Assembly (NCBI RefSeq): GCF_001701045.1
Contig: NZ_CP016757.1
Span: 637,501-701,500 of the forward strand
Length of the DNA: 64,000 nt
Source: Cloacibacillus porcorum
GTDB lineage: Bacteria; Synergistota; Synergistia; Synergistales; Synergistaceae
Reading direction: 5' to 3'
In this document: one piece after another, positions 1-64,000 of the stretch
How positions within the stretch are numbered: the stretch's first letter is position 1
Layout: each line of letters starts with the position of its first letter
The notes under the pieces: generated by a model
Database searches by the model: none
Seen by the model: only the letters and a program-made list of their open reading frames with translations
What the model was told of the DNA's origin: nothing
Made by a program: the position numbers and the translations under genes

Positions 1-1163
<1,163 letters not shown>

Positions 1164-1203
1164 ATAAATCCTTTATCCGCCTAAAGAGGGCTGATATAAA
1201 AGT

Positions 1204-1320
1204 TTCTAGTGGTAATAGAGGAGTGGATCCACCCGGTCCCATGCCGAACCCGGCAGTTAAGCACTCCATCGCCGATGGTACTACGGAGGGTATCCGTGGG
1301 AGAGTAGGTCGCCGCTAGAA
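1204..1320 (+). rRNA. 5S ribosomal RNA
   Basis: The gene shows the conserved 5S core 'cccatgccgaacccgg' and the helix IV/loop E region 'ggagagtagg'. Ends are set by helix I: ttctagtgg at 1204-1212 pairs with ccgctagaa at 1312-1320, nine pairs with one G-U. The length of 117 nt is normal. It lies 40 nt after the 23S gene and is followed by a strong terminator, so it closes the rRNA operon. Confidence 0.95.
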
Positions 1321-1332
1321 TTAATTTGAAGA

Positions 1333-1366
1333 ACGGCCCTGAGGAAATCCTTGGGGTCGTTTTTTG
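1333..1366 (+). terminator. Intrinsic terminator of the rRNA operon
   Basis: A 12-pair stem (acggccctgagg against ccttggggtcgt, with three G-U pairs) closed by an aaat loop is followed by a run of T. It lies 12 nt after the intact 5S gene and should end the rRNA transcript before the second 5S-like copy. Confidence 0.85.
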
Positions 1367-1374
1367 TGTTATTT

Positions 1375-1554
1375 ATTCTGTGCGTAACAAGGGAGTGGGT
1401 CCACCCGGTCCCATGCCGAACCCGGCAGTTAAGCACTACATCGCGGGTGGTACTACGGAGGGTATCCGTGGGATGGCCAGGGAGCCAAAAGGCCGGTTCT
1501 GCCTTTTGTGCGAGGTCGGCTAGTTTGTTTGTTAGAGTAGGTCGTTGCCGGAAT
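1375..1554 (+). rRNA. Second 5S rRNA-like copy interrupted by a 61-nt insertion
   Basis: Positions 1391-1472 repeat the intact 5S gene almost exactly, including the full 'cccatgccgaacccgg' core, and 1534-1543 resumes with agagtaggtc. Between them lie 61 extra bases (1473-1533) absent from the intact copy. The insert can fold: caaaaggc (1486-1493) pairs with gccttttg (1501-1508) around a 7-nt loop. The ends differ from copy 1 but can still form a weak helix I (attctg at 1375-1380 with cggaat at 1549-1554, plus a few bulged pairs). The shared sequence continues for about 10 nt past the 3' end (gaattaattt). It sits downstream of a terminator and has its own terminator. It could be a decaying duplicate or an expressed 5S variant carrying an extra arm. 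Confidence 0.6.
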
Positions 1555-1565
1555 TAATTTAAGCG

Positions 1566-1610
1566 AGAGAGGGAAGTCAAGTGAGACTTCCCTCTCTTGT
1601 TTTGTTTTGT
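1566..1610 (+). terminator. Intrinsic terminator after the 5S-like copy
   Basis: A perfect 13-pair stem (agagagggaagtc with gacttccctctct) and a short loop are followed by a T-rich tract. Its strength and position right after the interrupted 5S copy suggest that copy is, or was, transcribed. Confidence 0.85.
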
Positions 1611-1668
1611 GAGAAGCCGTTATGTGATGTGCCATGAGTTCTGATCGTTCCTGTATAGTTAAGAGAAA

Positions 1669-1710
1669 AGCAGCTCAAGGAGAAATTTTCTCTTTGGGCT
1701 GCTTATTTGT
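1669..1710 (+). terminator. Hairpin, possible second terminator
   Basis: An inverted repeat of about 17 bases (agcagctcaaggagaaa against tttctctttgggctgct, with G-U pairs) is followed by tatttgttgtt. It could be a back-up terminator for rightward transcription from the rRNA region. The T tract is imperfect. Confidence 0.5.
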
Positions 1711-1725
1711 TGTTGAGCGGAGATT

Positions 1726-1755
1726 AAAAAGTCCGGCGCTAAGGCCGGACTTTTG
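1726..1755 (-). terminator. Intrinsic terminator of the flavin oxidoreductase gene
   Basis: The stem aaaagtccggc/gccggactttt has flanking A and T runs on the two strands and lies directly after the leftward gene's stop codon. It may work in both directions. Confidence 0.8.
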
Positions 1756-1758
1756 TCT

Positions 1759-2880
1759 TTAATGTGCCGTTTCGAGCTCCGGCAATTTGAAATCTTTGAG
1801 GAGCTCTTTGATCAGCTCTTTTACCTTAACGATCGATTTGACCTGTGAAACGTTGCTGCCGCAGAAGAAGAGGCCGTTTTCCCAGTCTCCCTTATAGGCG
1901 CACACGAGGGCGTCCGCGATGCAGAAGGACTCATGCTGGAGGCGGCAGATACAGTGTGAGAGGCAGGCTGCGCGGCAGCTTACCTTTTCAAGGGCGCCGG
2001 CGAAGTAGCGTTCGATGAGCGGGCTCATTATCGCGCGTCCCGGAAGGCCGCAGGGGCTTTTAATGAGGACGACGTCTTTTTCTTCCGCCTCTATATAGGC
2101 CTGTTTGAAACGGTCGGAGGCGTCTCCCTCCTCGGTGGCGGCGAAGCGCGTGCCCATCTGTACGCCGCGTGCGCCCATCTCGAATGCTTCGCGCATGTCC
2201 TTCCCGTCCCAGATGCCGCCGGCGGAGATCACCGGGATGTTGTGGCCTAGTTCTTTCAGATATTTTACCAGAGCGGGGACGACCTCTTTCAGAGAGAGGT
2301 TGCCGTCAAGCGCCTGTTCCTCGTCACGCGCGCCGAGATGTCCGCCCGCGGTGTTGGGGGTCTCGACGACGAAGGCGTCAGGAAGTCTGTTGTAATGCTT
2401 GAGCCAGCGGTTGAGGATGAGGTTTGCGGCTTTGACGCTGCTCACGATTGGTACGAGTGCCGTATCAGGGTGTCCCTCCGCCAGCTGCGGCAGTTTGAGC
2501 GGCAGTCCGGCGCCGGAGATGATGATGTCCGCCCCCGCCTCGCAGGAGGTACGCACAAGCTGTTCGTAGTCGCTGAGGGCGCACATGCAGTTTACCGCGA
2601 TGACGCCGCCGTTTGAAGCCTCTTTAGCCTCTTTTATGTAACGTGCCAGTACTTTATGGTTGTTTTCATCGATTACTTTTGCGCCGGCGCTTAGATTGAA
2701 ATCGGGGGATGAGGCCGATATCCCCACCGAGGCGATGGTTCCTACGCCGCCGGCGGCGGCCACAGCGCCAGCCAGCCTGGGGCCGGAGACCATGATACCC
2801 ATTCCTCCCTGTATGATGGGATATTTGGGCTGGTGTTTACCTATTGTTAATAAAGGTAATTCTATTTTTTTGTCGGTCAT
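1759..2880 (-). CDS. NAD(P)H-dependent flavin oxidoreductase (nitronate monooxygenase / FabK family)
   Basis: A 373-residue TIM-barrel FMN enzyme of the 2-nitropropane dioxygenase/FabK group. Family signatures are IIQGGMGIMVSG (22-33), TPNTAGGHLG (174-183, with the His that often acts as catalytic base) and the phosphate-binding SAGGIWDG (219-226) followed by GVQMGTRF. Family members either denitrate alkyl nitronates or reduce enoyl-ACP, and sequence alone does not separate the two. The C-terminal fifth has a cysteine-rich stretch (Cys302, 306, 310, 312, 320) not found in classical nitronate monooxygenases; it may bind metal or form a lid. The start is supported by an aaggaa ribosome site about 8 nt upstream. 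No FAS-II genes lie nearby, so a housekeeping FabK role is not supported by context. Confidence 0.85.
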   Translation of the reverse strand: MTDKKIELPLLTIGKHQPKYPIIQGGMGIMVSGPRLAGAVAAAGGVGTIASVGISASSPDFNLSAGAKVIDENNHKVLARYIKEAKEASNGGVIAVNCMCALSDYEQLVRTSCEAGADIIISGAGLPLKLPQLAEGHPDTALVPIVSSVKAANLILNRWLKHYNRLPDAFVVETPNTAGGHLGARDEEQALDGNLSLKEVVPALVKYLKELGHNIPVISAGGIWDGKDMREAFEMGARGVQMGTRFAATEEGDASDRFKQAYIEAEEKDVVLIKSPCGLPGRAIMSPLIERYFAGALEKVSCRAACLSHCICRLQHESFCIADALVCAYKGDWENGLFFCGSNVSQVKSIVKVKELIKELLKDFKLPELETAH

Positions 2881-3038
2881 TTTAAGTTCCTTCCAAGCAT
2901 TTATTTAAAAACTTCTATCCATTCTTATAATAATGGAATGCTGTATATACTATTCCATAAACCCTGCTTTGGCAAGCCCTTTTTACAATATTGTGTGAAA
3001 ATAAATGGAATGATTTTGGTATTATAATTTACATATAG

Positions 3039-3067
3039 TTGACATTTAGCTCATCGCACAATATAGT
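3039..3067 (+). promoter_or_regulatory. Sigma-70-type promoter for the umuC-like gene
   Basis: TTGACA (3039-3044), a 17-nt spacer and TATAGT (3062-3067) make a near-consensus promoter about 35 nt before the start codon. I did not see an obvious LexA-type palindrome over it, so damage control cannot be inferred. Confidence 0.7.
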
Positions 3068-3101
3068 ATATTATAAGTTTTATAAAGGGAGCTGATGTTA
3101 C

Positions 3102-4427
3102 GTGTGTGTACTTGCTTCGCGCTCTGTCGGGCTCTGTGACTGTAATAATTTTTTTGTCTCTTGCGAGCGGCGGGAAGATCCGGCGCTCGTATCGCGCCCT
3201 GTTGTCGTCCTTAGCGGCAATGACGGATGCGTTGTGGCTCGTTCCAATGAGGTAAAGGCTATGGGGGTGCCGATGGGCGAGCCGTATTTCAAGGTCAGAG
3301 GATTGCTGGAACGCGCCGGTGTCGTGGTGCTGAGCGGCCGCCTTTCCCTTTATAATAAAATTTCCTCCGAGGTGATGTCGCGTATCGCAAGATTCAGCGA
3401 TGTGACGGAAGTCTACTCGATAGACGAGGCGTTTATAAATCTTGCGATATCTTCCGTTAAGGATCCCGTCGCCTATTGCCGGGAGCTGCGGGCGGATGTA
3501 TGGAGGCATTGTTCCATACCGGTCTCGGTTGGTATCTCTTCTACCAAGACGCTGGCAAAGCTGGCCTCTCACTGCGCCAAGCATAAGGATGAAGGGGTTT
3601 TCTGGCTTAAACGGGAGCTCTATTCCGACCCCGGATGGATGGCACAGTTTGAGGTCGGCGATATCTGGGGTGTCGGCAGGCGTATGGCTAAGCGTCTTAA
3701 TCTTTATCACCGTATTTTGAATGCCGCCGACTTTGCCGCGGCGGACGACCTGCTTCTTAAAAGGGCTTTTTCTGTGAATGCCCTCTATACGGCCTGGGAG
3801 CTGCGCGGCTATCCGGTGCATCCCCTTTCGGGAGGACGGCGCGCACCAAAGTCTATCCAAGTCTCCCGTTCCTTTGGCGAGGCGGTCTTTTCTTATGACG
3901 AGCTGCTGGAAGCGGTCTCTTATTTCACTCTTTGCGCCGCGCGGCAGCTGCGCGAGGCGAGGCAGCGCGCGTCGCGTATGGGGATATATATAACGACGAG
4001 CCGCTTCCGCGAGGAAAATTTTTATGCGCGCGATGACGAACGTTCTTTCCCCTCTCCGCGTTCGCTGGACTGCGATTTTTTGTCGGCGGCGCGTGAAATG
4101 CTCGCGGGTATATATCAGGAGGGCTGTGCCTATAAGAAGGCGGGAGTGATTCTCTATGACTTCACCGACGTAAGCTGCGGAGTCCAGAGGCAGTTGTTTG
4201 ACGAGGATGGACGCTCGGAGGCGCGGGAGGGGAGGTTCATGCAGGCAGCTTCCGTGACAGACTCGTTGAACCGCGAGTTCGGACGCCTTGTAATCGGCTC
4301 AGCCGATAATTTCGGCGCTCCTAAGAGGCCGTCCAAATGGTATCCGCAGCGAGGGCACGGCGCCGCCGGTGATTATCGGGAGCGTCCAGCGCTGCCGATA
4401 GGCCCGGCACGTAAGGTCAGTTTTTGA
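3102..4427 (+). CDS. umuC: Y-family DNA polymerase, UmuC-like
   Basis: A 441-residue translesion polymerase of the UmuC type, similar in length to Escherichia coli UmuC (about 422). Palm residues are visible: the first metal Asp in GLCDCNNFFVSCE (about residue 13) and the second pair in VYSIDEAF (Asp108, Glu109). A helix-hairpin-helix region (IWGVGRRMAKRL) and a little-finger domain follow. The start is GTG with a ggag site about 10 nt upstream. No umuD-like gene is adjacent, so the partner is elsewhere or dispensable. The role would be error-prone bypass of DNA lesions. The gene stands alone with its own promoter and a downstream terminator. Confidence 0.88.
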   Translation: MCVLASRSVGLCDCNNFFVSCERREDPALVSRPVVVLSGNDGCVVARSNEVKAMGVPMGEPYFKVRGLLERAGVVVLSGRLSLYNKISSEVMSRIARFSDVTEVYSIDEAFINLAISSVKDPVAYCRELRADVWRHCSIPVSVGISSTKTLAKLASHCAKHKDEGVFWLKRELYSDPGWMAQFEVGDIWGVGRRMAKRLNLYHRILNAADFAAADDLLLKRAFSVNALYTAWELRGYPVHPLSGGRRAPKSIQVSRSFGEAVFSYDELLEAVSYFTLCAARQLREARQRASRMGIYITTSRFREENFYARDDERSFPSPRSLDCDFLSAAREMLAGIYQEGCAYKKAGVILYDFTDVSCGVQRQLFDEDGRSEAREGRFMQAASVTDSLNREFGRLVIGSADNFGAPKRPSKWYPQRGHGAAGDYRERPALPIGPARKVSF

Positions 4428-4502
4428 CTGTGGATGAGGCGCCCATATCGCCGCGGTCAAAAACTGTCAGCGCTGCGGGCGGGATTTGGGCCGCATACAG
4501 AC

Positions 4503-4550
4503 AGCGGGGCAGGAATCGAAATTCCCGCCCCGCTTAGTTGTTTTTATTTA
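4503..4550 (+). terminator. Intrinsic terminator after umuC
   Basis: Arms agcggggcaggaat and attcccgccccgct (one mismatch) enclose a cgaa tetraloop, followed by tagttgttttta. It lies between two convergent genes, umuC and rubrerythrin, and could serve both. Confidence 0.75.
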
Positions 4551-4592
4551 TCCGGCGTCAGTTTGTATCTGTATTTTGCCGGTATCTGTTTT

Positions 4593-5081
4593 CTAGAACT
4601 TCTTGAAAATCGAGGGTTTCGCGCCGCAGATGGGGCAGGGGCTGCTGGTCTCGCCCTTGTGGATGAATCCGCAGATGGGGCAGAGGTAGTAGTCGGCGTC
4701 GGTGTTGCTCATATCCGAGAGCGCCTCTTTGTAAAGCTTCGCGTGCACCTTCTCGGCCTCGTTGGCATAGTGGAAGATACGGGCGGCCTCTGTGTTGCCT
4801 TCAGCCTTTGCCTGTTCGATCATCGGGGGGTACATCTCTGAGAATTCGTAGGTCTCTCCGTCGATACCGGCCTGGAGGTTATCAGCGGTGGTGCCGACTC
4901 CGCCCTTGGCTCTGAACTCAGCGAAGGCGTGAATGGTCTCCGCCGCCGCGGTGGCGCGGAAAAGCTTGGCTACGCCGGCGAATCCGTCTTTCTCCGCCTG
5001 TTCGGCGAACATAAGGTACTTACGGTTGGCCTGTGATTCTCCAGCAAATGCGGTTGCGAAATTTTCCTGTGTCGTTGACAT
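4593..5081 (-). CDS. Rubrerythrin
   Basis: A 162-residue rubrerythrin. It has an N-terminal four-helix diiron domain (NFATAFAGESQANRKY with Glu15, AETIHAF with Glu48 and His51, later NEAEKVHAKLY) and a C-terminal rubredoxin-like domain with CPIC (134-137) and CPIC (149-152). The enzyme reduces hydrogen peroxide with electrons from NAD(P)H via rubredoxin-type donors and protects anaerobes from oxygen. The length is slightly below the classical 191 residues because the two cysteine pairs are closely spaced. It is a single gene with its own strong promoter at 5165-5193 and a purine-rich ribosome site (gaggaaatc) before the start. Confidence 0.93.
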   Translation of the reverse strand: MSTTQENFATAFAGESQANRKYLMFAEQAEKDGFAGVAKLFRATAAAETIHAFAEFRAKGGVGTTADNLQAGIDGETYEFSEMYPPMIEQAKAEGNTEAARIFHYANEAEKVHAKLYKEALSDMSNTDADYYLCPICGFIHKGETSSPCPICGAKPSIFKKF

Positions 5082-5164
5082 GATTTGATTTCCTCCTTGA
5101 AATTTTTATGTCTTTTCTTTTTAGTGTTATCTCTAAAACAAGCTTGGTTATTTAAAACAGTTTT

Positions 5165-5193
5165 AGTTTAAATCTTTTCTCTAATTTTGTCAA
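5165..5193 (-). promoter_or_regulatory. Promoter of the rubrerythrin gene
   Basis: Read on the minus strand, TTGACA (5188-5193), a 17-nt spacer and TAAACT (5165-5170) lie about 85 nt before the start codon. The AT-rich leader between promoter and gene holds partly repeated taaaac tracts, where a peroxide regulator such as PerR could bind. That last point is only a guess. Confidence 0.65.
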
Positions 5194-5210
5194 GTTTAAA
5201 ATCAGAGTTT

Positions 5211-5750
5211 TTAATATTCAACGCCCTTGCGCGCGGTGATTCCCTGGCGGTAGGGATGTTTGATCTCTTTCATTTCGCTGACGAGGTCGGCCATGTCAAG
5301 CAGTGATTTCGGCGCGTTTCTCCCCGTGAGCACAATTTCGGTCTTTTCTGGTTTGCCGCGAAGCAGCTCCGCCACGTCGTCGGCGTCAACAAGTCCGAAG
5401 TCTATCGCCACGTTGATCTCATCCAGTATCACGAGGTCATATTCGCCTGAGTCGATGAATTTTTCCGCCTCTTTGAGTCCGCGCGCCGCCTCTTTGAAGT
5501 CTTCGTCCGTTTCGTCTCCGCGGAAGATACATTTTTCGCGTCCGGTGTGGACCAGCGTCACCCCAGGCAGGTGTTTGACGGCGGTGAGCTCGCCATACCG
5601 CGCCCAGCCCTTCATAAACTGCACGATCGCGACGTGCGCTCCGTGACCGCAGGCCCGTACAGCCAGACCAAGGGCGGCGGTCGTCTTGCCCTTGCCGTCT
5701 CCGGTGTATATCTCGATGAGTCCCTTTGAACCAAACATCTTATCACACAC
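5211..5750 (-). CDS. cobO: Cob(I)alamin adenosyltransferase, CobO/BtuR type
   Basis: A 179-residue CobA/CobO/BtuR-family ATP:corrinoid adenosyltransferase. The N-terminal P-loop GDGKGKTTAALGLA (17-30) starts at the usual place after a short beta strand (LIEIYTGDG). VILDEIN (about 130) is the Walker B-like strand, and the tail MKEIKHPYRQGITARKGVEY matches the family end. It adenosylates cobalamin to coenzyme B12, used by mutases and aminomutases that are central to amino-acid fermentation. It is followed 39 nt downstream on the far side by nudC in the same direction. No cobalamin riboswitch was recognised nearby. Confidence 0.92.
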   Translation of the reverse strand: MCDKMFGSKGLIEIYTGDGKGKTTAALGLAVRACGHGAHVAIVQFMKGWARYGELTAVKHLPGVTLVHTGREKCIFRGDETDEDFKEAARGLKEAEKFIDSGEYDLVILDEINVAIDFGLVDADDVAELLRGKPEKTEIVLTGRNAPKSLLDMADLVSEMKEIKHPYRQGITARKGVEY

Positions 5751-5789
5751 CTTCCTCTCTTATTCTCCCAATGATGGGAGGCCCAGCCA

Positions 5790-6557
5790 TCAGTATTTTG
5801 TATGTCTCTTGATAAAATCTTCTATGAGTTTTGCGGAGATGCTGACGCCGCGGTAGTATTCCGGTATTTCGTGGGGGGCGAACCAGCGGACGTCGGTGAC
5901 TTCAGTGGTATCGGGACAGATGTCGCCCGATTCCCATTCGGCGATAAAGCCGAGCATCAGCGAACGCGGGAAGGGCCAGGGCTGGCTGGTGAAGTATTTT
6001 ATGTTTTTGACGCGGATTCTGGATTCCTCGTAGACTTCGCGCGCGACACATTCTTCAAGGCTCTCTCCCGGTTCGACGAAGCCCGCGAGCACGCTGTAGC
6101 GCCCTGCGGGAAAGTTGACGCCGTGGCCGAGTAATATCTTCCCCTCTTTTTCAACGCAGACGATGATCGCCGGCGAGATAACGGGGTAAAAGAGTTCGCC
6201 GCACGCGAGGCATTTCATCGCCCCCTCTCCGGGGTCGAAGACATTCTGTGCGCCGCATTTGCCGCAGTATTTGTGGAGCCGCTGCCAGTCCATGTAGTGA
6301 AAGGCTTTGCCGATACGGAAGAATTGCTCCTCGCCGACCGCCGTCCAGCAGCCGCGCCGTTCGCAGGCGTCAAACCCGTCGGGCAGCTTTGCAGTCACTT
6401 CAAGCTCGGCCCAGCGGTCTCCATCTTTATCCTCTTTGTCGACGCAGCCTGCGTTGACAAAGTGTTGCCTGAGTCCGTCGATCTCCGCCGCTTCCGGTAT
6501 GGCGCCGTCTTCTTTGAGGATTATTTTGCCGTTTTGAAATATATAGTAAAAGGACAT
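5790..6557 (-). CDS. nudC: NADH pyrophosphatase NudC-like Nudix hydrolase
   Basis: A 255-residue Nudix hydrolase with the NudC architecture: N-terminal domain, zinc ribbon (Cys98, Cys101, Cys116, Cys119), Nudix box (about 159-181, GFVEPGESLEECVAREVYEE) and the NADH-specific SQPWPFPRSLM motif. Family members split NAD(H) into NMN(H) and AMP and remove NAD caps from RNA. The Nudix consensus ends REUXEEXGU; here the Gly is Arg (EESRI), while the metal-binding glutamates are kept. Activity is therefore likely, but the loop is unusual. The gene probably shares a transcript with cobO downstream (39-nt gap). Confidence 0.9.
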   Translation of the reverse strand: MSFYYIFQNGKIILKEDGAIPEAAEIDGLRQHFVNAGCVDKEDKDGDRWAELEVTAKLPDGFDACERRGCWTAVGEEQFFRIGKAFHYMDWQRLHKYCGKCGAQNVFDPGEGAMKCLACGELFYPVISPAIIVCVEKEGKILLGHGVNFPAGRYSVLAGFVEPGESLEECVAREVYEESRIRVKNIKYFTSQPWPFPRSLMLGFIAEWESGDICPDTTEVTDVRWFAPHEIPEYYRGVSISAKLIEDFIKRHTKY

Positions 6558-6791
6558 TCCGAAGCCTTCCCTCGCTTGGTGTAATATTAACTATTATAAC
6601 TGCTTATTTTACTGGACTTATGCCAAAAAGAACACTATCATTTATGATAAGCCGTTGATTGAATATGTCTTTAAGGGGCGGAGCATTCGTTCGTTCTCAC
6701 CGTCTGCCGGTTTGTTTGATCGGAGGCGTAAAGGTTGGGAACCGCCTGGCGTATTTTGTCCACAGGCAAAAACTTTCAGGAGGGTTTTATA

Positions 6792-7112
6792 ATGATCGAA
6801 AAGTTGGAAAATGTAACAGCGATAGCTAAGGCGAATGTATATTTTGACGGAAAAGTAGTCAGCCACACTGTTTATATGGAAAACGGCGACCGCAAAACGC
6901 TCGGCCTCTTCCTCCCAGGCGAGTATGAATTCGGAACGGGCGACGCGGAGATCATGGATCTTACCGACGGCGTCTGCCAGGTGCTGCTTCCCGGTTCCTC
7001 CGAGTGGCAGGAGCTCAAGGCTGGTGAGACCTTCAATATACCGGCGAACAGCAAGTTCGGTTTCCGCTGCTACGTGCCCGTGCAGTATGTCTGCTCCTAC
7101 GTAAAGGCCTGA
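6792..7112 (+). CDS. ppnP: Pyrimidine/purine nucleoside phosphorylase PpnP (YaiE family)
   Basis: A 106-residue small cupin of the YaiE/PpnP family, which splits many nucleosides with phosphate into base and ribose-1-phosphate. Diagnostic stretches are NVYFDGKVVSHTV, TLGLFLPGEYEFGTGDAE and GETFNIPANSKFGFRC. The length matches the family (about 94-106). The ATG at 6792 is chosen over an upstream in-frame start because a caggaggg ribosome site lies about 8 nt before it and the family sequence begins there. It stands alone between convergent neighbours. Confidence 0.88.
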   Translation: MIEKLENVTAIAKANVYFDGKVVSHTVYMENGDRKTLGLFLPGEYEFGTGDAEIMDLTDGVCQVLLPGSSEWQELKAGETFNIPANSKFGFRCYVPVQYVCSYVKA

Positions 7113-7200
7113 TTCTCGATTATATGACGCTGGCATAGAGTTTTTGCCCCGCGGGCGGAGAGTTATCTTTCGCACGATGCGGCTGTTTTGTATTGACGAT

Positions 7201-7236
7201 GGCCCCTGATAAACTTGAGGTTTTATCAGGGGCCTC
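7201..7236. terminator. Bidirectional terminator hairpin
   Basis: The arms ggcccctgataaa and tttatcaggggcc form a perfect 13-pair stem with a 7-nt loop. It sits between the convergent ppnP and M48 protease genes. The A/T parts of the stem provide short T runs on each strand. Confidence 0.7.
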
Positions 7237-7253
7237 TATGTAAGTCGTAAGTC

Positions 7254-7895
7254 CTAATTTTCCGGGAACTTGGCGTGGGGCTTTAGTTCGAGGATTTTGT
7301 TTTTGATGTGGGTGAGCCGGCGGTCGTCCGGCGGGTGTGAATTGAAGCCGCTTGGCTGAGTATTGTTTATCTTCGCGAGCTTACTGATCGCGCTGTACAT
7401 GCCGACGGGGTCCTCTCCCATTTTGACGGCGAGCTCCACGGAGTAGTCGTCCGCCTCGATCTCCTGTTCGCGGCTCCAGCCCGAATTTACAAGATTGGCG
7501 CCGACATTGACGGCGGTGCCGGCAATATTACCGCCCAGCAGCTGTCCGAGGACCGCCGCGGCGATTGAGAGTCCGGCGCTGCGTGAGGCGCTTTTGTGGA
7601 GATGGTTGAGTTTGACGTGTCCCGCCTCATGGGCGAATACGGCGTAAAGCTCGGCCTCGGTGTCGAGTATATTCAGCAGGCCGGTGGTCACCGTTACGGA
7701 TTCTCCGTTTGTCACCCAGGCGTTCGGCGTCTTTTCGTCTTTTATATAAAACGGCAGCGCGGTCAGCGCCGTCGGCTCCGCCACCTTATTCCATATCCTC
7801 TTAGCCTCCGCATGCGAAATCAGCGCCTCCGAGGGGAGCGGGGCGGCGATAATCGCCAATGCTATCGCCACGAGGACGGTTTTCACTATCTTCAT
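7254..7895 (-). CDS. M48-family zinc metalloprotease, secreted
   Basis: A 213-residue M48 peptidase. An N-terminal signal sequence (about residues 1-24) predicts export to the periplasm. The zinc site is HEAGH (89-93), with a third ligand probably Glu147 in EQEIEADDYS. The protein is near the minimal length for the YggG/LoiP or BepA-type catalytic domain and lacks the TPR domain of BepA. Its likely role is quality control of envelope proteins. The C-terminus carries NSHPPDDRRLTHI, the usual substrate-pocket motif (SxHPxxxxR). It appears monocistronic, with terminators on both sides. Confidence 0.9.
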   Translation of the reverse strand: MKIVKTVLVAIALAIIAAPLPSEALISHAEAKRIWNKVAEPTALTALPFYIKDEKTPNAWVTNGESVTVTTGLLNILDTEAELYAVFAHEAGHVKLNHLHKSASRSAGLSIAAAVLGQLLGGNIAGTAVNVGANLVNSGWSREQEIEADDYSVELAVKMGEDPVGMYSAISKLAKINNTQPSGFNSHPPDDRRLTHIKNKILELKPHAKFPEN

Positions 7896-7956
7896 ACATT
7901 CTCACCTTCCGTCGATCCTGTTTTTTTATATTATACCCAAGCGCGGCTTTAAAGAC

Positions 7957-7990
7957 AAAAAGGGACGCAGACGGCTGCGCCCCTTAATAA
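7957..7990 (-). terminator. Terminator hairpin after the nitroreductase gene
   Basis: The sequence gggacgcag-acgg-ctgcgcccc forms a stem with one mismatch. On the minus strand it is followed by a short T run (ctttttgtc). It lies 20-50 nt after the nitroreductase stop codon. Confidence 0.6.
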
Positions 7991-8011
7991 TATGTTTGTC
8001 CGCCGAATGCT

Positions 8012-8620
8012 TTATTTTTTGATTGGCTGCCGCCATTTACCTTCGAAGACGAAGCCGTCCAGCGGCAGGCGTTCGCGCTTGTCAAGCTCGCGGTCTCTGA
8101 GCTCGCCCTCAAGCAGCTCCGGTTCTCCCACGTAACCTACGGCGACGGCGACCAGCGGTTCGTAGTCTTCGGGCACGCCGTAAGTTTCGCGTACGGCGTC
8201 CGTGGAGAATCCCGCCATCGGGTGTCCCTGCAGGCCCTGCGCGGCGGCTTCAAGCAGAAGGTTTTCCAGCGCGAGCCCGCAGTCATGCATGGCCCAGCGG
8301 TTAGGCTTACCGTTGTAGTCGAATTTATTTTTTACTACGAGGATGATAAGCATCTGCGCCCTCTTTGCCCATACCTGATTGGATTTTGCGAGGCAGGAGA
8401 GCATCTTCTCAAATTCCTGCGGGTCGCTCTTGGAGGCTGTGATGAAGCGCCAAGGCTGTTCGTTGAAGGCGGAGGGGGCCCAGCGCGCCGCTTCGAAGAG
8501 GGATAGTATCTTTTCCGGTTCGAGGTTTTTGTCCGAGAAGGCGCGCGGGCTCCAGCGCTCGGCGATGAGTTCGGTTATTTTATGGTCTGCTGCCGCTTTT
8601 TTGTCGATCATTTTGTCCAC
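8012..8620 (-). CDS. Nitroreductase-family FMN protein
   Basis: A 202-residue nitroreductase-fold flavoprotein. FMN-contact motifs are visible: RWSPRAFSDKNL near the N-terminus, the phosphate/ring segment ARWAPSAFNEQPWRF (about 46-60), and the C-terminal GYVGEPE. Such enzymes reduce nitro compounds, quinones or flavins with NAD(P)H; the physiological substrate cannot be read from the sequence. It is a single gene with hairpins on both sides. Confidence 0.9.
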   Translation of the reverse strand: MDKMIDKKAAADHKITELIAERWSPRAFSDKNLEPEKILSLFEAARWAPSAFNEQPWRFITASKSDPQEFEKMLSCLAKSNQVWAKRAQMLIILVVKNKFDYNGKPNRWAMHDCGLALENLLLEAAAQGLQGHPMAGFSTDAVRETYGVPEDYEPLVAVAVGYVGEPELLEGELRDRELDKRERLPLDGFVFEGKWRQPIKK

Positions 8621-8759
8621 CCCTATAAGTGATATTTATATATAAACTTATTATAACGGTAAGGTTACAGAGTTAAGGCCGGCGGCGAAAGCGTAAAAAC
8701 CACAGTTTAATTAAAAAAGCAGTGGATTTATTTAAAAGTATGTAAAATTACCTGCTATA

Positions 8760-8800
8760 AAAACCCCGGCCTTAGCAACGGGCCGGGGCAGTTTTTTTAT
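8760..8800 (-). terminator. Terminator of the cstA-like gene
   Basis: Read leftward, ccccggccc-gttgcta-aggccgggg is a strong GC stem followed by ttttta. It lies 26-60 nt after the stop of the leftward cstA-like gene. Confidence 0.85.
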
Positions 8801-8825
8801 ATCGTTATCGCGGATGCTTTACTGC

Positions 8826-10298
8826 TTATTCAGCGGCGTTGGTGCGGACGCACTTGAACCAGAAGATTGCGAAGCAGAGCGCGGCAAAGGCGATACCGAC
8901 TGGATAACCGACCTTGGCGGCCGCGTCGATCGCCGCCGCTCCTGTGAGGGGCTCGCCGGAGACCATTTTTGAGATCATCGGGCCGAAACCTTCGGGGGCG
9001 ACAAGGATATATGTGCTTGAAACCGCCGACATGAAGGTCGCCGGTATCGCGAGCGGCCAGAAGTTGTGGTGTACCTTGCAGAGGAACACCGCGGCCGCCC
9101 AGAGGGCGATCATCGCGAGGGTCTGGTTCGACCATGAGAAGTAGCGCCAGATGACCTGGAAGTTCATGTTTGAAAGCAGCGCGCCGCAGAGAAGAAGCGG
9201 GACGGAGAGCAGCAGACGCTTCGTGCGCGGCTTCTGGTCGATGCCGAACCAGTCGGCAAGGGTGAGACGCGCGGAGCGGAAGGCGGTGTCGCCGGATGTT
9301 ATCGGGCAGACGATGACGCCGATCATCGCGAGCACGCCGCCCACGGGGCCGAGCACCCTGATGCAGATGTCATAGACGAGCGCCGACTGCCCGGCGAGGC
9401 TGGTCGTCGCGTCCCAAAGTCCCTGTGTGCCGTTGTAAACGCTGACGCCGGCCGCGGCCCATATCAGCGCGATGACGCCTTCGGCGACCATCGCTCCGTA
9501 GAATACCTTGCGTCCCTGATATTCACTCGTTATGCAGCGCGCCATCATCGGCGACTGCGTCGCGTGGAAGCCCGAAATCGCTCCGCAGGCGACGGTGATA
9601 AACATCAGCGGCCATATCGGAAGCGCGCGCGGATGGAGGTTGGCAAAGCTGTTCCACATCTCCGGCAGCTCATACCCCTGTACCACGAGGCCGCCGCCGA
9701 CGCCCACGCACATGACGATCAGCGCCGCGCCAAAGAAGGGATAGAAGCGCCCTATTATCTTGTCTATCGGCAGGAGCGTAGCGAGGAAGTAGTAGACAAG
9801 AATTATTGCCAGCCAGAAGGTGACGTTGAGCGATTTTGGCGTAAGGAGCGCCAGAAGTCCGGCGGGGCCCGTCGAGAAGGTGGTTCCGACGAGCACGAGC
9901 AGCACCACCGCAAAGATACGCATGACCGTCTTCATCTGCGGGCCGAGGTAGATGCCGACTATTTCGGAGATGCTCGCGCCGTTATGGCGCTCCGAGAGCA
10001 TACCTGAGAAATAGTCGTGCACGCCGCCGGCGAAAATCGTACCGAAGACAATCCAGAAATAGACGACCGGTCCCCAGAGAGCGCCGGAGAGGGCGCCGAA
10101 GATAGGTCCCAATCCCGCGATGTTCAGCAGCTGGATGAGGAAGGACTTCCATATGGGGAGCGGCAGATAGTCGACGCCGTCCGGATGGGCGATGGCGGGC
10201 GTCTCTCTGTCGTCAGGAGGCAGAAGCCTTTCCACAACGACCGAATATGTCAAAAACCCTACAACCAACGTTAAAAGCGCAATAAAAAACGTCAGCAT
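8826..10298 (-). CDS. cstA: CstA-family carbon-starvation carrier (pyruvate/peptide transporter)
   Basis: A 490-residue polytopic membrane protein of the CstA family, with many hydrophobic helices throughout. The N-terminal DDRETPAIAHPDGVDYLPLP and the segments FAGGVHDYFSGMLSERHNG, GFHATQSPMMARCI and VICPITSGDTAFRSARLTLAD are typical CstA signatures. It is shorter than E. coli CstA (701), as in many anaerobes. E. coli members import pyruvate or act in peptide use; which applies here is unknown. It is transcribed alone from a near-consensus promoter (10348-10376) into the terminator at 8760-8800. Confidence 0.9.
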   Translation of the reverse strand: MLTFFIALLTLVVGFLTYSVVVERLLPPDDRETPAIAHPDGVDYLPLPIWKSFLIQLLNIAGLGPIFGALSGALWGPVVYFWIVFGTIFAGGVHDYFSGMLSERHNGASISEIVGIYLGPQMKTVMRIFAVVLLVLVGTTFSTGPAGLLALLTPKSLNVTFWLAIILVYYFLATLLPIDKIIGRFYPFFGAALIVMCVGVGGGLVVQGYELPEMWNSFANLHPRALPIWPLMFITVACGAISGFHATQSPMMARCITSEYQGRKVFYGAMVAEGVIALIWAAAGVSVYNGTQGLWDATTSLAGQSALVYDICIRVLGPVGGVLAMIGVIVCPITSGDTAFRSARLTLADWFGIDQKPRTKRLLLSVPLLLCGALLSNMNFQVIWRYFSWSNQTLAMIALWAAAVFLCKVHHNFWPLAIPATFMSAVSSTYILVAPEGFGPMISKMVSGEPLTGAAAIDAAAKVGYPVGIAFAALCFAIFWFKCVRTNAAE

Positions 10299-10347
10299 AA
10301 AAAAACCACCTCTCTAAGAGTTAATAAAAGATACTCTATCTTGTGAA

Positions 10348-10376
10348 AATATAGCACTGCGGCTGACAACGGTCAA
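10348..10376 (-). promoter_or_regulatory. Promoter of the cstA-like gene
   Basis: On the minus strand, TTGACC (10371-10376), a 17-nt spacer and TATATT (10348-10353) lie about 50 nt before the start codon. Confidence 0.65.
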
Positions 10377-10483
10377 GAAAGAGAGTTATCCATTTTTAGG
10401 TATATTTTATTGCCAAATGCAGTATAGTATTATAATTTTAATGTAGATTTATCTATAATACCTTATTTTATTAAGAACAGAAA

Positions 10484-10517
10484 TCATTAAAAAAGAGCCT
10501 TTCGCGCAGAAAGGCTC
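10484..10517 (-). terminator. Terminator of the yfcC-like gene
   Basis: A perfect 9-pair stem (gagcctttc/gaaaggctc, loop gcgca) is followed on the minus strand by ttttttaat. It directly follows the stop codon of the leftward carrier gene. Confidence 0.88.
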
Positions 10518-10542
10518 CCGGCAGCAGAGCTGCGTTTTATTT

Positions 10543-12048
10543 TTAATTAAATCCGACAACGACGGCGGCGATTACGAAGAGAGAACCGCAGAGGAAGAGG
10601 ATGCCCTGGAACTTTATCTGCCATTTCGCCCAGGTGGCCCAGTCGATGCGGGCGGCGCCGATCGAGGCCATCATGACCGCCGAGGTCGGGACGATGAGGT
10701 TTGTAAAGCCGTCGCCGAGCTGGAAGGCGAGCACCGCCACCTGGCGCGTTACGCCGGCGATATCCGCGAGCGGCGCCATCAGAGGCATCGTCAGCGCCGC
10801 CTGTCCGGAACCGGAGACGACGAAGAAGTTGAATACCGACTGGAAGAGATACATCAGCCAGGCAGAGATCACCGGCGAGAGCCCGGAGATCATCAGTCCG
10901 ACGTTGTGGAGCACCGTGTTGAGCACCGTCGGCTCCGTCGGCGAATCTCCGCCGAGTACAAGGATGATGCCCTTTGCCATGCCGACGACGATTGCCGCGC
11001 CGAGGAGGTCGGAGGCCCCCGCTCTGAAGGAGACGGCGATATCGTTGACCTTCATACCGTTGAGTTTGAATATAACGCCGATGATGCCTGAGACGAGGCC
11101 CATGACGAAAAACTGCGAAGCTATCTCCGGAATATAGTATCCTTTTTCGACGACGCCCCAGATGGTCCAGACCATGCCGAGCGCGATCGTGAGAATCACG
11201 AGAATGTCGCCGAGGCCGAACCTCTCGTCCGTCTCGCCCGCAGCTTCGAGCTCTTCGCGGAAATAGTTGTCGGACTCACGGACCGGTGAAAGAGAGGGAT
11301 TTTTGCGTATCTTCACGGCGTAGCGCCAGGTGTAGAGCGTGCCGAGCAGGGTAAAAAAGAACCACATAAAGATGCGGAAGCCGGAGCCGGAGAGCACCGG
11401 TATCTGCGCGATGCCCTGCGCGATCGCGACGCTGAAGGGGTTCATCCACGAAGCGCCGAAGCCGATCTGCGTCGCGCAGTAGGTGATCATCACGGCCACT
11501 ATCGAGTCGTAACCGAGCGCGATCACAACGGGAACGACGATAAAGACGAAGGGGATTGCCTCCTCTCCCATGCCGAAGACGGCCCCGCCGAGGGAGAAAA
11601 GAAAGAAAAGCACGGGTATTATCAGCGTATCCATGCCCTTTGTCTTTTTTATCATGCGCTTCATGCCCGATTCGATCGCGCCGGTTCGGAGGACGATGCC
11701 GAAGGCTCCGCCGACGATGAGGATGAAGGCGACGACGCCGACGGCCGATCCCCACTTGTCTCCCGAGACGAGTCCCTCAAAGGCATAGTTGAGGATGCCC
11801 GTTTCGCCGTAGGGTTCGAAGAGCTTTACGCCGTTCATTACCGGCTTGCCGTCTTTGCCGAGCTCATACTGGAACGACTCCGGTACGAGCACGCTGCGGC
11901 TCTTCTCGGAGCTGCCCATAGTATATGTTATCTCGTGGGTCTCAAACTTTCCGACCGGTACGGTCCATGTCAAAAGCGCGGCGAAGAGAACGACAAAAAA
12001 GATGATAATGTAGGTATCCGGTATCCACCGTGTCCTGTTTTGTGCCAT
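10543..12048 (-). CDS. yfcC: YfcC-family membrane carrier (putative peptide, amino-acid or dicarboxylate transporter)
   Basis: A 501-residue integral membrane protein of the YfcC/DcuC-like superfamily. It has an N-terminal helix, an extracytoplasmic loop with TWTVPVGKFETHEI, and then 11-12 helices. Family segments include FSLGGAVFGMGEEAIPF and QIGFGASWMNPFSVAIAQG, and the repeat-like FNFFVVSGSGQAALTMPLM near the end. The substrate is not established. The divergent neighbour is isoaspartyl dipeptidase, separated by only 104 nt with a palindrome, so it could import isoaspartyl peptides or export their products. That link is inference from position. Confidence 0.82.
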   Translation of the reverse strand: MAQNRTRWIPDTYIIIFFVVLFAALLTWTVPVGKFETHEITYTMGSSEKSRSVLVPESFQYELGKDGKPVMNGVKLFEPYGETGILNYAFEGLVSGDKWGSAVGVVAFILIVGGAFGIVLRTGAIESGMKRMIKKTKGMDTLIIPVLFFLFSLGGAVFGMGEEAIPFVFIVVPVVIALGYDSIVAVMITYCATQIGFGASWMNPFSVAIAQGIAQIPVLSGSGFRIFMWFFFTLLGTLYTWRYAVKIRKNPSLSPVRESDNYFREELEAAGETDERFGLGDILVILTIALGMVWTIWGVVEKGYYIPEIASQFFVMGLVSGIIGVIFKLNGMKVNDIAVSFRAGASDLLGAAIVVGMAKGIILVLGGDSPTEPTVLNTVLHNVGLMISGLSPVISAWLMYLFQSVFNFFVVSGSGQAALTMPLMAPLADIAGVTRQVAVLAFQLGDGFTNLIVPTSAVMMASIGAARIDWATWAKWQIKFQGILFLCGSLFVIAAVVVGFN

Positions 12049-12071
12049 GATTAAAATTCCTCCATTGTGAT

Positions 12072-12095
12072 ATGTGATATTTTTAAATATCTCAT
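12072..12095. promoter_or_regulatory. Palindrome in the yfcC-iadA divergent region, candidate operator
   Basis: The sequence atg-t-gatattt-tt-aaatatc-t-cat is a 24-nt inverted repeat with one mismatched pair, centred between the two divergent genes. It is placed where one regulator could control both. No regulator gene is adjacent. Confidence 0.45.
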
Positions 12096-12152
12096 GTAAA
12101 GTGATCTTTTATATTATATAATAAAAACAAAAAAGCAAAAGAGGCATGAAAA

Positions 12153-13322
12153 ATGTTTATACTTATAAAAAACGCAGACATTTATGCTCCTGAACCGCTC
12201 GGCATCTCTTCCCTGTTGATATCCCACGACAAAATCGCCTGGCTCGGTAAAAATTTTCCCGCCGAGGCGACCTTGCCAGACTTGGAAATAATCGACGCCG
12301 CGGGGAAAATCCTCATCCCCGGCATCGTAGACGGCCATGTGCACGTCATCGGCGGCGGAGGCGAGGGCGGTTTTGCTACGCGTACGTCCGAACTCGTCCT
12401 CTCCGATATGGTAAAGGGCGGCGTGACGACGGTCGTCGGTCTGCTTGGCACCGACGACGTGACGCGCAGCACGGGAGCCCTCATCGCAAAGACGAACGCG
12501 ATACGCGCCGAGGGCATGAGCGCCTGGGCGATGACCGGCTCCTACCAGCTGCCGGTCAAGAGCCTCTGCGGCGGTGTCCGCGACGATATCGCGCTGCTCG
12601 AACCGGTCATCGGCGTCGGCGAGGTGGCCCTCTCCGACCACCGCTCATCGCAGCCCACCTTTGAGGAGTTTATGCGGCTTGCGGCGGCGGCGCGCGTCGG
12701 CGGGATGCTCTCCGGCAAGGCGGGAGTCGTAAACGTGCACCTCGGGGACGCGCCTTCGGGGCTGGATTACCTCTTCCGCGCCGCCGAGACGGAGATACCG
12801 CCGTCGCAGTTCATTCCCACACATATGAACCGCAATCCAGAACTCTTCAAAGAGGCCTGCCGCTACGGCGCGATGGGCGGCTATGTAGACCTCACGACGA
12901 GCACGACGCCGCAGTTCCTTGAAGAGGGCGAGGTCGAGTGCGGCCGCGCGCTCGCCGAGCTGCTGGCGGCGGGCGTCCCCGCGGAGCGCATCTCATTCTC
13001 ATCCGACGGGCAGGGCTCGATGCCCGCCTTCGACGCGGCGGGAAACCTCACCGGGCTCACCATCGGACGCGTCACCTCTATCTTTGAGACCATGCGCAGT
13101 ACGGTGAAGAACTATGACCTCCCCCTTGAGACCATGGTGCGCGTCGTCTCGACGACTGCCGCCGACCACTGTAAGCTGCCGGGCAAGGGGCATATAAAAG
13201 AGGGATATGACGCGGATCTGATCCTGTTGGAGGCCGACGGCCTCGGCCTTAATACGCTCTTCGCGCGCGGCAGAAAGATGATGTCCGGCGGCAGGCCGCT
13301 AGTTAAGGGAACCTTTGAATAA
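12153..13322 (+). CDS. iadA: Beta-aspartyl (isoaspartyl) dipeptidase
   Basis: A 389-residue amidohydrolase matching IadA over its whole length (E. coli enzyme 390). Metal ligands are visible: GHVH (His62, His64), His195 in VNVHLGD, His223 in PTHMNRN and Asp284 in SSDGQGS. The bridging ligand, a carboxylated Lys in E. coli (VKCAISDHRS), is Glu157 here (GEVALSDHRS). A natural carboxylate in this place should still bridge the two zinc ions. The enzyme hydrolyses isoaspartyl dipeptides from damaged proteins. The start is supported by gaggcatgaaaa just upstream. The next gene begins 16 nt after the stop codon. Confidence 0.92.
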   Translation: MFILIKNADIYAPEPLGISSLLISHDKIAWLGKNFPAEATLPDLEIIDAAGKILIPGIVDGHVHVIGGGGEGGFATRTSELVLSDMVKGGVTTVVGLLGTDDVTRSTGALIAKTNAIRAEGMSAWAMTGSYQLPVKSLCGGVRDDIALLEPVIGVGEVALSDHRSSQPTFEEFMRLAAAARVGGMLSGKAGVVNVHLGDAPSGLDYLFRAAETEIPPSQFIPTHMNRNPELFKEACRYGAMGGYVDLTTSTTPQFLEEGEVECGRALAELLAAGVPAERISFSSDGQGSMPAFDAAGNLTGLTIGRVTSIFETMRSTVKNYDLPLETMVRVVSTTAADHCKLPGKGHIKEGYDADLILLEADGLGLNTLFARGRKMMSGGRPLVKGTFE

Positions 13323-13338
13323 CAGGAGGTACGAAACA

Positions 13339-14118
13339 ATGAAAGATAATACAGTTATCATAAAGAAAGAGGGACCTGTCGCCTGGGTGACGATGAACAG
13401 GCCGGAGTCGCTCAATTCCCTCACCGTGGGGCTGTGCGCCGCGCTCAAGGCGGCGTTTGCGGATTGCGAGGATGACAACGACATCCGCGTCGTTGTGCTC
13501 AGCGGCGAGGGAAAGGCCTTCTGCGCCGGCGGCGACCTGCGCACGATATTAGAGCTGTCAGATTATGAGGCGGCGCGCGAATACGTACACGCCGCGGGGG
13601 AGATAACGGCGGCGGTCATGCGCTCCCGGAAACCCTTTATTGCGATGGTCGGCGGCGCGGCGGCCGGAGCCGGTTTTAATATCGCGCTTGCCTGTGACTT
13701 TGTCTGCGCCTCAAAGAGGGCGAAGTTTACCCAGGCCTTCTCCTCCATCGGACTCATATCCGACTGCGGCGGCAATCTGCTGCTGCCGCGCCTTGTGAGC
13801 CCACAGACCGCGAAAATGCTGATGATGCTGCCGGAGACGCTCTCCGCGGAGGAGGCGCAGGCGCTGGGGCTGCTGACGGCGCTTGCCGAAGAGGGAGAGC
13901 TGCGCGAAGATACCGCCGCCCTCGCCGTGCGCCTCGCGAAACAGCCGCCGCTGGCGCTCGCGCAGACCAAAAAACTGCTGAACGGCGGTAAAGAGCTGGA
14001 AGATATCCTTCGCGCCGAAGAAGACATCCAGGCCGCCCTGATAATCGGCGAAGACTGCAAAGAGGGTGTAAGAGCCTTCTTTGAAAAGAGGCGGCCGGAG
14101 TTTAAGGGACGGAGCTAG
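13339..14118 (+). CDS. Enoyl-CoA hydratase/isomerase family protein
   Basis: A 259-residue crotonase-fold protein. Signatures are VTMNRPESLNSLT, the first oxyanion-hole segment GKAFCAGGDLR and the second region MVGGAAAGAGFNIALACDFVCAS. The acidic residue typical of hydratases at the third position after the second GAGF block is not clearly present, so isomerase, hydratase or another crotonase chemistry is open. The ATG at 13339 is chosen over an upstream in-frame ATG (13315) because aggaggt lies 9 nt before it and the upstream start would overlap iadA. It is probably co-transcribed with iadA, although the functional link is unclear. Confidence 0.85.
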   Translation: MKDNTVIIKKEGPVAWVTMNRPESLNSLTVGLCAALKAAFADCEDDNDIRVVVLSGEGKAFCAGGDLRTILELSDYEAAREYVHAAGEITAAVMRSRKPFIAMVGGAAAGAGFNIALACDFVCASKRAKFTQAFSSIGLISDCGGNLLLPRLVSPQTAKMLMMLPETLSAEEAQALGLLTALAEEGELREDTAALAVRLAKQPPLALAQTKKLLNGGKELEDILRAEEDIQAALIIGEDCKEGVRAFFEKRRPEFKGRS

Positions 14119-14247
14119 GTTTGCGGGCGGCTCGGTATGAGATGAAGGCGGTGCTGCTGTTCCGTAGTTTTCTTATGATAAAAATATTAAATCATTCTAA
14201 TCTTTCATAGGCTGTTTTGCCGATAGGTTCAATAATTAAACTTCTTT

Positions 14248-14297
14248 AGGCTATTCTGAATTATTACTTTTGTAATATTACAGAATAGCCTTTTCTA
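14248..14297 (+). terminator. Terminator after the iadA/enoyl-CoA hydratase transcript
   Basis: The 11-pair perfect stem aggctattctg/cagaatagcct contains a further AT-rich inner helix and ends in ttttct. It separates this transcript from cluster A. Confidence 0.8.
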
Positions 14298-14386
14298 TAT
14301 TATACAAAAATAGATAAGACCTTCTGAAGTTATCTTCCATATATAAGAATATTCGAAAATGAATTACTAATGTGCGTTGTGCTACG

Positions 14387-14415
14387 TTGACAGCCTCGTG
14401 TATTGATGCTAGTAT
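14387..14415 (+). promoter_or_regulatory. Promoter of cluster A
   Basis: TTGACA (14387-14392), a 17-nt spacer and TAGTAT (14410-14415) lie about 155 nt before the first TRAP gene. IclR-type control by the last gene of the cluster is plausible but no operator was identified. Confidence 0.65.
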
Positions 14416-14570
14416 TTTTATTATCAAAATACGAAATTTATTCCGTATAGTGAGAAAATAAGGTGGTGATTAGAGGAAAGAGAACGTTAGAGTATTATTT
14501 TTATCTTGCAGGATGGGGGAGCGTCGTCAGTATTTTTAATGAGAGCACGTAGATGTTTAGGAGGGTAAAA

Positions 14571-15554
14571 ATGAAAAAAAGTGTTTTTATGTTTTGCTGC
14601 GCTTTGTGCATAGCATTTTGGGGAATCACCGCGAACCAGGCCGAGGCGGTGATGAAGCTTCAGCTGGCGCACGAACAGCCGGAAATACATCCTTATCACA
14701 TCGGCGCGGTGGAATTTGCCAAATTAGTCAAAGAATATTCCAAGGGCGAAATGGAAGTTACAATCTTTTCCAACGGAACGATGGGAAAGGCATCCGCGTT
14801 GGCGGAGAGCTGCTCGATGGGCACAATGGATTTCGCGTCCGTGTTTTCGATCATCCTCGAGGCCTATTCGCCGAAGTTCGGCGTTTTGACAATGCCGTAT
14901 TGTTTCAGGGATTGGGATCATTCAGACAAAGTTCTTGACGGGCCGATCGGCGACGAATTAAAAGCCTCTGTGGAGTCTAAGGGGATAAAGGTGTTGGCGT
15001 TTTGGAGGAACGGTCTTGCCGAGGTACATTCAAGAATGCCGATACGCACGCCCGAAGATATCAAGGGGAAAAAACTTAGAATCCAGGAAGGTCCCAGCTA
15101 TGCGGCTCTGAGCAAAGCGCTTGGCACAGTCACGACGCCGATGTCGTTCGGCGAGGTCTATTCAGCGCTGCAGTTGGGGACGGTAGACGCTCAAACTCAG
15201 ACGATAAATAATATTTATGCCTCTAAAATGTTTGAAGTGGGCAAGTATTTTACGAAAATCAACATGAACTTCAACACACAGCCTTTCATAATGAGCATGC
15301 AGCTATGGAAGTCGCTTACCCCGGAACAGCAGGATATAATCGAGCGCGCGGCGCTTGGCGCGACAAAGGCGGAGAGAGCCTATCACGTGAAAGATACCCA
15401 AACATCGTATGATGGCTTCGTCAAAGGCGGCGGCAAGGTGATAGAACTCAATAAGGCTGAGCTCGAAAAATGGAAAGATGTCTGCGCCCCGGTATATAAG
15501 GACCCGCAGTTTTCCGCTGTTATGGAGATCTTCAATAGAATACAAAAGCAGTGA
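14571..15554 (+). CDS. dctP: TRAP transporter solute-binding protein, DctP type
   Basis: A 327-residue periplasmic binding protein. A signal peptide ends near ANQAEA (about 26). The body follows the DctP pattern: LQLAHEQPEIHPYHIGAVEFAKLVKEYS, the ligand-carboxylate region NGLAEVHSRMPIRTPEDIKGKKLRI with its conserved Arg, and the dimer/hinge stretch VTTPMSFGEVYSALQLGTVDAQ. Such proteins deliver carboxylates to the membrane pair. The ATG at 14571 is chosen over an upstream alternative for its aggaggg site. It heads cluster A, and the ligand is probably the organic acid degraded by the enzymes downstream. Confidence 0.92.
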   Translation: MKKSVFMFCCALCIAFWGITANQAEAVMKLQLAHEQPEIHPYHIGAVEFAKLVKEYSKGEMEVTIFSNGTMGKASALAESCSMGTMDFASVFSIILEAYSPKFGVLTMPYCFRDWDHSDKVLDGPIGDELKASVESKGIKVLAFWRNGLAEVHSRMPIRTPEDIKGKKLRIQEGPSYAALSKALGTVTTPMSFGEVYSALQLGTVDAQTQTINNIYASKMFEVGKYFTKINMNFNTQPFIMSMQLWKSLTPEQQDIIERAALGATKAERAYHVKDTQTSYDGFVKGGGKVIELNKAELEKWKDVCAPVYKDPQFSAVMEIFNRIQKQ

Positions 15555-15569
15555 TAACATCAGTGTTAT

Positions 15570-15599
15570 GGTGTCTGCATGATGTTATATGCAGACACC
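15570..15599 (+). promoter_or_regulatory. Intercistronic hairpin between dctP and dctQ
   Basis: A perfect 11-pair stem (ggtgtctgcat/atgcagacacc, 8-nt loop) lies 16 nt after the dctP stop codon, with no strong T run. It may stabilise dctP mRNA or partly stop transcription, raising the binding protein over the permease. Confidence 0.6.
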
Positions 15600-15697
15600 G
15601 CCTTATCATATTACAGTCAATTCAGATCGGACTCTGATCTTACAGCCGAGTAGTTTTGTTAAACGTCAACACAATAACACAAGAGGAGCTGACGTAT

Positions 15698-16183
15698 ATG
15701 GCTTGGTGTATCCTTGAAAAGTGGTATAAGGTAATAAATTTTCTGACGTGGGTTCTAATGGGCAGTATGTGCCTGCTGATCGGGTTCCAAATAATCAATA
15801 GATTTGCGCTCCATCTTCCGGCACCGTGGAGCGAAGAGTTTTGCCGGTACAATTTTGTCTGGCTCACGATGGTGGCAAGTGCTAAGGCGACGCATGACAG
15901 GCAGCATCTGGCGGTCGATATAATGCCATATCTTCTTGAGCGCAGGCCTCTGCTGAAAAACGCTGTAAAGCTGTTCGCTCAAATTTTGGCGCTGTTTTTT
16001 TTCGCCGTCATCTTTAAGCAGACTGTGTTCTTTTGCCTGAACAGTATCGGCACTTCGTGTCTCACGGTGAGAATGCCCATTTTATATGTCTATATAATCC
16101 TTCCCGTTGGTTTTTTGTCGATGTTTCTCTTTGAGCTAAAAAACACGTCCGTGACAATAAAAAATCTTTCCAAGAAATATTGA
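15698..16183 (+). CDS. dctQ: TRAP transporter small permease, DctQ type
   Basis: A 161-residue protein with four predicted membrane helices, the standard DctQ layout. The motif LHLPAPWSEEFCRYNFVWLTMVASAKATHDRQHLAVD matches the conserved DctQ segment with the W-x-E-E-x-x-R/K motif. The ATG at 15698 is chosen because of a gaggag site 9 nt before it; a TTG further upstream has none. It precedes dctM directly and forms the membrane complex with it. Confidence 0.9.
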   Translation: MAWCILEKWYKVINFLTWVLMGSMCLLIGFQIINRFALHLPAPWSEEFCRYNFVWLTMVASAKATHDRQHLAVDIMPYLLERRPLLKNAVKLFAQILALFFFAVIFKQTVFFCLNSIGTSCLTVRMPILYVYIILPVGFLSMFLFELKNTSVTIKNLSKKY

Positions 16184-16194
16184 GGTGATTATAG

Positions 16195-17478
16195 ATGAGT
16201 ATAGGTGCATTTCTCGTTCTCTGTCTGGTCGTGTTTTTGCTTGTCGGCCTGCCGATAGCTTTTTCATTGGGGCTTACAGCCGTCTCCTATTTCTTCTATA
16301 CAGACAATCTGCGTTACCTGATAGTTCTTGCGCAGCGGACATTCAACGGCATAAATTCTTTCGAGCTGATAGCGATACCGCTCTTCATATTAGCCGGGGA
16401 TCTTATGTATGAGGGAAAAATTTCTCAGGCGCTGGTAAATCTTGCGAAGTCGCTGGCCGGCTCGATGCGGGGATCTATGGCGATCATCGCGACGCTCGCC
16501 TGTATGTTCTTCGGCGCCGTCTCCGGTTCCGGTCCTGCGACGACCTCCGCCATCTCTTCAGTAATGGCTAAGGGGATGAAAGAGGACGGTTATCCCCCGG
16601 TATTCAGCGCCTGCTCGGTCGCCGCTGCTGGTCCCCTCGGTTCGCTGATACCGCCGAGTATCACAATGGTCGTCTATGGAGTTACAACTAATACCTCTGT
16701 CGGAGAACTTCTTTTAGCCGGCGTATGGCCGGGCGTTATATTCGGTCTTTGCCTGATGGTATATGAGTTCTATATATGTAAGAAATACAATTATGGAACG
16801 GTTATTCCCTTCTCCCTTGAGGCTCTCGCTAAAAATCTTGTCGTTTCGATTCCGGCCCTGGTCACCCCGGTGATCATACTGGGAGGTATATATTCCGGGG
16901 TATTTACCCCTACGGAAGCCGGCGGTGCCGCCGTATTTTACGCATTGCTGGTGGGGATGTTATGGAACAAGAGCATTAAGGTCAGGGATCTGCCCAGGAT
17001 ATTGCTTACCAGCGGCGTTGCGGCGGCGACGATAATAATTATAATCGGCAACGTATCATGTCTCAGCTTCGTCCTTACCAGAGAACAGATTCCCGAACGT
17101 CTTGCCGCGATGGCGGTGCAGAATCTCAGCGCGCCCTGGCAGTTCCTGCTTGTGGTAAATATTATCTATATCTTTGCGGGTATGATCGAAAACGGATCAT
17201 CAGCCATCGTTATGCTGGCCCCGATCCTTCACCCGATAGCCTTGAAGTTCGGCATAGACCCCGTATTCTTTGGCGCCATGACGGTAGCCAATCTGGCGAT
17301 AGGGATGATCACCCCTCCGATGGCGGCGTCGTTATATATAGCCGGGCGTATATTCGAGGTTGAGATCCCTGATGTTATTAAAAACATAATGCCTTTTTTC
17401 TACGTCATGCTCGTAGGTTTGTTTATCGTCTGCGCCACAGCGCCGATGGTCACATGGCTCCCAAGCGTGCTTATGTGA
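16195..17478 (+). CDS. dctM: TRAP transporter large permease, DctM type
   Basis: A 427-residue polytopic membrane protein of normal DctM length. Typical features are the start LVVFLLVGLPIAFSLGL, the conserved loop FFGAVSGSGPATTSAISSVM, the second repeat motif PLGSLIPPSITMVVYGV, GVFTPTEAGGAAVFYAL, and near the end NLAIGMITPPMAASLYIAG. It carries the sodium-coupled transport path. The ribosome site overlaps the dctQ stop region (gaggtgat), suggesting translational coupling. Confidence 0.93.
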   Translation: MSIGAFLVLCLVVFLLVGLPIAFSLGLTAVSYFFYTDNLRYLIVLAQRTFNGINSFELIAIPLFILAGDLMYEGKISQALVNLAKSLAGSMRGSMAIIATLACMFFGAVSGSGPATTSAISSVMAKGMKEDGYPPVFSACSVAAAGPLGSLIPPSITMVVYGVTTNTSVGELLLAGVWPGVIFGLCLMVYEFYICKKYNYGTVIPFSLEALAKNLVVSIPALVTPVIILGGIYSGVFTPTEAGGAAVFYALLVGMLWNKSIKVRDLPRILLTSGVAAATIIIIIGNVSCLSFVLTREQIPERLAAMAVQNLSAPWQFLLVVNIIYIFAGMIENGSSAIVMLAPILHPIALKFGIDPVFFGAMTVANLAIGMITPPMAASLYIAGRIFEVEIPDVIKNIMPFFYVMLVGLFIVCATAPMVTWLPSVLM

Positions 17479-17516
17479 TGCAGAAGACAGGCTTGTGAGT
17501 AAAGGAGATATTTCAT

Positions 17517-18695
17517 ATGTTTTATCACCAGAAAAACACCTGCTATGAGACCCATACAAGAATGGTTGTGGGAACGAACTGTATAGAACAGCTTCCCGAG
17601 GAGATAAAAGCCTGCGGCGGCGAAAAAATTCTGATCGTTTCCGACCCAAATGTCAGCAAAACGGAGTTTTATGCGAACTGCATCGACTATATTAAAAAGA
17701 GCGGATGCCCCTATCTCGTATGGAATGAGGCGGAGGAAGAGGCTCCGCTGCGCAATGTCGACACGGTCTGCGGGATACTGCTGAAAAATGCCTGTAATTT
17801 AATGATCGCGGTTGGCGGCGGCAGCGTTATCGACATCTGCAAACTGGCCGGCGTCCTCGCTACAAACGGAGGTAAGGGGCCTGATTGGGCCGGATACGAG
17901 AAATACTCGATACCGCCGATGACGCTTTTTACAATACCGACGACGGCGGGAACCTCCGCTGAAGTAACGAATATGGCGGTGGTGCACGACGAAGAAAAGA
18001 ACGTTAAATTCACCGTAGGACACCGCATATTGGGGGCGGCAAAGGTCACTTTCCTTGATGGAAACAGCATCGAAAGCTGCCCGCGCGGACAGATCGCCTG
18101 CTGCGGCATCGATGCGCTGAGCCATAGCTTTGAATCTTACATAGCGCTGAATGCGAATCCGATTACGGAGGCGCTTTCCCTCTCCGGGGTCAGGCTGATA
18201 AGCCGCAATCTGCGGGCAGTTTACGGCAACAGCAGCAACCGGCAGGCCGCGCTTGACCTTATAGTGGGCAGCGCTATGGGTGGACTTGCCTTCAATAACA
18301 CCGGGTGCGGCAATATGCACTGCATTGGAAGACATGTGGGGCCCCAGTTACATATCAACCACGGCCTGTCTATCGCGCTTGTAATGCCGTCTGTGGCCAA
18401 ATTTAATTTTCCGGCGCAGATGGAGAAATATCGCCGTATTGCGGAGGCCATGGATTTGGACGTGCGCGGCGTACCTCTTGCCGATGTCGGAGAAATTGTT
18501 GTCAATGGATTGAAGAAACTTATCAGTGACGTCGGCATCACTGTAAAAATGTCAGATTTCAAGCCCTCAGTGGAAGATTTTGAAAAGATAGCTCAAGACA
18601 GCTACACACAATATCAGAAATTCTATCACTACAGAAACCCGGTAAAGATGACGTTCAAAGATTATATGATGATTTTGGAGGACTGCTGCAAATGA
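17517..18695 (+). CDS. Iron-containing (group III) alcohol dehydrogenase
   Basis: A 392-residue family III dehydrogenase. GGGSVID (100-106) binds NAD(P), and TIPTTAGTSAEVT is a family signature. Metal ligands align as Asp199 and His203 (GIDALSHSFES), His268 (GNMHCIGRH) and His282 (HINHG), spaced as in lactaldehyde reductase. The enzyme should interconvert an alcohol or hydroxy acid with the aldehyde or keto acid. Its place between a carboxylate importer and a PrpF-type isomerase suggests a hydroxy-acid intermediate. The stop codon overlaps the start of the next gene by 4 nt. Confidence 0.9.
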   Translation: MFYHQKNTCYETHTRMVVGTNCIEQLPEEIKACGGEKILIVSDPNVSKTEFYANCIDYIKKSGCPYLVWNEAEEEAPLRNVDTVCGILLKNACNLMIAVGGGSVIDICKLAGVLATNGGKGPDWAGYEKYSIPPMTLFTIPTTAGTSAEVTNMAVVHDEEKNVKFTVGHRILGAAKVTFLDGNSIESCPRGQIACCGIDALSHSFESYIALNANPITEALSLSGVRLISRNLRAVYGNSSNRQAALDLIVGSAMGGLAFNNTGCGNMHCIGRHVGPQLHINHGLSIALVMPSVAKFNFPAQMEKYRRIAEAMDLDVRGVPLADVGEIVVNGLKKLISDVGITVKMSDFKPSVEDFEKIAQDSYTQYQKFYHYRNPVKMTFKDYMMILEDCCK

Positions 18696-19849
18696 TAAAA
18701 CAAAATTCAAGGATACCATGCGTAATTATGAGAGGCGGAACCAGCCGTGCGCTTTTCTTCCATGATAAAGACCTGCCGCGGGATGAGGCGCTGAGGGACA
18801 GTGTCATTTTGAGCGCTTTCGGAAGCCCCGATATTCGTCAGATTGACGGCCTTGGCGGTGCGACCACATCCACCAGCAAGGTTGCCATAATCAAAAAGAG
18901 CGAAAGAGACGACGCTGACGTCGACTACTTTTTTGGTCAGGTGAGCGTCGATCATCCCGTAGTGGGGAAGACGATGAACTGCGGCAATATTTCTTCCGCG
19001 GTGGGCCCCTTTGCCGTTGATGAAGGACTTGTTGAAGCTGTTGAGCCGATTACCAGGGTTAGGATATACAACGTGAACACAAAAAAGATCATAAACGCGC
19101 GCGTACCGGTAAAAAACGGACGGGCGCTTACTGAGGGGGACTTCGCTATCGACGGGGTTCCCGGCACCGGAGCAAAGATACAGCTGGAGTTCAACCACCC
19201 CCAGGGTGCGGTGTCTGGAGTGGTACTGCCAAGCGGCAGACCGCTGGATACCATTGAAATTGACGGCAAAACATACGAATATTCCTTCGTTGATGCGGCA
19301 AATCCGGTCGTTTTTGTTCATGCCTCTCAGTTTGGCCTGAAGGGGACGGAATCGCCTTATGAATTTGAGGCCAGAGCCGACTGCAAAGACATAACACGTC
19401 TGCTTGAGACAATACGCGGTACGGCGGCAGTTACGATCGGACTCGCGAAAGATATCGGTGACGCTGCAAAAAATAGTCAAACGCTGCCTAAGATCGGCAT
19501 ATATACCAAACCTGTAGATTACGTTACCCCTGATGGGAAAGAGATAAAAAAAGAGGATATCGATATTATCGGAAGGCTCTTCTCTATGGGGCGTATGATA
19601 CAGGCCTATATGGGAACGGGCGCGGTATGCACGATGGTGGCCGCCAACATTGAGAATACTCTTGTGAATAAGATTGTGGCTGGCGGCGGCGACGGATGTA
19701 AGAAACTGCGGATCGGGCACCCGTTTGGGATTATGGAGGTTGAGGCGGAGCTTGATCATTCCCCGGACGGTATCGATGTCAGCTGTGCCATGATCGGCCG
19801 GACGGCAAGAAGGCTGATGGATGGCTTCGTATATGTCAGAGAGGAATAA
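18692..19849 (+). CDS. PrpF-family isomerase (methylaconitate / methylitaconate / oxalomesaconate type)
   Basis: A 385-residue protein of the PrpF (DUF453) family. The N-terminus IPCVIMRGGTSRALFFHDKDLP and LGGATTSTSKVAII, and the later VDHPVVGKTMNCGNISSAVGPFA with a conserved Cys, are diagnostic. The fold is diaminopimelate-epimerase-like and members move a double bond in unsaturated di- or tricarboxylates, for example methylitaconate isomerase in nicotinate fermentation and oxalomesaconate tautomerase. The ATGA overlap with the alcohol dehydrogenase gene implies coupled translation. The exact substrate is unknown; the context points to an unsaturated dicarboxylate. Confidence 0.88.
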   Translation: MIKQNSRIPCVIMRGGTSRALFFHDKDLPRDEALRDSVILSAFGSPDIRQIDGLGGATTSTSKVAIIKKSERDDADVDYFFGQVSVDHPVVGKTMNCGNISSAVGPFAVDEGLVEAVEPITRVRIYNVNTKKIINARVPVKNGRALTEGDFAIDGVPGTGAKIQLEFNHPQGAVSGVVLPSGRPLDTIEIDGKTYEYSFVDAANPVVFVHASQFGLKGTESPYEFEARADCKDITRLLETIRGTAAVTIGLAKDIGDAAKNSQTLPKIGIYTKPVDYVTPDGKEIKKEDIDIIGRLFSMGRMIQAYMGTGAVCTMVAANIENTLVNKIVAGGGDGCKKLRIGHPFGIMEVEAELDHSPDGIDVSCAMIGRTARRLMDGFVYVREE

Positions 19850-19992
19850 ATTTCACTCTAAAATTAATGCTGATGGTCATGCTTGATGAAATTATACGAT
19901 AAAAACAGCCACGCTTAAATGTATCCTGTCCCAAATGAAAATTTGGTTATTTCAGGCCTTTTTTATCAACACGGAAGGAGATGTTTGTCACC

Positions 19993-22824
19993 ATGATAAA
20001 AAGAAATTTTGTGATCAACGGAACTCTCAAGTTTGTCACGTTTGAGGAAGGAGATACGTTGGCCGACCTTTTACGCAGGCTGGGGCTTCGGAGTGTAAAA
20101 ATAGGCTGTAATGCTGGACAGTGCGGATCGTGTTCGGTGCTGGTCGACGGCGATGTCGTCCGTTCCTGTATAAAAAAAGCTAAGGATATAAAAGAACATT
20201 CGGCCATTGAGACGCTGGAAGGGATGGGGACCGCGAAGGCTTTGCATCCGCTCCAGCAGGCATTTATCACATATGGCGCGGTACAGTGCGGATTCTGCAC
20301 TCCCGGTTTTTTGATGTCGGCTAAGGCTCTGCTGCAGGCCAATCCAAACCCGACACGCCAGGAGGTGCGCGAATGGTTCAATAAGCACCGTAATATCTGC
20401 CGCTGCACTGGTTACAAACCAATCGTCGATTCGGTGATGGCAGCCGCGGCCGTGATGCGCGGGGAAGCGTCAATGGAGGACATTACCTATCATTACGAAG
20501 AGGGGGCCGATATCTACGGTACCAGCCACCCCCGTCCCGGGTCTCTGGCTAAGGTCCTTGGCGTATGTGATTACGGCGAAGATTTCGCCGCCCAAATGTC
20601 TGACGAAGCGCTGCATTTAGCCGTCGTACAGGCGAAAGTACACCACGCGAATATCCTCGGCATAGAATATAACGAAGCTGAAAATATGCCCGGAGTCGTA
20701 AAGGTAATAACCGCGGCCGATGTTAAAGGCTCAAATATTCTGCGTATAATACCCCCTCTCGGAAGTCCGCATTACTACAGCGACGGTCTGGATCATCCCA
20801 TCATATGCGATAAAAAAATATTCCGTTACGGTGACGTTGTCGCGGTGGTCGCCGCTCATACAAGGAAACAGGCGCGCATGGCGGCGGAAAAGGTAAAAGT
20901 TATTTATGAAGAACTGCCCGCCTATCTGACCTTTATGGAGGCGGCGGCAAAGGACGCCATCCGGGTACACGAACAGTCGCCTAACGTTTATATAGAACAG
21001 CCGCTGTTTAAGGGCGGCGACACAAGAGAAATATTCAAAACATCCGAATATTCTGCAGAAGGCAGCTTCTCGACCACCCGTCAGCCGCATCTGCCAATAG
21101 AACCGGACACCGCCCAGGCATACTGGGGCGAGGACGGAGTGATGATGATCCACTGCAAAAGCCAGAATCTGTACGGCAATATAGCGGCCCTGGCGGATTC
21201 TATCGGCCTTTCGAAGGGAAAAATCAGGCTGGTACAGAATACCGTCGGCGGCAGCTTCGGTTATTCGATGTCGGCACAAATGCCAGCTCTGGTTGCCGTC
21301 TGTGCGATGGCGACTGACAAGCCGGTATCGCTCACATTGTCATATCCGGAACATCAGCATTACACCGGCAAACGTTCCGCGTCATACACTAACGCGCGTC
21401 TTGCCTGTGATAAAGACGGAAAGATTACAGCCCTGGAATTCCATATGGGCATCGATCACGGAGCGTACAGCGACGCCTCTACCACGCTCACTACGAAGAC
21501 TATCCGCTTTCTCGGGTATCCGTATAATGTCCCAAATATCAGAGGGCTTTCCCAGATGTGTTTCAGCAACGGCAATTTCGGTATCGCCTTTCGTGCTTTT
21601 GGCTCTCCCCAGGCGTATATGGCGAGTGAAAGCCTAATCGACATGCTGGCGGCCGAAGCTGGAATAGACCCGTTTGAATTCAGGTACATCAACGCGGCGC
21701 GTGAAGGAGACCTTTCCCCAAATTCCATGTCATATAGGAATTATCCCATGAGGGAGATGCTGGACCTGATGCGCCCATATTATAAGCAGTGGAAAGAAGA
21801 GGCAAAACGCAAAAACACGGCCGATAAAAAATACGGAGTTGGCGTAAGTTTTGGCGGCTATCACGTCGGCAAGTCGCACGACAGCGCGGAGGTCGCCCTA
21901 GAACTGAACGAGGATGGGAGCGTTTCGCACTACAACACTTGGGAGGAGATGGGACAGGGGGCTGACATCGGTACGCTTGCCCACACCTATCGCTGTCTTC
22001 GGGAACTCAACCTGCGTCCTGAGCAGATACATCTTGTGCAGAACGATACGGGAACATGCCCGAACACGGGGTCGGCCTCCTCAAGCCGTTCTCATCATAT
22101 GGCCGGCTGGGCTACAAAAATTGCCGCCGACAAACTGCTTGACGCGATGCGTAAGCCGGACGGCTCGTTTCGCAGTTATTCCGAAATGATACGGGAGGGA
22201 ATCCCGACAAAATACTTTGGAAAATATGAATCGCCCTCTGACGTCGGACATATAGATAAAAATACCGGACATGGTTTTGACAGTGTCGGACAGAATTTTA
22301 TTCTGAATCTGGCCGAAGTAGAGGTGGATGTGAAAACCGGCAAAGCGAAAGTTTTGCGCTATCGAATCGTCTCAGATATAGGTATCGTGGGCAACAGGCT
22401 GGCGGTAACGGGACAGGCCCTCGGCGGGATGTCGCATTGTGTCGGTTTCGCTCTTACGGAAAATTATGAAGATATGAAGAGACACGGAACGATGGCAGGG
22501 GCCGGTATTCCGTCAATAAACGATATCCCTGACGATGCGGAGGTAGTCTTCAACGAAACGCCGCGGGAATACGGACCTCAAAATTCCACCGGATGTTCTG
22601 AATCGTATCAATCATGCGGACATGTAGCGGTGCTCAATGCGATATATGATGCGACAGGCGTAAGGATTTACACTTTACCGGCTGCTCCGGAAAAAATTAA
22701 AGAGGCGATGAACGCATTGAATCGCGGTGAAGCAGTCAGGCAGGAACGCTGGGATCTTGGCTGCGATATGTTTGAGCGTCTGAATCATTTCGAAGCGAAG
22801 GCGACGGCGGAAAAATTGAAATAA
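19993..22824 (+). CDS. Single-chain molybdenum hydroxylase (aldehyde oxidoreductase / xanthine dehydrogenase family)
   Basis: A 943-residue protein that joins in one chain what is usually split: a plant-type [2Fe-2S] domain (CNAGQCGSC, Cys39, 44, 47, plus Cys59), a second [2Fe-2S] helical domain (CGFC at 99-102 and CRC at 136-138), and a molybdopterin-cytosine-dinucleotide domain, with no FAD domain. This is the layout of Desulfovibrio aldehyde oxidoreductase. The catalytic Glu near the C-terminus is kept in STGCSESYQS. Substrates may be aldehydes or N-heterocycles. The ATG at 19993 is preferred because the ggaaggag site abuts an earlier ATG at 19981. Maturation genes are not nearby. Confidence 0.88.
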   Translation: MIKRNFVINGTLKFVTFEEGDTLADLLRRLGLRSVKIGCNAGQCGSCSVLVDGDVVRSCIKKAKDIKEHSAIETLEGMGTAKALHPLQQAFITYGAVQCGFCTPGFLMSAKALLQANPNPTRQEVREWFNKHRNICRCTGYKPIVDSVMAAAAVMRGEASMEDITYHYEEGADIYGTSHPRPGSLAKVLGVCDYGEDFAAQMSDEALHLAVVQAKVHHANILGIEYNEAENMPGVVKVITAADVKGSNILRIIPPLGSPHYYSDGLDHPIICDKKIFRYGDVVAVVAAHTRKQARMAAEKVKVIYEELPAYLTFMEAAAKDAIRVHEQSPNVYIEQPLFKGGDTREIFKTSEYSAEGSFSTTRQPHLPIEPDTAQAYWGEDGVMMIHCKSQNLYGNIAALADSIGLSKGKIRLVQNTVGGSFGYSMSAQMPALVAVCAMATDKPVSLTLSYPEHQHYTGKRSASYTNARLACDKDGKITALEFHMGIDHGAYSDASTTLTTKTIRFLGYPYNVPNIRGLSQMCFSNGNFGIAFRAFGSPQAYMASESLIDMLAAEAGIDPFEFRYINAAREGDLSPNSMSYRNYPMREMLDLMRPYYKQWKEEAKRKNTADKKYGVGVSFGGYHVGKSHDSAEVALELNEDGSVSHYNTWEEMGQGADIGTLAHTYRCLRELNLRPEQIHLVQNDTGTCPNTGSASSSRSHHMAGWATKIAADKLLDAMRKPDGSFRSYSEMIREGIPTKYFGKYESPSDVGHIDKNTGHGFDSVGQNFILNLAEVEVDVKTGKAKVLRYRIVSDIGIVGNRLAVTGQALGGMSHCVGFALTENYEDMKRHGTMAGAGIPSINDIPDDAEVVFNETPREYGPQNSTGCSESYQSCGHVAVLNAIYDATGVRIYTLPAAPEKIKEAMNALNRGEAVRQERWDLGCDMFERLNHFEAKATAEKLK

Positions 22825-22875
22825 ACGCAGCCATAACAGATATTTTATTATGAGCGTGAATAAAGGATGGTCTAA

Positions 22876-24249
22876 ATGGAAGTAATAGCGAAGACCTTAG
22901 CTCAGTTTGCCGCTGGGACAAAATATGAAGATCTGCCGGGTGACATCGTCCAATGCGCTAAAGAAAGGATCATAGACATCTTGTCGGCGGCGATGGCAGG
23001 CGCATCTCTTTGGGAGTATCGCAACGGGATAATAGATACTTCAAGAAATATGGGAGACAGCGGGTATTCAACCATTATGGGGAGAAAGGAGACCGCCTCT
23101 TTTCCGGCGGCGGCGGCCATAAACTGCGCCTATGCCCATTCCATGGAATTAGACGACGGGCACAGGAACGCGGGTGCCCACGCGGGGGCGGTCGTCATTC
23201 CGACGGCGCTTTCTTTGGCGGAGAAATTAAATATAGACGGCCGGCATGTCATTCTGGGGGTCGTTATCGGTTACGATGTCGCGTACCGTTTTGCAAGAAG
23301 CATGTCTCCGCTATTGATAGAAAACGGCTTTCACCCGTCCGCAGTTTGCGGGACGATGGGCGCCGCGGCCGTCTCCGCTTCGCTTTTACGGCTGAATGCG
23401 TGTCAGGCCGCAAAAGCGTTGTCATTATCGGCACTGTTTGCTTCCGGCCTTATGGAGATAACCCATTCGGGGCAGTCTTCTAAGGGGGCGATGGTCGGGC
23501 ACGCCGCCTTTGCCGGAATCTACTCCGCGATTATGGCAAAGAACGGATTTTCAGCGCCGGAGGCCTCTTTTAGCGGCATGAGCGGGCTATTTAAAGCGAT
23601 GTCCGACAACAATGTTGACGCAGCAAAAATGCTTGAAGGCCTTGGAGAGAATTATGAAATAAAAGATACATATGTAAAACTTTACCCTACCTGCAGGCAT
23701 ACCCATGCGCCGATCGAAGGTACCGTGGCTTTGTGCTCCGAGCATAATATAATGGCTGAAGAGGTCAAGAGGATCGATATCGGGACCCATCCGGTGGCAT
23801 TTAACCTGACCGGCGCCGCGGGAGCCCCATGTGATATACAGCAGGCGAGATTCAGCACGCCCTATTGTGTGGCAAGCGCGCTGATTAACGGTACCTTTGG
23901 TATAGTCGATTTGAAAGAGGAGAATATTAATGATGGCAGGCGGGCACAATTAAGCTCCCTCATACATGTATATGTCGATAAAGAAGTAGCCTCTGAATTT
24001 CCTAAAAAACGGGGAGCGAAAATACGTATAGAGCTAAAGAACGGCACTGCATTTGAAAAGACAATATATAATCTTAAGGGTGCCCCCGAACTTCCGGTAG
24101 GGTATATGGATTTATGCGACAAATTTAAAAACATGGCGCAGGTATCGCTCTCAGAAGAGAATATAAGAAAAATATGCGGCAATGTGCAAAACTTTGAAAA
24201 ATTGGCGGAATTAAGCGCGTTTATGAGGCTGTTGAAGAGTACAAATTAG
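22876..24249 (+). CDS. MmgE/PrpD-family dehydratase
   Basis: A 457-residue protein of the 2-methylcitrate dehydratase / cis-aconitate decarboxylase fold. Recognisable parts are AAAINCAYAHSMELDDGHR with the conserved Asp pair and His, GYDVAYRFARSM, GFHPSAVCGTMGAAA and VKLYPTCRHTHAPIEG. Members dehydrate or isomerise branched tricarboxylates and related acids. The combination with a PrpF homologue two genes upstream mirrors propionate and methylitaconate pathways, although no methylcitrate synthase or lyase is present. It starts 52 nt after the molybdenum enzyme with an aaagga site. Confidence 0.88.
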   Translation: MEVIAKTLAQFAAGTKYEDLPGDIVQCAKERIIDILSAAMAGASLWEYRNGIIDTSRNMGDSGYSTIMGRKETASFPAAAAINCAYAHSMELDDGHRNAGAHAGAVVIPTALSLAEKLNIDGRHVILGVVIGYDVAYRFARSMSPLLIENGFHPSAVCGTMGAAAVSASLLRLNACQAAKALSLSALFASGLMEITHSGQSSKGAMVGHAAFAGIYSAIMAKNGFSAPEASFSGMSGLFKAMSDNNVDAAKMLEGLGENYEIKDTYVKLYPTCRHTHAPIEGTVALCSEHNIMAEEVKRIDIGTHPVAFNLTGAAGAPCDIQQARFSTPYCVASALINGTFGIVDLKEENINDGRRAQLSSLIHVYVDKEVASEFPKKRGAKIRIELKNGTAFEKTIYNLKGAPELPVGYMDLCDKFKNMAQVSLSEENIRKICGNVQNFEKLAELSAFMRLLKSTN

Positions 24250-24374
24250 ATATCATTTATGTCATTTAACGGTAAGATGCCCTTATCCAGGCAGGATTTT
24301 CCTTTGTTTATATGTAATCACGGAGTTATATTGGCAAAAGGGTTTTTGTGTTGACATCTTTAAAAAATTGCTAA

Positions 24375-24404
24375 TTGAAAGCAGCGGCGGAATGCCATTA
24401 TAAT
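24375..24404 (+). promoter_or_regulatory. Promoter of the IclR gene
   Basis: TTGAAA (24375-24380), an 18-nt spacer and TATAAT (24399-24404) lie about 50 nt before the TTG start of the IclR-family gene. A second TTGACA occurs at 24351. Confidence 0.55.
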
Positions 24405-24452
24405 TTAAAAATGTCGGCAAAACTATATTTTGTACGGAAGGGCTGATAATTC

Positions 24453-25286
24453 TTGAAAGATAAAGATGATATCATACACAACGAAGAATTGAGAAATAAA
24501 AAGTCCGTCATTATGTCCGTATTCAAGGCTTATAAAATACTGGAATTATTTGGAGAAAAAAACAGCCTGAATTTCGCGGAGATAAGCGAACGCCTTGATC
24601 TGCCTTCCGCTACGCTGTACCGGTTTTTGTCGACTCTGATCGTTTGCGGCCTGCTGGATATGGACCCGAAATCCAAACTCTATTCCCTTGGCCCCAGCAT
24701 GATATATTTGGGAAACGCCGCCATCTCGTCCATAGACATAGTCGCTTTGGCGAGACCGTTCATGGAAAAACTAAAGGATGAAACTAACGAAACGATTTCC
24801 CTTTTTATCAGAAAGGGATTTAAGAAAATCTGCATCGCCAAAGTCGAGAGCGACCTGTCGATCAGATATTCGGCAAAGATAGGGGAGACGAACTACTTAC
24901 ACGGAGGCGCTTCCGGTAATATCTTGATGGCGGGTATGACAAAAAAAGAGCTTGATATGCTGGAATCGTCGGCGGGCTTTCCTAAATTGACGGAATACAC
25001 CGTGACGGACAGAAAAAAAATCGAAGAAATCCTGGATAAAACCCGAAAAGACGGATATTGGGTGAGTTATAAGGAGCGCCGCGACGATACGGCGGGTATA
25101 GGCGTACCGATTTTTAACCACCTCGGCCAAGTCGTGGCAAGTTTGAATATAACCCTGCCCTCCAGCCGCTTTGACGAAGTGACGGTGGAGAAATGGATAC
25201 CGCTTTTAAAAAAAGCCGGCGTTGATATCTCCAGGAAAAACGGCTATTACGAAAACTTCGCACAGGAGCCGGGACATATGCGCTGA
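24453..25286 (+). CDS. IclR-family transcriptional regulator
   Basis: A 277-residue one-component regulator. The N-terminal winged helix-turn-helix spans about 20-75 (LNFAEISERLDLPSATLYRFLSTL) and the C-terminal IclR effector domain follows (SIRYSAKIGETNYLHGGASGNILMAG and RDDTAGIGVPIFNHLGQVVASLNI). The start is TTG with a ggaaggg site about 11 nt upstream; the first internal ATG would still keep the DNA-binding domain. It closes cluster A in the same direction but has its own promoter, so it is the obvious candidate to sense the substrate or an intermediate. Confidence 0.9.
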   Translation: MKDKDDIIHNEELRNKKSVIMSVFKAYKILELFGEKNSLNFAEISERLDLPSATLYRFLSTLIVCGLLDMDPKSKLYSLGPSMIYLGNAAISSIDIVALARPFMEKLKDETNETISLFIRKGFKKICIAKVESDLSIRYSAKIGETNYLHGGASGNILMAGMTKKELDMLESSAGFPKLTEYTVTDRKKIEEILDKTRKDGYWVSYKERRDDTAGIGVPIFNHLGQVVASLNITLPSSRFDEVTVEKWIPLLKKAGVDISRKNGYYENFAQEPGHMR

Positions 25287-25585
25287 CGAAAAATGGAAAA
25301 GAAGATTAAAGGTTTCTAATACGATATTAAAAATACGAGTCTGTGAGAAAAATCTTATTTTCAGCGGATAGCCGAAAATACGGTAATGCACTGCCAGTCT
25401 AAACGCCAAGAGGGGCTTATGGCCGGGGTGTTTTGCATACCAACGTCCTGAAAATTCTTCGGTGCATTTTTTGCTTCCTGTGCCGTTGAATCAGAGTGAG
25501 CATATTGGCCTCAAGTATATGGCGACTGCCTTCATTGCCATACTGCGGCTGCTTTTCAAATGACAGATGATATATGAAATTGTCT
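25287..25585. other. Intergenic region between IclR and MerR-fusion genes
   Basis: These 299 nt separate convergent genes. A small hairpin (attttc-gaaaat arms around 25358-25381) is the only structure seen. A minus-strand reading frame continues from the end of the MerR-fusion gene in another frame (about 25417-25600) with protein-like composition. It may be a remnant of a longer C-terminus lost by frameshift, or chance. Confidence 0.35.
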
Positions 25586-26848
25586 CTATAAAGTTTTTTG
25601 TTCTTTTTTTCTAAAACCCTCTGCGAAATATACGTCCATTCCAACCTCTCCTGGAATGTGATAGAGCGAAGCCTTTTCGTCTGTGTTGCTGTCCGTAACA
25701 TTGCCGATGGATTCTTCGTCAATGATATTGGCCCACGCCGACCTCAGGTATCTTTTGAAATAGGAGATGTCGTAACTGTGCTCCCATGATTCGGGGAACT
25801 GCCGGTGCAGCTCCTTTTCCGCAGAGCTGTTCGGCTTAAAGGAGAAAAAACTTCCTATCGCGCGGCTTTCGCTGTGAAAATATCGCGCAAGAGCCTCTGT
25901 GGAGTAGCCCTTATGATAAAGGGCATACTCATTTGCCGAATCGAAATCAATATACATGTCCACGCATCCGTCCTTCAACGGCAGCATATCGCTTGCCGCC
26001 GCGATATAAAGAACCTTTTGTTCCAGTCCCAGCTTATCAATGAGCCCCTTATAAATCGCGACAATTTCCGGATATTTGTCACTGATGATATAAAGCGCTT
26101 TGGATGGCATCTCTTCAAAATTTGCATGGCAGAAGCAGTAGTTGTTCACAAAATCCTCCAGTATCACCTTACCGTCCATATCGCATTGTCCAAGCCTGTC
26201 CAGCAGCCAATGGTAGGCTTTCTGCATGTATGAAACCAGCGTGGGGTTCATAAGACGGTAGCAATTGCGTTCAATATCCGGCCAGTCATATTTGCTTATT
26301 TCGCCAGAGGGGCCGATCAATATCCCATTCTTTATCACCGCGCTGAAACCGCATTCACAGTTTAGCGTACCGGATAATATCTGGTCTTTTTCAATGCTGC
26401 AGTTACTCAGGCTCAGATTCTCTTTGCAAGAAGGGCAGGCGAGATATTGGAGAAATTGCAGCGGCACGCCGTTTTTTCTTTTTGCGTTAAAGGAATGTTT
26501 GCCTGATGAACTGCCGATTTCGTCCTGCAGCAAACTGATTATTCCCTGTAGTTCCCGTTTTTCGCGCTGAAGTTTCTTTTTATGATCAACGAGAATATTT
26601 ATATAGTCACTTAGCTCGTTGGGGCTGTCGAAACCACTGAGCCTGCGAAGCGAAAGCAGCCGATGTATTTCCACAATGGAAAATTTGAAGGATTTGAGCC
26701 GTAATAGCAGCTGCATATCGTCAATGTCATTTTCTTTGAAGTCATACCGGTCATTTTTTATCATAGGGCACAGCAGCCCCTTATTGACGTAGTAGCGTAT
26801 TGTTTCTGGGGACAGGCTGAACTGTTCGCTAAAAGCTCCGATCCTCAT
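25586..26848 (-). CDS. MerR-type regulator fused to a zinc ribbon and a methyltransferase-like domain
   Basis: A 420-residue composite protein. Residues 1-70 are a MerR winged helix (IGAFSEQFSLSPETIRYYVNKGLL) and 80-112 a coiled coil for dimerisation. Residues 138-166 form a Trm112-like zinc ribbon (CPSC at 138-141, CEC at 164-166). The rest resembles a class I methyltransferase (acidic post-I strand IISDKYPEIVAIYKGL, SDMLPLKDGCVDMYIDFDS), but the glycine-rich SAM motif is missing. The C-terminal part is probably a ligand sensor rather than an enzyme. ATG 26848 is preferred over GTG 26857 because of a gaggtg site 6 nt before it. It is divergent from the symporter operon. Confidence 0.75.
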   Translation of the reverse strand: MRIGAFSEQFSLSPETIRYYVNKGLLCPMIKNDRYDFKENDIDDMQLLLRLKSFKFSIVEIHRLLSLRRLSGFDSPNELSDYINILVDHKKKLQREKRELQGIISLLQDEIGSSSGKHSFNAKRKNGVPLQFLQYLACPSCKENLSLSNCSIEKDQILSGTLNCECGFSAVIKNGILIGPSGEISKYDWPDIERNCYRLMNPTLVSYMQKAYHWLLDRLGQCDMDGKVILEDFVNNYCFCHANFEEMPSKALYIISDKYPEIVAIYKGLIDKLGLEQKVLYIAAASDMLPLKDGCVDMYIDFDSANEYALYHKGYSTEALARYFHSESRAIGSFFSFKPNSSAEKELHRQFPESWEHSYDISYFKRYLRSAWANIIDEESIGNVTDSNTDEKASLYHIPGEVGMDVYFAEGFRKKEQKTL

Positions 26849-26865
26849 ATCATCCACCTCTTTTG

Positions 26866-26889
26866 TTTTCTATAGTGTACTATAGAAAA
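26866..26889. promoter_or_regulatory. Perfect 24-nt palindrome, probable operator of the MerR-fusion protein
   Basis: The arms ttttctatagt and actatagaaaa flank a central gt, with no mismatch. It lies 17 nt before the preferred start of the MerR-fusion gene and 176 nt before the divergent microprotein. Dyads of this size are typical MerR-family targets, so autoregulation and control of the divergent operon are likely. Confidence 0.65.
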
Positions 26890-27064
26890 AGGCTTTTGGA
26901 AAAATAAATTTTGACATTTATCTTAAGCTGTTGAAATAGCAGGCATATTTAATAAAAATAATGGCTTGTTGTTGACTGAACTTAATGTCTATTATTGAAA
27001 TATATAAAACAATATATGTTTTATATGGCGGTAATATTCAAAAAATATTAAAGGAGGGGGAAAA

Positions 27065-27157
27065 ATGATTCCTGCGTGGAAGTGGTTTGTATTCTTTTTA
27101 CCGATATGGAGCAGTATCGTCATATCTTACCTATTCTATAAGAGGGCCAATTTCTAG
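27065..27157 (+). CDS. Symporter-associated membrane microprotein (30 residues)
   Basis: This short frame encodes a 30-residue peptide with one hydrophobic helix (WFVFFLPIWSSIVISYLFY) and a basic end (KRANF). A near-perfect ribosome site (aaaggaggggg) lies 4 nt before the ATG. The stop codon overlaps the aggaggt site of the following symporter gene, so translation is probably coupled. Very small single-helix proteins are known beside some SSS-family symporters and may be accessory subunits. The assignment rests on position, ribosome site and hydropathy. Confidence 0.7.
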   Translation: MIPAWKWFVFFLPIWSSIVISYLFYKRANF

Positions 27158-27171
27158 GAGGTAGTGAGAAT

Positions 27172-28644
27172 ATGTTAGCGAGTATTATCACATTTGTTCT
27201 TTATATCGTAGTCCTTATCGCAATAGGCGTGATCACATATCTGCGGGCAAAATCCTATTCGGATTATACGCTTGCAGGACGTTCGAACAACAAGTGGGTG
27301 GCGGCGATATCCGCCGAGTCTTCCGACATGAGCGGATGGCTGCTGATGGGGCTTCCCGGCGCCGCCTTTGCCGGTGGTTTTTCTTCAATATGGATAATGA
27401 TCGGACTGATATTTGGCACGATGATCAACTGGATGTATGTTGCGAACCGTCTGCGCATCGCTACGGAGGTCTATAATGTCTATTCGATCACGGAATATTT
27501 TGAGAAGCGCGTAAATGACAAAAGCGGTTCTGTCGCACTTGTGTCGGGGATAGCGATCATCGTTTTTATGATAATCAACGCCTCGGCTGAGATAATCGGA
27601 AGCGGCAAGCTGCTTAACGCGACCTTTGGCCTTGACTACAGTACCGGTATCGTTATCGGACTCGTCATTGTTGTCCTTTATACCTTTCTTGGCGGATACA
27701 TGGCGGTTAGCTGGAGCAACCTTTTTCAGGGCAGCATTATGTTTATCGCGCTGCTATTTGTGCCGCTTGCCGTTCTCGTTGAAATCGGCGGATATCAGCC
27801 GGTCGTGGAGAGTCTTTGGAGACAGAATCCGGCATTCTTTCAGTTTTTAAACGGCGAGACTGAATTTTTCCCGGCTCTGTCTATCGCGCTTGGAGGTCTT
27901 GGGGTTGGCCTCTGTTACTTCGGTATGGTGCATGTGCTGACCTGCTTTATGTCCATTAAAAACAGCAGTGAGATAAAGGATTCGACCTTTATCGCCACTA
28001 CGTGGGTAAGTATCTCTACCTTCGGCGCGGTGCTTGTGGGGATGATTGGCGCCTATCTTTTCCCGTCTATCGGCGACCCGGAACAGATATTCTTTGCCAT
28101 GGGGAAAAATTACTTTCCTTCCTACATGCTTGGTCTGTTCGCGGCCGCGGTAATGGCGGCTATATTATCCTCGGTGAGCGCCTATGTCATCGTCGCCGCA
28201 GCAGCTTTCGGGGCCAATATAGTAAAGCATTACGCCGCAGAGATCGACGACTCTAAGATAGTCAATCTGCAGCGGGCCGCGGTGGTAGTGATCTCGCTTC
28301 TTGCCTTTTTAATGTCGCTTAAATCTGATCTTGTCTTTGCAGTCGCTCTGCTGGCAGCGGCTGGATTGGGATCATCGTTCGGCCCGTTGGTGCTTTTCTG
28401 TCTATACAGCCGCAACGTTAATAAGACCGGCGCTATATCAAGTATCATAGTGGGCCTCGTTACGGTAATATTCTGGTATTACAGCGGGCTCTCCGCCTAT
28501 ATATTCGAGCTCATACCGGGCTTTATCGCGAGCTCGCTCGCCCTTATCATTGGTACTAAAATCGGAGGTGGGGCTGACGCGGAGACGGTTGCCCAGTATG
28601 ACGCGTATCTTGATAGATTAAATAAAAATAAGAGGCAGGGATAA
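27172..28644 (+). CDS. Sodium/solute symporter (SSS family, PutP-like)
   Basis: A 490-residue carrier with about 13 predicted membrane helices. PutP-like segments are LAGRSNNKWVAAISAESSDMSGWLLMGLPGAAFAGG (helix 1-2 region with sodium-site residues), INWMYVANRLRIATEVYNVYSITEYFEKRV and FLGGYMAVSWSNLFQG. It may import proline, another amino acid or a small carboxylate. It is encoded between a single-helix microprotein and a glutamine-amidotransferase-like protein and is divergent from the MerR-fusion regulator. The next gene starts 6 nt after the stop codon. Confidence 0.9.
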   Translation: MLASIITFVLYIVVLIAIGVITYLRAKSYSDYTLAGRSNNKWVAAISAESSDMSGWLLMGLPGAAFAGGFSSIWIMIGLIFGTMINWMYVANRLRIATEVYNVYSITEYFEKRVNDKSGSVALVSGIAIIVFMIINASAEIIGSGKLLNATFGLDYSTGIVIGLVIVVLYTFLGGYMAVSWSNLFQGSIMFIALLFVPLAVLVEIGGYQPVVESLWRQNPAFFQFLNGETEFFPALSIALGGLGVGLCYFGMVHVLTCFMSIKNSSEIKDSTFIATTWVSISTFGAVLVGMIGAYLFPSIGDPEQIFFAMGKNYFPSYMLGLFAAAVMAAILSSVSAYVIVAAAAFGANIVKHYAAEIDDSKIVNLQRAAVVVISLLAFLMSLKSDLVFAVALLAAAGLGSSFGPLVLFCLYSRNVNKTGAISSIIVGLVTVIFWYYSGLSAYIFELIPGFIASSLALIIGTKIGGGADAETVAQYDAYLDRLNKNKRQG

Positions 28645-28650
28645 CGGCGT

Positions 28651-29742
28651 ATGACAAAACTTTTTATGCCTACCGACCGCATCGGTTTGGAATCGTATCA
28701 AAAGAGCATTGCGAATAATTTCAGCACCGTCAATGAACTACTGAAGAAGGGATTGGCTCCGCAATGGCATGTAAACGGAGTCAGGTTTGAAAGTACGCCG
28801 GCCTGGCCGGAAGGACACTGTTACCAGTGTGGCTTTTCAGTGGACGACAGTTATGCGGCACGGTCTGTCTTTGATGAAAAGGGTATCATTTATGAAGAGG
28901 TGGAGATGGTACCATCTAAGGGCCGGATAATTAAGAAACTTAAAGCCGCGGTGTATAACGGCCGCGGAGCAGGCGAAGATTTCTCCGCGCCGCTGCTTGA
29001 GGTGCTGGAATGGGGAGGGTTTAATTACGATTTTGTCGGCGATGCCGATATTCGGGGCGGGAAACTGAATGATTTTGACGTCATGATAGTTCCCGGCAGT
29101 CCTGACGCTGGTGAATGTTATTACGCAGGGTTGGGTGATAGGGGGTACGACGCGATTCGTTCATTTATCGCCGACAGAGGACACTACCTTGGGGTATGCG
29201 GCGGCGCATATCTGCCGCTCACATCTTACAATACGGAGAACCGTTATTGGCTCAACATTGTGGCGGCGACTGAAACGGAGGACCTGGATTACTGGAGAAG
29301 CGGAAGCGGTTTTGTACGCTGCCGTATCGAAGATAATAAGCATCACCTCTTTGCGGGGATCGCGCTGGGTGTTTCAAGCACGATGAACCTGGTCTACTGG
29401 GAGGGACCCTCTATAACGATAAAGGGCGGCAACGTTAAATCACTTGCGCGTTTTGAGAGCCTCCTTGCCAGCGGACGCGATCCGATAAAGCCATATTGGG
29501 ATATGTATGACAATAAAATGGCGGAAGACGCGGTGCGCGGATGGTACAATCCGCTTACGCCTGAGATATTCGCCAGCCTTCTCCATGGGAAGACGGCTTT
29601 TGCCGAGGCGGAATCCCACGGCCACAAGCTGCTGCTGTTCTCCCCGCATCCTGAAATGGGTAATATCGGTTATGGCCCCAGGAAGGACAGCCTGAATTTT
29701 CTGCTGATATACAACGGGCTGACATATTTGGCCTGCCAATAA
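28651..29742 (+). CDS. Class I glutamine-amidotransferase-like protein (BPL_N-type)
   Basis: A 363-residue soluble protein. Residues 95-350 have a class I glutaminase-like plan: KAAVYNGRGA, the strand FDVMIVPGSPDAG, a nucleophile elbow YLGVCGGAYLPL with Cys183, and SPHPEMG near the C-terminus giving the His-x-Glu pair. The spacing and the GVCGGAYL motif resemble the N-terminal domain of eukaryotic biotin-protein ligase (BPL_N). The first 95 residues have a CYQC motif and no family I recognise. The tight link to the symporter suggests it acts on the imported compound, perhaps as an amidase. The function is otherwise unknown. Confidence 0.65.
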   Translation: MTKLFMPTDRIGLESYQKSIANNFSTVNELLKKGLAPQWHVNGVRFESTPAWPEGHCYQCGFSVDDSYAARSVFDEKGIIYEEVEMVPSKGRIIKKLKAAVYNGRGAGEDFSAPLLEVLEWGGFNYDFVGDADIRGGKLNDFDVMIVPGSPDAGECYYAGLGDRGYDAIRSFIADRGHYLGVCGGAYLPLTSYNTENRYWLNIVAATETEDLDYWRSGSGFVRCRIEDNKHHLFAGIALGVSSTMNLVYWEGPSITIKGGNVKSLARFESLLASGRDPIKPYWDMYDNKMAEDAVRGWYNPLTPEIFASLLHGKTAFAEAESHGHKLLLFSPHPEMGNIGYGPRKDSLNFLLIYNGLTYLACQ

Positions 29743-29755
29743 TTATCTGGGAAAT

Positions 29756-29793
29756 GTGTGGCTCCGTGATTCGTCATGATTGCGGAGTCACAC
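29756..29793. terminator. Hairpin between convergent genes
   Basis: The arms gtgtggctccg and cggagtcacac pair over 11 bases with one G-U and enclose a 16-nt loop. It lies 14 nt after the amidotransferase-like gene and just after the convergent LysR gene's end. The T tract is weak. Confidence 0.55.
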
Positions 29794-29800
29794 GCACAGT

Positions 29801-30775
29801 TTATATATTTTGTTTCAGCCATTCGGTCTCGGATTTGATCTCGCTTTCAATGGAATAGATAAAATCCTGGATATATTGAGGCATATAGCTGTTTTTCAGG
29901 GTTATGCAATCGATTCTCAGTGATTCATTAAGATTCTTAATAGGGAATATATTTATATGGTCGTCCTCTCCCGCTCTATCATTAAATTTTAATACAGTCC
30001 GGCATATTAAGGCGGGGATGAAAGCCGCCACCTGATGGGAGGCGCACAACTGCAGCTGTGTCCCGTAGTCGCTGATTGAAAATACGGTCTGCAAGTTTAT
30101 GTTATAGCGGTTTATATGCCTGTCGATCAGACTGTTGATTGTGCTTGTGGGGTAGTTGCGTACAAATGGTATTTTTTCAAATAGGGATAAATTGACTCCG
30201 TAAGGAAAGATTTTTTTATATTCTGCGTATCTCTCTCTGAACGATTGCTTTAATAGGTTATTGGAAACAATAACATAGACCGGATCGTCCGCAAGAGGGG
30301 TGATTTTAAAAAGTGGATTGCTTGCGACATCCACGCCGATAACAATATCTAATTTACCGTTTATGAGCATCTCAGTCATCACAGAGGTGTCGTCGGAGAA
30401 TACCGAAATTGTGACGCGGGGGTATTTTTCGTGATACTTTTTAAATAATATGGGCATAATTACGCGAGCCCGTGAAGCGTTGGAACCTATTTTGATCTCT
30501 CCCATCGCCCCTCGCGCAATTTCTTTTAGGTTCAGTTCAAGGCTGTTTTTCATATTTTGGATTTGCAGCATAGCTTGGTACATGGATTTACCGGCTGGTG
30601 TCAGTACTAATTTAGGGCGGCGTTCAAAAAACGATACGCCGTATTCCCGTTCCAATTTTTTTATGTGTTCGCTTATACACTGTTGGGTTAGAAAAGTTTT
30701 TTTTGCCGCTTTGGTAAAGCTCATTTCTTCTACGACGAGCATAAAGATTTTTTCGCTGCTGTTCAATAAAAACAC
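29801..30775 (-). CDS. LysR-family transcriptional regulator
   Basis: A 324-residue LysR regulator. The N-terminal helix-turn-helix is MSFTKAAKKTFLTQQCISEHIKKLEREYGVSFFERR (about 18-53), followed by the substrate-binding domain beginning GEIKIGSNASRARVIMPILFKKYHEKYP. It is divergent from the dehydrogenase gene of cluster C with 170 nt between them, the classical layout for control of a neighbouring operon. An imperfect dyad near 30857-30875 (atttgt...acaaaat, T-N11-A type) could be its site. Confidence 0.9.
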   Translation of the reverse strand: MFLLNSSEKIFMLVVEEMSFTKAAKKTFLTQQCISEHIKKLEREYGVSFFERRPKLVLTPAGKSMYQAMLQIQNMKNSLELNLKEIARGAMGEIKIGSNASRARVIMPILFKKYHEKYPRVTISVFSDDTSVMTEMLINGKLDIVIGVDVASNPLFKITPLADDPVYVIVSNNLLKQSFRERYAEYKKIFPYGVNLSLFEKIPFVRNYPTSTINSLIDRHINRYNINLQTVFSISDYGTQLQLCASHQVAAFIPALICRTVLKFNDRAGEDDHINIFPIKNLNESLRIDCITLKNSYMPQYIQDFIYSIESEIKSETEWLKQNI

Positions 30776-30856
30776 CTCCCACTATGAATAATATCGATTG
30801 AGATACCAATAGGTATGTTTAGATTATAATATAAATTTTGCGTTCCACAAATAAAT

Positions 30857-30875
30857 ATTTGTGAAAAAACAAAAT
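30857..30875. promoter_or_regulatory. Imperfect dyad, possible LysR site
   Basis: The sequence atttgt-gaaaaa-acaaaat forms a partial inverted repeat in the LysR/dehydrogenase divergent region and fits the loose T-N11-A rule. The evidence is weak because the region is AT-rich. Confidence 0.3.
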
Positions 30876-30945
30876 ACTACTTGTTTGATTTTGTGATATA
30901 TAAAACCTAAACTAATCTTAATCTCAGAAAAAGGTGGGAGAAACG

Positions 30946-31839
30946 ATGAAAATAGGTTTTATCGGTCTGGGCAAAATGGGTAGGCATATGGCCGTGAATA
31001 TGTTCAAACATGATACTGACATAAGGGTTTTTGACGCTAACAGAGAGATCTTAACAGAATTATCAAATCTTGGCATTCCGACCGCGTCGTCACCTGCCGA
31101 AATTGGAAAATTGGCGGATGTCGTCTTCTTGAGTCTGCCCAGCGCAGGGGTAGTTGAAAAAGTTCTTTTTGGAGAGGGCGGCGTGATAGGCGACGGCGCG
31201 AAGAGAAATATTATCGTCGACCTTGGCACCACGGCGTATATGAAGACCCTTGAATTTGGGAGCCGCCTAGGCTCTTTGGGCTTCAAATTTGCCGACGCTC
31301 CTGTTTCCGGTATGGAGAGCAGAGCTGCGTCTGGAGAGCTGACGTTAATGTTTGGCGGCGAACAGAGTGTTTTTGATAAGATAGTTCCCTATTTCAACAT
31401 GATAAGTAATAAGGTTATCAACTTTGGCGGTTTAGGCTCAGGACAGATGGCGAAACTTATCAACCAGCTGCTATTTGATATTAACACGGCGGCGCTGTCG
31501 GAGGTTTTGGCTTTGGCCGCAAAGCTTGGACTTGATCCGCAGAAAACGGTCGAGGTCGTTACCAGCGGTACCGGACGCTCCTGGGCGGCGGAGTTTTTTG
31601 CTCCGAGGATACTCTCGGGAGTTTTTAATGAGGGCTACGCAATGGACAATGCGTACAAGGATTTAGTCTCCGCCAGTGAAATTTCAGCGCAGCTGAGAGT
31701 TCCGATGCCCATTCTTTCAGCCGCGACGGCGATATATCAAATGTCATTATGTAAAGGTCTGGGCAATGAGGGTAAGGGCGCGATGATCAAGGTCTATGAG
31801 GAATTCCTCGGAGCAGAATTCCGGGACAGGGAAGTTTAA
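30946..31839 (+). CDS. NAD-dependent 3-hydroxyacid dehydrogenase (3-hydroxyisobutyrate dehydrogenase family)
   Basis: A 297-residue beta-hydroxyacid dehydrogenase. [16 protein letters not shown] is the N-terminal dinucleotide-binding motif, [21 protein letters not shown] the substrate-binding signature, and [11 protein letters not shown] carries the catalytic Lys. Relatives act on 3-hydroxyisobutyrate, tartronate semialdehyde, or sulfonate and sugar-acid intermediates. The ATG at 30946 is chosen over a GTG 12 nt upstream because the ggtggga site then has normal spacing. It starts cluster C, with the dehydratase 20 nt downstream. Confidence 0.9.
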
Positions 31840-31859
31840 AGAGAAGAGGGGCTGTTTTG

Positions 31860-33509
31860 ATGCCTAATAAGAGAGGCCATGCCGAAGATATAACGGAGAC
31901 ATACTATATAGGTTTGATGAGCGCGTTAGGAAATCGCATGAAGGATATAGAGAAGCCGCAAATTGCGATTGTCAATTCTTGGAGTGATGTAAATCCCGGG
32001 CATAAACCTCTTGGCGAACTTGCCCGTTACGTGAGAGAGGGAATTTTGTGTGCCGGCGGCAATCCTGGAGAGTTCAATGTACCTGCTCCGTGCGATGGGA
32101 TCGCTCAGGGAGATGGCCAGCACTACATCCTCCCCCAGCGGGATCTGATCGCCTCTTCTATCGAAGCGATGGTAAAGGCCCATGGTTTTGACGGTATAGT
32201 GATGCTCTGTTCTTGTGACAAAATCGTTCCCGGTATGCTGCTGGCCGCGGCGAGGATCGATTTGCCGACAATATTCTTGACCGGAGGCGCGATGCTGCCT
32301 TTTGTGGAGAAGGGGCGGACATATGTTACAAGCGACATAAAAGAGATGATAGGGGAGCGGAACAGCGGGAAAATTGACGAAGAGACATTTGAACGCCGCC
32401 GCAGCGGTATTTGCGTGTCGTGTGGTACCTGTTCGATGTACGGCACCGCGAATACGATGGGAACTTTTTTGGAGGTCGTTGGAGTAGCTCCCTTTGATTC
32501 GTCGGCCATGCTTGCCTGTTCAGCTCAAAAGATGCGCCAGGCAAAAGATGTTGGTGAAAGAATTGTAGATCTGGTTAGAGAAAAGAAAACGTTTAAGTCG
32601 TATGTCAATAAAGAGTCCATTGAAAACGGAATTAAATACGTTTCAGCCACCGGCGGGTCAACAAACGCGGTACTGCATATCATGGCTTTGGCAAAAGCGC
32701 TTGACGTAGAGATGAATCTGCATGATTTTGATGTCTGCCAGTCTTCTGTTCCGGTGGTGACGAAACTAAAACCGTCCTCTCAATATAATTTGTCGGATTA
32801 TTACAGCGCAGGCGGAGTCAGGAAGGTACTTGAGATTATCCGTCAGCATATAGACGATACGCGGCCGCTGGTTATGGGAGGTACGGTGCGTGATTCTCTG
32901 GACGGCTTTTTTGCTGAAAATTCAGAGGTGATACGCCTGCCTGATAGCAAGTTTTATGAAAACGGCTGTTTTTCCATACTTTATGGAAATCTAGCTCCTA
33001 ACGGCGCCGTCGTGAAAAAGACAGGCGTGGACCCTTCGATGTACTACCACAAGGGGCCTGCGGTAGTTTTTGACTCTGAGGAAGACGTCAGGAAGTATAT
33101 GCTGGAGAGCTCAATCGAACCTGGTTCCGTACTGGTAGTGCGGTATGAGGGGCCCAAGGGCGGTCCCGGTATGAGGGAACTTTCAATCCCGGCGGCGATG
33201 CTGATCGGAATGGGACTTGAGAAATCCGTGGCGATGATAACAGACGGACGTTTTTCCGGTGCGACACGGGGGCCGTGCGTAGGTTATATCACCCCAGAGG
33301 CGTGGGAAGGCGGCCCGATCGCGTTGATTGAAGACGGAGACCTTATTGAGATAGATTTAGAGTCGAAGCGGATCAGTCTGCTTGTCCCGTCTGATGTGCT
33401 CGACTCCAGGCGGATGAATTTCAAGAGAAAAGAGAAAAAGGTAAGCGGCGTAATGGAATCATATCGGGACAGGGTCTTAAGTGCGGATAAGGGTGCGCTG
33501 TGGCTTTGA
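31860..33509 (+). CDS. IlvD/Edd-family dehydratase
   Basis: A 549-residue iron-sulfur dehydratase. Candidate cluster cysteines are Cys78 (APCDGIAQG), Cys119 ([11 protein letters not shown]) and Cys191 ([13 protein letters not shown]). [24 protein letters not shown] is the conserved C-terminal block. It is shorter than Edd and similar in length to IlvD (about 550-616). No other branched-chain amino-acid gene is nearby, and the context of TRAP importer, dehydrogenase and aminotransferase makes a catabolic role on a dihydroxy or sugar acid more likely than isoleucine/valine synthesis. ATG 31860 has an agagggg site 8 nt upstream. Confidence 0.88.
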
Positions 33510-33627
33510 TTTTTGTATAGCTGAGAGGGGCTGGTCTATTTTTATTGCAGAGGATCAATTATTTCGCGCCGTATCACGTCTACCAGAGGTTTTTATCGGC
33601 AAGATTACATAACAGGAGGAATATATA

Positions 33628-34587
33628 ATGTTTAACAGAAAAATGAAGATGGGTTTTCTAAGTTTCGTGGTATTCAGCCTTCTCCTCGCAACAGTTATGA
33701 CGGCCAACGCAAAAGAGTTAAGCATGGGCACAGGGGGGACGGCGGGGACATTTTTCCCTCTTGGAGGGGCGATCGCGAATACGATCAATAAACATTCAAA
33801 GGGGATAAATGTAACCGTGCAGACGACGGATGGTTCCGTTAACAACGCCCATCTTCTTGGAAAGGGCGACATTGACGTTGCCCTCATACAAACCGACATC
33901 ACATACTATGCGTATAATGGTATGGAGATGTTTAAGAACAAGTATCCCAATTTGACGGCAATTTGCAGAGTATATCCCGATACGACCCACATAATCGCCA
34001 AAGGAGACGGCAGTATAAAAAGCATTTCCGACCTGAAAGGAAGATCCGTCTCCGTCGGTGCGCCAGGCAGCGGCAATGAAGTTACCCTGCGGCAGATACT
34101 GGGTACGGCTGGCATTACATATAAGGATTTAAAGCCGTTTTACCTCTCCTTCAGCGAATCCTCAGAGCACTTTAAGGATGGCCATATTGACGCGTTTCAT
34201 ACAAACTCAAGCGTGCCGGCGGCAATCGTCCATGATTTGAATTCTTTGAACAGGGTGACGCTTCTTCCCGTTGGAGGAAAGCTGAGAGAAGATATAGTAA
34301 AAAAATATCCCTTCTATACGCCTGTGACCGTCCCCGCCAATACATACAAATATCAGACTGCCCCGTATGAGACGGTGGCCGTTCAGGCACTGCTGATAGT
34401 TGATTCAAAATTACCTGAGGATATTGTCTACGGGATGACAAAAGCACTTTTTGAGAATCTTGACGAGGTTAAAACAGCGCATTCCGCCGCCAAAGGAATG
34501 TCATTGAAGACAGCGTTGGATGGCGTGGCAATTCCTCTGCATCCAGGTGCAAAAAGGTATTTTATGGAAAAAGGTGTTTTGAAATAA
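33628..34587 (+). CDS. TAXI-family TRAP solute-binding protein
   Basis: A 319-residue periplasmic protein. A signal peptide ends near TANAKE (about 28-30). The TAXI family features are visible: LSMGTGGTAGTFFPLGGAIANTINKH, VTVQTTDGSVNNAHLLGKGDIDVALIQTDI, and ISDLKGRSVSVGAPGSGNEVTLRQIL. The ATG is preceded by aggagg at normal distance. It pairs with the fused permease just downstream, separated by a hairpin that may set the expression ratio. TAXI ligands are mostly unknown; glutamate and other carboxylates have been reported in the family. Confidence 0.92.
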   Translation: MFNRKMKMGFLSFVVFSLLLATVMTANAKELSMGTGGTAGTFFPLGGAIANTINKHSKGINVTVQTTDGSVNNAHLLGKGDIDVALIQTDITYYAYNGMEMFKNKYPNLTAICRVYPDTTHIIAKGDGSIKSISDLKGRSVSVGAPGSGNEVTLRQILGTAGITYKDLKPFYLSFSESSEHFKDGHIDAFHTNSSVPAAIVHDLNSLNRVTLLPVGGKLREDIVKKYPFYTPVTVPANTYKYQTAPYETVAVQALLIVDSKLPEDIVYGMTKALFENLDEVKTAHSAAKGMSLKTALDGVAIPLHPGAKRYFMEKGVLK

Positions 34588-34605
34588 AAAGTAACTTACG
34601 TAATT

Positions 34606-34669
34606 AAAAGGGTTCTTCGCGGAGGTCCTATTTTATATAAAAATGGAAGAGAAGGGCCCTTTTATTTTT
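34606..34669 (+). terminator. Attenuator-like hairpin between TAXI protein and permease genes
   Basis: The arms aaaaggg (34606-34612) and ccctttt (34657-34663), with further pairing of ttcttc and gaagag inside, are followed by attttt. Placed inside an operon, it probably acts as a partial terminator that lowers permease expression. Confidence 0.6.
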
Positions 34670-34694
34670 GATCTCCGAAGGGGGAAGAAACATA

Positions 34695-36668
34695 ATGAGC
34701 TTTGATACAAAGAGCTTTAACGCTACGGAAAATGAAGCAGCAGCAGAAAAAATGCTCGAAAAGTTCGATAAAGAATCTACCTTTAGAAAACTTGCGGGGA
34801 AGTGGAACATTTTTATATCGCTGCTATGCGTAGCCTTCTCGGTTTTCCAGACCTATACGGCCGCGTTTGGCGTATTTCCCGCCCAGATACAACGCTCCAT
34901 ACATCTTGCATTTGCTCTGTCTCTGGGGTTTTTACTCTATCCGGTAACGTCCAAGAAATCACGCTCAAAAATGGATCCGATAGATGTTATTTTAGCTTTA
35001 ATCAGCGCAGCCGCCTGCCTTTATATCACGGTATACTACCACGATATTATGATGCAGGGTGGTATGGCGACGATCCATGATGTCGTCCTGGGGAGTGTTC
35101 TTGTCCTACTCGTATTGGAGGCGACAAGAAGGGTAGTCGGGGCACCTATGACGGTCGTGGCGGTGTTGTTTCTGATCTATGCAAAGGTGGGGCCGTATAT
35201 TCCAGGTTTCATGGGACACCGCGGTTTTTCTGTGGAAAGAATCATAAGTCATATGTATATCTCCACGGAAGGTATTTTCGGATTGCCTCTTGGTGTTTCC
35301 GCAACCTTTGTTTTTATGTTCGTCCTTTTCGGGGCGTTTTTACAAAAATCAGGGTTGGGGAAATTTTTCATAGACCTTTCTCTCATATTGGCAGGACATA
35401 GAGTTGGGGGCCCGGCAAAGGTCTCTGTTTTTGGGAGCTGCCTCTTCGGCACCATATCTGGAAGCTCCGTGGCAAATACAGTTACGACCGGTGTATTTAC
35501 GATCCCGCTGATGAAAAAAATCGGTTATCCGGCGGCGTTTGCCGGCGGTGTGGAGGCGGCGGCCTCTACAGGAGGCCAGATAATGCCGCCGATAATGGGT
35601 GCGGCGGCATTCATCATGGCGCAGTTCCTGGGGATAGCATACGTGAAGATCGCCGTTGCGGCGACGCTGCCTGCCATTCTCTATTATACGGGTGTTTGGG
35701 TTATGGTCCATATGGAGGGTAAACGGCTGGGGTTGAAGGGGATACCTAGAGAAGATCTGCCAGACCTTAAGCAGACTTTGGCGGAGGGGGCTCATCTGTT
35801 TCTCCCAATAGTCATTATTGTGTATCTCCTTCTAAAAGGTTATACGCCAATGACCTCCGCGCTGATCAGTATAATCTCCACGGTTGCGGTAGCGATGCTT
35901 AGGAAGAATACTAGGTTTACCAGGAAAACTTTGTTTGACGCTCTTGAGACGGGAGCTAGGTCTATGATCGGTGTCGCTATCGCCTGCGGCTGTGCCGGAA
36001 TAATAATAGGCGTGGTTACGCTGAGCGGTATGGGGCTGAAGATCGCTAACGGCATAATATATCTGGCGCACGGCATGCTGCTGCCCACGCTGTTGCTGAC
36101 GATGTGCGCTTCGATGATATTAGGGATGGGGCTTCCGACAACAGCGAAGTATATCATCCTGGCTACCATGGCCGCCCCTGCCATCCAGCAATTTGGCGTA
36201 CCTGATATTGCCGCTCATCTGTTCATTCTCTACTTTGGAATAATGGCGGATATCACCCCACCGGTGGCGCTGGCGGCCTTTGCCGCTTCCGGCATCGCAG
36301 GTTCGCATCCGATGAAGACGGGAGTTAACGCCGTTAAGATCGCCCTGGCCGGGTTTATCGTACCATACGCATTTGTATATAATCCGGAACTGCTTTTTAT
36401 TGGAGATCCTCCTAAGCTGCTTGTCTGCCGGTTTGTCATCACGGCTATTTTAGGAACGTTCTCACTTGCCTGCGCGGCTTCCGGATATTGGAAACGGGAT
36501 CTAAAACTGGTGGAGCGTGTGATGCTGTTTGCCTCGTCGTTCTGCCTCATAGACCCAAAGGGTTTCACTGATGCTGCGGGACTGGGACTCTTAATAGCGG
36601 TTTATCTGTCACAAAAGTTTTTTTCGAATGACAGAGCACGTATTGATATTGAGAAAGAGGGAGCGTAA
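34695..36668 (+). CDS. TRAP permease with fused small and large subunits (TAXI type)
   Basis: A 657-residue membrane protein. The first part (about 40-190) has DctQ-like helices and the rest is DctM-like, with FGTISGSSVANTVTTGVFTIPLMKKIGYP, GGVEAAASTGGQIMPPIMGAAAFIMA and MILGMGLPTTAKYIIL. Such 4TM-12TM fusions go with TAXI binding proteins. ATG 34695 is preferred over an upstream TTG because of the gaaggggg site. The hydrophilic first 40 residues (glutamate/lysine-rich) are cytoplasmic. The aminotransferase gene begins 5 nt after the stop codon. Confidence 0.93.
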   Translation: MSFDTKSFNATENEAAAEKMLEKFDKESTFRKLAGKWNIFISLLCVAFSVFQTYTAAFGVFPAQIQRSIHLAFALSLGFLLYPVTSKKSRSKMDPIDVILALISAAACLYITVYYHDIMMQGGMATIHDVVLGSVLVLLVLEATRRVVGAPMTVVAVLFLIYAKVGPYIPGFMGHRGFSVERIISHMYISTEGIFGLPLGVSATFVFMFVLFGAFLQKSGLGKFFIDLSLILAGHRVGGPAKVSVFGSCLFGTISGSSVANTVTTGVFTIPLMKKIGYPAAFAGGVEAAASTGGQIMPPIMGAAAFIMAQFLGIAYVKIAVAATLPAILYYTGVWVMVHMEGKRLGLKGIPREDLPDLKQTLAEGAHLFLPIVIIVYLLLKGYTPMTSALISIISTVAVAMLRKNTRFTRKTLFDALETGARSMIGVAIACGCAGIIIGVVTLSGMGLKIANGIIYLAHGMLLPTLLLTMCASMILGMGLPTTAKYIILATMAAPAIQQFGVPDIAAHLFILYFGIMADITPPVALAAFAASGIAGSHPMKTGVNAVKIALAGFIVPYAFVYNPELLFIGDPPKLLVCRFVITAILGTFSLACAASGYWKRDLKLVERVMLFASSFCLIDPKGFTDAAGLGLLIAVYLSQKFFSNDRARIDIEKEGA

Positions 36669-36673
36669 GTATT

Positions 36674-38011
36674 ATGAACCATGCTTTTCCGCGTAATTTC
36701 AAATCAGAGTATTTAAAGGCAGAAAAGGGCGCCGGGATATATATTTTTGACGCTGACGGCAAGGAGTATATCGATGGATGCAGCGGCGCTCTCGTCTCCA
36801 ACTTGGGACATTGCGTAGACGAAGTCATTGAGGCGGTCAATCAGCAGTATAAAAAACTTGAGTTCGGACATCCCTCGCGCTGGTCGTTCCCAATTGTGGA
36901 AGAGGCGGCTGCCGCCGTTGCGGAGATCGCCCCAAAGGGTCTGGACACAGTATGGTTTGTCAGCGGCGGAAGCGAAGCCGTTGAGTCGGCGCTGAAGCTT
37001 GCGAGGCAGTATTTCTACGACAGAGACGGGATTTATACGAGCAAATCTTTGACGATAGGCCGCTGGAATTCTTTCCATGGGAATACCCTGGGCACGATGG
37101 CTGTAGGAGGGGCGATGTCCAGGCGCAGGATATTCTCTCCGCTGTTTAAGGAATCTCCCAAAATAGAGGCGACATATTGTTACAGGTGCCCATTTGGGTT
37201 GAAACAGGAATCATGCAATACGCGCTGCGCATACAGGCTTGAAGAGGAGATAAGACGCGTAGGGCCGCAGTATATATCCTCATTTATCGCCGAACCGATC
37301 GTCGGTTCAACTGTCGGCGCATTGGTACCGCCAGATGAGTATTGGCCGATAGTCCGCGATATATGTACCAAATATGATGTTCTTTTAATTGCCGATGAAG
37401 TCATGACAGGATGCGGCAGGACGGGAAAAGGTTTTGCCGTTGATAACTGGAACGTTGTCCCCGATATAATTGCCACGGCGAAGGGGCTGGCGGCCGGTTA
37501 TGTTCCTACCGGAGGTATGATCGCGAGCACCAGTATCGTGGATACGATACGTAATACAAGCGGCGGGTTCATGCACGGCCATACCTATAACAGCAATCCG
37601 ATAGCGGCAGCGGCGGTAGTTGCGGTCATGAGGTATATGAAAGAACATAAGGTTATCGAGAATGTCGCGAGGAACGGAGAATATCTGATCTCCGGAGTTC
37701 GTAAGATAGCAGCGGAGAATCCAATCATCGGCGACGTTCGTGGCAAGGGGTTTATGTGCGGTGTTGAAATAGTCAAAGACAAGGACACTAAAGCGCCATT
37801 TGAAAAGGGCGTTGGCGCCGCGGGCGTAGCCACAAAAGAATGTATAAACGCAGGTCTGATAATCTATCCCTCCGGCGGGATGATCGACGGTGTGGAGGGA
37901 GACAACTTCCTCCTCGCGCCGCCGCTTGTTACAACGAAAGAGGAGATAGATCTGATCCTTGAGAGATTAAGCAAAGGTATGTCAGCCGCTTCAAAGAAAC
38001 TTTTGAAATAG
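36674..38011 (+). CDS. Class III pyridoxal-phosphate aminotransferase
   Basis: A 445-residue omega-type aminotransferase. FVSGGSEAVESALKLAR binds the cofactor phosphate, DEVMTGCGRTG has the Asp (241) for the pyridine nitrogen, and ATAKGLAAGYVPTGG contains the Schiff-base Lys270. A cysteine set between 169 and 185 (CYRCPFG and CNTRC) is typical of one subgroup. Substrates of this class are beta- or omega-amino acids, amines or taurine. Together with the upstream dehydrogenase and dehydratase it suggests an amino acid is imported or made. It is the last gene of cluster C and ends in a hairpin. Confidence 0.9.
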   Translation: MNHAFPRNFKSEYLKAEKGAGIYIFDADGKEYIDGCSGALVSNLGHCVDEVIEAVNQQYKKLEFGHPSRWSFPIVEEAAAAVAEIAPKGLDTVWFVSGGSEAVESALKLARQYFYDRDGIYTSKSLTIGRWNSFHGNTLGTMAVGGAMSRRRIFSPLFKESPKIEATYCYRCPFGLKQESCNTRCAYRLEEEIRRVGPQYISSFIAEPIVGSTVGALVPPDEYWPIVRDICTKYDVLLIADEVMTGCGRTGKGFAVDNWNVVPDIIATAKGLAAGYVPTGGMIASTSIVDTIRNTSGGFMHGHTYNSNPIAAAAVVAVMRYMKEHKVIENVARNGEYLISGVRKIAAENPIIGDVRGKGFMCGVEIVKDKDTKAPFEKGVGAAGVATKECINAGLIIYPSGGMIDGVEGDNFLLAPPLVTTKEEIDLILERLSKGMSAASKKLLK

Positions 38012-38031
38012 ACGGTATCTGGAAAATTATA

Positions 38032-38077
38032 AAGAGGCCCCGACATCTTAGTAACGTAAAGATGCCGGGGCCTCTTA
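38032..38077 (+). terminator. Terminator hairpin of cluster C
   Basis: Arms aagaggccccgacatctt and aagatgccggggcctctt pair over 18 positions with one mismatch. It lies about 20 nt after the aminotransferase stop codon. The T run is short. Confidence 0.65.
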
Positions 38078-38161
38078 TCGGTGCCATTATAATGTTATTT
38101 AGTTTTTGTCGTTAAAAATTTCCGCGACTTGCGGCTCAGCCGCCTCATAAGAAGGCTGCTT

Positions 38162-38719
38162 TTACAACCCCTCCAGCCTCTCGTAATCCTTTGAAGTTAT
38201 CATTGCCGCTTCGGCGGAGTTTTCGATGAGCAGGGCGATTATTTCATCGGTGCGGTGTGTCATCGCCTTTTTGTGGATCTTTTTGAGCAGCGCGGCGGGG
38301 GCGCGTTCGGCTATTTCACAGCCCGCTTCGCCGGTCTTCGAGTGCCACTTTGAGTATAGCTCCACGAGCCACTTGGCCTCGGGCGAGATGTCGCGGAAGG
38401 CGGCCATGCCGGTTTTTTCATTTGGTACGGACTCTATTTCGACGCCGCTTTGGGTGCAGCGGACCATGAAGTCGCGGAATACCTCGTCCATCGTCAGCGC
38501 AAGCAGCGTCTCCGGCCTGTCGAGTGAACGGGCGAAATCCGACTCCATGAATTTCTGCGCGAAGTCCCAGATATCGAGACGGCGGCGGCAGGCGGCGGTG
38601 AAGACCGCTTCGAGATATTCGCGGTGGATCTGCTCAAGCGTCTTTTTAGCGAGTTCGGCGCTGCGTTTTTTCGCCTCCGGTCCGTAGTCGTTGTATATTG
38701 CAAAGGTTGATTTCAGCAT
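38162..38719 (-). CDS. Helical protein of unknown function, third gene of the AAA+/VirD4-like operon
   Basis: A 185-residue, mostly charged and helical protein with no signal peptide or membrane segment. I recognise no family. It contains a long amphipathic stretch (YGPEAKKRSAELAKKTLEQIHREYLEA), a middle section rich in Phe/Arg, and a basic region LLKKIHKKAMTHRTDEI. It starts 5 nt after the AAA+ gene on the same strand, so it is certainly co-transcribed with it. A role as adaptor, substrate-recruiting subunit or structural partner of the ATPase is inference from the operon. Confidence 0.7.
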   Translation of the reverse strand: MLKSTFAIYNDYGPEAKKRSAELAKKTLEQIHREYLEAVFTAACRRRLDIWDFAQKFMESDFARSLDRPETLLALTMDEVFRDFMVRCTQSGVEIESVPNEKTGMAAFRDISPEAKWLVELYSKWHSKTGEAGCEIAERAPAALLKKIHKKAMTHRTDEIIALLIENSAEAAMITSKDYERLEGL

Positions 38720-38724
38720 GGCGT

Positions 38725-39543
38725 CTAGTCTCTTTCCCGATAGCCGTCCATCTTGAGGGTGGCGGCGCGTCTTGCGTCTTCTTCCGTGATTTTTTCGGCA
38801 TATTCTTCGGGCGGCAGGTTTATCTGCGCCGCGGAGACCTCGTAGTGGAGCAGTTCGAGCGAACGCGCCGGTTCGGAACGTTCCGGCGCGCAGAGCGCGG
38901 CGAGCCTCGCCGTCTCCGCGATCGCCTCTTTGGTGATGTCGGTCCGCGGGTAACGCACGCGCGCCACGCGTTCAAGTATCTCCAGCAGCCGCCCGTGGTC
39001 CGGCTCCTTCAGCTCTACGGACTGGAAGCGGCGCTCCATCGCGCGGTCGCGGGCGATATAGAGCCGGAACTCTTCGGAGGTCGTCGAGATGAGCATGCTG
39101 AGCCCGCCGCTGGTGATGTATGGTTTCAGCGTGTTGAGCAGGTTCGAGGGGCCGGAGTTTTCGCTTAGGCGGTGGGCCTCGTCGACGTAGATGATGATGT
39201 TGTAGTATTCGGCCTCGTCAAGGATGTGCTTGAAGCGGAGGTCTCTCTTTTTGCGGTCCTGGTTTATCAGGTCGATGTTGAGTTCGACGACGCGCCGTCC
39301 CGCGAGCCGCCGGTAGCGGCCCTCTTCGATGAGCGCCGCGAGCTTGCGTACGGTCGTCGTCTTGCCGCAGCCGGCGGGGCCGGTGAGCGCGACATTGTTC
39401 TGCTCTTCGGAGGCGAGGGCGACGGCGATGCGGTCCAGCGCGGCGTAATCTTCCAGTATCTGATCGACGCCGCTGGTTTGCCCGTTAAGTTCACGCCCGT
39501 ATTTCGCGCAGAGCGGCGGTAATTTCCCCTTCATAAGGCTCAA
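38725..39543 (-). CDS. Single AAA+ ATPase related to the ClpA/ClpB D1 module
   Basis: A 272-residue soluble ATPase. Walker A is GPAGCGKTTT (55-64), Walker B IIYVDEAH (117-124), sensor 1 lies in ISTTSEEF (152-159), and the arginine finger is RAMERRF (168-173). The block STTSEEFRLYIARDRAMERRF and the lid that follows closely follow the Hsp100/Clp D1 domain, but there is no N-domain, middle domain or second AAA domain. It thus looks like a lone D1 unit that would form a ring working on protein or a complex. The start overlaps the upstream VirD4-like gene by 4 nt (ATGA), showing coupled translation. Confidence 0.82.
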   Translation of the reverse strand: MSLMKGKLPPLCAKYGRELNGQTSGVDQILEDYAALDRIAVALASEEQNNVALTGPAGCGKTTTVRKLAALIEEGRYRRLAGRRVVELNIDLINQDRKKRDLRFKHILDEAEYYNIIIYVDEAHRLSENSGPSNLLNTLKPYITSGGLSMLISTTSEEFRLYIARDRAMERRFQSVELKEPDHGRLLEILERVARVRYPRTDITKEAIAETARLAALCAPERSEPARSLELLHYEVSAAQINLPPEEYAEKITEEDARRAATLKMDGYRERD

Positions 39544-41006
39544 AGCGTCTCCCCCTCTTCAAGAAGCGAGGCGAGCGTCAGTTTCTCATGGCGCTCAGCC
39601 CCCTCGGCGATCCAAAGTTTTGCCGCGCGGCGCGCGCGGCGCAGCTTCACACGCCGTTTGACGGGAGCGGGGCGGGGCTGTTCTTCGAGGGCGGCGTAGG
39701 TCACGCGCCCCTCTTTTTCCACGGCGCGTATCTCTTCGTTGAGATCCTCCGGTCTGTAGATGACGTCGGCGGCGGAGACGTAGGTGCCGAAGGCGCGGTT
39801 CAGCCGCTCCTCTTCGCTTGCGTGCCAGATGCGCTGGGTGCTCGCGGAATAGAGCGTTTCCAGCAGCTGGCCGTCCTCCGTCCTGCTTTCGAGCGACAGG
39901 CGCGAGAAGTTGTCGTAGCCGAAGGTGAAGCTGAGACGGTCCCAGCTCTGGCGGAATTTATCAAGGTAATTAAGGAGTCCCCAGCGGTCCAGCTCTGGGA
40001 TGAGTATCACGGCGGAGCTCTTTGTGTTTTGCGCCGCCGCGCCGATCGCGGCGATCAGGAGCGGCGCGAAGCCGCGGTCCGCCGAGGCGCTGCCGCTGGA
40101 GCAGACGAAGAGCGGCCGTCCCTGCGGCGCGCTGAGGTATTCGCCGAGCTTTAGGGTGTTCAGGCTGCGGAAGAGTCCCGCGCCGCGTCTCATCAGGGTT
40201 ATCAGCGCGCGGAAGTCCGCCGTGCTTGCGTCGGCCTGCATCTTGATGCAGCGCTGGGTGTTGGTGTTGTCCCCGTTTGTGGAGAGCAGATCGGCGAAGG
40301 GCAGGGGCGCGTCGCGGTCGCCGTTTTTCTGGAAGCGCAGCTCATGTTCGAGGATATACCTTGCGAGGGCAAACTCCCTGGTTATAAAGGCGCTGGCTGC
40401 CTCCGCCTCTTTGAGCCGGTATTTTACGGGAAGTATCCCCGTCTCGCCGCCGATCGTCTTGGTCATCAATGTTTCGATGAAGCGGTGCTGGCGGCAGAAT
40501 ATCTGGAACAGGTTCAGCGACGGCAGGGTGCCGATCACGCCCTCCTCTCCCTCGGCTCCGGCGCAGGCCGTGAGGTTGTGGACGACGTTTTTCGCCGTCT
40601 CCAGCATGTAGAGAAGCATTCTGTCGGTGACGAGTTTGCCGAGGTCGTCGAAAAATTTATCGTTGGCGTCGCGGGATTTTATCTCCTGATAGACCGCCTG
40701 GCGTATGACGTAGGCGATATTTTCGCTGCCCACTCCGATATCTTCGTTGGCGATGAAGGGTTCGATGAGGTCTGGAATGAGGGACCCCTCACTTGAGAGG
40801 TCGGCCAGCAGCGCCTCCCGCGCGAAACTCTCGTAGAGCCGCCCTTTATGGTCCAGCACGATGAGCGCGCGGTCGGGAAAGGACTCCGGCCACGTCTCTA
40901 TGATCCTGCCGATGCTGGCGTTTTTCCGTTCGCTGTTACCGAGCAGGAGCGTGTCCTCCCCGCATATCAGCCCGGCGCTGAAATCTTCGATCTCCACCAT
41001 GATCAT
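39540..41006 (-). CDS. VirD4/TraG-like protein with degenerate nucleotide-binding motifs
   Basis: A 488-residue protein whose plan follows VirD4/TraG coupling ATPases without membrane helices. It has a P-loop position (EDTLLLGNSERKNAS, 17-31), then the strand ALIVLDHKGRLYESFAR (47-63), an all-alpha-like insert with IAYVIRQAVYQEI and FFDDLGKLVTDRM, then AVILIPELDRWG (332-343) at the Walker B place, and RLSFTFGYDNFSRL. The P-loop lacks GKS/T and Walker B has Pro-Glu instead of Asp-Glu, so ATP hydrolysis is unlikely. The C-terminus is basic (PVKRRVKLRRARRAAK). The similarity is by eye and moderate. It is the first gene of a three-gene operon with an active-looking AAA+ ATPase. Confidence 0.55.
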   Translation of the reverse strand: MIMVEIEDFSAGLICGEDTLLLGNSERKNASIGRIIETWPESFPDRALIVLDHKGRLYESFAREALLADLSSEGSLIPDLIEPFIANEDIGVGSENIAYVIRQAVYQEIKSRDANDKFFDDLGKLVTDRMLLYMLETAKNVVHNLTACAGAEGEEGVIGTLPSLNLFQIFCRQHRFIETLMTKTIGGETGILPVKYRLKEAEAASAFITREFALARYILEHELRFQKNGDRDAPLPFADLLSTNGDNTNTQRCIKMQADASTADFRALITLMRRGAGLFRSLNTLKLGEYLSAPQGRPLFVCSSGSASADRGFAPLLIAAIGAAAQNTKSSAVILIPELDRWGLLNYLDKFRQSWDRLSFTFGYDNFSRLSLESRTEDGQLLETLYSASTQRIWHASEEERLNRAFGTYVSAADVIYRPEDLNEEIRAVEKEGRVTYAALEEQPRPAPVKRRVKLRRARRAAKLWIAEGAERHEKLTLASLLEEGETL

Positions 41007-41169
41007 TCTCCGTCCGCGGCCTTCGCCGCCGGTATTAAAAGCAGCTTTTTAAGCAAAACAAACAATTAAGGTCCATACCACGAAAAAGAATAACATAGAG
41101 CGGCGAATTTGAAAATGTATCGGCCGCGCGACATAAAAAAGCCGCGGCCTTCGGTGCTAAAATAGAACG

Positions 41170-41790
41170 ATGAAGAGCATTCTATGTTTTGGCGATTCGA
41201 ATACTTACGGTTACATCGCGGGCGGTCTTGGACGTTACAGCTTTGATGTGCGCTGGCCGGGACGGCTGGAGCGGCTGCTCGGTCCCGGGTGGCGCGTCGT
41301 TGAGGAGGGGCTGTGCGGGCGCACCACCGTCTTTCGTGAACCGGTGCGGCCCGGCGGAGCGGGGATAGATTACATTTCTCCCTGTGTCGCCTCGCACCGC
41401 CCCCTTGATTTTGTCGTTCTGATGCTCGGCACCAACGACTGTAAGGCGGAGTTTCACGCCTCCGCGAAAGAGATAACGGCGGGGCTGCGCCGGATCGTCG
41501 ATGTCGTGAAGGCCGAGACCTCCGGCGCGGCGAAGATCCTCATAATCTCGCCGGCGTCTTTAGGCGAGGGTGTCTGCGGCGGCAGTGATTTTGGTTTTGA
41601 CGCCCGTTCGTACCATGTCAGCCTTGAACTTGCGGATAGGTTCGCGGAACTAGCAGGGGAGAGGGCGTGCCTGTTTCTGGACGCGGCGCGGATCGTTACG
41701 GCGAGCGGCGTCGATTTCGTCCATCTCGACGAGAGGGCGCATGATTTGCTTGCACGCGCGGTGGCGGAGATAATCCTGAGAGAATACTGA
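41170..41790 (+). CDS. SGNH/GDSL-family hydrolase (arylesterase-like)
   Basis: A 206-residue SGNH hydrolase. Block I is ILCFGDSNTYGY with catalytic Ser10, block III LGTNDCK contains the oxyanion Asn, and block V DFVHLDERAHDLL contains the Asp/His pair. There is no signal peptide, so it acts in the cytoplasm, probably on acyl or acetyl esters. It is divergent from the VirD4-like operon and ends at a clear terminator, so it is not part of that operon. Confidence 0.9.
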   Translation: MKSILCFGDSNTYGYIAGGLGRYSFDVRWPGRLERLLGPGWRVVEEGLCGRTTVFREPVRPGGAGIDYISPCVASHRPLDFVVLMLGTNDCKAEFHASAKEITAGLRRIVDVVKAETSGAAKILIISPASLGEGVCGGSDFGFDARSYHVSLELADRFAELAGERACLFLDAARIVTASGVDFVHLDERAHDLLARAVAEIILREY

Positions 41791-41796
41791 GAAAAG

Positions 41797-41838
41797 AAAA
41801 ACGCGGGTATGCGTATATTCCCCATACCCACGCTTTTT
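41797..41838. terminator. Bidirectional terminator
   Basis: Stem gcgggtatg/catacccacgc (one bulge) has A runs before it and a T run after it (gctttttcag). It separates the convergent SGNH hydrolase and MBL hydrolase genes. Confidence 0.8.
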
Positions 41839-41847
41839 CAGTTATTT

Positions 41848-42777
41848 TTACTTTTTGCGGCTGTTTGAGTACCAGCAGGATAGTCCCTGCGCGTTGAGCT
41901 CGAGATCGACGCGCAGCGACTCTTCGACCGTCGCGGCGGGCAGCGAGGTGCCCTCTTTCTCCGCGGTTTCTCTATAAAGTTCCGCCAGCCCGGCCTTTAT
42001 CTTTGCCTTGTCGCCGGATGCGGCCTCCGTTATTTCAACATATTTTTTTACACCCTCGGTCAGCAGCGCCGCGTTTTTACGCACGTTCGTCAGTTCGCCG
42101 AAGTGGGTGATGAATATCTGTTCCGGCGCGAGCGCGACGATCTTTTCCGTTGTCGCGGTCATCGCCGCGGGATCAAACTGGACGGGGGAGGCGGTGGGGA
42201 AGGCCCAGCGGCCGTCCGCGCCCTTCATCCAGCGGTATGAGATGCCGAAGGCGTCTCCCGCGAAGAGCGACCGTGTGCTCTTTTCAAAGAATATCATGTG
42301 GTGCTTCGCGTGACCAGGCGCGTCGTAACAGACGAGCGTCATCTCCCCGAATTTGAGTTCGCGCCCATCCTCCGGCGCGATGACGCGCTCCTCCGCCACG
42401 GGGATTATCTCGCCGTAGATACGTTCCGTCTCCGCCTCGCCGTAGACCGCCTTGACGCCCTCGACGAGCTTTGCGGGGGATACCATGTGGCGCGCGCCGC
42501 GCGGGTGGACGACGAGTTTCGCCTGCGGGAACTCCCGCATGTAGCTGCCGGCGCCTCCCGCGTGGTCGAGGTGGACGTGGGTGACGCAGATATAATCGAT
42601 ATTTTCACGCTTCACGCCGAGAGCCTTGAGGGCCGCGAGCAGATGAGGCAGCGAGGCGTTATGCGCCGTTTCGATTATGGCGGCGCGCCCCTCGGAGACC
42701 AGCAGATAGATTGCCGCCATCCCCTCGCTCTCGTAGTGTGCGTCGATGCCGTATATACCTCCGCCGTAGCTGCGCAT
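41848..42777 (-). CDS. MBL-fold metallo-hydrolase
   Basis: A 309-residue metallo-beta-lactamase-fold protein. The metal motif THVHLDHAGG (HxHxDH) lies near residue 66-75, followed by a His in the APGHAKHHMIFFE segment and the bridging Asp in LFAGDAFGI. The central fold is like glyoxalase II and related hydrolases; the specific substrate is unknown. The stop codon of pepF and the ATG of this gene share one base (TAATG), so the two are translationally coupled. That suggests a role linked to peptide use or just shared expression. Confidence 0.88.
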   Translation of the reverse strand: MRSYGGGIYGIDAHYESEGMAAIYLLVSEGRAAIIETAHNASLPHLLAALKALGVKRENIDYICVTHVHLDHAGGAGSYMREFPQAKLVVHPRGARHMVSPAKLVEGVKAVYGEAETERIYGEIIPVAEERVIAPEDGRELKFGEMTLVCYDAPGHAKHHMIFFEKSTRSLFAGDAFGISYRWMKGADGRWAFPTASPVQFDPAAMTATTEKIVALAPEQIFITHFGELTNVRKNAALLTEGVKKYVEITEAASGDKAKIKAGLAELYRETAEKEGTSLPAATVEESLRVDLELNAQGLSCWYSNSRKK

Positions 42778-44672
42778 TAGAGAATCGCCTCCATCTCGTC
42801 GAGGGTCTCTTCAAACTGTTTTACGACCGCTTTGACGGGTTCGGGCGTGCTCATATCCACTCCCGCGCCCTTCAGCAGTTCGATGGGGTAGTCGGAGCCG
42901 CCCTTTGTGAGGAAGTTCAGATACCTTTCCGTCGCGGGCGCGCCCTCCTCGAGGATGGCCTGCGCGAGCGCGGTCGCCGCCGAGAAGCCGGTGGCGTACT
43001 GATAGACGTAGAAGGGGCTGTAGAAATGAGGTATCCTCGCCCATTCCATTTTCAGAGGTTCGTCGATGACGATCATTTCTCCATAGTATTTCCTGTTGAG
43101 CTCATACCACAGCTGCTTTAGCCCCTCGGGCGTCGTGTCGCCGCCGTTTGCCGCGCGCAGGTGCACCTCGCGTTCAAAAGAGGCGAACATCGTCTGGCGG
43201 TAGACCGTCGTGCGGATATTTTCAAGGCGGCGGTTCAGCAGGTAGAGACGGCGCTTCTTCTTTTCCGTCTCGGAGAGCAGCCCGGAGAGGAAGAGCACTT
43301 CGTTCGTCGTCGAGGCCACCTCGGCGGTGAAGATGCAGTAGTCGGAGGTCGCGTAGGGCTGGCTGCGGCGCGAGTAGAAGCTGTGCATGGAATGGCCCAT
43401 CTCATGGACGAGGGTCATTACGTCGTTGAGGTTGTTTGTATAGTTCATGAATATATAGGGGTGGGTGCCGTAGGTGCCCCACGAATAGGCGCCGCTGCGC
43501 TTGCCGCGGTTGGGGAAGATGTCCGCCCAGCCCTCGCCGAGCCCCGCGCGTACCTGCGCGAGATATTCTTCACCGAGCGGCGCGAGATAGTGGAACATCA
43601 TCTCCTTCGCCTCGCTCCAGGCGATCTCCTTAAAGGGATCGGCGACGAGGGGGACATAGAGGTCGTACATATGGAGCTCCTTGACCTTCAATATCCGTTT
43701 GCGCAGCTCCATGTAGCGGTACATCGGCGCGAGGCTGCCCTCGAGCGTGTCCACGAGGCTGTCGTATACGGAGATGGGGATATTGTTGGCGTCGAGCGCC
43801 TCCGCGAGCGGCGATTCATACCTGCGGCACTCGGCGTAGAACTTCGAAGTCTTGAGCATGCCGTCGAAGGTTGCGCCGAGAGTGTTCTTCATCGCGGCGT
43901 AGGGGGTGTAGAGCGATTCGAAGGCCGCCTTGCGGACCGAGCGTTTGGGCGAACGCAGGTAGGAGACGGCGCGTTCCTCCGACATCTCGACCTTTTCGCC
44001 CTTCTCATCGCGTATCGGGGGGAACTCCATGTCGGCGTTTGTCAGCATTGAGAAGGCGTTGTCCGCCACGCCCGCCATGTCGCCGGCGCGGGCGATTATC
44101 AGCTCCTCGGCCTCCGAGAGGACGTGGGCGCGCTGACGCAGCAGTTCGCGCAGAGAGAAGGCGTAATCGGCGAGCTCCGGCGACTTCGCGAACTCTTCGA
44201 GGCGCTCCTGCGGCATATCGAGGATCTCCGGCGTGACATAGCTGGCGCAGGCGGAGAACTCCACTGAAAGGGCGGAGACCCGATTCGCCGGTCCCTGGTA
44301 TTTAGAATCGGCGGTATCTTCGTGGCTCTTCATGTTCGCGTAGACGAAGAGCTTGCCGAGGGTTATCGAGAGCTCGTCGCGCAGCGCGAAGAACTTCGCC
44401 ATCTGCGCTGGCGACTCGGCGAGCGTTCCCTTGTAGGAGGCGATCTCCGGCAGACGCGCCCTGAGCGCCGCGAACGCCTCTTCCCACCTCTCCTGCGAGG
44501 GGTAGATATCCTCCAGCCGCCATTTATAATCCGCGGGCATGGCGGCGCGTTCCGGCAGCACCGCGCCGCGTCCCAGCTCCAGCTCCGCCGCCTGTTCGCT
44601 CCGGCGAAGATTAGAAGTTTTCTTAGTGGGCGAACACGCGGGCGTCTCTGCCGATGTATTTTTTATAGACAT
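42777..44672 (-). CDS. pepF: Oligoendopeptidase F (M3 family)
   Basis: A 631-residue M3B oligopeptidase of usual PepF length (about 600). The zinc motif HEMGH is at 423-427, followed by SFYSRRSQPYATSDYCIFTAEVASTTNE, which gives the third ligand Glu. The C-terminal WARIPHFYSPFYVYQYATGFSAA is diagnostic. It cleaves imported peptides in the cytoplasm. The first 40 residues are a variable, Ser/Thr- and Glu-rich extension; an internal Met at about residue 45 is an alternative start where family similarity begins. It is divergent from the C-S lyase gene. Confidence 0.93.
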   Translation of the reverse strand: MSIKNTSAETPACSPTKKTSNLRRSEQAAELELGRGAVLPERAAMPADYKWRLEDIYPSQERWEEAFAALRARLPEIASYKGTLAESPAQMAKFFALRDELSITLGKLFVYANMKSHEDTADSKYQGPANRVSALSVEFSACASYVTPEILDMPQERLEEFAKSPELADYAFSLRELLRQRAHVLSEAEELIIARAGDMAGVADNAFSMLTNADMEFPPIRDEKGEKVEMSEERAVSYLRSPKRSVRKAAFESLYTPYAAMKNTLGATFDGMLKTSKFYAECRRYESPLAEALDANNIPISVYDSLVDTLEGSLAPMYRYMELRKRILKVKELHMYDLYVPLVADPFKEIAWSEAKEMMFHYLAPLGEEYLAQVRAGLGEGWADIFPNRGKRSGAYSWGTYGTHPYIFMNYTNNLNDVMTLVHEMGHSMHSFYSRRSQPYATSDYCIFTAEVASTTNEVLFLSGLLSETEKKKRRLYLLNRRLENIRTTVYRQTMFASFEREVHLRAANGGDTTPEGLKQLWYELNRKYYGEMIVIDEPLKMEWARIPHFYSPFYVYQYATGFSAATALAQAILEEGAPATERYLNFLTKGGSDYPIELLKGAGVDMSTPEPVKAVVKQFEETLDEMEAIL

Positions 44673-44810
44673 TGCTCATTCCTCCAGTTTTTACGTCGTT
44701 ATATTTGACAGTTTTTCTATTCTACCTCAATTTATGCTTGCATATACAGATAATAAAGCGGAAAATATAGATGAAAAATCCGGCGCAGGCCATAATAACG
44801 GGAGGACATG

Positions 44811-45992
44811 ATGAAATACGATTTCAATAAATATATAGACAGAAGGGGCACCGACTGCGAAAAGTGGGACGGCCTCAAGGATGATTTCGGCCGCGACGAC
44901 CTGCTTGCGATGTGGGTCGCCGACATGGACTTCCCCGCGCCGCCCGAAGTGCTGGCGGCGATACATAAGAAGGTCGACGAGGGCGCTCTCGGTTATCCGA
45001 TGATCCCCGACTCACTGCGCGACGCGATATGCGCCTGGGAGCGGGAGCACTACGGCTGGGAGTTCGGCCGCGAGGCGCTGAGCTGGGCCCCGGGCGTCGT
45101 CGCCGGACTGTCGTTTGCGGTAATGGGCCTCACCAAACCCGGCGACCAGATAATAATCCAGACGCCGGTCTACATGCCCTTCTACCGGACGGTCCGCGAA
45201 GCGGGGCGCATCATCGTCAAGAACCCGCTCATCTATGAGAACGGCCGCTATACGATGAACTTCGACGAGCTTGAAAAGCTCGTCACCCCGACCTGCCGCA
45301 CGCTGATCCTCTGCAGCCCGCATAACCCCGTGGCGAGAGTCTGGAGCCGCGAGGAGCTCGAAAGGCTCGCCGACATCGCGGTACGCAAAAATATGATCAT
45401 CATTGCCGACGAAATACACCAGGACCTCGTCTTCAGCGACGCGAAGCACATCTGCATCGGTTCGCTGCCGGGCATGGCCGAGCGCACAGTCACCTTCATC
45501 GCTCCGAGCAAGACCTTCAACATCGCGGGGATGAAGGCCTCCGTTGCGATAATCCCCGACGAACTTCTGCGCGGGATATACGTCTCGGTCCTTGAGAGAT
45601 TCCATCTCAACTCGATAAACATCCTCGGCATCACCGCCATGGAGGCCGCCTACGGCAAATGCGGCGAATGGCACAAAGAGCTGATGGACCACCTCGAAGG
45701 CAACCGCGATTACATGGAGGCCTTCGTCAAAGAACGGATGCCGAAGGCGCACATGGACCATCCGGAGGGCACCTACATCTTCTGGATAGACTTCCGCGGC
45801 TACGGCTTCAACGACGAGACACTGACGGACTTCCTTGTCAACGAGGCGAAGGTGGCGCTTGACCCCGGCACCTGGTTCGGCGTCGAGGGCGACGGCTTCG
45901 CGCGGCTCAACATCGGCACGACGCGTGCCATGCTCAAAGAGGGGCTGGAGCGTATCGCCGATGCGCTCGATAAAAGAGAGAACGGAAAATAG
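44811..45992 (+). CDS. patB: MalY/PatB-type pyridoxal-phosphate C-S lyase
   Basis: A 393-residue fold-type I enzyme of the MalY/PatB group. YDFNKYIDRRGTDCEKWDG at the N-terminus and LLAMWVADMDFPAPPEV are signatures; SPHNPVARVWS contacts the cofactor, IIADEIHQDLVF holds the pyridine Asp, and APSKTFNIAGMK has the Schiff-base Lys (about 234). Members cleave cystathionine or cysteine conjugates to a thiol or H2S, pyruvate and ammonia, and some act as aminotransferases. The second of two tandem ATGs (44811) has the better distance to ggagg. The next gene starts 18 nt downstream. Confidence 0.88.
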   Translation: MKYDFNKYIDRRGTDCEKWDGLKDDFGRDDLLAMWVADMDFPAPPEVLAAIHKKVDEGALGYPMIPDSLRDAICAWEREHYGWEFGREALSWAPGVVAGLSFAVMGLTKPGDQIIIQTPVYMPFYRTVREAGRIIVKNPLIYENGRYTMNFDELEKLVTPTCRTLILCSPHNPVARVWSREELERLADIAVRKNMIIIADEIHQDLVFSDAKHICIGSLPGMAERTVTFIAPSKTFNIAGMKASVAIIPDELLRGIYVSVLERFHLNSINILGITAMEAAYGKCGEWHKELMDHLEGNRDYMEAFVKERMPKAHMDHPEGTYIFWIDFRGYGFNDETLTDFLVNEAKVALDPGTWFGVEGDGFARLNIGTTRAMLKEGLERIADALDKRENGK

Positions 45993-46010
45993 GATAAAGG
46001 AGAAATCATT

Positions 46011-46793
46011 GTGGCTAAAAAAGAGGCACCAGTGCGTTACTGTCGTTTTATGGTCGACGGACGCTCGTACAGCGGTCAGATACGCGGCAATTCGGTCGAT
46101 ATAGTGGAGGGGGACCCCTTTTCGGGGATAATCTCGCAGATAAGGCTGAGTTACCCCGTGGAGCGCGTTAAGTTCCTGCCGCCCTTTGCGCCCAAAAAAC
46201 TCTGGTGCATCGGACGCAACTATGTGGGACATGTGAAGGAGCTAGAGCATGAAATTCCCTCGGAGCCGCTGGTATTCCTCAAAGCGACCTCCTCGATCAT
46301 CGGAGCGAACGACTTTATCCGCATTCCTGCCTGGGCCGGTACCATCCATTACGAGGGAGAGCTAGCCGTCGTCATCGGCAAGGGCGGAAAGAACATCAGC
46401 GAGGAAGAGGCCTACGAACACGTCCTCGGCTATACGATCATGAACGACGTCACGGCGCGCGCGCTGCAAAATAAAGACGGCCAGTGGACGCGGGCCAAGA
46501 GCTTCGACACCTTTGGCCCCCTGGGTCCGGCAATCTTGCTGACAAAGGAACTGCCGAAGGAGACGCGCGTCGTCACGCGTCTCAACGGCAGGGTGGTACA
46601 GGATGGGGCGATCGAACAGATGATATTCCCCATTCCGCGCCTCATCTCGCACATCAGCCGCTTTGCGGCGCTTGAAGAGGGCGATATAATCTCCACCGGC
46701 ACGCCGCAGGGCGTCGGCGAAATAAAGGCGGGGGACCTCATAGAGGTCGAAATCGAACCCATCGGAATGCTGAAAAACATCTGCAGCGAATAA
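46011..46793 (+). CDS. Fumarylacetoacetate hydrolase family protein
   Basis: A 260-residue FAH-fold enzyme. WCIGRNYVGHVKEL, the metal-ligand region HYEGELAVVIGKGGKN (the Glu pair) and GYTIMNDVTARALQ followed by AKSFDTFGPLGPAI are typical. Such proteins hydrolyse or decarboxylate beta-diketo acids and oxaloacetate, for example acylpyruvase. The start is GTG with an aaggag site about 9 nt upstream. It is probably co-transcribed with the C-S lyase, whose pyruvate product may explain a keto-acid handling role. That link is inference. Confidence 0.9.
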   Translation: MAKKEAPVRYCRFMVDGRSYSGQIRGNSVDIVEGDPFSGIISQIRLSYPVERVKFLPPFAPKKLWCIGRNYVGHVKELEHEIPSEPLVFLKATSSIIGANDFIRIPAWAGTIHYEGELAVVIGKGGKNISEEEAYEHVLGYTIMNDVTARALQNKDGQWTRAKSFDTFGPLGPAILLTKELPKETRVVTRLNGRVVQDGAIEQMIFPIPRLISHISRFAALEEGDIISTGTPQGVGEIKAGDLIEVEIEPIGMLKNICSE

Positions 46794-46820
46794 CCGGGGA
46801 TATAACAAGTTATGTAAGGA

Positions 46821-46870
46821 ATCCCCGCGGCATTAACGTCGGACGACGGAAGGCCGCGGGGATTTTTGTC
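46821..46870 (+). terminator. Intrinsic terminator
   Basis: A perfect 11-pair GC-rich stem (atccccgcggc/gccgcggggat, 21-nt loop) followed by ttttgtc ends the C-S lyase/FAH transcript. Confidence 0.85.
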
Positions 46871-46948
46871 TTGAGGATTGATAGGATATAATGCGGCATA
46901 AGGTGCCGTGGACGTTGTCCGTATAAAATCCGCCGGAGGTGTGAAGCT

Positions 46949-47545
46949 GTGTCTGTCATTTTTTCAAGGGCTGTAAGTGAAAAATCCGTAAATAAGGGGC
47001 GGTTTCGCCGTCTGGCGCTGCTTTTGCCGCTGCTGTTATCGATTGGCCTCTTCACCGAATGCGCGGCCCTTTCGTCCGAGCTGGAGCGCATCACTGAGGA
47101 GGAGGCGCTTGAAGCCGAAGCCGTCCTAAACGAAGAAGACGACGACTGGCTGCTGATAAGAAAAAAACAGAAACGGCTCTTTGTGGTCCGAAACAGGAAG
47201 GTCATCCGGTCCTACGCCGTCGCCACCGGCGTCAACGACGGGCAGAAACAAAAACCCGGCGACGGGCGGACTCCGGAGGGGGTATTCAAAGTGTTGCAGA
47301 TACAGAACGCCTCCTACTGGACGCACGACTTCAGGGACGGCAAAGGCGAGATCAAAGGAGCCTACGGCCCCTGGTTCATACGCCTCAAGACACCCTGGCG
47401 CGGCATCGGCATCCACGGAACGCACGACCCGCAGTCGATAGGCAAAAACGCCACCGAGGGCTGTATCCGCCTGCGGAACGAAGAACTCAAAGATCTGAAA
47501 GAAAAATATATAAAACTGTCGATGGTTGTCGTTATCAGAAAATAG
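46949..47545 (+). CDS. L,D-transpeptidase (YkuD domain)
   Basis: A 198-residue protein. An N-terminal hydrophobic segment (LALLLPLLLSIGLFTECAAL, about 24-43) directs export and leaves a membrane anchor or cleaved signal. The YkuD catalytic motif is GIHGTHDPQSIGKNATEGCIRL with catalytic Cys and His. It forms 3-3 crosslinks in peptidoglycan or attaches proteins to it. The start is GTG with a ggaggt site 8 nt upstream. It is a single gene with its own terminator. Confidence 0.92.
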   Translation: MSVIFSRAVSEKSVNKGRFRRLALLLPLLLSIGLFTECAALSSELERITEEEALEAEAVLNEEDDDWLLIRKKQKRLFVVRNRKVIRSYAVATGVNDGQKQKPGDGRTPEGVFKVLQIQNASYWTHDFRDGKGEIKGAYGPWFIRLKTPWRGIGIHGTHDPQSIGKNATEGCIRLRNEELKDLKEKYIKLSMVVVIRK

Positions 47546-47570
47546 CGTGTGCCGCCTGACGGTTCGCGGA

Positions 47571-47606
47571 AAAAACGGGGAGCGTACCGGCGCGCCCCGT
47601 TTTTTG
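47571..47606 (+). terminator. Intrinsic terminator
   Basis: The arms aaaaacgggg and ccccgttttt enclose a GC-rich 13-nt loop and continue into a T run, directly after the L,D-transpeptidase gene. Confidence 0.85.
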
Positions 47607-47658
47607 TCAGCGATTATAATATTTATTTTACTTATCGTTAAATTTACTAAAAAAATAT

Positions 47659-47686
47659 TTGACATATCATAAATATATGATAATAT
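47659..47686 (+). promoter_or_regulatory. Promoter of the RpiR gene with an overlapping palindrome
   Basis: TTGACA (47659-47664) is followed by the inverted repeat tatcat-aaatat-atgata (47665-47682), and a -10-like TAATAT lies at 47681-47686. A regulator bound to the repeat would block the polymerase, so autoregulation by RpiR is likely. Confidence 0.5.
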
Positions 47687-47736
47687 TCAGACGGAATAAA
47701 TAGTCAATTAATATTATATAAAGGAATGAACAGTCT

Positions 47737-48615
47737 ATGGACAGAAAGGATTGTGAAGGAGGATTGCTCGCCGCTATCCGCGGGAAGAGGGCGGCGCTCA
47801 GTCCGAGGCAGGCGGCAGTTGCCGATTATATCCTGAAGAACTATCAGAATATGGCCTATGTCACACTTGCGCAGCTGGCAAAAGAGGCGGGGAGCGGGCA
47901 CGGAACGATCGTGCGGCTTGCGGAATCACTCGGCTACCCAAGCTTCTCCGCGATGCAGGCGGCGCTGCGCGCGGAGATAGAGCGGGCAAAGCCGCAGCGG
48001 CTGGCGGGGTTCTCTCCGCGTTCGAAGCATGGTACGCGGGTCTATGATACGGTCTTTGAGCTGGAGGACGCGATCATGAGAGAGGCGCACGCGATGATCG
48101 ACGCCGAGGAATTTGAACTTGCGGCGGCGCTGCTCGCGGAGGCCCCCTCGGTGGTGGTCGCCGCTTCGGGCAGCAACGCCTTTCTCGGGGACTACGCCGC
48201 CTACTTCCTGAGCGTGCTGCGCGGCGGCGTCATAAACGTGAAGGTTCCCGATATGGCGGAGATCGAGAATATCTGCGACAGGCCGGCAGGAAGCGCCGCG
48301 CTGGTATTCAGCCTTCCTCGCTATCCGCGGGCCGCGCAGGAGATAACTGAGCTGCTGCACAGCCGCGGGATAAAGATCATCGGCATATCCGACGCGCTGA
48401 ACTCGCCGATCGCCGACAGGTGCGACATTCTCTTCGTCGTGCCGCAGAGGTACTTGTCGTTTATCGATCCGTGCGCGGCGGTGATGTCCCTCGTACACTC
48501 CCTTCTTTACGGGGTCTATCTAAAGACGCGGGAGAGCGGCCGGGCGCGCCTTGATATTTTCGACCGCTCTCTGAAAAATCTTTTTGTGAGAGCCGACGTC
48601 TCCGCGCCTGATTAG
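47737..48615 (+). CDS. MurR/RpiR-family transcriptional regulator
   Basis: A 292-residue regulator. The N-terminal RpiR helix-turn-helix (about 15-85) includes RQAAVADYILKNYQNMAYVTLAQLAKEAGSGHGTIVRLAESLGYPSF. The C-terminal SIS domain (about 130-270) contains SVVVAASGSNAFLGDYAAYFL and LVFSLPRYPRAAQEI. SIS domains usually sense phosphosugars. It is followed 150 nt downstream by an ornithine-cyclodeaminase-like gene in the same direction, which it may control, although that would be a non-sugar target. Confidence 0.9.
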   Translation: MDRKDCEGGLLAAIRGKRAALSPRQAAVADYILKNYQNMAYVTLAQLAKEAGSGHGTIVRLAESLGYPSFSAMQAALRAEIERAKPQRLAGFSPRSKHGTRVYDTVFELEDAIMREAHAMIDAEEFELAAALLAEAPSVVVAASGSNAFLGDYAAYFLSVLRGGVINVKVPDMAEIENICDRPAGSAALVFSLPRYPRAAQEITELLHSRGIKIIGISDALNSPIADRCDILFVVPQRYLSFIDPCAAVMSLVHSLLYGVYLKTRESGRARLDIFDRSLKNLFVRADVSAPD

Positions 48616-48765
48616 CGCTCTGCCCGCTATGGGTGCAGGCGCGTACGGAGTTCAGCTGCGAAATTTAAAGATTTTCTATCTCTGTAATGTTCAGAGATGA
48701 AAATAAAGACCTGTGCTTTCAAAGAGCGCAGGAAGAAATCTATCATAATCTAAGGAGGCAGGAAT

Positions 48766-49755
48766 ATGGCATACGATGTTCGTTTTATCTCCCAGGCTGA
48801 CGTGGAATCGCTGGGAATTTCGATGAAAGAGGTAATGGACGGAGTGGAGACCGGTTGGCGCATGAACGGGGAGGGTAAGACGGAGCTGCCCGCTAAGATC
48901 GGCATTCACCCGCGCGGCAACTGCTACATCCATGCCATGCCCTGTTGGATCGGCGGCGATACGGACATGGCGGGGATGAAATGGGTTGCCGGTTTTCCGA
49001 TGAATCTTGAAAAAAGGCTGCCATATAACAACGGGATATTCGTCCTCAACGACACGGAGACCGGCGTCGTCAAGGCGATAATGGACTGTAACTGGATGAC
49101 CACCTGGCGCACGGGAGCTGCCGCGGGGTTGGGGGCGAAATACTTTGCCGCGCCAGACTCCGCCGTGGTCGCCGTCATTGGCCTTGGAACGATTGGAAAG
49201 ATCACGCTGCGCGCCTTCAAAGAGGTACTGCCGGCGATGAAGTATATCAAAATTTATGATCCGATCGCGGAACAGTACGGTCGTTTCATCGATGAAATGC
49301 GGGAACTCCTTCCGGGTGTGGAGTTTATAAAATGCGGATCGGTGCGCGATGCCTGCGCGGATGCCGACGTTGTGACAAGCTGCGCGCCGATCCTCGACCA
49401 GCCGCGGCGCTCGGTCAGCGCCGATATGCTGAAAGAAAACGTCTGCTGCATCACCAGTGATTATGATTCGACCCTCTGCGCCGACACCGTGAGCGGCGGA
49501 CGCTCCTTCGTCTGCGACGACCGCGGCCAGTATCTCTGGACACAGGAGCACGGAGTCTACTTCCAGAACGGTTACCCGCTCGCGGAGGGTATCTACGCCG
49601 ACATGGGCGAGATAATCGCCGGGAAAAAACCGCCTGTATTGGAGGGACGCCGCGTCTGCCTGTTCATGGGTATCGCAAGTCACGACGTGATGACCGCGAA
49701 ACTGATTTTGGAGAAGGCGGCGGAGAAAGACGCCGGGACGATGCTGAAACTGTAA
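48766..49755 (+). CDS. Ornithine cyclodeaminase / mu-crystallin family protein
   Basis: A 329-residue NAD(P)-dependent enzyme of the OCD/mu-crystallin family. MAGMKWVAGFPMNLEK holds the substrate-contact Lys, FVLNDTETGVVKAIMDCNWMTTWRTGAAAGLGAKYFA is the hallmark segment, and VAVIGLGTIGKITLRAF is the Rossmann motif. Reactions in the family include ornithine to proline, alanine dehydrogenase and ketimine reductase. A strong ribosome site (taaggaggcagg) precedes the ATG. A terminator follows. Confidence 0.9.
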   Translation: MAYDVRFISQADVESLGISMKEVMDGVETGWRMNGEGKTELPAKIGIHPRGNCYIHAMPCWIGGDTDMAGMKWVAGFPMNLEKRLPYNNGIFVLNDTETGVVKAIMDCNWMTTWRTGAAAGLGAKYFAAPDSAVVAVIGLGTIGKITLRAFKEVLPAMKYIKIYDPIAEQYGRFIDEMRELLPGVEFIKCGSVRDACADADVVTSCAPILDQPRRSVSADMLKENVCCITSDYDSTLCADTVSGGRSFVCDDRGQYLWTQEHGVYFQNGYPLAEGIYADMGEIIAGKKPPVLEGRRVCLFMGIASHDVMTAKLILEKAAEKDAGTMLKL

Positions 49756-49793
49756 CGCCGCGGTAAAATAAATCGTATGGGATAGTCAGCCAA

Positions 49794-49825
49794 GGGGAGG
49801 AGCTTCGTGCTCCTCTCTTTTTTAT
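49794..49825 (+). terminator. Intrinsic terminator
   Basis: The stem gaggagc/gctcctc with a short ttcgt loop is followed by tctttttt, about 40 nt after the ornithine-cyclodeaminase-like gene. Confidence 0.8.
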
Positions 49826-49872
49826 TTGTGTTATAGCCAATAAATTTTGGCTATAACCTATAGAAATAAAAT

Positions 49873-50274
49873 CTATTTATTGCTGATTTCGTGTATGCAG
49901 GCGGTAAGAAGTGACATCACGGCGGCCCTTTCTTCCTCGCTCATGTTCGAGCCGTCGTGTTTTAATGTCTCAAAAATTATGGCAAGATTTAATAAAGGAG
50001 AGCTTTCTCGCGTTATGCCTGTATATTCGTCCCTCCTTGCCGCGGTCTGTGCCTTCGGCGCCGGCGGCAGGTGGTCGTCCGTCTCCCCCACAAGGTAGGC
50101 GGAGGTGGTGTTGAGCAGCTTTGCAAGCTCGGCCAATATATCTGCCCGGGGTACGCGCACCCCGGTCTCCCAGTTGATGATCGAATTCCGCGAATACCCA
50201 GACTCCTCCTCCATCCGGTACTGACTCCATCCCAAACGTTCCCTGCTGATCTTAAGCCTATCGCCAATTGCCAT
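49873..50274 (-). CDS. XRE-family transcriptional regulator
   Basis: A 133-residue Cro/CI-type regulator. The helix-turn-helix covers about 5-60 (RLKISRERLGWSQYRMEEESGYSRNSIINWETGVRVP). The C-terminal half is helical and of unknown function. ATG 50274 is chosen over a GTG 9 nt upstream because ggtgag sits 4-5 nt before it. It is divergent from the Synergist-CTERM surface protein gene across a 440-nt region with several inverted repeats, so it may regulate that gene and itself. Confidence 0.88.
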   Translation of the reverse strand: MAIGDRLKISRERLGWSQYRMEEESGYSRNSIINWETGVRVPRADILAELAKLLNTTSAYLVGETDDHLPPAPKAQTAARRDEYTGITRESSPLLNLAIIFETLKHDGSNMSEEERAAVMSLLTACIHEISNK

Positions 50275-50283
50275 TTTTCTCAC

Positions 50284-50709
50284 CTACCATACGAATAGGC
50301 TACATGAATGGCATGAATATTTATAGACATAATAAATTAGCTGCAACAGTAGACATACGTATTCTAATAGGATAGAATAACGACATCAAAAATAGGCTGT
50401 CAATAAAAACGTATCAGCGAACAAGATATTTTTATCACCAAAATATCAAATATCGGACCATAAAAAGGGGAGATTGGCATAGTATCCAAAAACTGACCGC
50501 AGCATTTTTATCTCATTGTGCGCCTCCGTGGCTCTGCTCTTTTTCCTGCTCAGGGATATGAGCGGGTTGTACGCTGTTTGTAAGTGAAGGTATATCCAGA
50601 CCATTTGCCAGTAAAGGGGGAGGGAATGATAAAAGGGATTTTTGCGACGTTTGACCACGCGGATTTTTGGCATTGAAGAAGGCGTTCCCAAACAAATGAA
50701 AGGGGAAAT
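50284..50709. other. Long divergent intergenic region with inverted repeats
   Basis: No credible gene is seen in these 426 nt. Two clean inverted repeats stand out: attcta-atagga-tagaat at 50361-50378 and gatatttt-tatcacc-aaaatatc at 50425-50447. The motif atacgaat at about 50289 and atacgtat at about 50355 add a possible operator pair for the XRE regulator. A leader of unusual length before the surface protein gene is possible. No known riboswitch was recognised. Confidence 0.45.
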
Positions 50710-50715
50710 ATGATA

Positions 50716-52557
50716 ATGACGAAGCTAAGAAAGTACGGAATAATTTTTCTTGTGTTGCTGATGGCGCTGGTCACGGTGTTTGCATCAAGTGCGCTAGCGA
50801 CAACCAGCGATGATTTAAAAACGGCTTTTAGTAGTGGCGGAAGTATAAAGCTTGACAGCGATGTCGCTATGGGGGCTGAAACACTTAACTTGTCTGCTGA
50901 TAAATCACTGACGCTTGATTTGGCCGGATTTACAATCAGCGCTGACGAACGTGATGATGGAGTTATTATAGTTGATCAGGACAAGAGCAGTTTGACCATA
51001 ATTGACTCTTCTTCCGCTAACACTGGTAAAATTACTCGCGAGTCAGATAGCAAGTATTATGGCGTAGTTCGCCTCATAGGGGATACTACCGTTGAACATA
51101 ATAGCCCTAACAACGTATCCGTTACGATTGAAAGCGGCACTATAGTAAGCCCATATTATAGTGTAGTTGTTAAGGGGAAAGGAGCTGTCCTTACCGTAAA
51201 CGGCGGTACCATCGAGGCAACAGATAGTACTGGATGCGCTATTTCAGGTAATGGACGCGTAAAAGACGGTAGAGTGAACAATGGCGGAACTGAAATTAAC
51301 ATCACAGGCGGTAAACTTATCGGCGGAACAGAGAGCGGCGGAAATGCCATCTACCACCCGCAGTTAGGCACGCTCAATATCTCAGGCGGTGAGCTAAGCG
51401 GTTACGACGGTATCCAGTTTAAATCCGGCTCGTTAAAACTGTTGGGCGGAACAATTACCGCCACCGGAGCCAAAGTTACGCCTGTCGCAAACGATAATGG
51501 AGCCGTCGGCACAGGGGCGGCGCTGTCACTCATCACAAGTTCTGCGTATATAGGTAGTATGGATGTAGTAATTGCCGGAACGGCAAAACTCGAAGCGACG
51601 GGGACGGGCGCGTCTGCTGTTTATGAAGGAATTCATGAAACAGGAGATACCTCCTCTGCAAGCGAACTGAAAAAGTTCGCCGTCTCCAGCGGCACCCTTA
51701 TCTCTAGCGGAGACGCTCTTTCATTTACTTCGGAAGGCATAGAAGAAGTTATTACTATCACCGGCGGCATCTACAGCAGCGATCCGACTGAGTATGTGGC
51801 AGAAGGATATGAGGTTGTGCCGGTCGGAGATATGTGGCAGGTGCAGAAAACGCAGCCGGTCGGCCCGGTCACGCCTGTCATCGAACCTATTGCACCGGTC
51901 CTTCCTGACGTCTCCGACGATGTAAAAGAAGAGGTCAAGCCGGTAGTTGGTGCTACGGAGACAGACACTGCGGAGGCGGCCGCCAAGCTCGACGGCATTA
52001 CGGAAGATATGCTTGAGATAGACAAGGACGAAATCGTAGCGGTAAAGGCGGATACGGTGGTAAAGGTCGTTGAAAATATAGCGACGCTGGAAAACGTCAC
52101 CTCCGCCGATGTGCTTCCGCTTCCCGTGTTCACGGCGAAGGTCGAGAGCAAAAAGACGGTAATGATCAGCTTCTCCCTCGCCGGTGCGGATTTGAAGGCG
52201 GCAAAGCCGGAAGACGTTAAAGTGCTGAAGGTACTGGGCGCGGACAGCGGCAGACTCTTCAAGTACGCTTCGGATATCACGGCTGATATGGATGAAAAAT
52301 TCACCATTCAGAAGGTGGACGGAACGATATTCAAAGGCGCGATAGAGGGAAGCGAGACGTATATTCTCTCGATCTTCATCAAAGACGGCGGCGCCTTTGA
52401 CCTTGACGAGGCCGACGGCTCGGTGGCCGACCCCGTGGCGATACTCGCCACTAAGACGGTAGAACCGCACCACAGCAGCTCCAGCGGCTGTAACGCGGGA
52501 TTTGCGGGACTGCTTCTGCTTGCGGCGGTTTCCTTTATTTACCGCAGGAAGAGGTAG
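50716..52557 (+). CDS. Surface protein with beta-helix-like region and Synergist-CTERM sorting signal
   Basis: A 613-residue exported protein. A signal peptide (cleavage near SSALA, about 27) is followed by a region of about 330 residues rich in short GG-turn strands (SGGSIKLDS, ISGGELSGYDGIQF, LLGGTITATG, ITGGIYSS), suggesting a right-handed beta-helix. A Pro-rich linker (PVGPVTPVIEPIAPVLPD) leads to a second folded domain. The C-terminus has HHSSSSGCNAG, one hydrophobic helix and YRRKR, the form of the Synergist-CTERM sorting domain, so the protein is probably processed and anchored at the envelope. ATG 50716 is preferred over 50710 for ribosome-site spacing. The role may be adhesion or carbohydrate binding. 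Confidence 0.85.
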   Translation: MTKLRKYGIIFLVLLMALVTVFASSALATTSDDLKTAFSSGGSIKLDSDVAMGAETLNLSADKSLTLDLAGFTISADERDDGVIIVDQDKSSLTIIDSSSANTGKITRESDSKYYGVVRLIGDTTVEHNSPNNVSVTIESGTIVSPYYSVVVKGKGAVLTVNGGTIEATDSTGCAISGNGRVKDGRVNNGGTEINITGGKLIGGTESGGNAIYHPQLGTLNISGGELSGYDGIQFKSGSLKLLGGTITATGAKVTPVANDNGAVGTGAALSLITSSAYIGSMDVVIAGTAKLEATGTGASAVYEGIHETGDTSSASELKKFAVSSGTLISSGDALSFTSEGIEEVITITGGIYSSDPTEYVAEGYEVVPVGDMWQVQKTQPVGPVTPVIEPIAPVLPDVSDDVKEEVKPVVGATETDTAEAAAKLDGITEDMLEIDKDEIVAVKADTVVKVVENIATLENVTSADVLPLPVFTAKVESKKTVMISFSLAGADLKAAKPEDVKVLKVLGADSGRLFKYASDITADMDEKFTIQKVDGTIFKGAIEGSETYILSIFIKDGGAFDLDEADGSVADPVAILATKTVEPHHSSSSGCNAGFAGLLLLAAVSFIYRRKR

Positions 52558-52592
52558 CGCTGGGAGTTTAAAAAAGGCAAGATATGAAGTTC

Positions 52593-52622
52593 AGGGCGGC
52601 GGATGTTTCGCCGCCCTTTTCG
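52593..52622 (+). terminator. Intrinsic terminator of the surface protein gene
   Basis: A perfect 9-pair GC stem (agggcggcg/cgccgccct, 7-nt loop) followed by tttt lies 36 nt after the stop codon. Confidence 0.82.
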
Positions 52623-52824
52623 CGTCTCACCGGCAATATACGCGGAATATAAAGCCGGTATCTTTTCCTCCATACCGCTGCGGTTGGCGGCGTAAGGAGT
52701 ACAATAACCGCCGTATAGCCGCGCGGTGTATCGCACGGCTATGAAGTTGTTATTTTAACTGTTTATCAAATAGTTTTGCGTGAAATTCAATATTGCCGTA
52801 CACCAACCGCGGAGATGGACTCTT

Positions 52825-53853
52825 TTAATGGGTTTTATTAAAAAAGGCTTCGATCCGCTCTGCGGCGTTCTGACGCAGATTCATATAGTAGAAGCCGTAG
52901 TCCCAGCCGTGGTATATGCCGCTGCCGAATGGGACGGACTTTATTTCGTATTTGTCCCGGTCTACGGAGGCGCATTTTACCACGCCGCGCTCTTTGTCCA
53001 CCGCGGCGTCGGCGATGCCGGGATTTTCCAGTTTAAGCCCTGTCGGCGAGTCGGGTGTCTCTTCCGTCATGCTGCCCAGATTGTTGCCGGCGACGGCCAC
53101 TGTCTCATCAAGCGTCCATGATATTGGGTTTATTGATATGCCGCCGTCGAGCAATACGGGGTTGTCTCCGGAGACGACGGGCGCCTCGGTATTGTAGGAG
53201 ACGATTACGCCGGTGTCGTTCGCTCCCGCGGCAAATTTTAGATGTGTGTTCTGTGCGAGATAGTCCTTGGTCACTGAATATCCGATCACATAGGCCGCGA
53301 TCATCCGTTCGTAACGCTCAGGATGTCTCTTCATATATTCGGCAAGGACGAATGTCAGGAGGTTTGAACCCTGCGAGTGTCCGGCAAGTATATATGGGCG
53401 CCCGTGGTTGTAATTTTCAAAGTAATAGTCCAGCGCTGCGAAGACGTCGGCCTTTGGTTCTCGCGAGGCGATCCTGTTGCGCTCCTCCTCGGAGATGGAA
53501 AGGACGTATGCCGCGTCCATCTGTCTGTAATATGGCGCGTAGATATTGGCGGATGGCTCAAAGACCGTCGCCTGCTGCGCAAATATCTTTTGGGCTCCGG
53601 CGCGCATCGCCGCGTTGTCGATGGAACAGATTACCGGCTCACTGTCGTTAGCCCTTGCATAGGCGGTGGGGTAGAGGTAGATGACGTCCGCAGAATGCAC
53701 CGCCGTCTCCGGCAGATGCAGCCAGTTCTCTGACCTGGAATAATCAGAGGGCGATACCGCCTCTCGATGTGAACCGCCGCAGCCGCCAAGCAATATAACG
53801 GCGCATAAAACGGCCAGTAAAACGCAGATACTTTTTCCTCCGTGGATTTTCAT
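52825..53853 (-). CDS. DUF3089-like alpha/beta-hydrolase lipoprotein
   Basis: A 342-residue exported protein. The N-terminus KSICVLLAVLCAVILLGGCGGS is a lipoprotein signal with the lipobox Cys. The body matches the DUF3089 pattern: ADVIYLYPTAYAR, NIYAPYYRQMDAAYVL, DVFAALDYYFENYNHGRPYILAGHSQGSNLLTF with a GHSQG nucleophile elbow, and VIGYSVTKDYL. It is probably an esterase or lipase of unknown substrate. ATG 53853 is chosen over 53868 because gggagg lies 7 nt upstream and the signal begins there. It is convergent with the surface protein gene. Confidence 0.8.
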   Translation of the reverse strand: MKIHGGKSICVLLAVLCAVILLGGCGGSHREAVSPSDYSRSENWLHLPETAVHSADVIYLYPTAYARANDSEPVICSIDNAAMRAGAQKIFAQQATVFEPSANIYAPYYRQMDAAYVLSISEEERNRIASREPKADVFAALDYYFENYNHGRPYILAGHSQGSNLLTFVLAEYMKRHPERYERMIAAYVIGYSVTKDYLAQNTHLKFAAGANDTGVIVSYNTEAPVVSGDNPVLLDGGISINPISWTLDETVAVAGNNLGSMTEETPDSPTGLKLENPGIADAAVDKERGVVKCASVDRDKYEIKSVPFGSGIYHGWDYGFYYMNLRQNAAERIEAFFNKTH

Positions 53854-53969
53854 TACGCAGCCTCCCATGCATAGAAATATGTGGAAATAATTACCCTAAT
53901 AAAAGCAGCGTTCGTACTTAAACGGCAGAGAATATCATGCCGCGGCCTTATATGGTTAAAACAGCTGGC

Positions 53970-54659
53970 CTATATGCGTCCCTTTCTCTGTTTCCAAAGC
54001 TTGAGATAGGCGCGCATCGCATCGCGCAGGTGTACGGAGGTGGCGTGCGCCGCGCCTTCGTAGTCTTTTTTCTCCACGAGGCGGATTATCTCGGCATGTT
54101 CTTTAAGCGCCTGTTCGGTACGCGAGGCCTCCTTAAAAGAGGTGAAGCGGAAGGTGCGCAGATACTTCTGCGTTGTTTTTATCTGTTCCTTGAGCCGCGG
54201 CATCTCGCAGCTGTCATAGATGCGTTCGTTGAACTTCGCCGTCCAGCGGCAGACCATCTCGATGTCGCCCGCGGTATGGGCCTCTTCGGCCTTGCGGCAG
54301 TACATCTTAAGCTCTTCGAGCTCTTCTTTTGAGATTTTATCGATCACTATCTTTATCGCGCAGACCTCGAGCGCTTCGCGTATCGTATAGTATTCGCGGA
54401 TGTCGTTTTCCGTATATTCGGCGACGATAAGTCCCTTGCGCGGTATCTGGTTGATGAGCCCCTCGCTCTCAAGCATTCTCAGCGCTTCGCGTACGGGCAT
54501 GCGGCTCACGCCAAGCTGGTCGGCTATCTCCGTCTCTATCAGCCGCTCGCCGCTGGGGATGTCTCCGTCGAGTATCTGCTTGCGCAGCAGATTGGCGACC
54601 TCCGCCCTCAGGGTGCTGCTTGGCGCTATATCCAGCTCCGCATCCAGTTTTATTGCCAC
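53970..54659 (-). CDS. GntR-family (FadR/FCD subgroup) transcriptional regulator
   Basis: A 229-residue regulator. The N-terminal winged helix-turn-helix contains LIETEIADQLGVSRMPVREALRMLESEGLI (about 39-68) and the C-terminal half is an all-helical FCD domain with metal-binding His residues. It is divergent from tctC, with the promoter and a triple ggatacat repeat between them. It probably controls citrate uptake and cleavage in response to citrate or a related acid. Confidence 0.9.
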   Translation of the reverse strand: MAIKLDAELDIAPSSTLRAEVANLLRKQILDGDIPSGERLIETEIADQLGVSRMPVREALRMLESEGLINQIPRKGLIVAEYTENDIREYYTIREALEVCAIKIVIDKISKEELEELKMYCRKAEEAHTAGDIEMVCRWTAKFNERIYDSCEMPRLKEQIKTTQKYLRTFRFTSFKEASRTEQALKEHAEIIRLVEKKDYEGAAHATSVHLRDAMRAYLKLWKQRKGRI

Positions 54660-54768
54660 AACGCCGTCCCCCTTGTCCCATCTTCCAACTTATATGATAA
54701 GTAAATACTAACATAAAAAACCAAATATTCGTCCGTCATAAAATATGAGAAATTTTTGTTTTTCAATA

Positions 54769-54831
54769 TTGACTTTCCGCTCCTTAGGGATATTATATAA
54801 CTACCGAGGATACATGGATACATGGATACAT
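54769..54831 (+). promoter_or_regulatory. Promoter and triple 8-nt repeat upstream of tctC
   Basis: TTGACT (54769-54774) and TATTAT (54791-54796, 16-nt spacer) form a likely promoter. Starting at 54808, ggatacat occurs three times in tandem (54808-54831), just after the expected transcription start. Tandem sites there would suit the divergent GntR regulator as a roadblock operator. Confidence 0.5.
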
Positions 54832-54858
54832 AATAATTTTTGTGGGAGGAATTATCAC

Positions 54859-55842
54859 ATGAAGCGTTCAGCATTAGTATCGGCTCTGGCAGCATTGTTT
54901 ATTACCGCGTTTGTATTTACCGCGGCGGCGGCGGATTATCCGTCGAGACCCTTTGAGTTTCTTGCCCCGGCCGGCGCCGGCGGCGGCTGGGATACGACGA
55001 TAAGAATGGTAGGCAAGACGCTCGGCGACTTGAAGATCATCTCCCAGCCGATGCCTGTCACCAACAAGCCCGGCGGCGGCGGCGCGGTCAACCTCGCCTA
55101 TATGCAGAAGAAGAAGGGCAATCCATACACGATTACCGTCTATTCGCCGCCCATCCTTCTCATCAACCTCACAGGACAGACGAAGCTTGGTTATAAGAAC
55201 CTGACCCCCATCGCGATGCTGATCAACGATTTCGGAGCTTACGCTGTGCCGAAGAATTCAAAGTTCAACAGCATGAAGGATGTTATTGAGGCAATCAAGA
55301 AGGACCCCAAGAGCGTCAAGGTCGGCGGTACGAGCTCGGCGGGCAGCATGGACCATCTGCAGTTCCTGCAGGCGGCGCGCGCCGCGGGCGTAAAGAATCT
55401 CAAGGAGATCCCCTATATCTCACTTCAGGAGGGAAGCATGGCCTCGCTGATGGGCGGCCATATCGATCTTCTCTCGACCGGCATGGCGGAGACGGTGGGC
55501 GCGCTCGAGGCCGGAGACATCAAGGTACTCGCGGTGAGTTCGCCCACGCGCATCAAGTCCGGCCCGCTCAGCAAGGTGCCGACTCTTAAAGAGAGCGGAA
55601 TCGACACGGTGTTCATCAACTGGCGCGGGATTTTCGGCACCCCTGGTATGGGCAATGCGGAGCGCGACTATATGACAAACGCGCTGAAGAAGATGTCGGA
55701 GAGCAAGGAATGGAAAGATATCTGCCTTAAGAACGGCTGGGAGGCGGTCTATATGAACGCCGATGAATTTACGAAATTCCTTGACAAGACCAATGAAGAG
55801 TATAAGGTCATCCTTGGAGAGATCGGTTTCTTAAAACAGTAG
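54859..55842 (+). CDS. tctC: Tripartite tricarboxylate transporter solute-binding protein
   Basis: A 327-residue periplasmic binding protein of the TctC/Bug family. The signal peptide ends near TAAAADYP (about 24), followed by the family opening YPSRPFEFLAPAGAGGGWDTTIRMVGKTL and NKPGGGGAVNLAYM, then VGGTSSAGSMDHLQF and MGGHIDLLSTGMAETVGALEAGDIKVLAV. The ATG at 54859 has aggagg 8-9 nt upstream; longer in-frame starts lack a signal. The neighbouring citrate lyase genes make citrate the most likely ligand. Confidence 0.93.
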   Translation: MKRSALVSALAALFITAFVFTAAAADYPSRPFEFLAPAGAGGGWDTTIRMVGKTLGDLKIISQPMPVTNKPGGGGAVNLAYMQKKKGNPYTITVYSPPILLINLTGQTKLGYKNLTPIAMLINDFGAYAVPKNSKFNSMKDVIEAIKKDPKSVKVGGTSSAGSMDHLQFLQAARAAGVKNLKEIPYISLQEGSMASLMGGHIDLLSTGMAETVGALEAGDIKVLAVSSPTRIKSGPLSKVPTLKESGIDTVFINWRGIFGTPGMGNAERDYMTNALKKMSESKEWKDICLKNGWEAVYMNADEFTKFLDKTNEEYKVILGEIGFLKQ

Positions 55843-55910
55843 CGAAAGATAATTTGAATATCGGCGGCGGGGTGACCCAGCCGCCGGTTTAACGTAAGGG
55901 GTGGATTTTT

Positions 55911-56351
55911 ATGAATGCGGATATTATCGTCGGCCTTTTTTCTGTCGTCTTCAGCATCGCCTATGTGGTTGCGGCCTGGCTGCTGCCCGCCGCGTCGATA
56001 GGCGACCCGATGGCGCCGAAGTATTTCCCCTTGGTCGTCGGCACGATGGGGACTATTTTTTCGTTGATGCTTTTATATCGCGGCGCCAAGCGCGGCCATG
56101 TCGCAAAGGCGGGCAAAACGCCCGACCAGGGCCATTGGGTGCTGATCGGCGGCCTCATAGTCTGCTGTCTCGCCTATGCGGCGATCCTTGAGACGGCCGG
56201 TTTCCTTGTCAGCACGCCGCTCTTTCTCGGGGCGATGCTCTTTCTGATAAACGGTGTCAGGGGCTGGAAGGTCAATGTTTTAACGGCGCTCTGTTTTTCT
56301 TTCGGTATCTGGTATGTCTTTGACAGAATATTTCAGATCACGCTGCCCTAG
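55911..56351 (+). CDS. tctB: Tripartite tricarboxylate transporter small membrane subunit
   Basis: A 146-residue protein with four hydrophobic helices. The opening VVFSIAYVVAAWLLPAASIGDPMAPKYFPLVVG, including the GDPMAPKYFP motif, is the TctB signature. It lies between tctC and tctA with short gaps, the standard operon order, and forms the membrane complex with TctA. Confidence 0.92.
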   Translation: MNADIIVGLFSVVFSIAYVVAAWLLPAASIGDPMAPKYFPLVVGTMGTIFSLMLLYRGAKRGHVAKAGKTPDQGHWVLIGGLIVCCLAYAAILETAGFLVSTPLFLGAMLFLINGVRGWKVNVLTALCFSFGIWYVFDRIFQITLP

Positions 56352-56365
56352 GAAAGGGATTTAAG

Positions 56366-57865
56366 ATGGAAACTATAAATTTGCTGTTATCAGGTTTTGT
56401 CAACGCGCTTACCCCGCTCAACCTAGTTTGGCTCTTCGCCGGTTCCACGCTGGGTACGGTACTGGGAATGCTTCCCGGCCTGGGGCCGACCACCGGCATC
56501 GCCCTTCTGATGCCGCTCACCTTCACGATGGCTCCCGATACGGCCCTGGTCACGATGTGCGCCATATACTACGGCGCGATGTTCGGCGGTTCACGCAGCT
56601 CCATCCTGCTGAATGTCCCAGGAGACGGCGCCGCCGTCGCCTCTTGCTTCGACGGCTACCCGATGTCCACCTCCGGCCATGCCGAGGAGGCGCTGGCGAT
56701 ATCGGCGATCGCCTCATTTATCGGAGGTCTGATCGCGACCGTCGCCTTTGTGGCGGTCGCCGTCCCCGTCGCGCGCTTCGCGCTTAAATTCGGGCCGCCG
56801 GAGTATTTTATGCTGATGTGTTTCGCTCTTGCCGCGACCGCCGCGATATCTAAGGAGGCGATGCTCAAGGGGCTGCTTTCGATGTGCCTCGGGCTGATGA
56901 TTGCCACGGTCGGTATTGACCCGCAGTCCGGCGCCATCCGCTTTACCTTCGGAGTCACGGCGCTGCAGACGGGAATAGATTTCGTCGTCGTCATCATCGG
57001 CGTCTATGGGCTTGGGGAGGTATTCCATAACATGGACCATATTCGCTCCGAGACGGCGGTCAAGGTGCAGTCCAAGTTCGGCCGGATCTGGGTGTCGATG
57101 GCGCAGTTCAAGCGCTGCTGGTGGCCGATGATCCGCCAGACCCCAATCGGCTTTATCATCGGGGTGCTGCCGGGCGCGGGCGCGACGATCGCCGCGCTGA
57201 TGGCCTATAACAATGAGAAACAGCTCTCTAAAAATCCGGAGAACTTCGGCAAGGGAGAGATAGTCGGGCTGGCCGCGCCGGAGGCGGCGAACAACGCCTG
57301 TTCCGTCGGCGCGCTGATTCCGATGATGACCTTAGGCGTTCCCGGTTCTGGGACGACGGCGGTTATGCTCGGCGCGCTGATGATCCTCGGGCTTCAGCCG
57401 GGGCCGCTGCTCTTCCAGCAGCACGCGGATATCGCCTGGACGGTCATCGCCAGTATGTTCCTGGGCAACGTCGTCTGCGCCTTCATCAACATCCCGCTGG
57501 CGAGCGTGCTCGTGCGAGTCCTCTCCGTGCCGACAAAAATACTCTATCCGCTGATCATGGCGATGGCGCTTATCGGCGTCTATACGATCAATTTCAGTGT
57601 CGTTGACTTCGTACTGCTTGTAATATTCGGCCTCGTGGGATATTTCATGAAGAAATACAAGGTGCCCACCTCGCCGCTGATACTCGCGGTCGTCGTCGGC
57701 GTCTCGATGGAGCAGTCCTTCCGGCAGTCGATGATGCTCTCCGACGGAGACGTTTCGATTCTTTTCCGTTCGCCGATATGCTGGGTCCTCTTCTTCCTGA
57801 CGATCTTCTCGATCATATGGCCCTTCATCAGCGAATGGCGGAAAAAGAAAAAGGCGGCGGCTTAG
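56366..57865 (+). CDS. tctA: Tripartite tricarboxylate transporter large membrane subunit
   Basis: A 499-residue membrane protein with about 12 helices. Family blocks are TLGTVLGMLPGLGPTTGIALLMPLTF, YYGAMFGGSRSSILLNVPGDGAAVASCFDGYPM, and GFIIGVLPGAGATIAALMAYNNEKQ with APEAANNACSVGALIPMMTLGVPGSGTTAVMLGAL. It carries substrate, probably citrate, by sodium- or proton-coupled transport. It begins 14 nt after tctB, and citD starts about 45 nt after it. Confidence 0.95.
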   Translation: METINLLLSGFVNALTPLNLVWLFAGSTLGTVLGMLPGLGPTTGIALLMPLTFTMAPDTALVTMCAIYYGAMFGGSRSSILLNVPGDGAAVASCFDGYPMSTSGHAEEALAISAIASFIGGLIATVAFVAVAVPVARFALKFGPPEYFMLMCFALAATAAISKEAMLKGLLSMCLGLMIATVGIDPQSGAIRFTFGVTALQTGIDFVVVIIGVYGLGEVFHNMDHIRSETAVKVQSKFGRIWVSMAQFKRCWWPMIRQTPIGFIIGVLPGAGATIAALMAYNNEKQLSKNPENFGKGEIVGLAAPEAANNACSVGALIPMMTLGVPGSGTTAVMLGALMILGLQPGPLLFQQHADIAWTVIASMFLGNVVCAFINIPLASVLVRVLSVPTKILYPLIMAMALIGVYTINFSVVDFVLLVIFGLVGYFMKKYKVPTSPLILAVVVGVSMEQSFRQSMMLSDGDVSILFRSPICWVLFFLTIFSIIWPFISEWRKKKKAAA

Positions 57866-57910
57866 ACGCCGCGGAGAGATTCTTTTCCCTCTCCTCAATT
57901 ACGAAAGGTG

Positions 57911-58186
57911 ATGAGTGGATTGTTACTGCTTCACACGGCAAACGCCGGAACGTTGGAGTCCTCCGACTGTTTTGTGACGGTTGCTCCGAACGATGACTTT
58001 GTTCTCGACTACAGAGGCGCGAACAGCGCCGTATTTGCCAAAAGGACAGAGCGGCTTGTGCGCGGCATGCTCGCTGAACACGCCGTCGGCGGCGCTAAGA
58101 TTACTATACAGGACCAGGGAGCCATTGAGATAACGATAAAGGCGCGGTTGGAGACGGCTCTCCTGCGTGCTTCGAGGGAGGAATAG
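57911..58186 (+). CDS. citD: Citrate lyase gamma subunit (acyl carrier protein)
   Basis: A 91-residue acyl carrier. The motif NAGTLESSD near the N-terminus holds the Ser that receives the phosphoribosyl-dephospho-CoA prosthetic group, and DDFVLDYRGANSAVFAKRTERLVRGMLAE follows the CitD pattern. It carries the acetyl/citryl thioester during cleavage. Other possible starts are GTG 57908 and TTG 57920; the aaaggtgat ribosome site would best fit one of the later ones. It is followed 3 nt later by citE. Confidence 0.9.
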   Translation: MSGLLLLHTANAGTLESSDCFVTVAPNDDFVLDYRGANSAVFAKRTERLVRGMLAEHAVGGAKITIQDQGAIEITIKARLETALLRASREE

Positions 58187-58189
58187 GCG

Positions 58190-59074
58190 ATGAGGGCCAC
58201 TCGTTCAATGCTCTATATCCCCGCCGACTCTCCGGGAATGCTCCAGCACGCGCCGGTATTCGGCTGCGACAGCATCCTGATGGACCTGGAGGACGCGATC
58301 GCCTATACGGAAAAGGACTCGGCGCGCCGGATGGCCGTCTGGTTCCTTAAAGAATTTGACTTCAAAGAGCTCTTTGTCACCGTGCGCACGAACGGCGCGG
58401 ATACGAAGTTCTTTGAGGATGATATAGAGGCCGTGATTCCCTGCCGCCCCGGCGCGGTGCGTCTGCCGAAGTGCAACTCGGAGGAAGACATCCGATACGC
58501 GGATGAGAAAATTTCCGCGGTTGAGATGAAAAACGGGATGGAGATCGGCACCGTGAAACTGCACGCGATGGTGGAGACGGCTCTGGGTCTTGAGAACGCC
58601 TTCCGCATCGCCTCCGCCTCGCCGCGGGTTACGGCGCTGACGCTTGGCGGGCAGGACTTCACCGCCGATATGGGAATACAGAAGACGCGGGAGGGACGCG
58701 AGTTATTCTACGCGCGCGGACGCATAGTCGCCGCCGCCCACGCCGCGGGAGTCGCCTCATTCGATACCGTCTGGACGGACCTCAATGACCAGGAAGGGTT
58801 GTTTTTGGAGGCGAAAGAGATCGTCGAGCTAGGTTTCACAGGCAAAGCCTGTATCCACCCGAGCCAGATTGCGACGATACACAGGGCCTTCATGCCGGCG
58901 GAAAAAGATCTGCGTAAGGCGCTGCGCGTCGTCGAGGCGGCGGAGAAGGCCGAACGCGAGGGCAAGGGCGTTATCTCGGTGGACGGCAAAATGGTCGACG
59001 CCCCGATCGTCGCGCGTTCCGCGCATCTGTTGAAACTTGCCGAACTCTATGGCTTTGACAGGGAGGCGCTGTAA
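58190..59074 (+). CDS. citE: Citrate lyase beta subunit (citryl-ACP lyase)
   Basis: A 294-residue TIM-barrel lyase. RSMLYIPADSPGMLQHAP at the start, SILMDLEDAIAYTEKDSAR with the acidic metal ligands, HAMVETALGLENAFRIA with Glu, and LGGQDFTADMGI are diagnostic for CitE. It splits citryl-ACP into oxaloacetate and acetyl-ACP. The stop codon directly abuts the ATG of citF (TAA-ATG), so the two are coupled. Confidence 0.94.
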   Translation: MRATRSMLYIPADSPGMLQHAPVFGCDSILMDLEDAIAYTEKDSARRMAVWFLKEFDFKELFVTVRTNGADTKFFEDDIEAVIPCRPGAVRLPKCNSEEDIRYADEKISAVEMKNGMEIGTVKLHAMVETALGLENAFRIASASPRVTALTLGGQDFTADMGIQKTREGRELFYARGRIVAAAHAAGVASFDTVWTDLNDQEGLFLEAKEIVELGFTGKACIHPSQIATIHRAFMPAEKDLRKALRVVEAAEKAEREGKGVISVDGKMVDAPIVARSAHLLKLAELYGFDREAL

Positions 59075-60637
59075 ATGAAGACGACGGTAAATTCACTCGG
59101 CAGGATAGTGCCGCTTGAAATCCCCGGCGTGGGGAGCTTCGCTTCCTACACCGCGCCATTTGATCGAATCTCATCGCTATCCGGCCTCTGCTCGGGGCCG
59201 CGGGCGATACGCGCGGCGGTCCCCTGCCGCGATAAGCGCGCCGCCTCACTGCGCGCGGCCATCGAACGGTCCGGCCTCTGCGACGGCATGACGATATCCT
59301 TCCATCACCATCTGCGCAACGGCGACGCCGTCATCCCGATGGTACTGGCGGAGCTAGAGGCGATGGGCTTCAAAAACCTCACCTTCGCGCCGAGCTCGAT
59401 ACCCGACGCTCACGACTGCGTGGCGGACTACATAAAAAGCGGCCTCATCGGTAAACTCTACACCTCCGGCGTCCGCGGCAGACTGGGCAAACTTTTATCC
59501 AGCGGCGAAGTCGACATCCCCGTGGTCATTCGCAGCCACGGCGGCCGCGCACGCGCCATCGAAGAAGGCTCGATCAAAATAGATGTCGCCTTCCTCGCGG
59601 CTCCCGCCTGCGACTGCCTGGGAAACATAAACGGCATCTCCGGCCCCTCCGCCTGCGGCTCCCTCGGCTACGCGATCACAGACGCGAGAAACGCCGCGCA
59701 CGTAATAGCGGTGACCGACAACCTAGTCGAATACCCGCTGACGCCGAAAATATCAATTCCCCAATACCTCGTCGACCAGGTAGTAGTCGTAGACAGCATA
59801 GGCGACCCCGCAAAAATCGCCACCGGCGCGGCGCGCATCACACGCAACCCTGTAGACCTGCGCATAGCGCAGGACTCCTTCCGCCTCATGAAGGCGGCGG
59901 GCATAATAGAGCCGGGCTTCTCCTTCCAGATGGGAGTAGGCGGTGCGAGCCTTGCGGCGGCCGTCTACCTTGAAGAATACATGTCGGAAAAGGGCATAGC
60001 AGGCAGCTTCGGCCTCGGCGGAGTCGGTGGATACCTGGCGGCGATGCACGACAAAGGCATGTTCAGGACAGTATTTGACGTCCAGTCCTTTGACGCGGTA
60101 GTGACTAAGTCTATGATTGCCAACCCGAGCCACATAGAAATAGACGCCTCGTGGTACGCGAACCCCTTCAACGCGGGGGCGCTCGTCAACAACCTTGACT
60201 GCGTGATCCTTGCGGCGCTGGAAGTTGACACCGACTTCAACGTCAACGTCCTGACGGGCAACGATGGGGTACTGCGCGGAGCCTCCGGAGGTCACCAGGA
60301 CACGGCGGCTGGGGCGAAACTCTCGATAATAGTCTGCCCCTCCTTCCGTGGAGGAGTACCGTCGATAAAAGACAAAGTGACGACCGTCACGACGCCGGGC
60401 GAGACCGTGGGAGCGATAGTGACGGAGCGGGGAATATGCATCAACCCGCGCCGTCCGGAACTGCTGGAATCAGCGCTCAAGGCGAAACTCCCCGTAATGG
60501 AAATCGCCGCCCTTAAAAAAGAGGTGGAAAAACTGACGGGAGTACCGGAGCCGATAGAATTCAACTATGACAAACTGCTTGCCGCGGTGGAATACCGCGA
60601 CGGAACGCTGATAGACGGCGTATACGCCGCGAAATAA
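59075..60637 (+). CDS. citF: Citrate lyase alpha subunit (citrate:acetyl-ACP transferase)
   Basis: A 520-residue CoA-transferase-fold enzyme of normal CitF length. DGMTISFHHHLRNGDAVIPMVL, SSIPDAHDCVADYIKSGLIGKLYTSGVRG, and VLTGNDGVLRGASGGHQDTAAGAKL with FRGGVPSIKDKVTTVTTPGE are conserved CitF blocks. It swaps acetyl-ACP for citryl-ACP. It closes the tctCBA-citDEF run. The accessory genes citC (ligase), citG and citX, needed to make the active prosthetic group, are not in this window. Confidence 0.95.
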   Translation: MKTTVNSLGRIVPLEIPGVGSFASYTAPFDRISSLSGLCSGPRAIRAAVPCRDKRAASLRAAIERSGLCDGMTISFHHHLRNGDAVIPMVLAELEAMGFKNLTFAPSSIPDAHDCVADYIKSGLIGKLYTSGVRGRLGKLLSSGEVDIPVVIRSHGGRARAIEEGSIKIDVAFLAAPACDCLGNINGISGPSACGSLGYAITDARNAAHVIAVTDNLVEYPLTPKISIPQYLVDQVVVVDSIGDPAKIATGAARITRNPVDLRIAQDSFRLMKAAGIIEPGFSFQMGVGGASLAAAVYLEEYMSEKGIAGSFGLGGVGGYLAAMHDKGMFRTVFDVQSFDAVVTKSMIANPSHIEIDASWYANPFNAGALVNNLDCVILAALEVDTDFNVNVLTGNDGVLRGASGGHQDTAAGAKLSIIVCPSFRGGVPSIKDKVTTVTTPGETVGAIVTERGICINPRRPELLESALKAKLPVMEIAALKKEVEKLTGVPEPIEFNYDKLLAAVEYRDGTLIDGVYAAK

Positions 60638-60649
60638 AATCAATCGCTG

Positions 60650-60694
60650 AAAAAGGGACGCACGGCGTACTTTGCCGAATGCGTCCCTTTTTAT
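60650..60694. terminator. Bidirectional terminator between citF and the GntR gene
   Basis: A perfect 12-pair stem (aaaagggacgca/tgcgtccctttt) with a GC-rich loop is followed by a T run and preceded by an A run. It separates convergent transcripts. Confidence 0.85.
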
Positions 60695-61416
60695 TATGCC
60701 TTTACCTTTGGAAAATTTCTCCTGGATCTCCGCGCCGGTATTTCATTTGAATCATTACTTCGTTCCTCCTCGCACCGGATGCTCTCAAGAATCCGTTTTT
60801 CGACATTATCCAGGTGAAGCTTCATGGCAGTGCCGGCACGTTCCGGCATTCTGAGCTTTATCGCGTAAAGTATATCCCGGTGTTCTTTCAACGCCTCGTT
60901 TATGACCTCTCCCAGCGTGTTGCTGAGAGCTAAAAACAGCGATATCTTATATCCGACCTGCGAGATAAAATCGCAATAGACCCTGTTTCCGGAAATTTGC
61001 CCCAGATAATTATGAAACATCCTGTCCAGAGATGAGACGAGTACATTATCGTGGAGTCTCATTGCCTCTTCCTCATCCCAAATGAAGTGTTCTATACGGT
61101 CAATGTCCTCTTTCGCGGCGCGCAGCGTGGCCCTCTCGACCGAGGCGATCTCAAGCAGCCGCCTCGCCTCAAGCGTATCCATCAGCTCGCCTTCGGAAAT
61201 CTGCGGGATACGAAGAGTTCGATCTTTCCCTTTGACTAAGTATCCTTCGGCCATCAATTGGGTAAGAGCTTTTCTCAGCGGAGTTCGGCTGACTTGCAGT
61301 TCGTCGGATAGGTACTCCTCTCTCAGTGCCGTACCCGGACGCAATTCTCCGCGTAGAATTCTATTTTTTAGTGTGTAATAAATATTATCAGCTAGGCTCA
61401 TTCCCCTATTATACAC
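60694..61416 (-). CDS. GntR-family transcriptional regulator (FCD type)
   Basis: A 240-residue regulator. The winged helix (MSLADNIYYTLKNRILRGELRPGTALREEYLSDELQVSRTPLRKALTQLMAEGYL) is followed by an FCD-like helical domain. The GTG at 61416 has a plausible gggg site; an ATG at 61401 has poor spacing. It lies 48 nt downstream of the second dctM in the same direction, so it may be the last gene of that TRAP operon and control it. The C-terminus is basic (RRSRRNFPKVKA). Confidence 0.87.
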   Translation of the reverse strand: MYNRGMSLADNIYYTLKNRILRGELRPGTALREEYLSDELQVSRTPLRKALTQLMAEGYLVKGKDRTLRIPQISEGELMDTLEARRLLEIASVERATLRAAKEDIDRIEHFIWDEEEAMRLHDNVLVSSLDRMFHNYLGQISGNRVYCDFISQVGYKISLFLALSNTLGEVINEALKEHRDILYAIKLRMPERAGTAMKLHLDNVEKRILESIRCEEERSNDSNEIPARRSRRNFPKVKA

Positions 61417-61464
61417 TTACCCCATTTAATAATAAATCAGGTTAATTTGCCGTTATATTGTTCA

Positions 61465-62739
61465 TTATCTGAATATGCCGATCAACGCAAGGCTCACTTC
61501 AGGAACAAATGTGACTAACATCAGACAGAATATCATTGCAAGCATAAAAGGCATTGCTTCTTTAGCAATGACATGTATAGGCTCCTTGGATATAGCTGAC
61601 GCCACATTCAAGTTACATCCTACTGGCGGAGTTACAAAACCAACGGCTAAATTGACGGTGAGCAATATCCCGAACTGAATGGGGCTCATTCCTATTGACG
61701 TCACAAGAGGGAGCAGAATTGGTGTCAGGATGATTGTGGCTGCGATATTGTCCATAAAACAACCCAAACATAGGAAAAATACGTTTAAGATCAGCAGGAT
61801 AATGATTTTATTTGTTGTAGCGTACATGACTTGGGCTAATAATAGCTGCGGTATCATCTCCAAGGCGAGAAAAACGCCAAAGGCCATGGCGAACCCCATG
61901 CCATACATCGTTATGCCATTTAATGTCGCCGCAGACTTAGCGCATTCAAAAATATCCCTGTATGTTAATTCCTTATAGATAAATTTCCCAATAACGATAC
62001 AGTAAAAGATGGCTGCTACCGCTGCCTCTGTCGGCGTAAATATGCCGGTGTAAATGCCTCCGAGAATAAGAATCGGAACCATCAGGGCCCACGAAGATTC
62101 TTTTAAGGCTTTTGGGAAGGCGATAGTTTCTTCTTTTCCCACATAACCGCGTTTTTTTGAGATAATATATCCGGTAATCATGATTGCCGCAGTGAATAGC
62201 AGGCCTGGAATGATACCGGCTATGAACATGTCTCCGATAGATGTTCTTGCGACAACACTATAGACGACAAAAGGAATACTGGGAGGTATTAATACGCCAA
62301 TTGTACCGGAGCAGGCGGCGACAGCCGTAGAAAAAGAAGATTTATAGCCGCGTTTTTTCATTTCTGGAATCATAATTGATCCAATGGCGGAAACCGTTGC
62401 TGGTGCGGAACCTGAGATTGCGGCGAAAAATGCGCTTGCAAGCGTGGTGATCAAGGCTAGCCCACCTGCTATCGTACCAACGAGGCTGTCTGCTAAGTCG
62501 ACCAAGCGGCGCGAGATGCCGCCAGAGCCCATCAGATTTCCGGCGAACATAAAGAAAGGTATGGCAAGCAAAGGAAATGACTCCAATGCGGTGATTGCTT
62601 TTTGAGCTATAAGTTGTAGAGGAATATCCGGTGTGAATATAATCATGGACAGCGCAGTGGCGATCCCGGTTGAAATTCCTATAGGGAATCCGCTTAATAA
62701 AAAGGCAAACAGCGTTGTTAAAAGGAAGATGGCGACCAT
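61465..62739 (-). CDS. dctM: TRAP transporter large permease, DctM type (second set)
   Basis: A 424-residue polytopic membrane protein. FAGNLMGSGGISRRLVDLADSL, FFAAISGSAPATVSAIGSIMIPEM, GTIGVLIPPSIPFVVYSVVARTSIGDMFIAG and NLAVGFVTPPVGCNLNVASAIS are DctM signatures. The ATG shares one base with the dctQ stop codon (TAATG), so translation is coupled. It differs clearly in sequence from the DctM of cluster A, so the two sets are not recent duplicates. Confidence 0.94.
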   Translation of the reverse strand: MVAIFLLTTLFAFLLSGFPIGISTGIATALSMIIFTPDIPLQLIAQKAITALESFPLLAIPFFMFAGNLMGSGGISRRLVDLADSLVGTIAGGLALITTLASAFFAAISGSAPATVSAIGSIMIPEMKKRGYKSSFSTAVAACSGTIGVLIPPSIPFVVYSVVARTSIGDMFIAGIIPGLLFTAAIMITGYIISKKRGYVGKEETIAFPKALKESSWALMVPILILGGIYTGIFTPTEAAVAAIFYCIVIGKFIYKELTYRDIFECAKSAATLNGITMYGMGFAMAFGVFLALEMIPQLLLAQVMYATTNKIIILLILNVFFLCLGCFMDNIAATIILTPILLPLVTSIGMSPIQFGILLTVNLAVGFVTPPVGCNLNVASAISKEPIHVIAKEAMPFMLAMIFCLMLVTFVPEVSLALIGIFR

Positions 62740-63245
62740 TATTTTCCCCCTCCAGACAGAGACTTATATTCAAAGTAACGTTTATGAATGGATGTTATTA
62801 AACTGAGACACATTAATACACATCCTACTACAACAGAACTGTATATTAAGTACATAGGTATCTGCAGTGCAGGAGAGACTCTATATCCTGCGTATGACAT
62901 CTTTACAACGCGTATTCCCATTACAACCATGTAAATTGAAAAAATCATCCAGATTACATCTATAAAGATATAGGCACAGTCTCGAATTTTACCATTTAAC
63001 ATGTCAATAAATATCGTTACACGCAGGTGCATGTTCTGCTTTACCCCATAGCTGGCACCGATCCATGTCATCCACATCATCAGGTATGTAGCTAGTTCTT
63101 CCGACCAGGAGAGGGAATTATTGAATACATATCTCATTATTATTTGTATAAAAACGACGGACGACATTATGAGCAGGAGGTAAGTGATAAAATATTCTTC
63201 AAATTTTTCAATTTTACTATTTATTTTGTCTAAAAAATAGAGCAT
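62739..63245 (-). CDS. dctQ: TRAP transporter small permease, DctQ type (second set)
   Basis: A 168-residue protein with four predicted membrane helices. The motif NNSLSWSEELATYLMMWMTWIGASYGVKQNMHLRV is the conserved DctQ segment. It lies between dctP and dctM, is coupled to dctM by a one-base overlap and is separated from dctP by a hairpin. Confidence 0.92.
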   Translation of the reverse strand: MLYFLDKINSKIEKFEEYFITYLLLIMSSVVFIQIIMRYVFNNSLSWSEELATYLMMWMTWIGASYGVKQNMHLRVTIFIDMLNGKIRDCAYIFIDVIWMIFSIYMVVMGIRVVKMSYAGYRVSPALQIPMYLIYSSVVVGCVLMCLSLITSIHKRYFEYKSLSGGGK

Positions 63246-63274
63246 ATATATCCTCCCCTATTGGATTTATTAAT

Positions 63275-63305
63275 GGGCAGGCTTTTGATATATAACAGCC
63301 TGCCC
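63275..63305 (-). promoter_or_regulatory. Intercistronic hairpin between dctP and dctQ (second set)
   Basis: A perfect 9-pair stem (gggcaggct/agcctgccc, 13-nt loop) lies after the dctP stop codon without a strong T run. It corresponds in position to the hairpin in cluster A and may adjust the ratio of binding protein to permease. Confidence 0.6.
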
Positions 63306-63328
63306 TCTAATATCACTTCATGCAATAG

Positions 63329-64000
63329 TTACTTTGAAGAAGATATGGCCAGATTTACGAGATCTTCTCCGATGACATCCTTATAATCGCTGTATATAGG
63401 TGCAGACTTATCTTTAAATGCCTGATGTTGTTTATCGGTAAGCTCATTGATCTTTACGCCTGCTTTTCTCATTATGTCAAGGCAGGAGTTATCGTAATCA
63501 AAGTATAGCTTGACGTAGTTCTTCTCATACTCTTTTATTCCGTTATTAAATACCTTTTGAAGATCCTGTGGCAACGCGTCGTACCATTTTTTGCTTACGA
63601 GCAGGCAGATCATACTCTGCAGGTGACCGGTAAGAGAGTAGTATTTTTGTACCTCGTGCAGCTTAGCGTCAACTACCTGTGCGGGAGCGTTTTCCTGTCC
63701 GTCTACCACTCCCTGCTGAAGTGCCGTATAAAGCTCTGAGTAACTTAGAGGGGTGGGGTTGGCACCCAATGTTTTAAAAATCGCTATATGCATAGGGTTC
63801 TGCATTACCCGTATCTTTAGTCCTTTAAGATCTTCGGGGGTGTTTATCGGTCTTTTGCTGTTTGAGATATGGCGAGTACCGTTAGGAACGTATCCGAAAC
63901 ACTTAAAACCTTGAGATTCGTATATTTTTTCCATTTCTTTTCCTAAGGGGCCGTCGAGAGCCTTTCTCATACTGTTGAAGTCTTTAAATAAAAATGGTAG
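63329..64000 (-). CDS. dctP: TRAP transporter solute-binding protein, DctP type (5' end outside window)
   Basis: The reading frame is open from the right edge of the window to the stop codon at 63329, giving at least 223 residues of a DctP protein. Visible family parts are PFLFKDFNSMRKALDGPLGKE, GTRHISNSKRPINTPEDLKGLKIRV with the ligand Arg and PTPLSYSELYTALQQGVVDGQENAP. The signal peptide and first lobe start are beyond the edge. It heads the second TRAP operon; the ligand is unknown. Confidence 0.92.
   Translation of the reverse strand, partial: LPFLFKDFNSMRKALDGPLGKEMEKIYESQGFKCFGYVPNGTRHISNSKRPINTPEDLKGLKIRVMQNPMHIAIFKTLGANPTPLSYSELYTALQQGVVDGQENAPAQVVDAKLHEVQKYYSLTGHLQSMICLLVSKKWYDALPQDLQKVFNNGIKEYEKNYVKLYFDYDNSCLDIMRKAGVKINELTDKQHQAFKDKSAPIYSDYKDVIGEDLVNLAISSSK

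Follow-up and report, generated by a model that had tools for sequence, protein, structure and literature searches.

A conserved three-gene operon of Synergistota encoding a predicted VirD4/TrwB-fold pseudo-ATPase, a lone Clp-type AAA+ ATPase and a helical protein

In a Synergistota genome, three adjoining genes encode a predicted VirD4/TrwB-fold protein without an ATPase site of its own (P1), a lone AAA+ ATPase of Clp type with its catalytic motifs intact (P2) and a helical protein (P3). With moderate confidence, we read this trio as one ATP-driven protein-remodelling or regulated-assembly complex, which arose from a Clp protease unfoldase that became partnered with a dead VirD4-fold protein. 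An initial annotation of the same DNA had suggested that an inactive coupling-protein-like scaffold may work with an active remodelling ring; we infer the same pairing and keep it as the best reading, but move it towards protein handling of Clp descent.

The window, by which we mean the whole 64-kb stretch of DNA that was analysed, sits in a 3.59-Mb single-contig genome. P1, P2 and P3 are coupled minus-strand genes at 38162-41006, with open reading frames and coordinates rechecked:

39540..41006, minus strand: P1, predicted pseudo-VirD4/TrwB-fold protein, 488 aa as annotated; Walker A and the Walker B Asp are lost and there is no membrane helix
38725..39543, minus strand: P2, lone ClpA/ClpC-type D1 AAA+ ATPase, 272 aa; its catalytic motifs are intact and its pore loop 1 lacks the aromatic residue
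38162..38719, minus strand: P3, all-helical protein (from its model), 185 aa; without a known family or PDB fold match
38032..38076, no strand: 18-bp inverted repeat, 94% complementary with a 9-nt loop, between P3 and a convergent aminotransferase gene

The tight coupling noted initially was borne out: P1 and P2 overlap by 4 nt (TTGA), the TTG start of P2 overlapping the P1 stop, and P2 and P3 are separated by a 5-nt gap. The P1 protein likely starts at the ATG at 41000, the third annotated codon, which would give 486 aa, because the orthologues share this Met as their start, with a GGAG about 7 nt ahead of it. The inverted repeat (MFE -34.5 kcal/mol, z -7.4) is probably a two-way terminator that closes the P1-P2-P3 operon. 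An Rfam search of the trio region was empty or returned chance-level matches.

We searched for P1 in 188 genomes of Synergistota. P1 was present in ten, all of one family and at 60-100% identity, and every one of these ten holds the complete trio in the constant order P1-P2-P3; P3 occurs in exactly the same ten genomes and never alone. Measured against three relatives, dN/dS was 0.11-0.16 for P1, 0.07-0.12 for P2 and 0.10-0.22 for P3, similar to the 0.08-0.16 of the adjoining peptidase and metallo-beta-lactamase-fold genes. Values this low indicate maintained genes under purifying selection rather than decaying fragments, and together with the constant order they argue that the arrangement is not due to chance. 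The trio is thus found intact, and not only as decayed pieces of a known integrative element, one of two outcomes that the initial annotation had named as fatal to its proposal; the other, a P1 that aligns to no VirD4/FtsK fold, was not seen either. Members of the window's clade have the trio on the chromosome, with the same peptidase gene alongside it in several genera and with neighbours that are partly conserved. In one congener (L025, genome G137, 11120-15456), two transposase-like genes and an ATPase-like gene separate an intact trio from its usual metallo-beta-lactamase-fold neighbour.

Apart from these ten trios, distant relatives of P1 and P2 were found at three places: genome G166 has a second copy, and single copies occur in G027 and in G039, two genomes from another family of the order. 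A wider set of 392 genomes, about half of them outside Synergistota, added no member; as this search was limited, restriction of the trio to Synergistota is provisional. No P1 homologue was detected when P1 was compared with phage records or its relatives with plasmids, and a P1 profile scan of the viral_contigs set gave no match. A weak plasmid match in the search with P1 relatives (E 0.6) proved to be a true VirD4 and not a P1 homologue, and AAA matches in plasmids and fecal 'phage' scaffolds were rejected as ordinary Clp/TssH proteins. We found no description of a VirD4-Clp system among open-licence papers, in keeping with the view that the operon is both conserved and undescribed.

P1 had been described as a degenerate VirD4-type protein, and here predicted structure was more telling than sequence search. 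Against Pfam, NCBIfam, PHROGs, PADLOC and PDB sequences, P1 gave no match of weight, and among 11 P1 members no VirD4-type Pfam family was found, the sole match being DUF4122 at a chance-level E of 0.078. The AlphaFold2 model, built with six orthologues, has low overall confidence (pLDDT 53, pTM 0.52) and is best in parts of the RecA-like core. When this model was searched against the PDB with Foldseek, ranks 1-10 were all TrwB, followed by Cag-beta and then by HerA and VirB4 (best matches TrwB 1e9s, E 1.5e-6, and Cag-beta 8dol, E 1.5e-4). The P1 profile also aligned collinearly, end to end over 372 columns, with a profile of four active soluble TrwB-like proteins; this comparison reached a probability of 78% (E 2e-6) globally and was weak locally (21%, E 1e-3), the AAA and P3 controls gave less than 0.5%, and a mixed conjugative set gave 2.4%.

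In the same profile alignment, the P-loop position reads LLLGN-SERKNAS in P1 and LLLGGTGTGKTNL in the active TrwB-like proteins, and the Walker B position reads ILIPEL instead of LIADEL, so that PE replaces DE. The GK[ST] motif is missing from every member, namely the P1 proteins of the window's clade and the P1-like proteins of L023, G039 and G027, including relatives that are only about 20% identical, and the Walker B DE is likewise lost throughout. No membrane helix was detected (maximum Kyte-Doolittle 19-residue mean 1.22). P1 is predicted to be a VirD4/TrwB-fold pseudo-ATPase, as first proposed; this is an assignment of fold, based mainly on the model, and not a claim of family membership.

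P2 was confirmed as an AAA+ protein reduced to D1. Its Walker A (GPAGCGKT), Walker B (IIIYVDEAH), sensor-1 TT and ERRF arginine finger are all intact, and the catalytic residues are kept in all members, including relatives that are 33-37% identical. The protein spans D1 and its small subdomain only, and the N-domain, M-domain and D2 are absent. Its best NCBIfam matches were TssH, ClpA and ClpB, all over D1 (TssH/ClpV 4.3e-26 vs ClpA 1.2e-25), and its PDB matches were ClpC and ClpB, again over D1. By homology to the D1 of ClpA and ClpC, P2 would assemble as a hexameric ring powered by its own Walker and arginine-finger sites. Pore loop 1 of this ring is altered: it reads INQDRK---KRDLRF, with a three-residue gap and no aromatic residue, vs KYRGEF in ClpC. 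In Clp unfoldases, a loop of [ILV]GF type docks ClpP, and this loop is absent from the P2 of the window.

The third protein matches no family, as the initial reading had it. Its model is all-helical (pLDDT 81), the best match in a fold search against the PDB reached only E 0.18, and searches of Pfam, PHROGs and PDB sequences were empty or at chance level. We considered P3 as a split-off D2, as a Clp N-domain and as kin of the helix-turn-helix proteins beside the distant pairs, and detected no relation in any of these cases.

At the three distant loci, a P1-like gene adjoins a Clp-type AAA gene:

L023 (G166:C4): P1-like gene at 10245-11651 and AAA gene at 8440-10155 (571 aa), near XRE, ImmA/IrrE and PIN-like genes and a tyrosine integrase
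L050 (G027:C162): P1-like gene in two frames and AAA gene with D2 at 2993-4774
L024 (G039): P1-like gene with frameshifts, D1-only AAA gene at 8773-7943 and ClpP gene at 7953-7372, overlapping the AAA gene

The P1-like frame is interrupted at about 2119-2158 in L050 and at about 8800-10250 in L024, which may reflect an assembly indel, decay or recoding; the AAA frames of both loci are intact. In a tree of D1 domains, the AAA proteins of the distant loci and of the window's clade fall on one side and 15 ClpA/B/C/TssH domains on the other with support of 99/99, a grouping that joins long branches and to which long-branch attraction possibly contributes. Neighbour-gene proteins at L024:4559-7243 (894 aa, with a membrane segment) and at about 740-1480 of L050 share a 73-residue region that may contain a helix-turn-helix (hhalign probability 50%). 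At L023:4564-6056, the tyrosine integrase lies beside a stretch resembling a tRNA 3' end, which suggests an integrative element; a search for its second end found none.

Two of these loci carry the link to ClpP, one through a clpP neighbour (G039) and one through a statistically sound docking loop (L050). The D2 of L050 matches the D2 of ClpC (probability 99.5%, E 2e-22) and carries IGF in the alignment column that is LGF or VGF in ClpC and a gap in ClpB and TssH. The related VGF motif of ClpE is anchored on the H-site of ClpP (PMC13125188). This D2 has GKR at the end of its Walker A and DV in place of the Walker B DE; its ATPase site thus looks dead, although the docking loop is kept. The ClpP of G039 matches PF00574 at 2.4e-77, with the catalytic Ser, His and Asp present by inspection, and it is a paralogue, because the housekeeping clpP of that genome is located elsewhere. 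Two further candidate loops were not counted: an LGF at the same place in L023, seen by eye in an end-to-end alignment in which hhalign gave a probability of only 1.6%, and, in the G039 AAA protein, a VGF close to the tail, an end that overlaps the clpP start in an assembly with indels. The initial statement that no Clp protease is nearby accordingly holds for the window, though not for the family.

The D2 of L050 also bears on the marginal lead of TssH/ClpV over ClpA among the NCBIfam scores, the one point in favour of reading P2 as an ATPase of ClpV/TssH type that disassembles a contractile or T6SS-like sheath. This reading is highly improbable: the relative's D2 is ClpC-like and has a ClpP loop that TssH lacks, and a VipB sheath gene occurs in only 2 of the 12 trio or relative genomes, the window's not among them.

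Could the trio instead be an active Clp protease variant, in which P2, P1 and P3 still feed substrates to the housekeeping ClpP? The clpP paralogue beside the G039 AAA gene and the IGF loop of L050 would fit, as would the presence of ClpP elsewhere in the window's own genome. In the window's P2, however, D2, an IGF-type loop and the aromatic pore loop are all missing, and there is no clpP near the trio; we regard this variant as improbable. The loss of D2, docking loop and pore aromatic in the window's clade makes a non-proteolytic remodeller or ATP switch likelier than a threading protease.

The initial annotation had also listed a DNA-handling machine or a domesticated conjugation part. P1 would then bind DNA or relaxosome proteins with P2 as an unusual motor, and the trio would process or transport DNA. 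Such a role would suit the predicted type IV coupling-protein fold of P1, whose closest active cousins are TrwB-like. Set against this fold are the absence of a membrane helix from P1, a motor that belongs to the Clp family and has relatives carrying clpP or a ClpP loop, and the genomic setting: a PF02534 VirD4 gene is found in 0 of the 10 trio genomes vs 26 other Synergistota, and inspection of the trio flanks revealed neither a relaxase nor a pilus gene, as noted before. Since the trio genomes lack PF02534 and no recognisable conjugation gene lies beside the trio, DNA transfer is disfavoured, and we think it improbable. The clpP of G039 and the docking loop of L050 likewise favour Clp-derived protein handling over a DNA-handling or conjugation-derived machine.

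Soluble VirD4/TrwB-like genes occur elsewhere in Synergistota in other company. At L092:6449-8345 (G067:C79), 4 nt separate a paralogous second ClpP gene from the gene behind it, which encodes a soluble VirD4-like ATPase (PF02534, 2.2e-27) whose P-loop is intact; this is a further VirD4-ClpP pairing in the phylum. L094:829-8019 (G064:C40) encodes a soluble TrwB-like ATPase (PF10412, 2e-44) along with two Hsp70-type proteins, one of which carries a fused vWA domain, and a 465-aa protein that has no match and is perhaps a second VirD4-like copy. At L093:22-7461 (G067:C6), a ubiquitin-like set of ThiF/E1, E2-like and two JAB proteins is accompanied by a TrwB-like ATPase, which shares 36% identity with the L094 one. 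A candidate for a second 'pseudo-VirD4', in L093/L094, seemed convincing by eye; it did not reach significance in profile comparison, and we did not use it. The proximity of such genes to ClpP, Hsp70-vWA and E1/E2/JAB suggests a wider, unexplored link of this fold to protein quality control.

The cousins with Hsp70-vWA or E1/E2/JAB genes also resemble NTP-dependent conflict systems, in some of which FtsK domains predicted to be inactive occur (PMC7159879), and so lend some weight to an anti-phage or mobile-element conflict system in which the ring and its dead scaffold would sense or remodel an invader protein. A patchy distribution (10/188) would agree with this, and the setting of the L023 relative, which adjoins a tyrosine integrase and XRE, ImmA/IrrE and PIN-like genes, lends a defence role some probability. 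PADLOC, however, recognised no system (nothing for P1, one chance-level match for P3 at E 0.034 and only generic AAA matches for P2), the trio evolves slowly in the manner of housekeeping genes, and in the window's clade it is chromosomal, with the same peptidase neighbour in several genera and no recognised defence neighbours. On balance, we consider a defence role unlikely, though the least unlikely of the alternatives.

Under the preferred reading of a Clp-derived remodelling or assembly complex, the ancestral pair would have consisted of a Clp unfoldase that kept D1 as its ATPase and a VirD4-fold protein whose own ATPase site was lost. P2 would be the sole ATPase of the complex. Type IV coupling proteins recruit clients, and by analogy P1 may serve the P2 ring as a scaffold or as a platform for clients without turning over ATP, with P3 as a helical adaptor specific to the window's clade. 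The ring of the relatives seems capable of cooperating with ClpP, either by way of an IGF loop on an eroded D2 or with a dedicated clpP alongside; the window's clade, in which P3 is present, would have lost this coupling. Several elements of this scheme are what we infer: that a complex forms, its stoichiometry, what P1 and P3 do in it, and that proteolysis has been lost.

To our knowledge, type IV coupling proteins and Clp unfoldases, both well-studied families of ring motors, are not known to work together. With less confidence than for the complex itself, we tentatively propose that the trio represents a new class of Clp machine: a single-ring Clp AAA+ protein would have a dead VirD4/TrwB-fold protein as its dedicated partner, and the conjugation-type coupling fold would be reused as the substrate gate of a complex for remodelling or proteolysis. 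Some lineages would have kept the ClpP link and others lost it. If this is true, the joining of a dead coupling-type protein to a Clp ring would be a new way of building a protein machine, and the trio would offer a simple system for asking what roles VirD4-type proteins have beyond ATP turnover.

The trio shares with the NTP-dependent conflict systems that contain MoxR-vWA, Hsp70 and inactive FtsK (Kaur et al., 2020; PMC7159879) a common theme of chaperone-type NTPases and inactive FtsK/HerA-class domains, but no vWA, MoxR, effector or Ubl gene lies at the trio, and only the P-loop fold is common to both. With the TrwB/TraD/VirD4 coupling proteins (PF10412, PF02534; PDB 1e9r, 8dol), P1 shares its predicted fold and a profile that runs collinearly from where the P-loop was lost, through the degenerate Walker B strand, and further on. 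Unlike them, it has no Walker A, Walker B Asp, membrane anchor or Pfam match, no relaxase or T4SS was recognised, and its partner is a Clp-type AAA+ protein; without these motifs, the anchor and the usual partners, the trio is not a type IV coupling protein system. P2 in turn shares with ClpA and ClpC (Hsp100) the D1 module with intact Walker A and B, sensor 1 and arginine finger, and one relative keeps a ClpC-type D2 and IGF loop. P2 of the window differs from them in lacking the N-domain, M-domain, D2 and pore-loop aromatic and in belonging to a separate clade (99/99), and the D2 of the relative is catalytically eroded; with no D2, N-domain or aromatic pore loop, P2 is not a complete Clp unfoldase. 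Finally, in ClpP systems with second ClpP paralogues, the window's locus, which has no clpP and whose P2 has no docking loop, does not find its counterpart, whereas its G039 relative does, since it likewise has an extra clpP overlapping the AAA gene.
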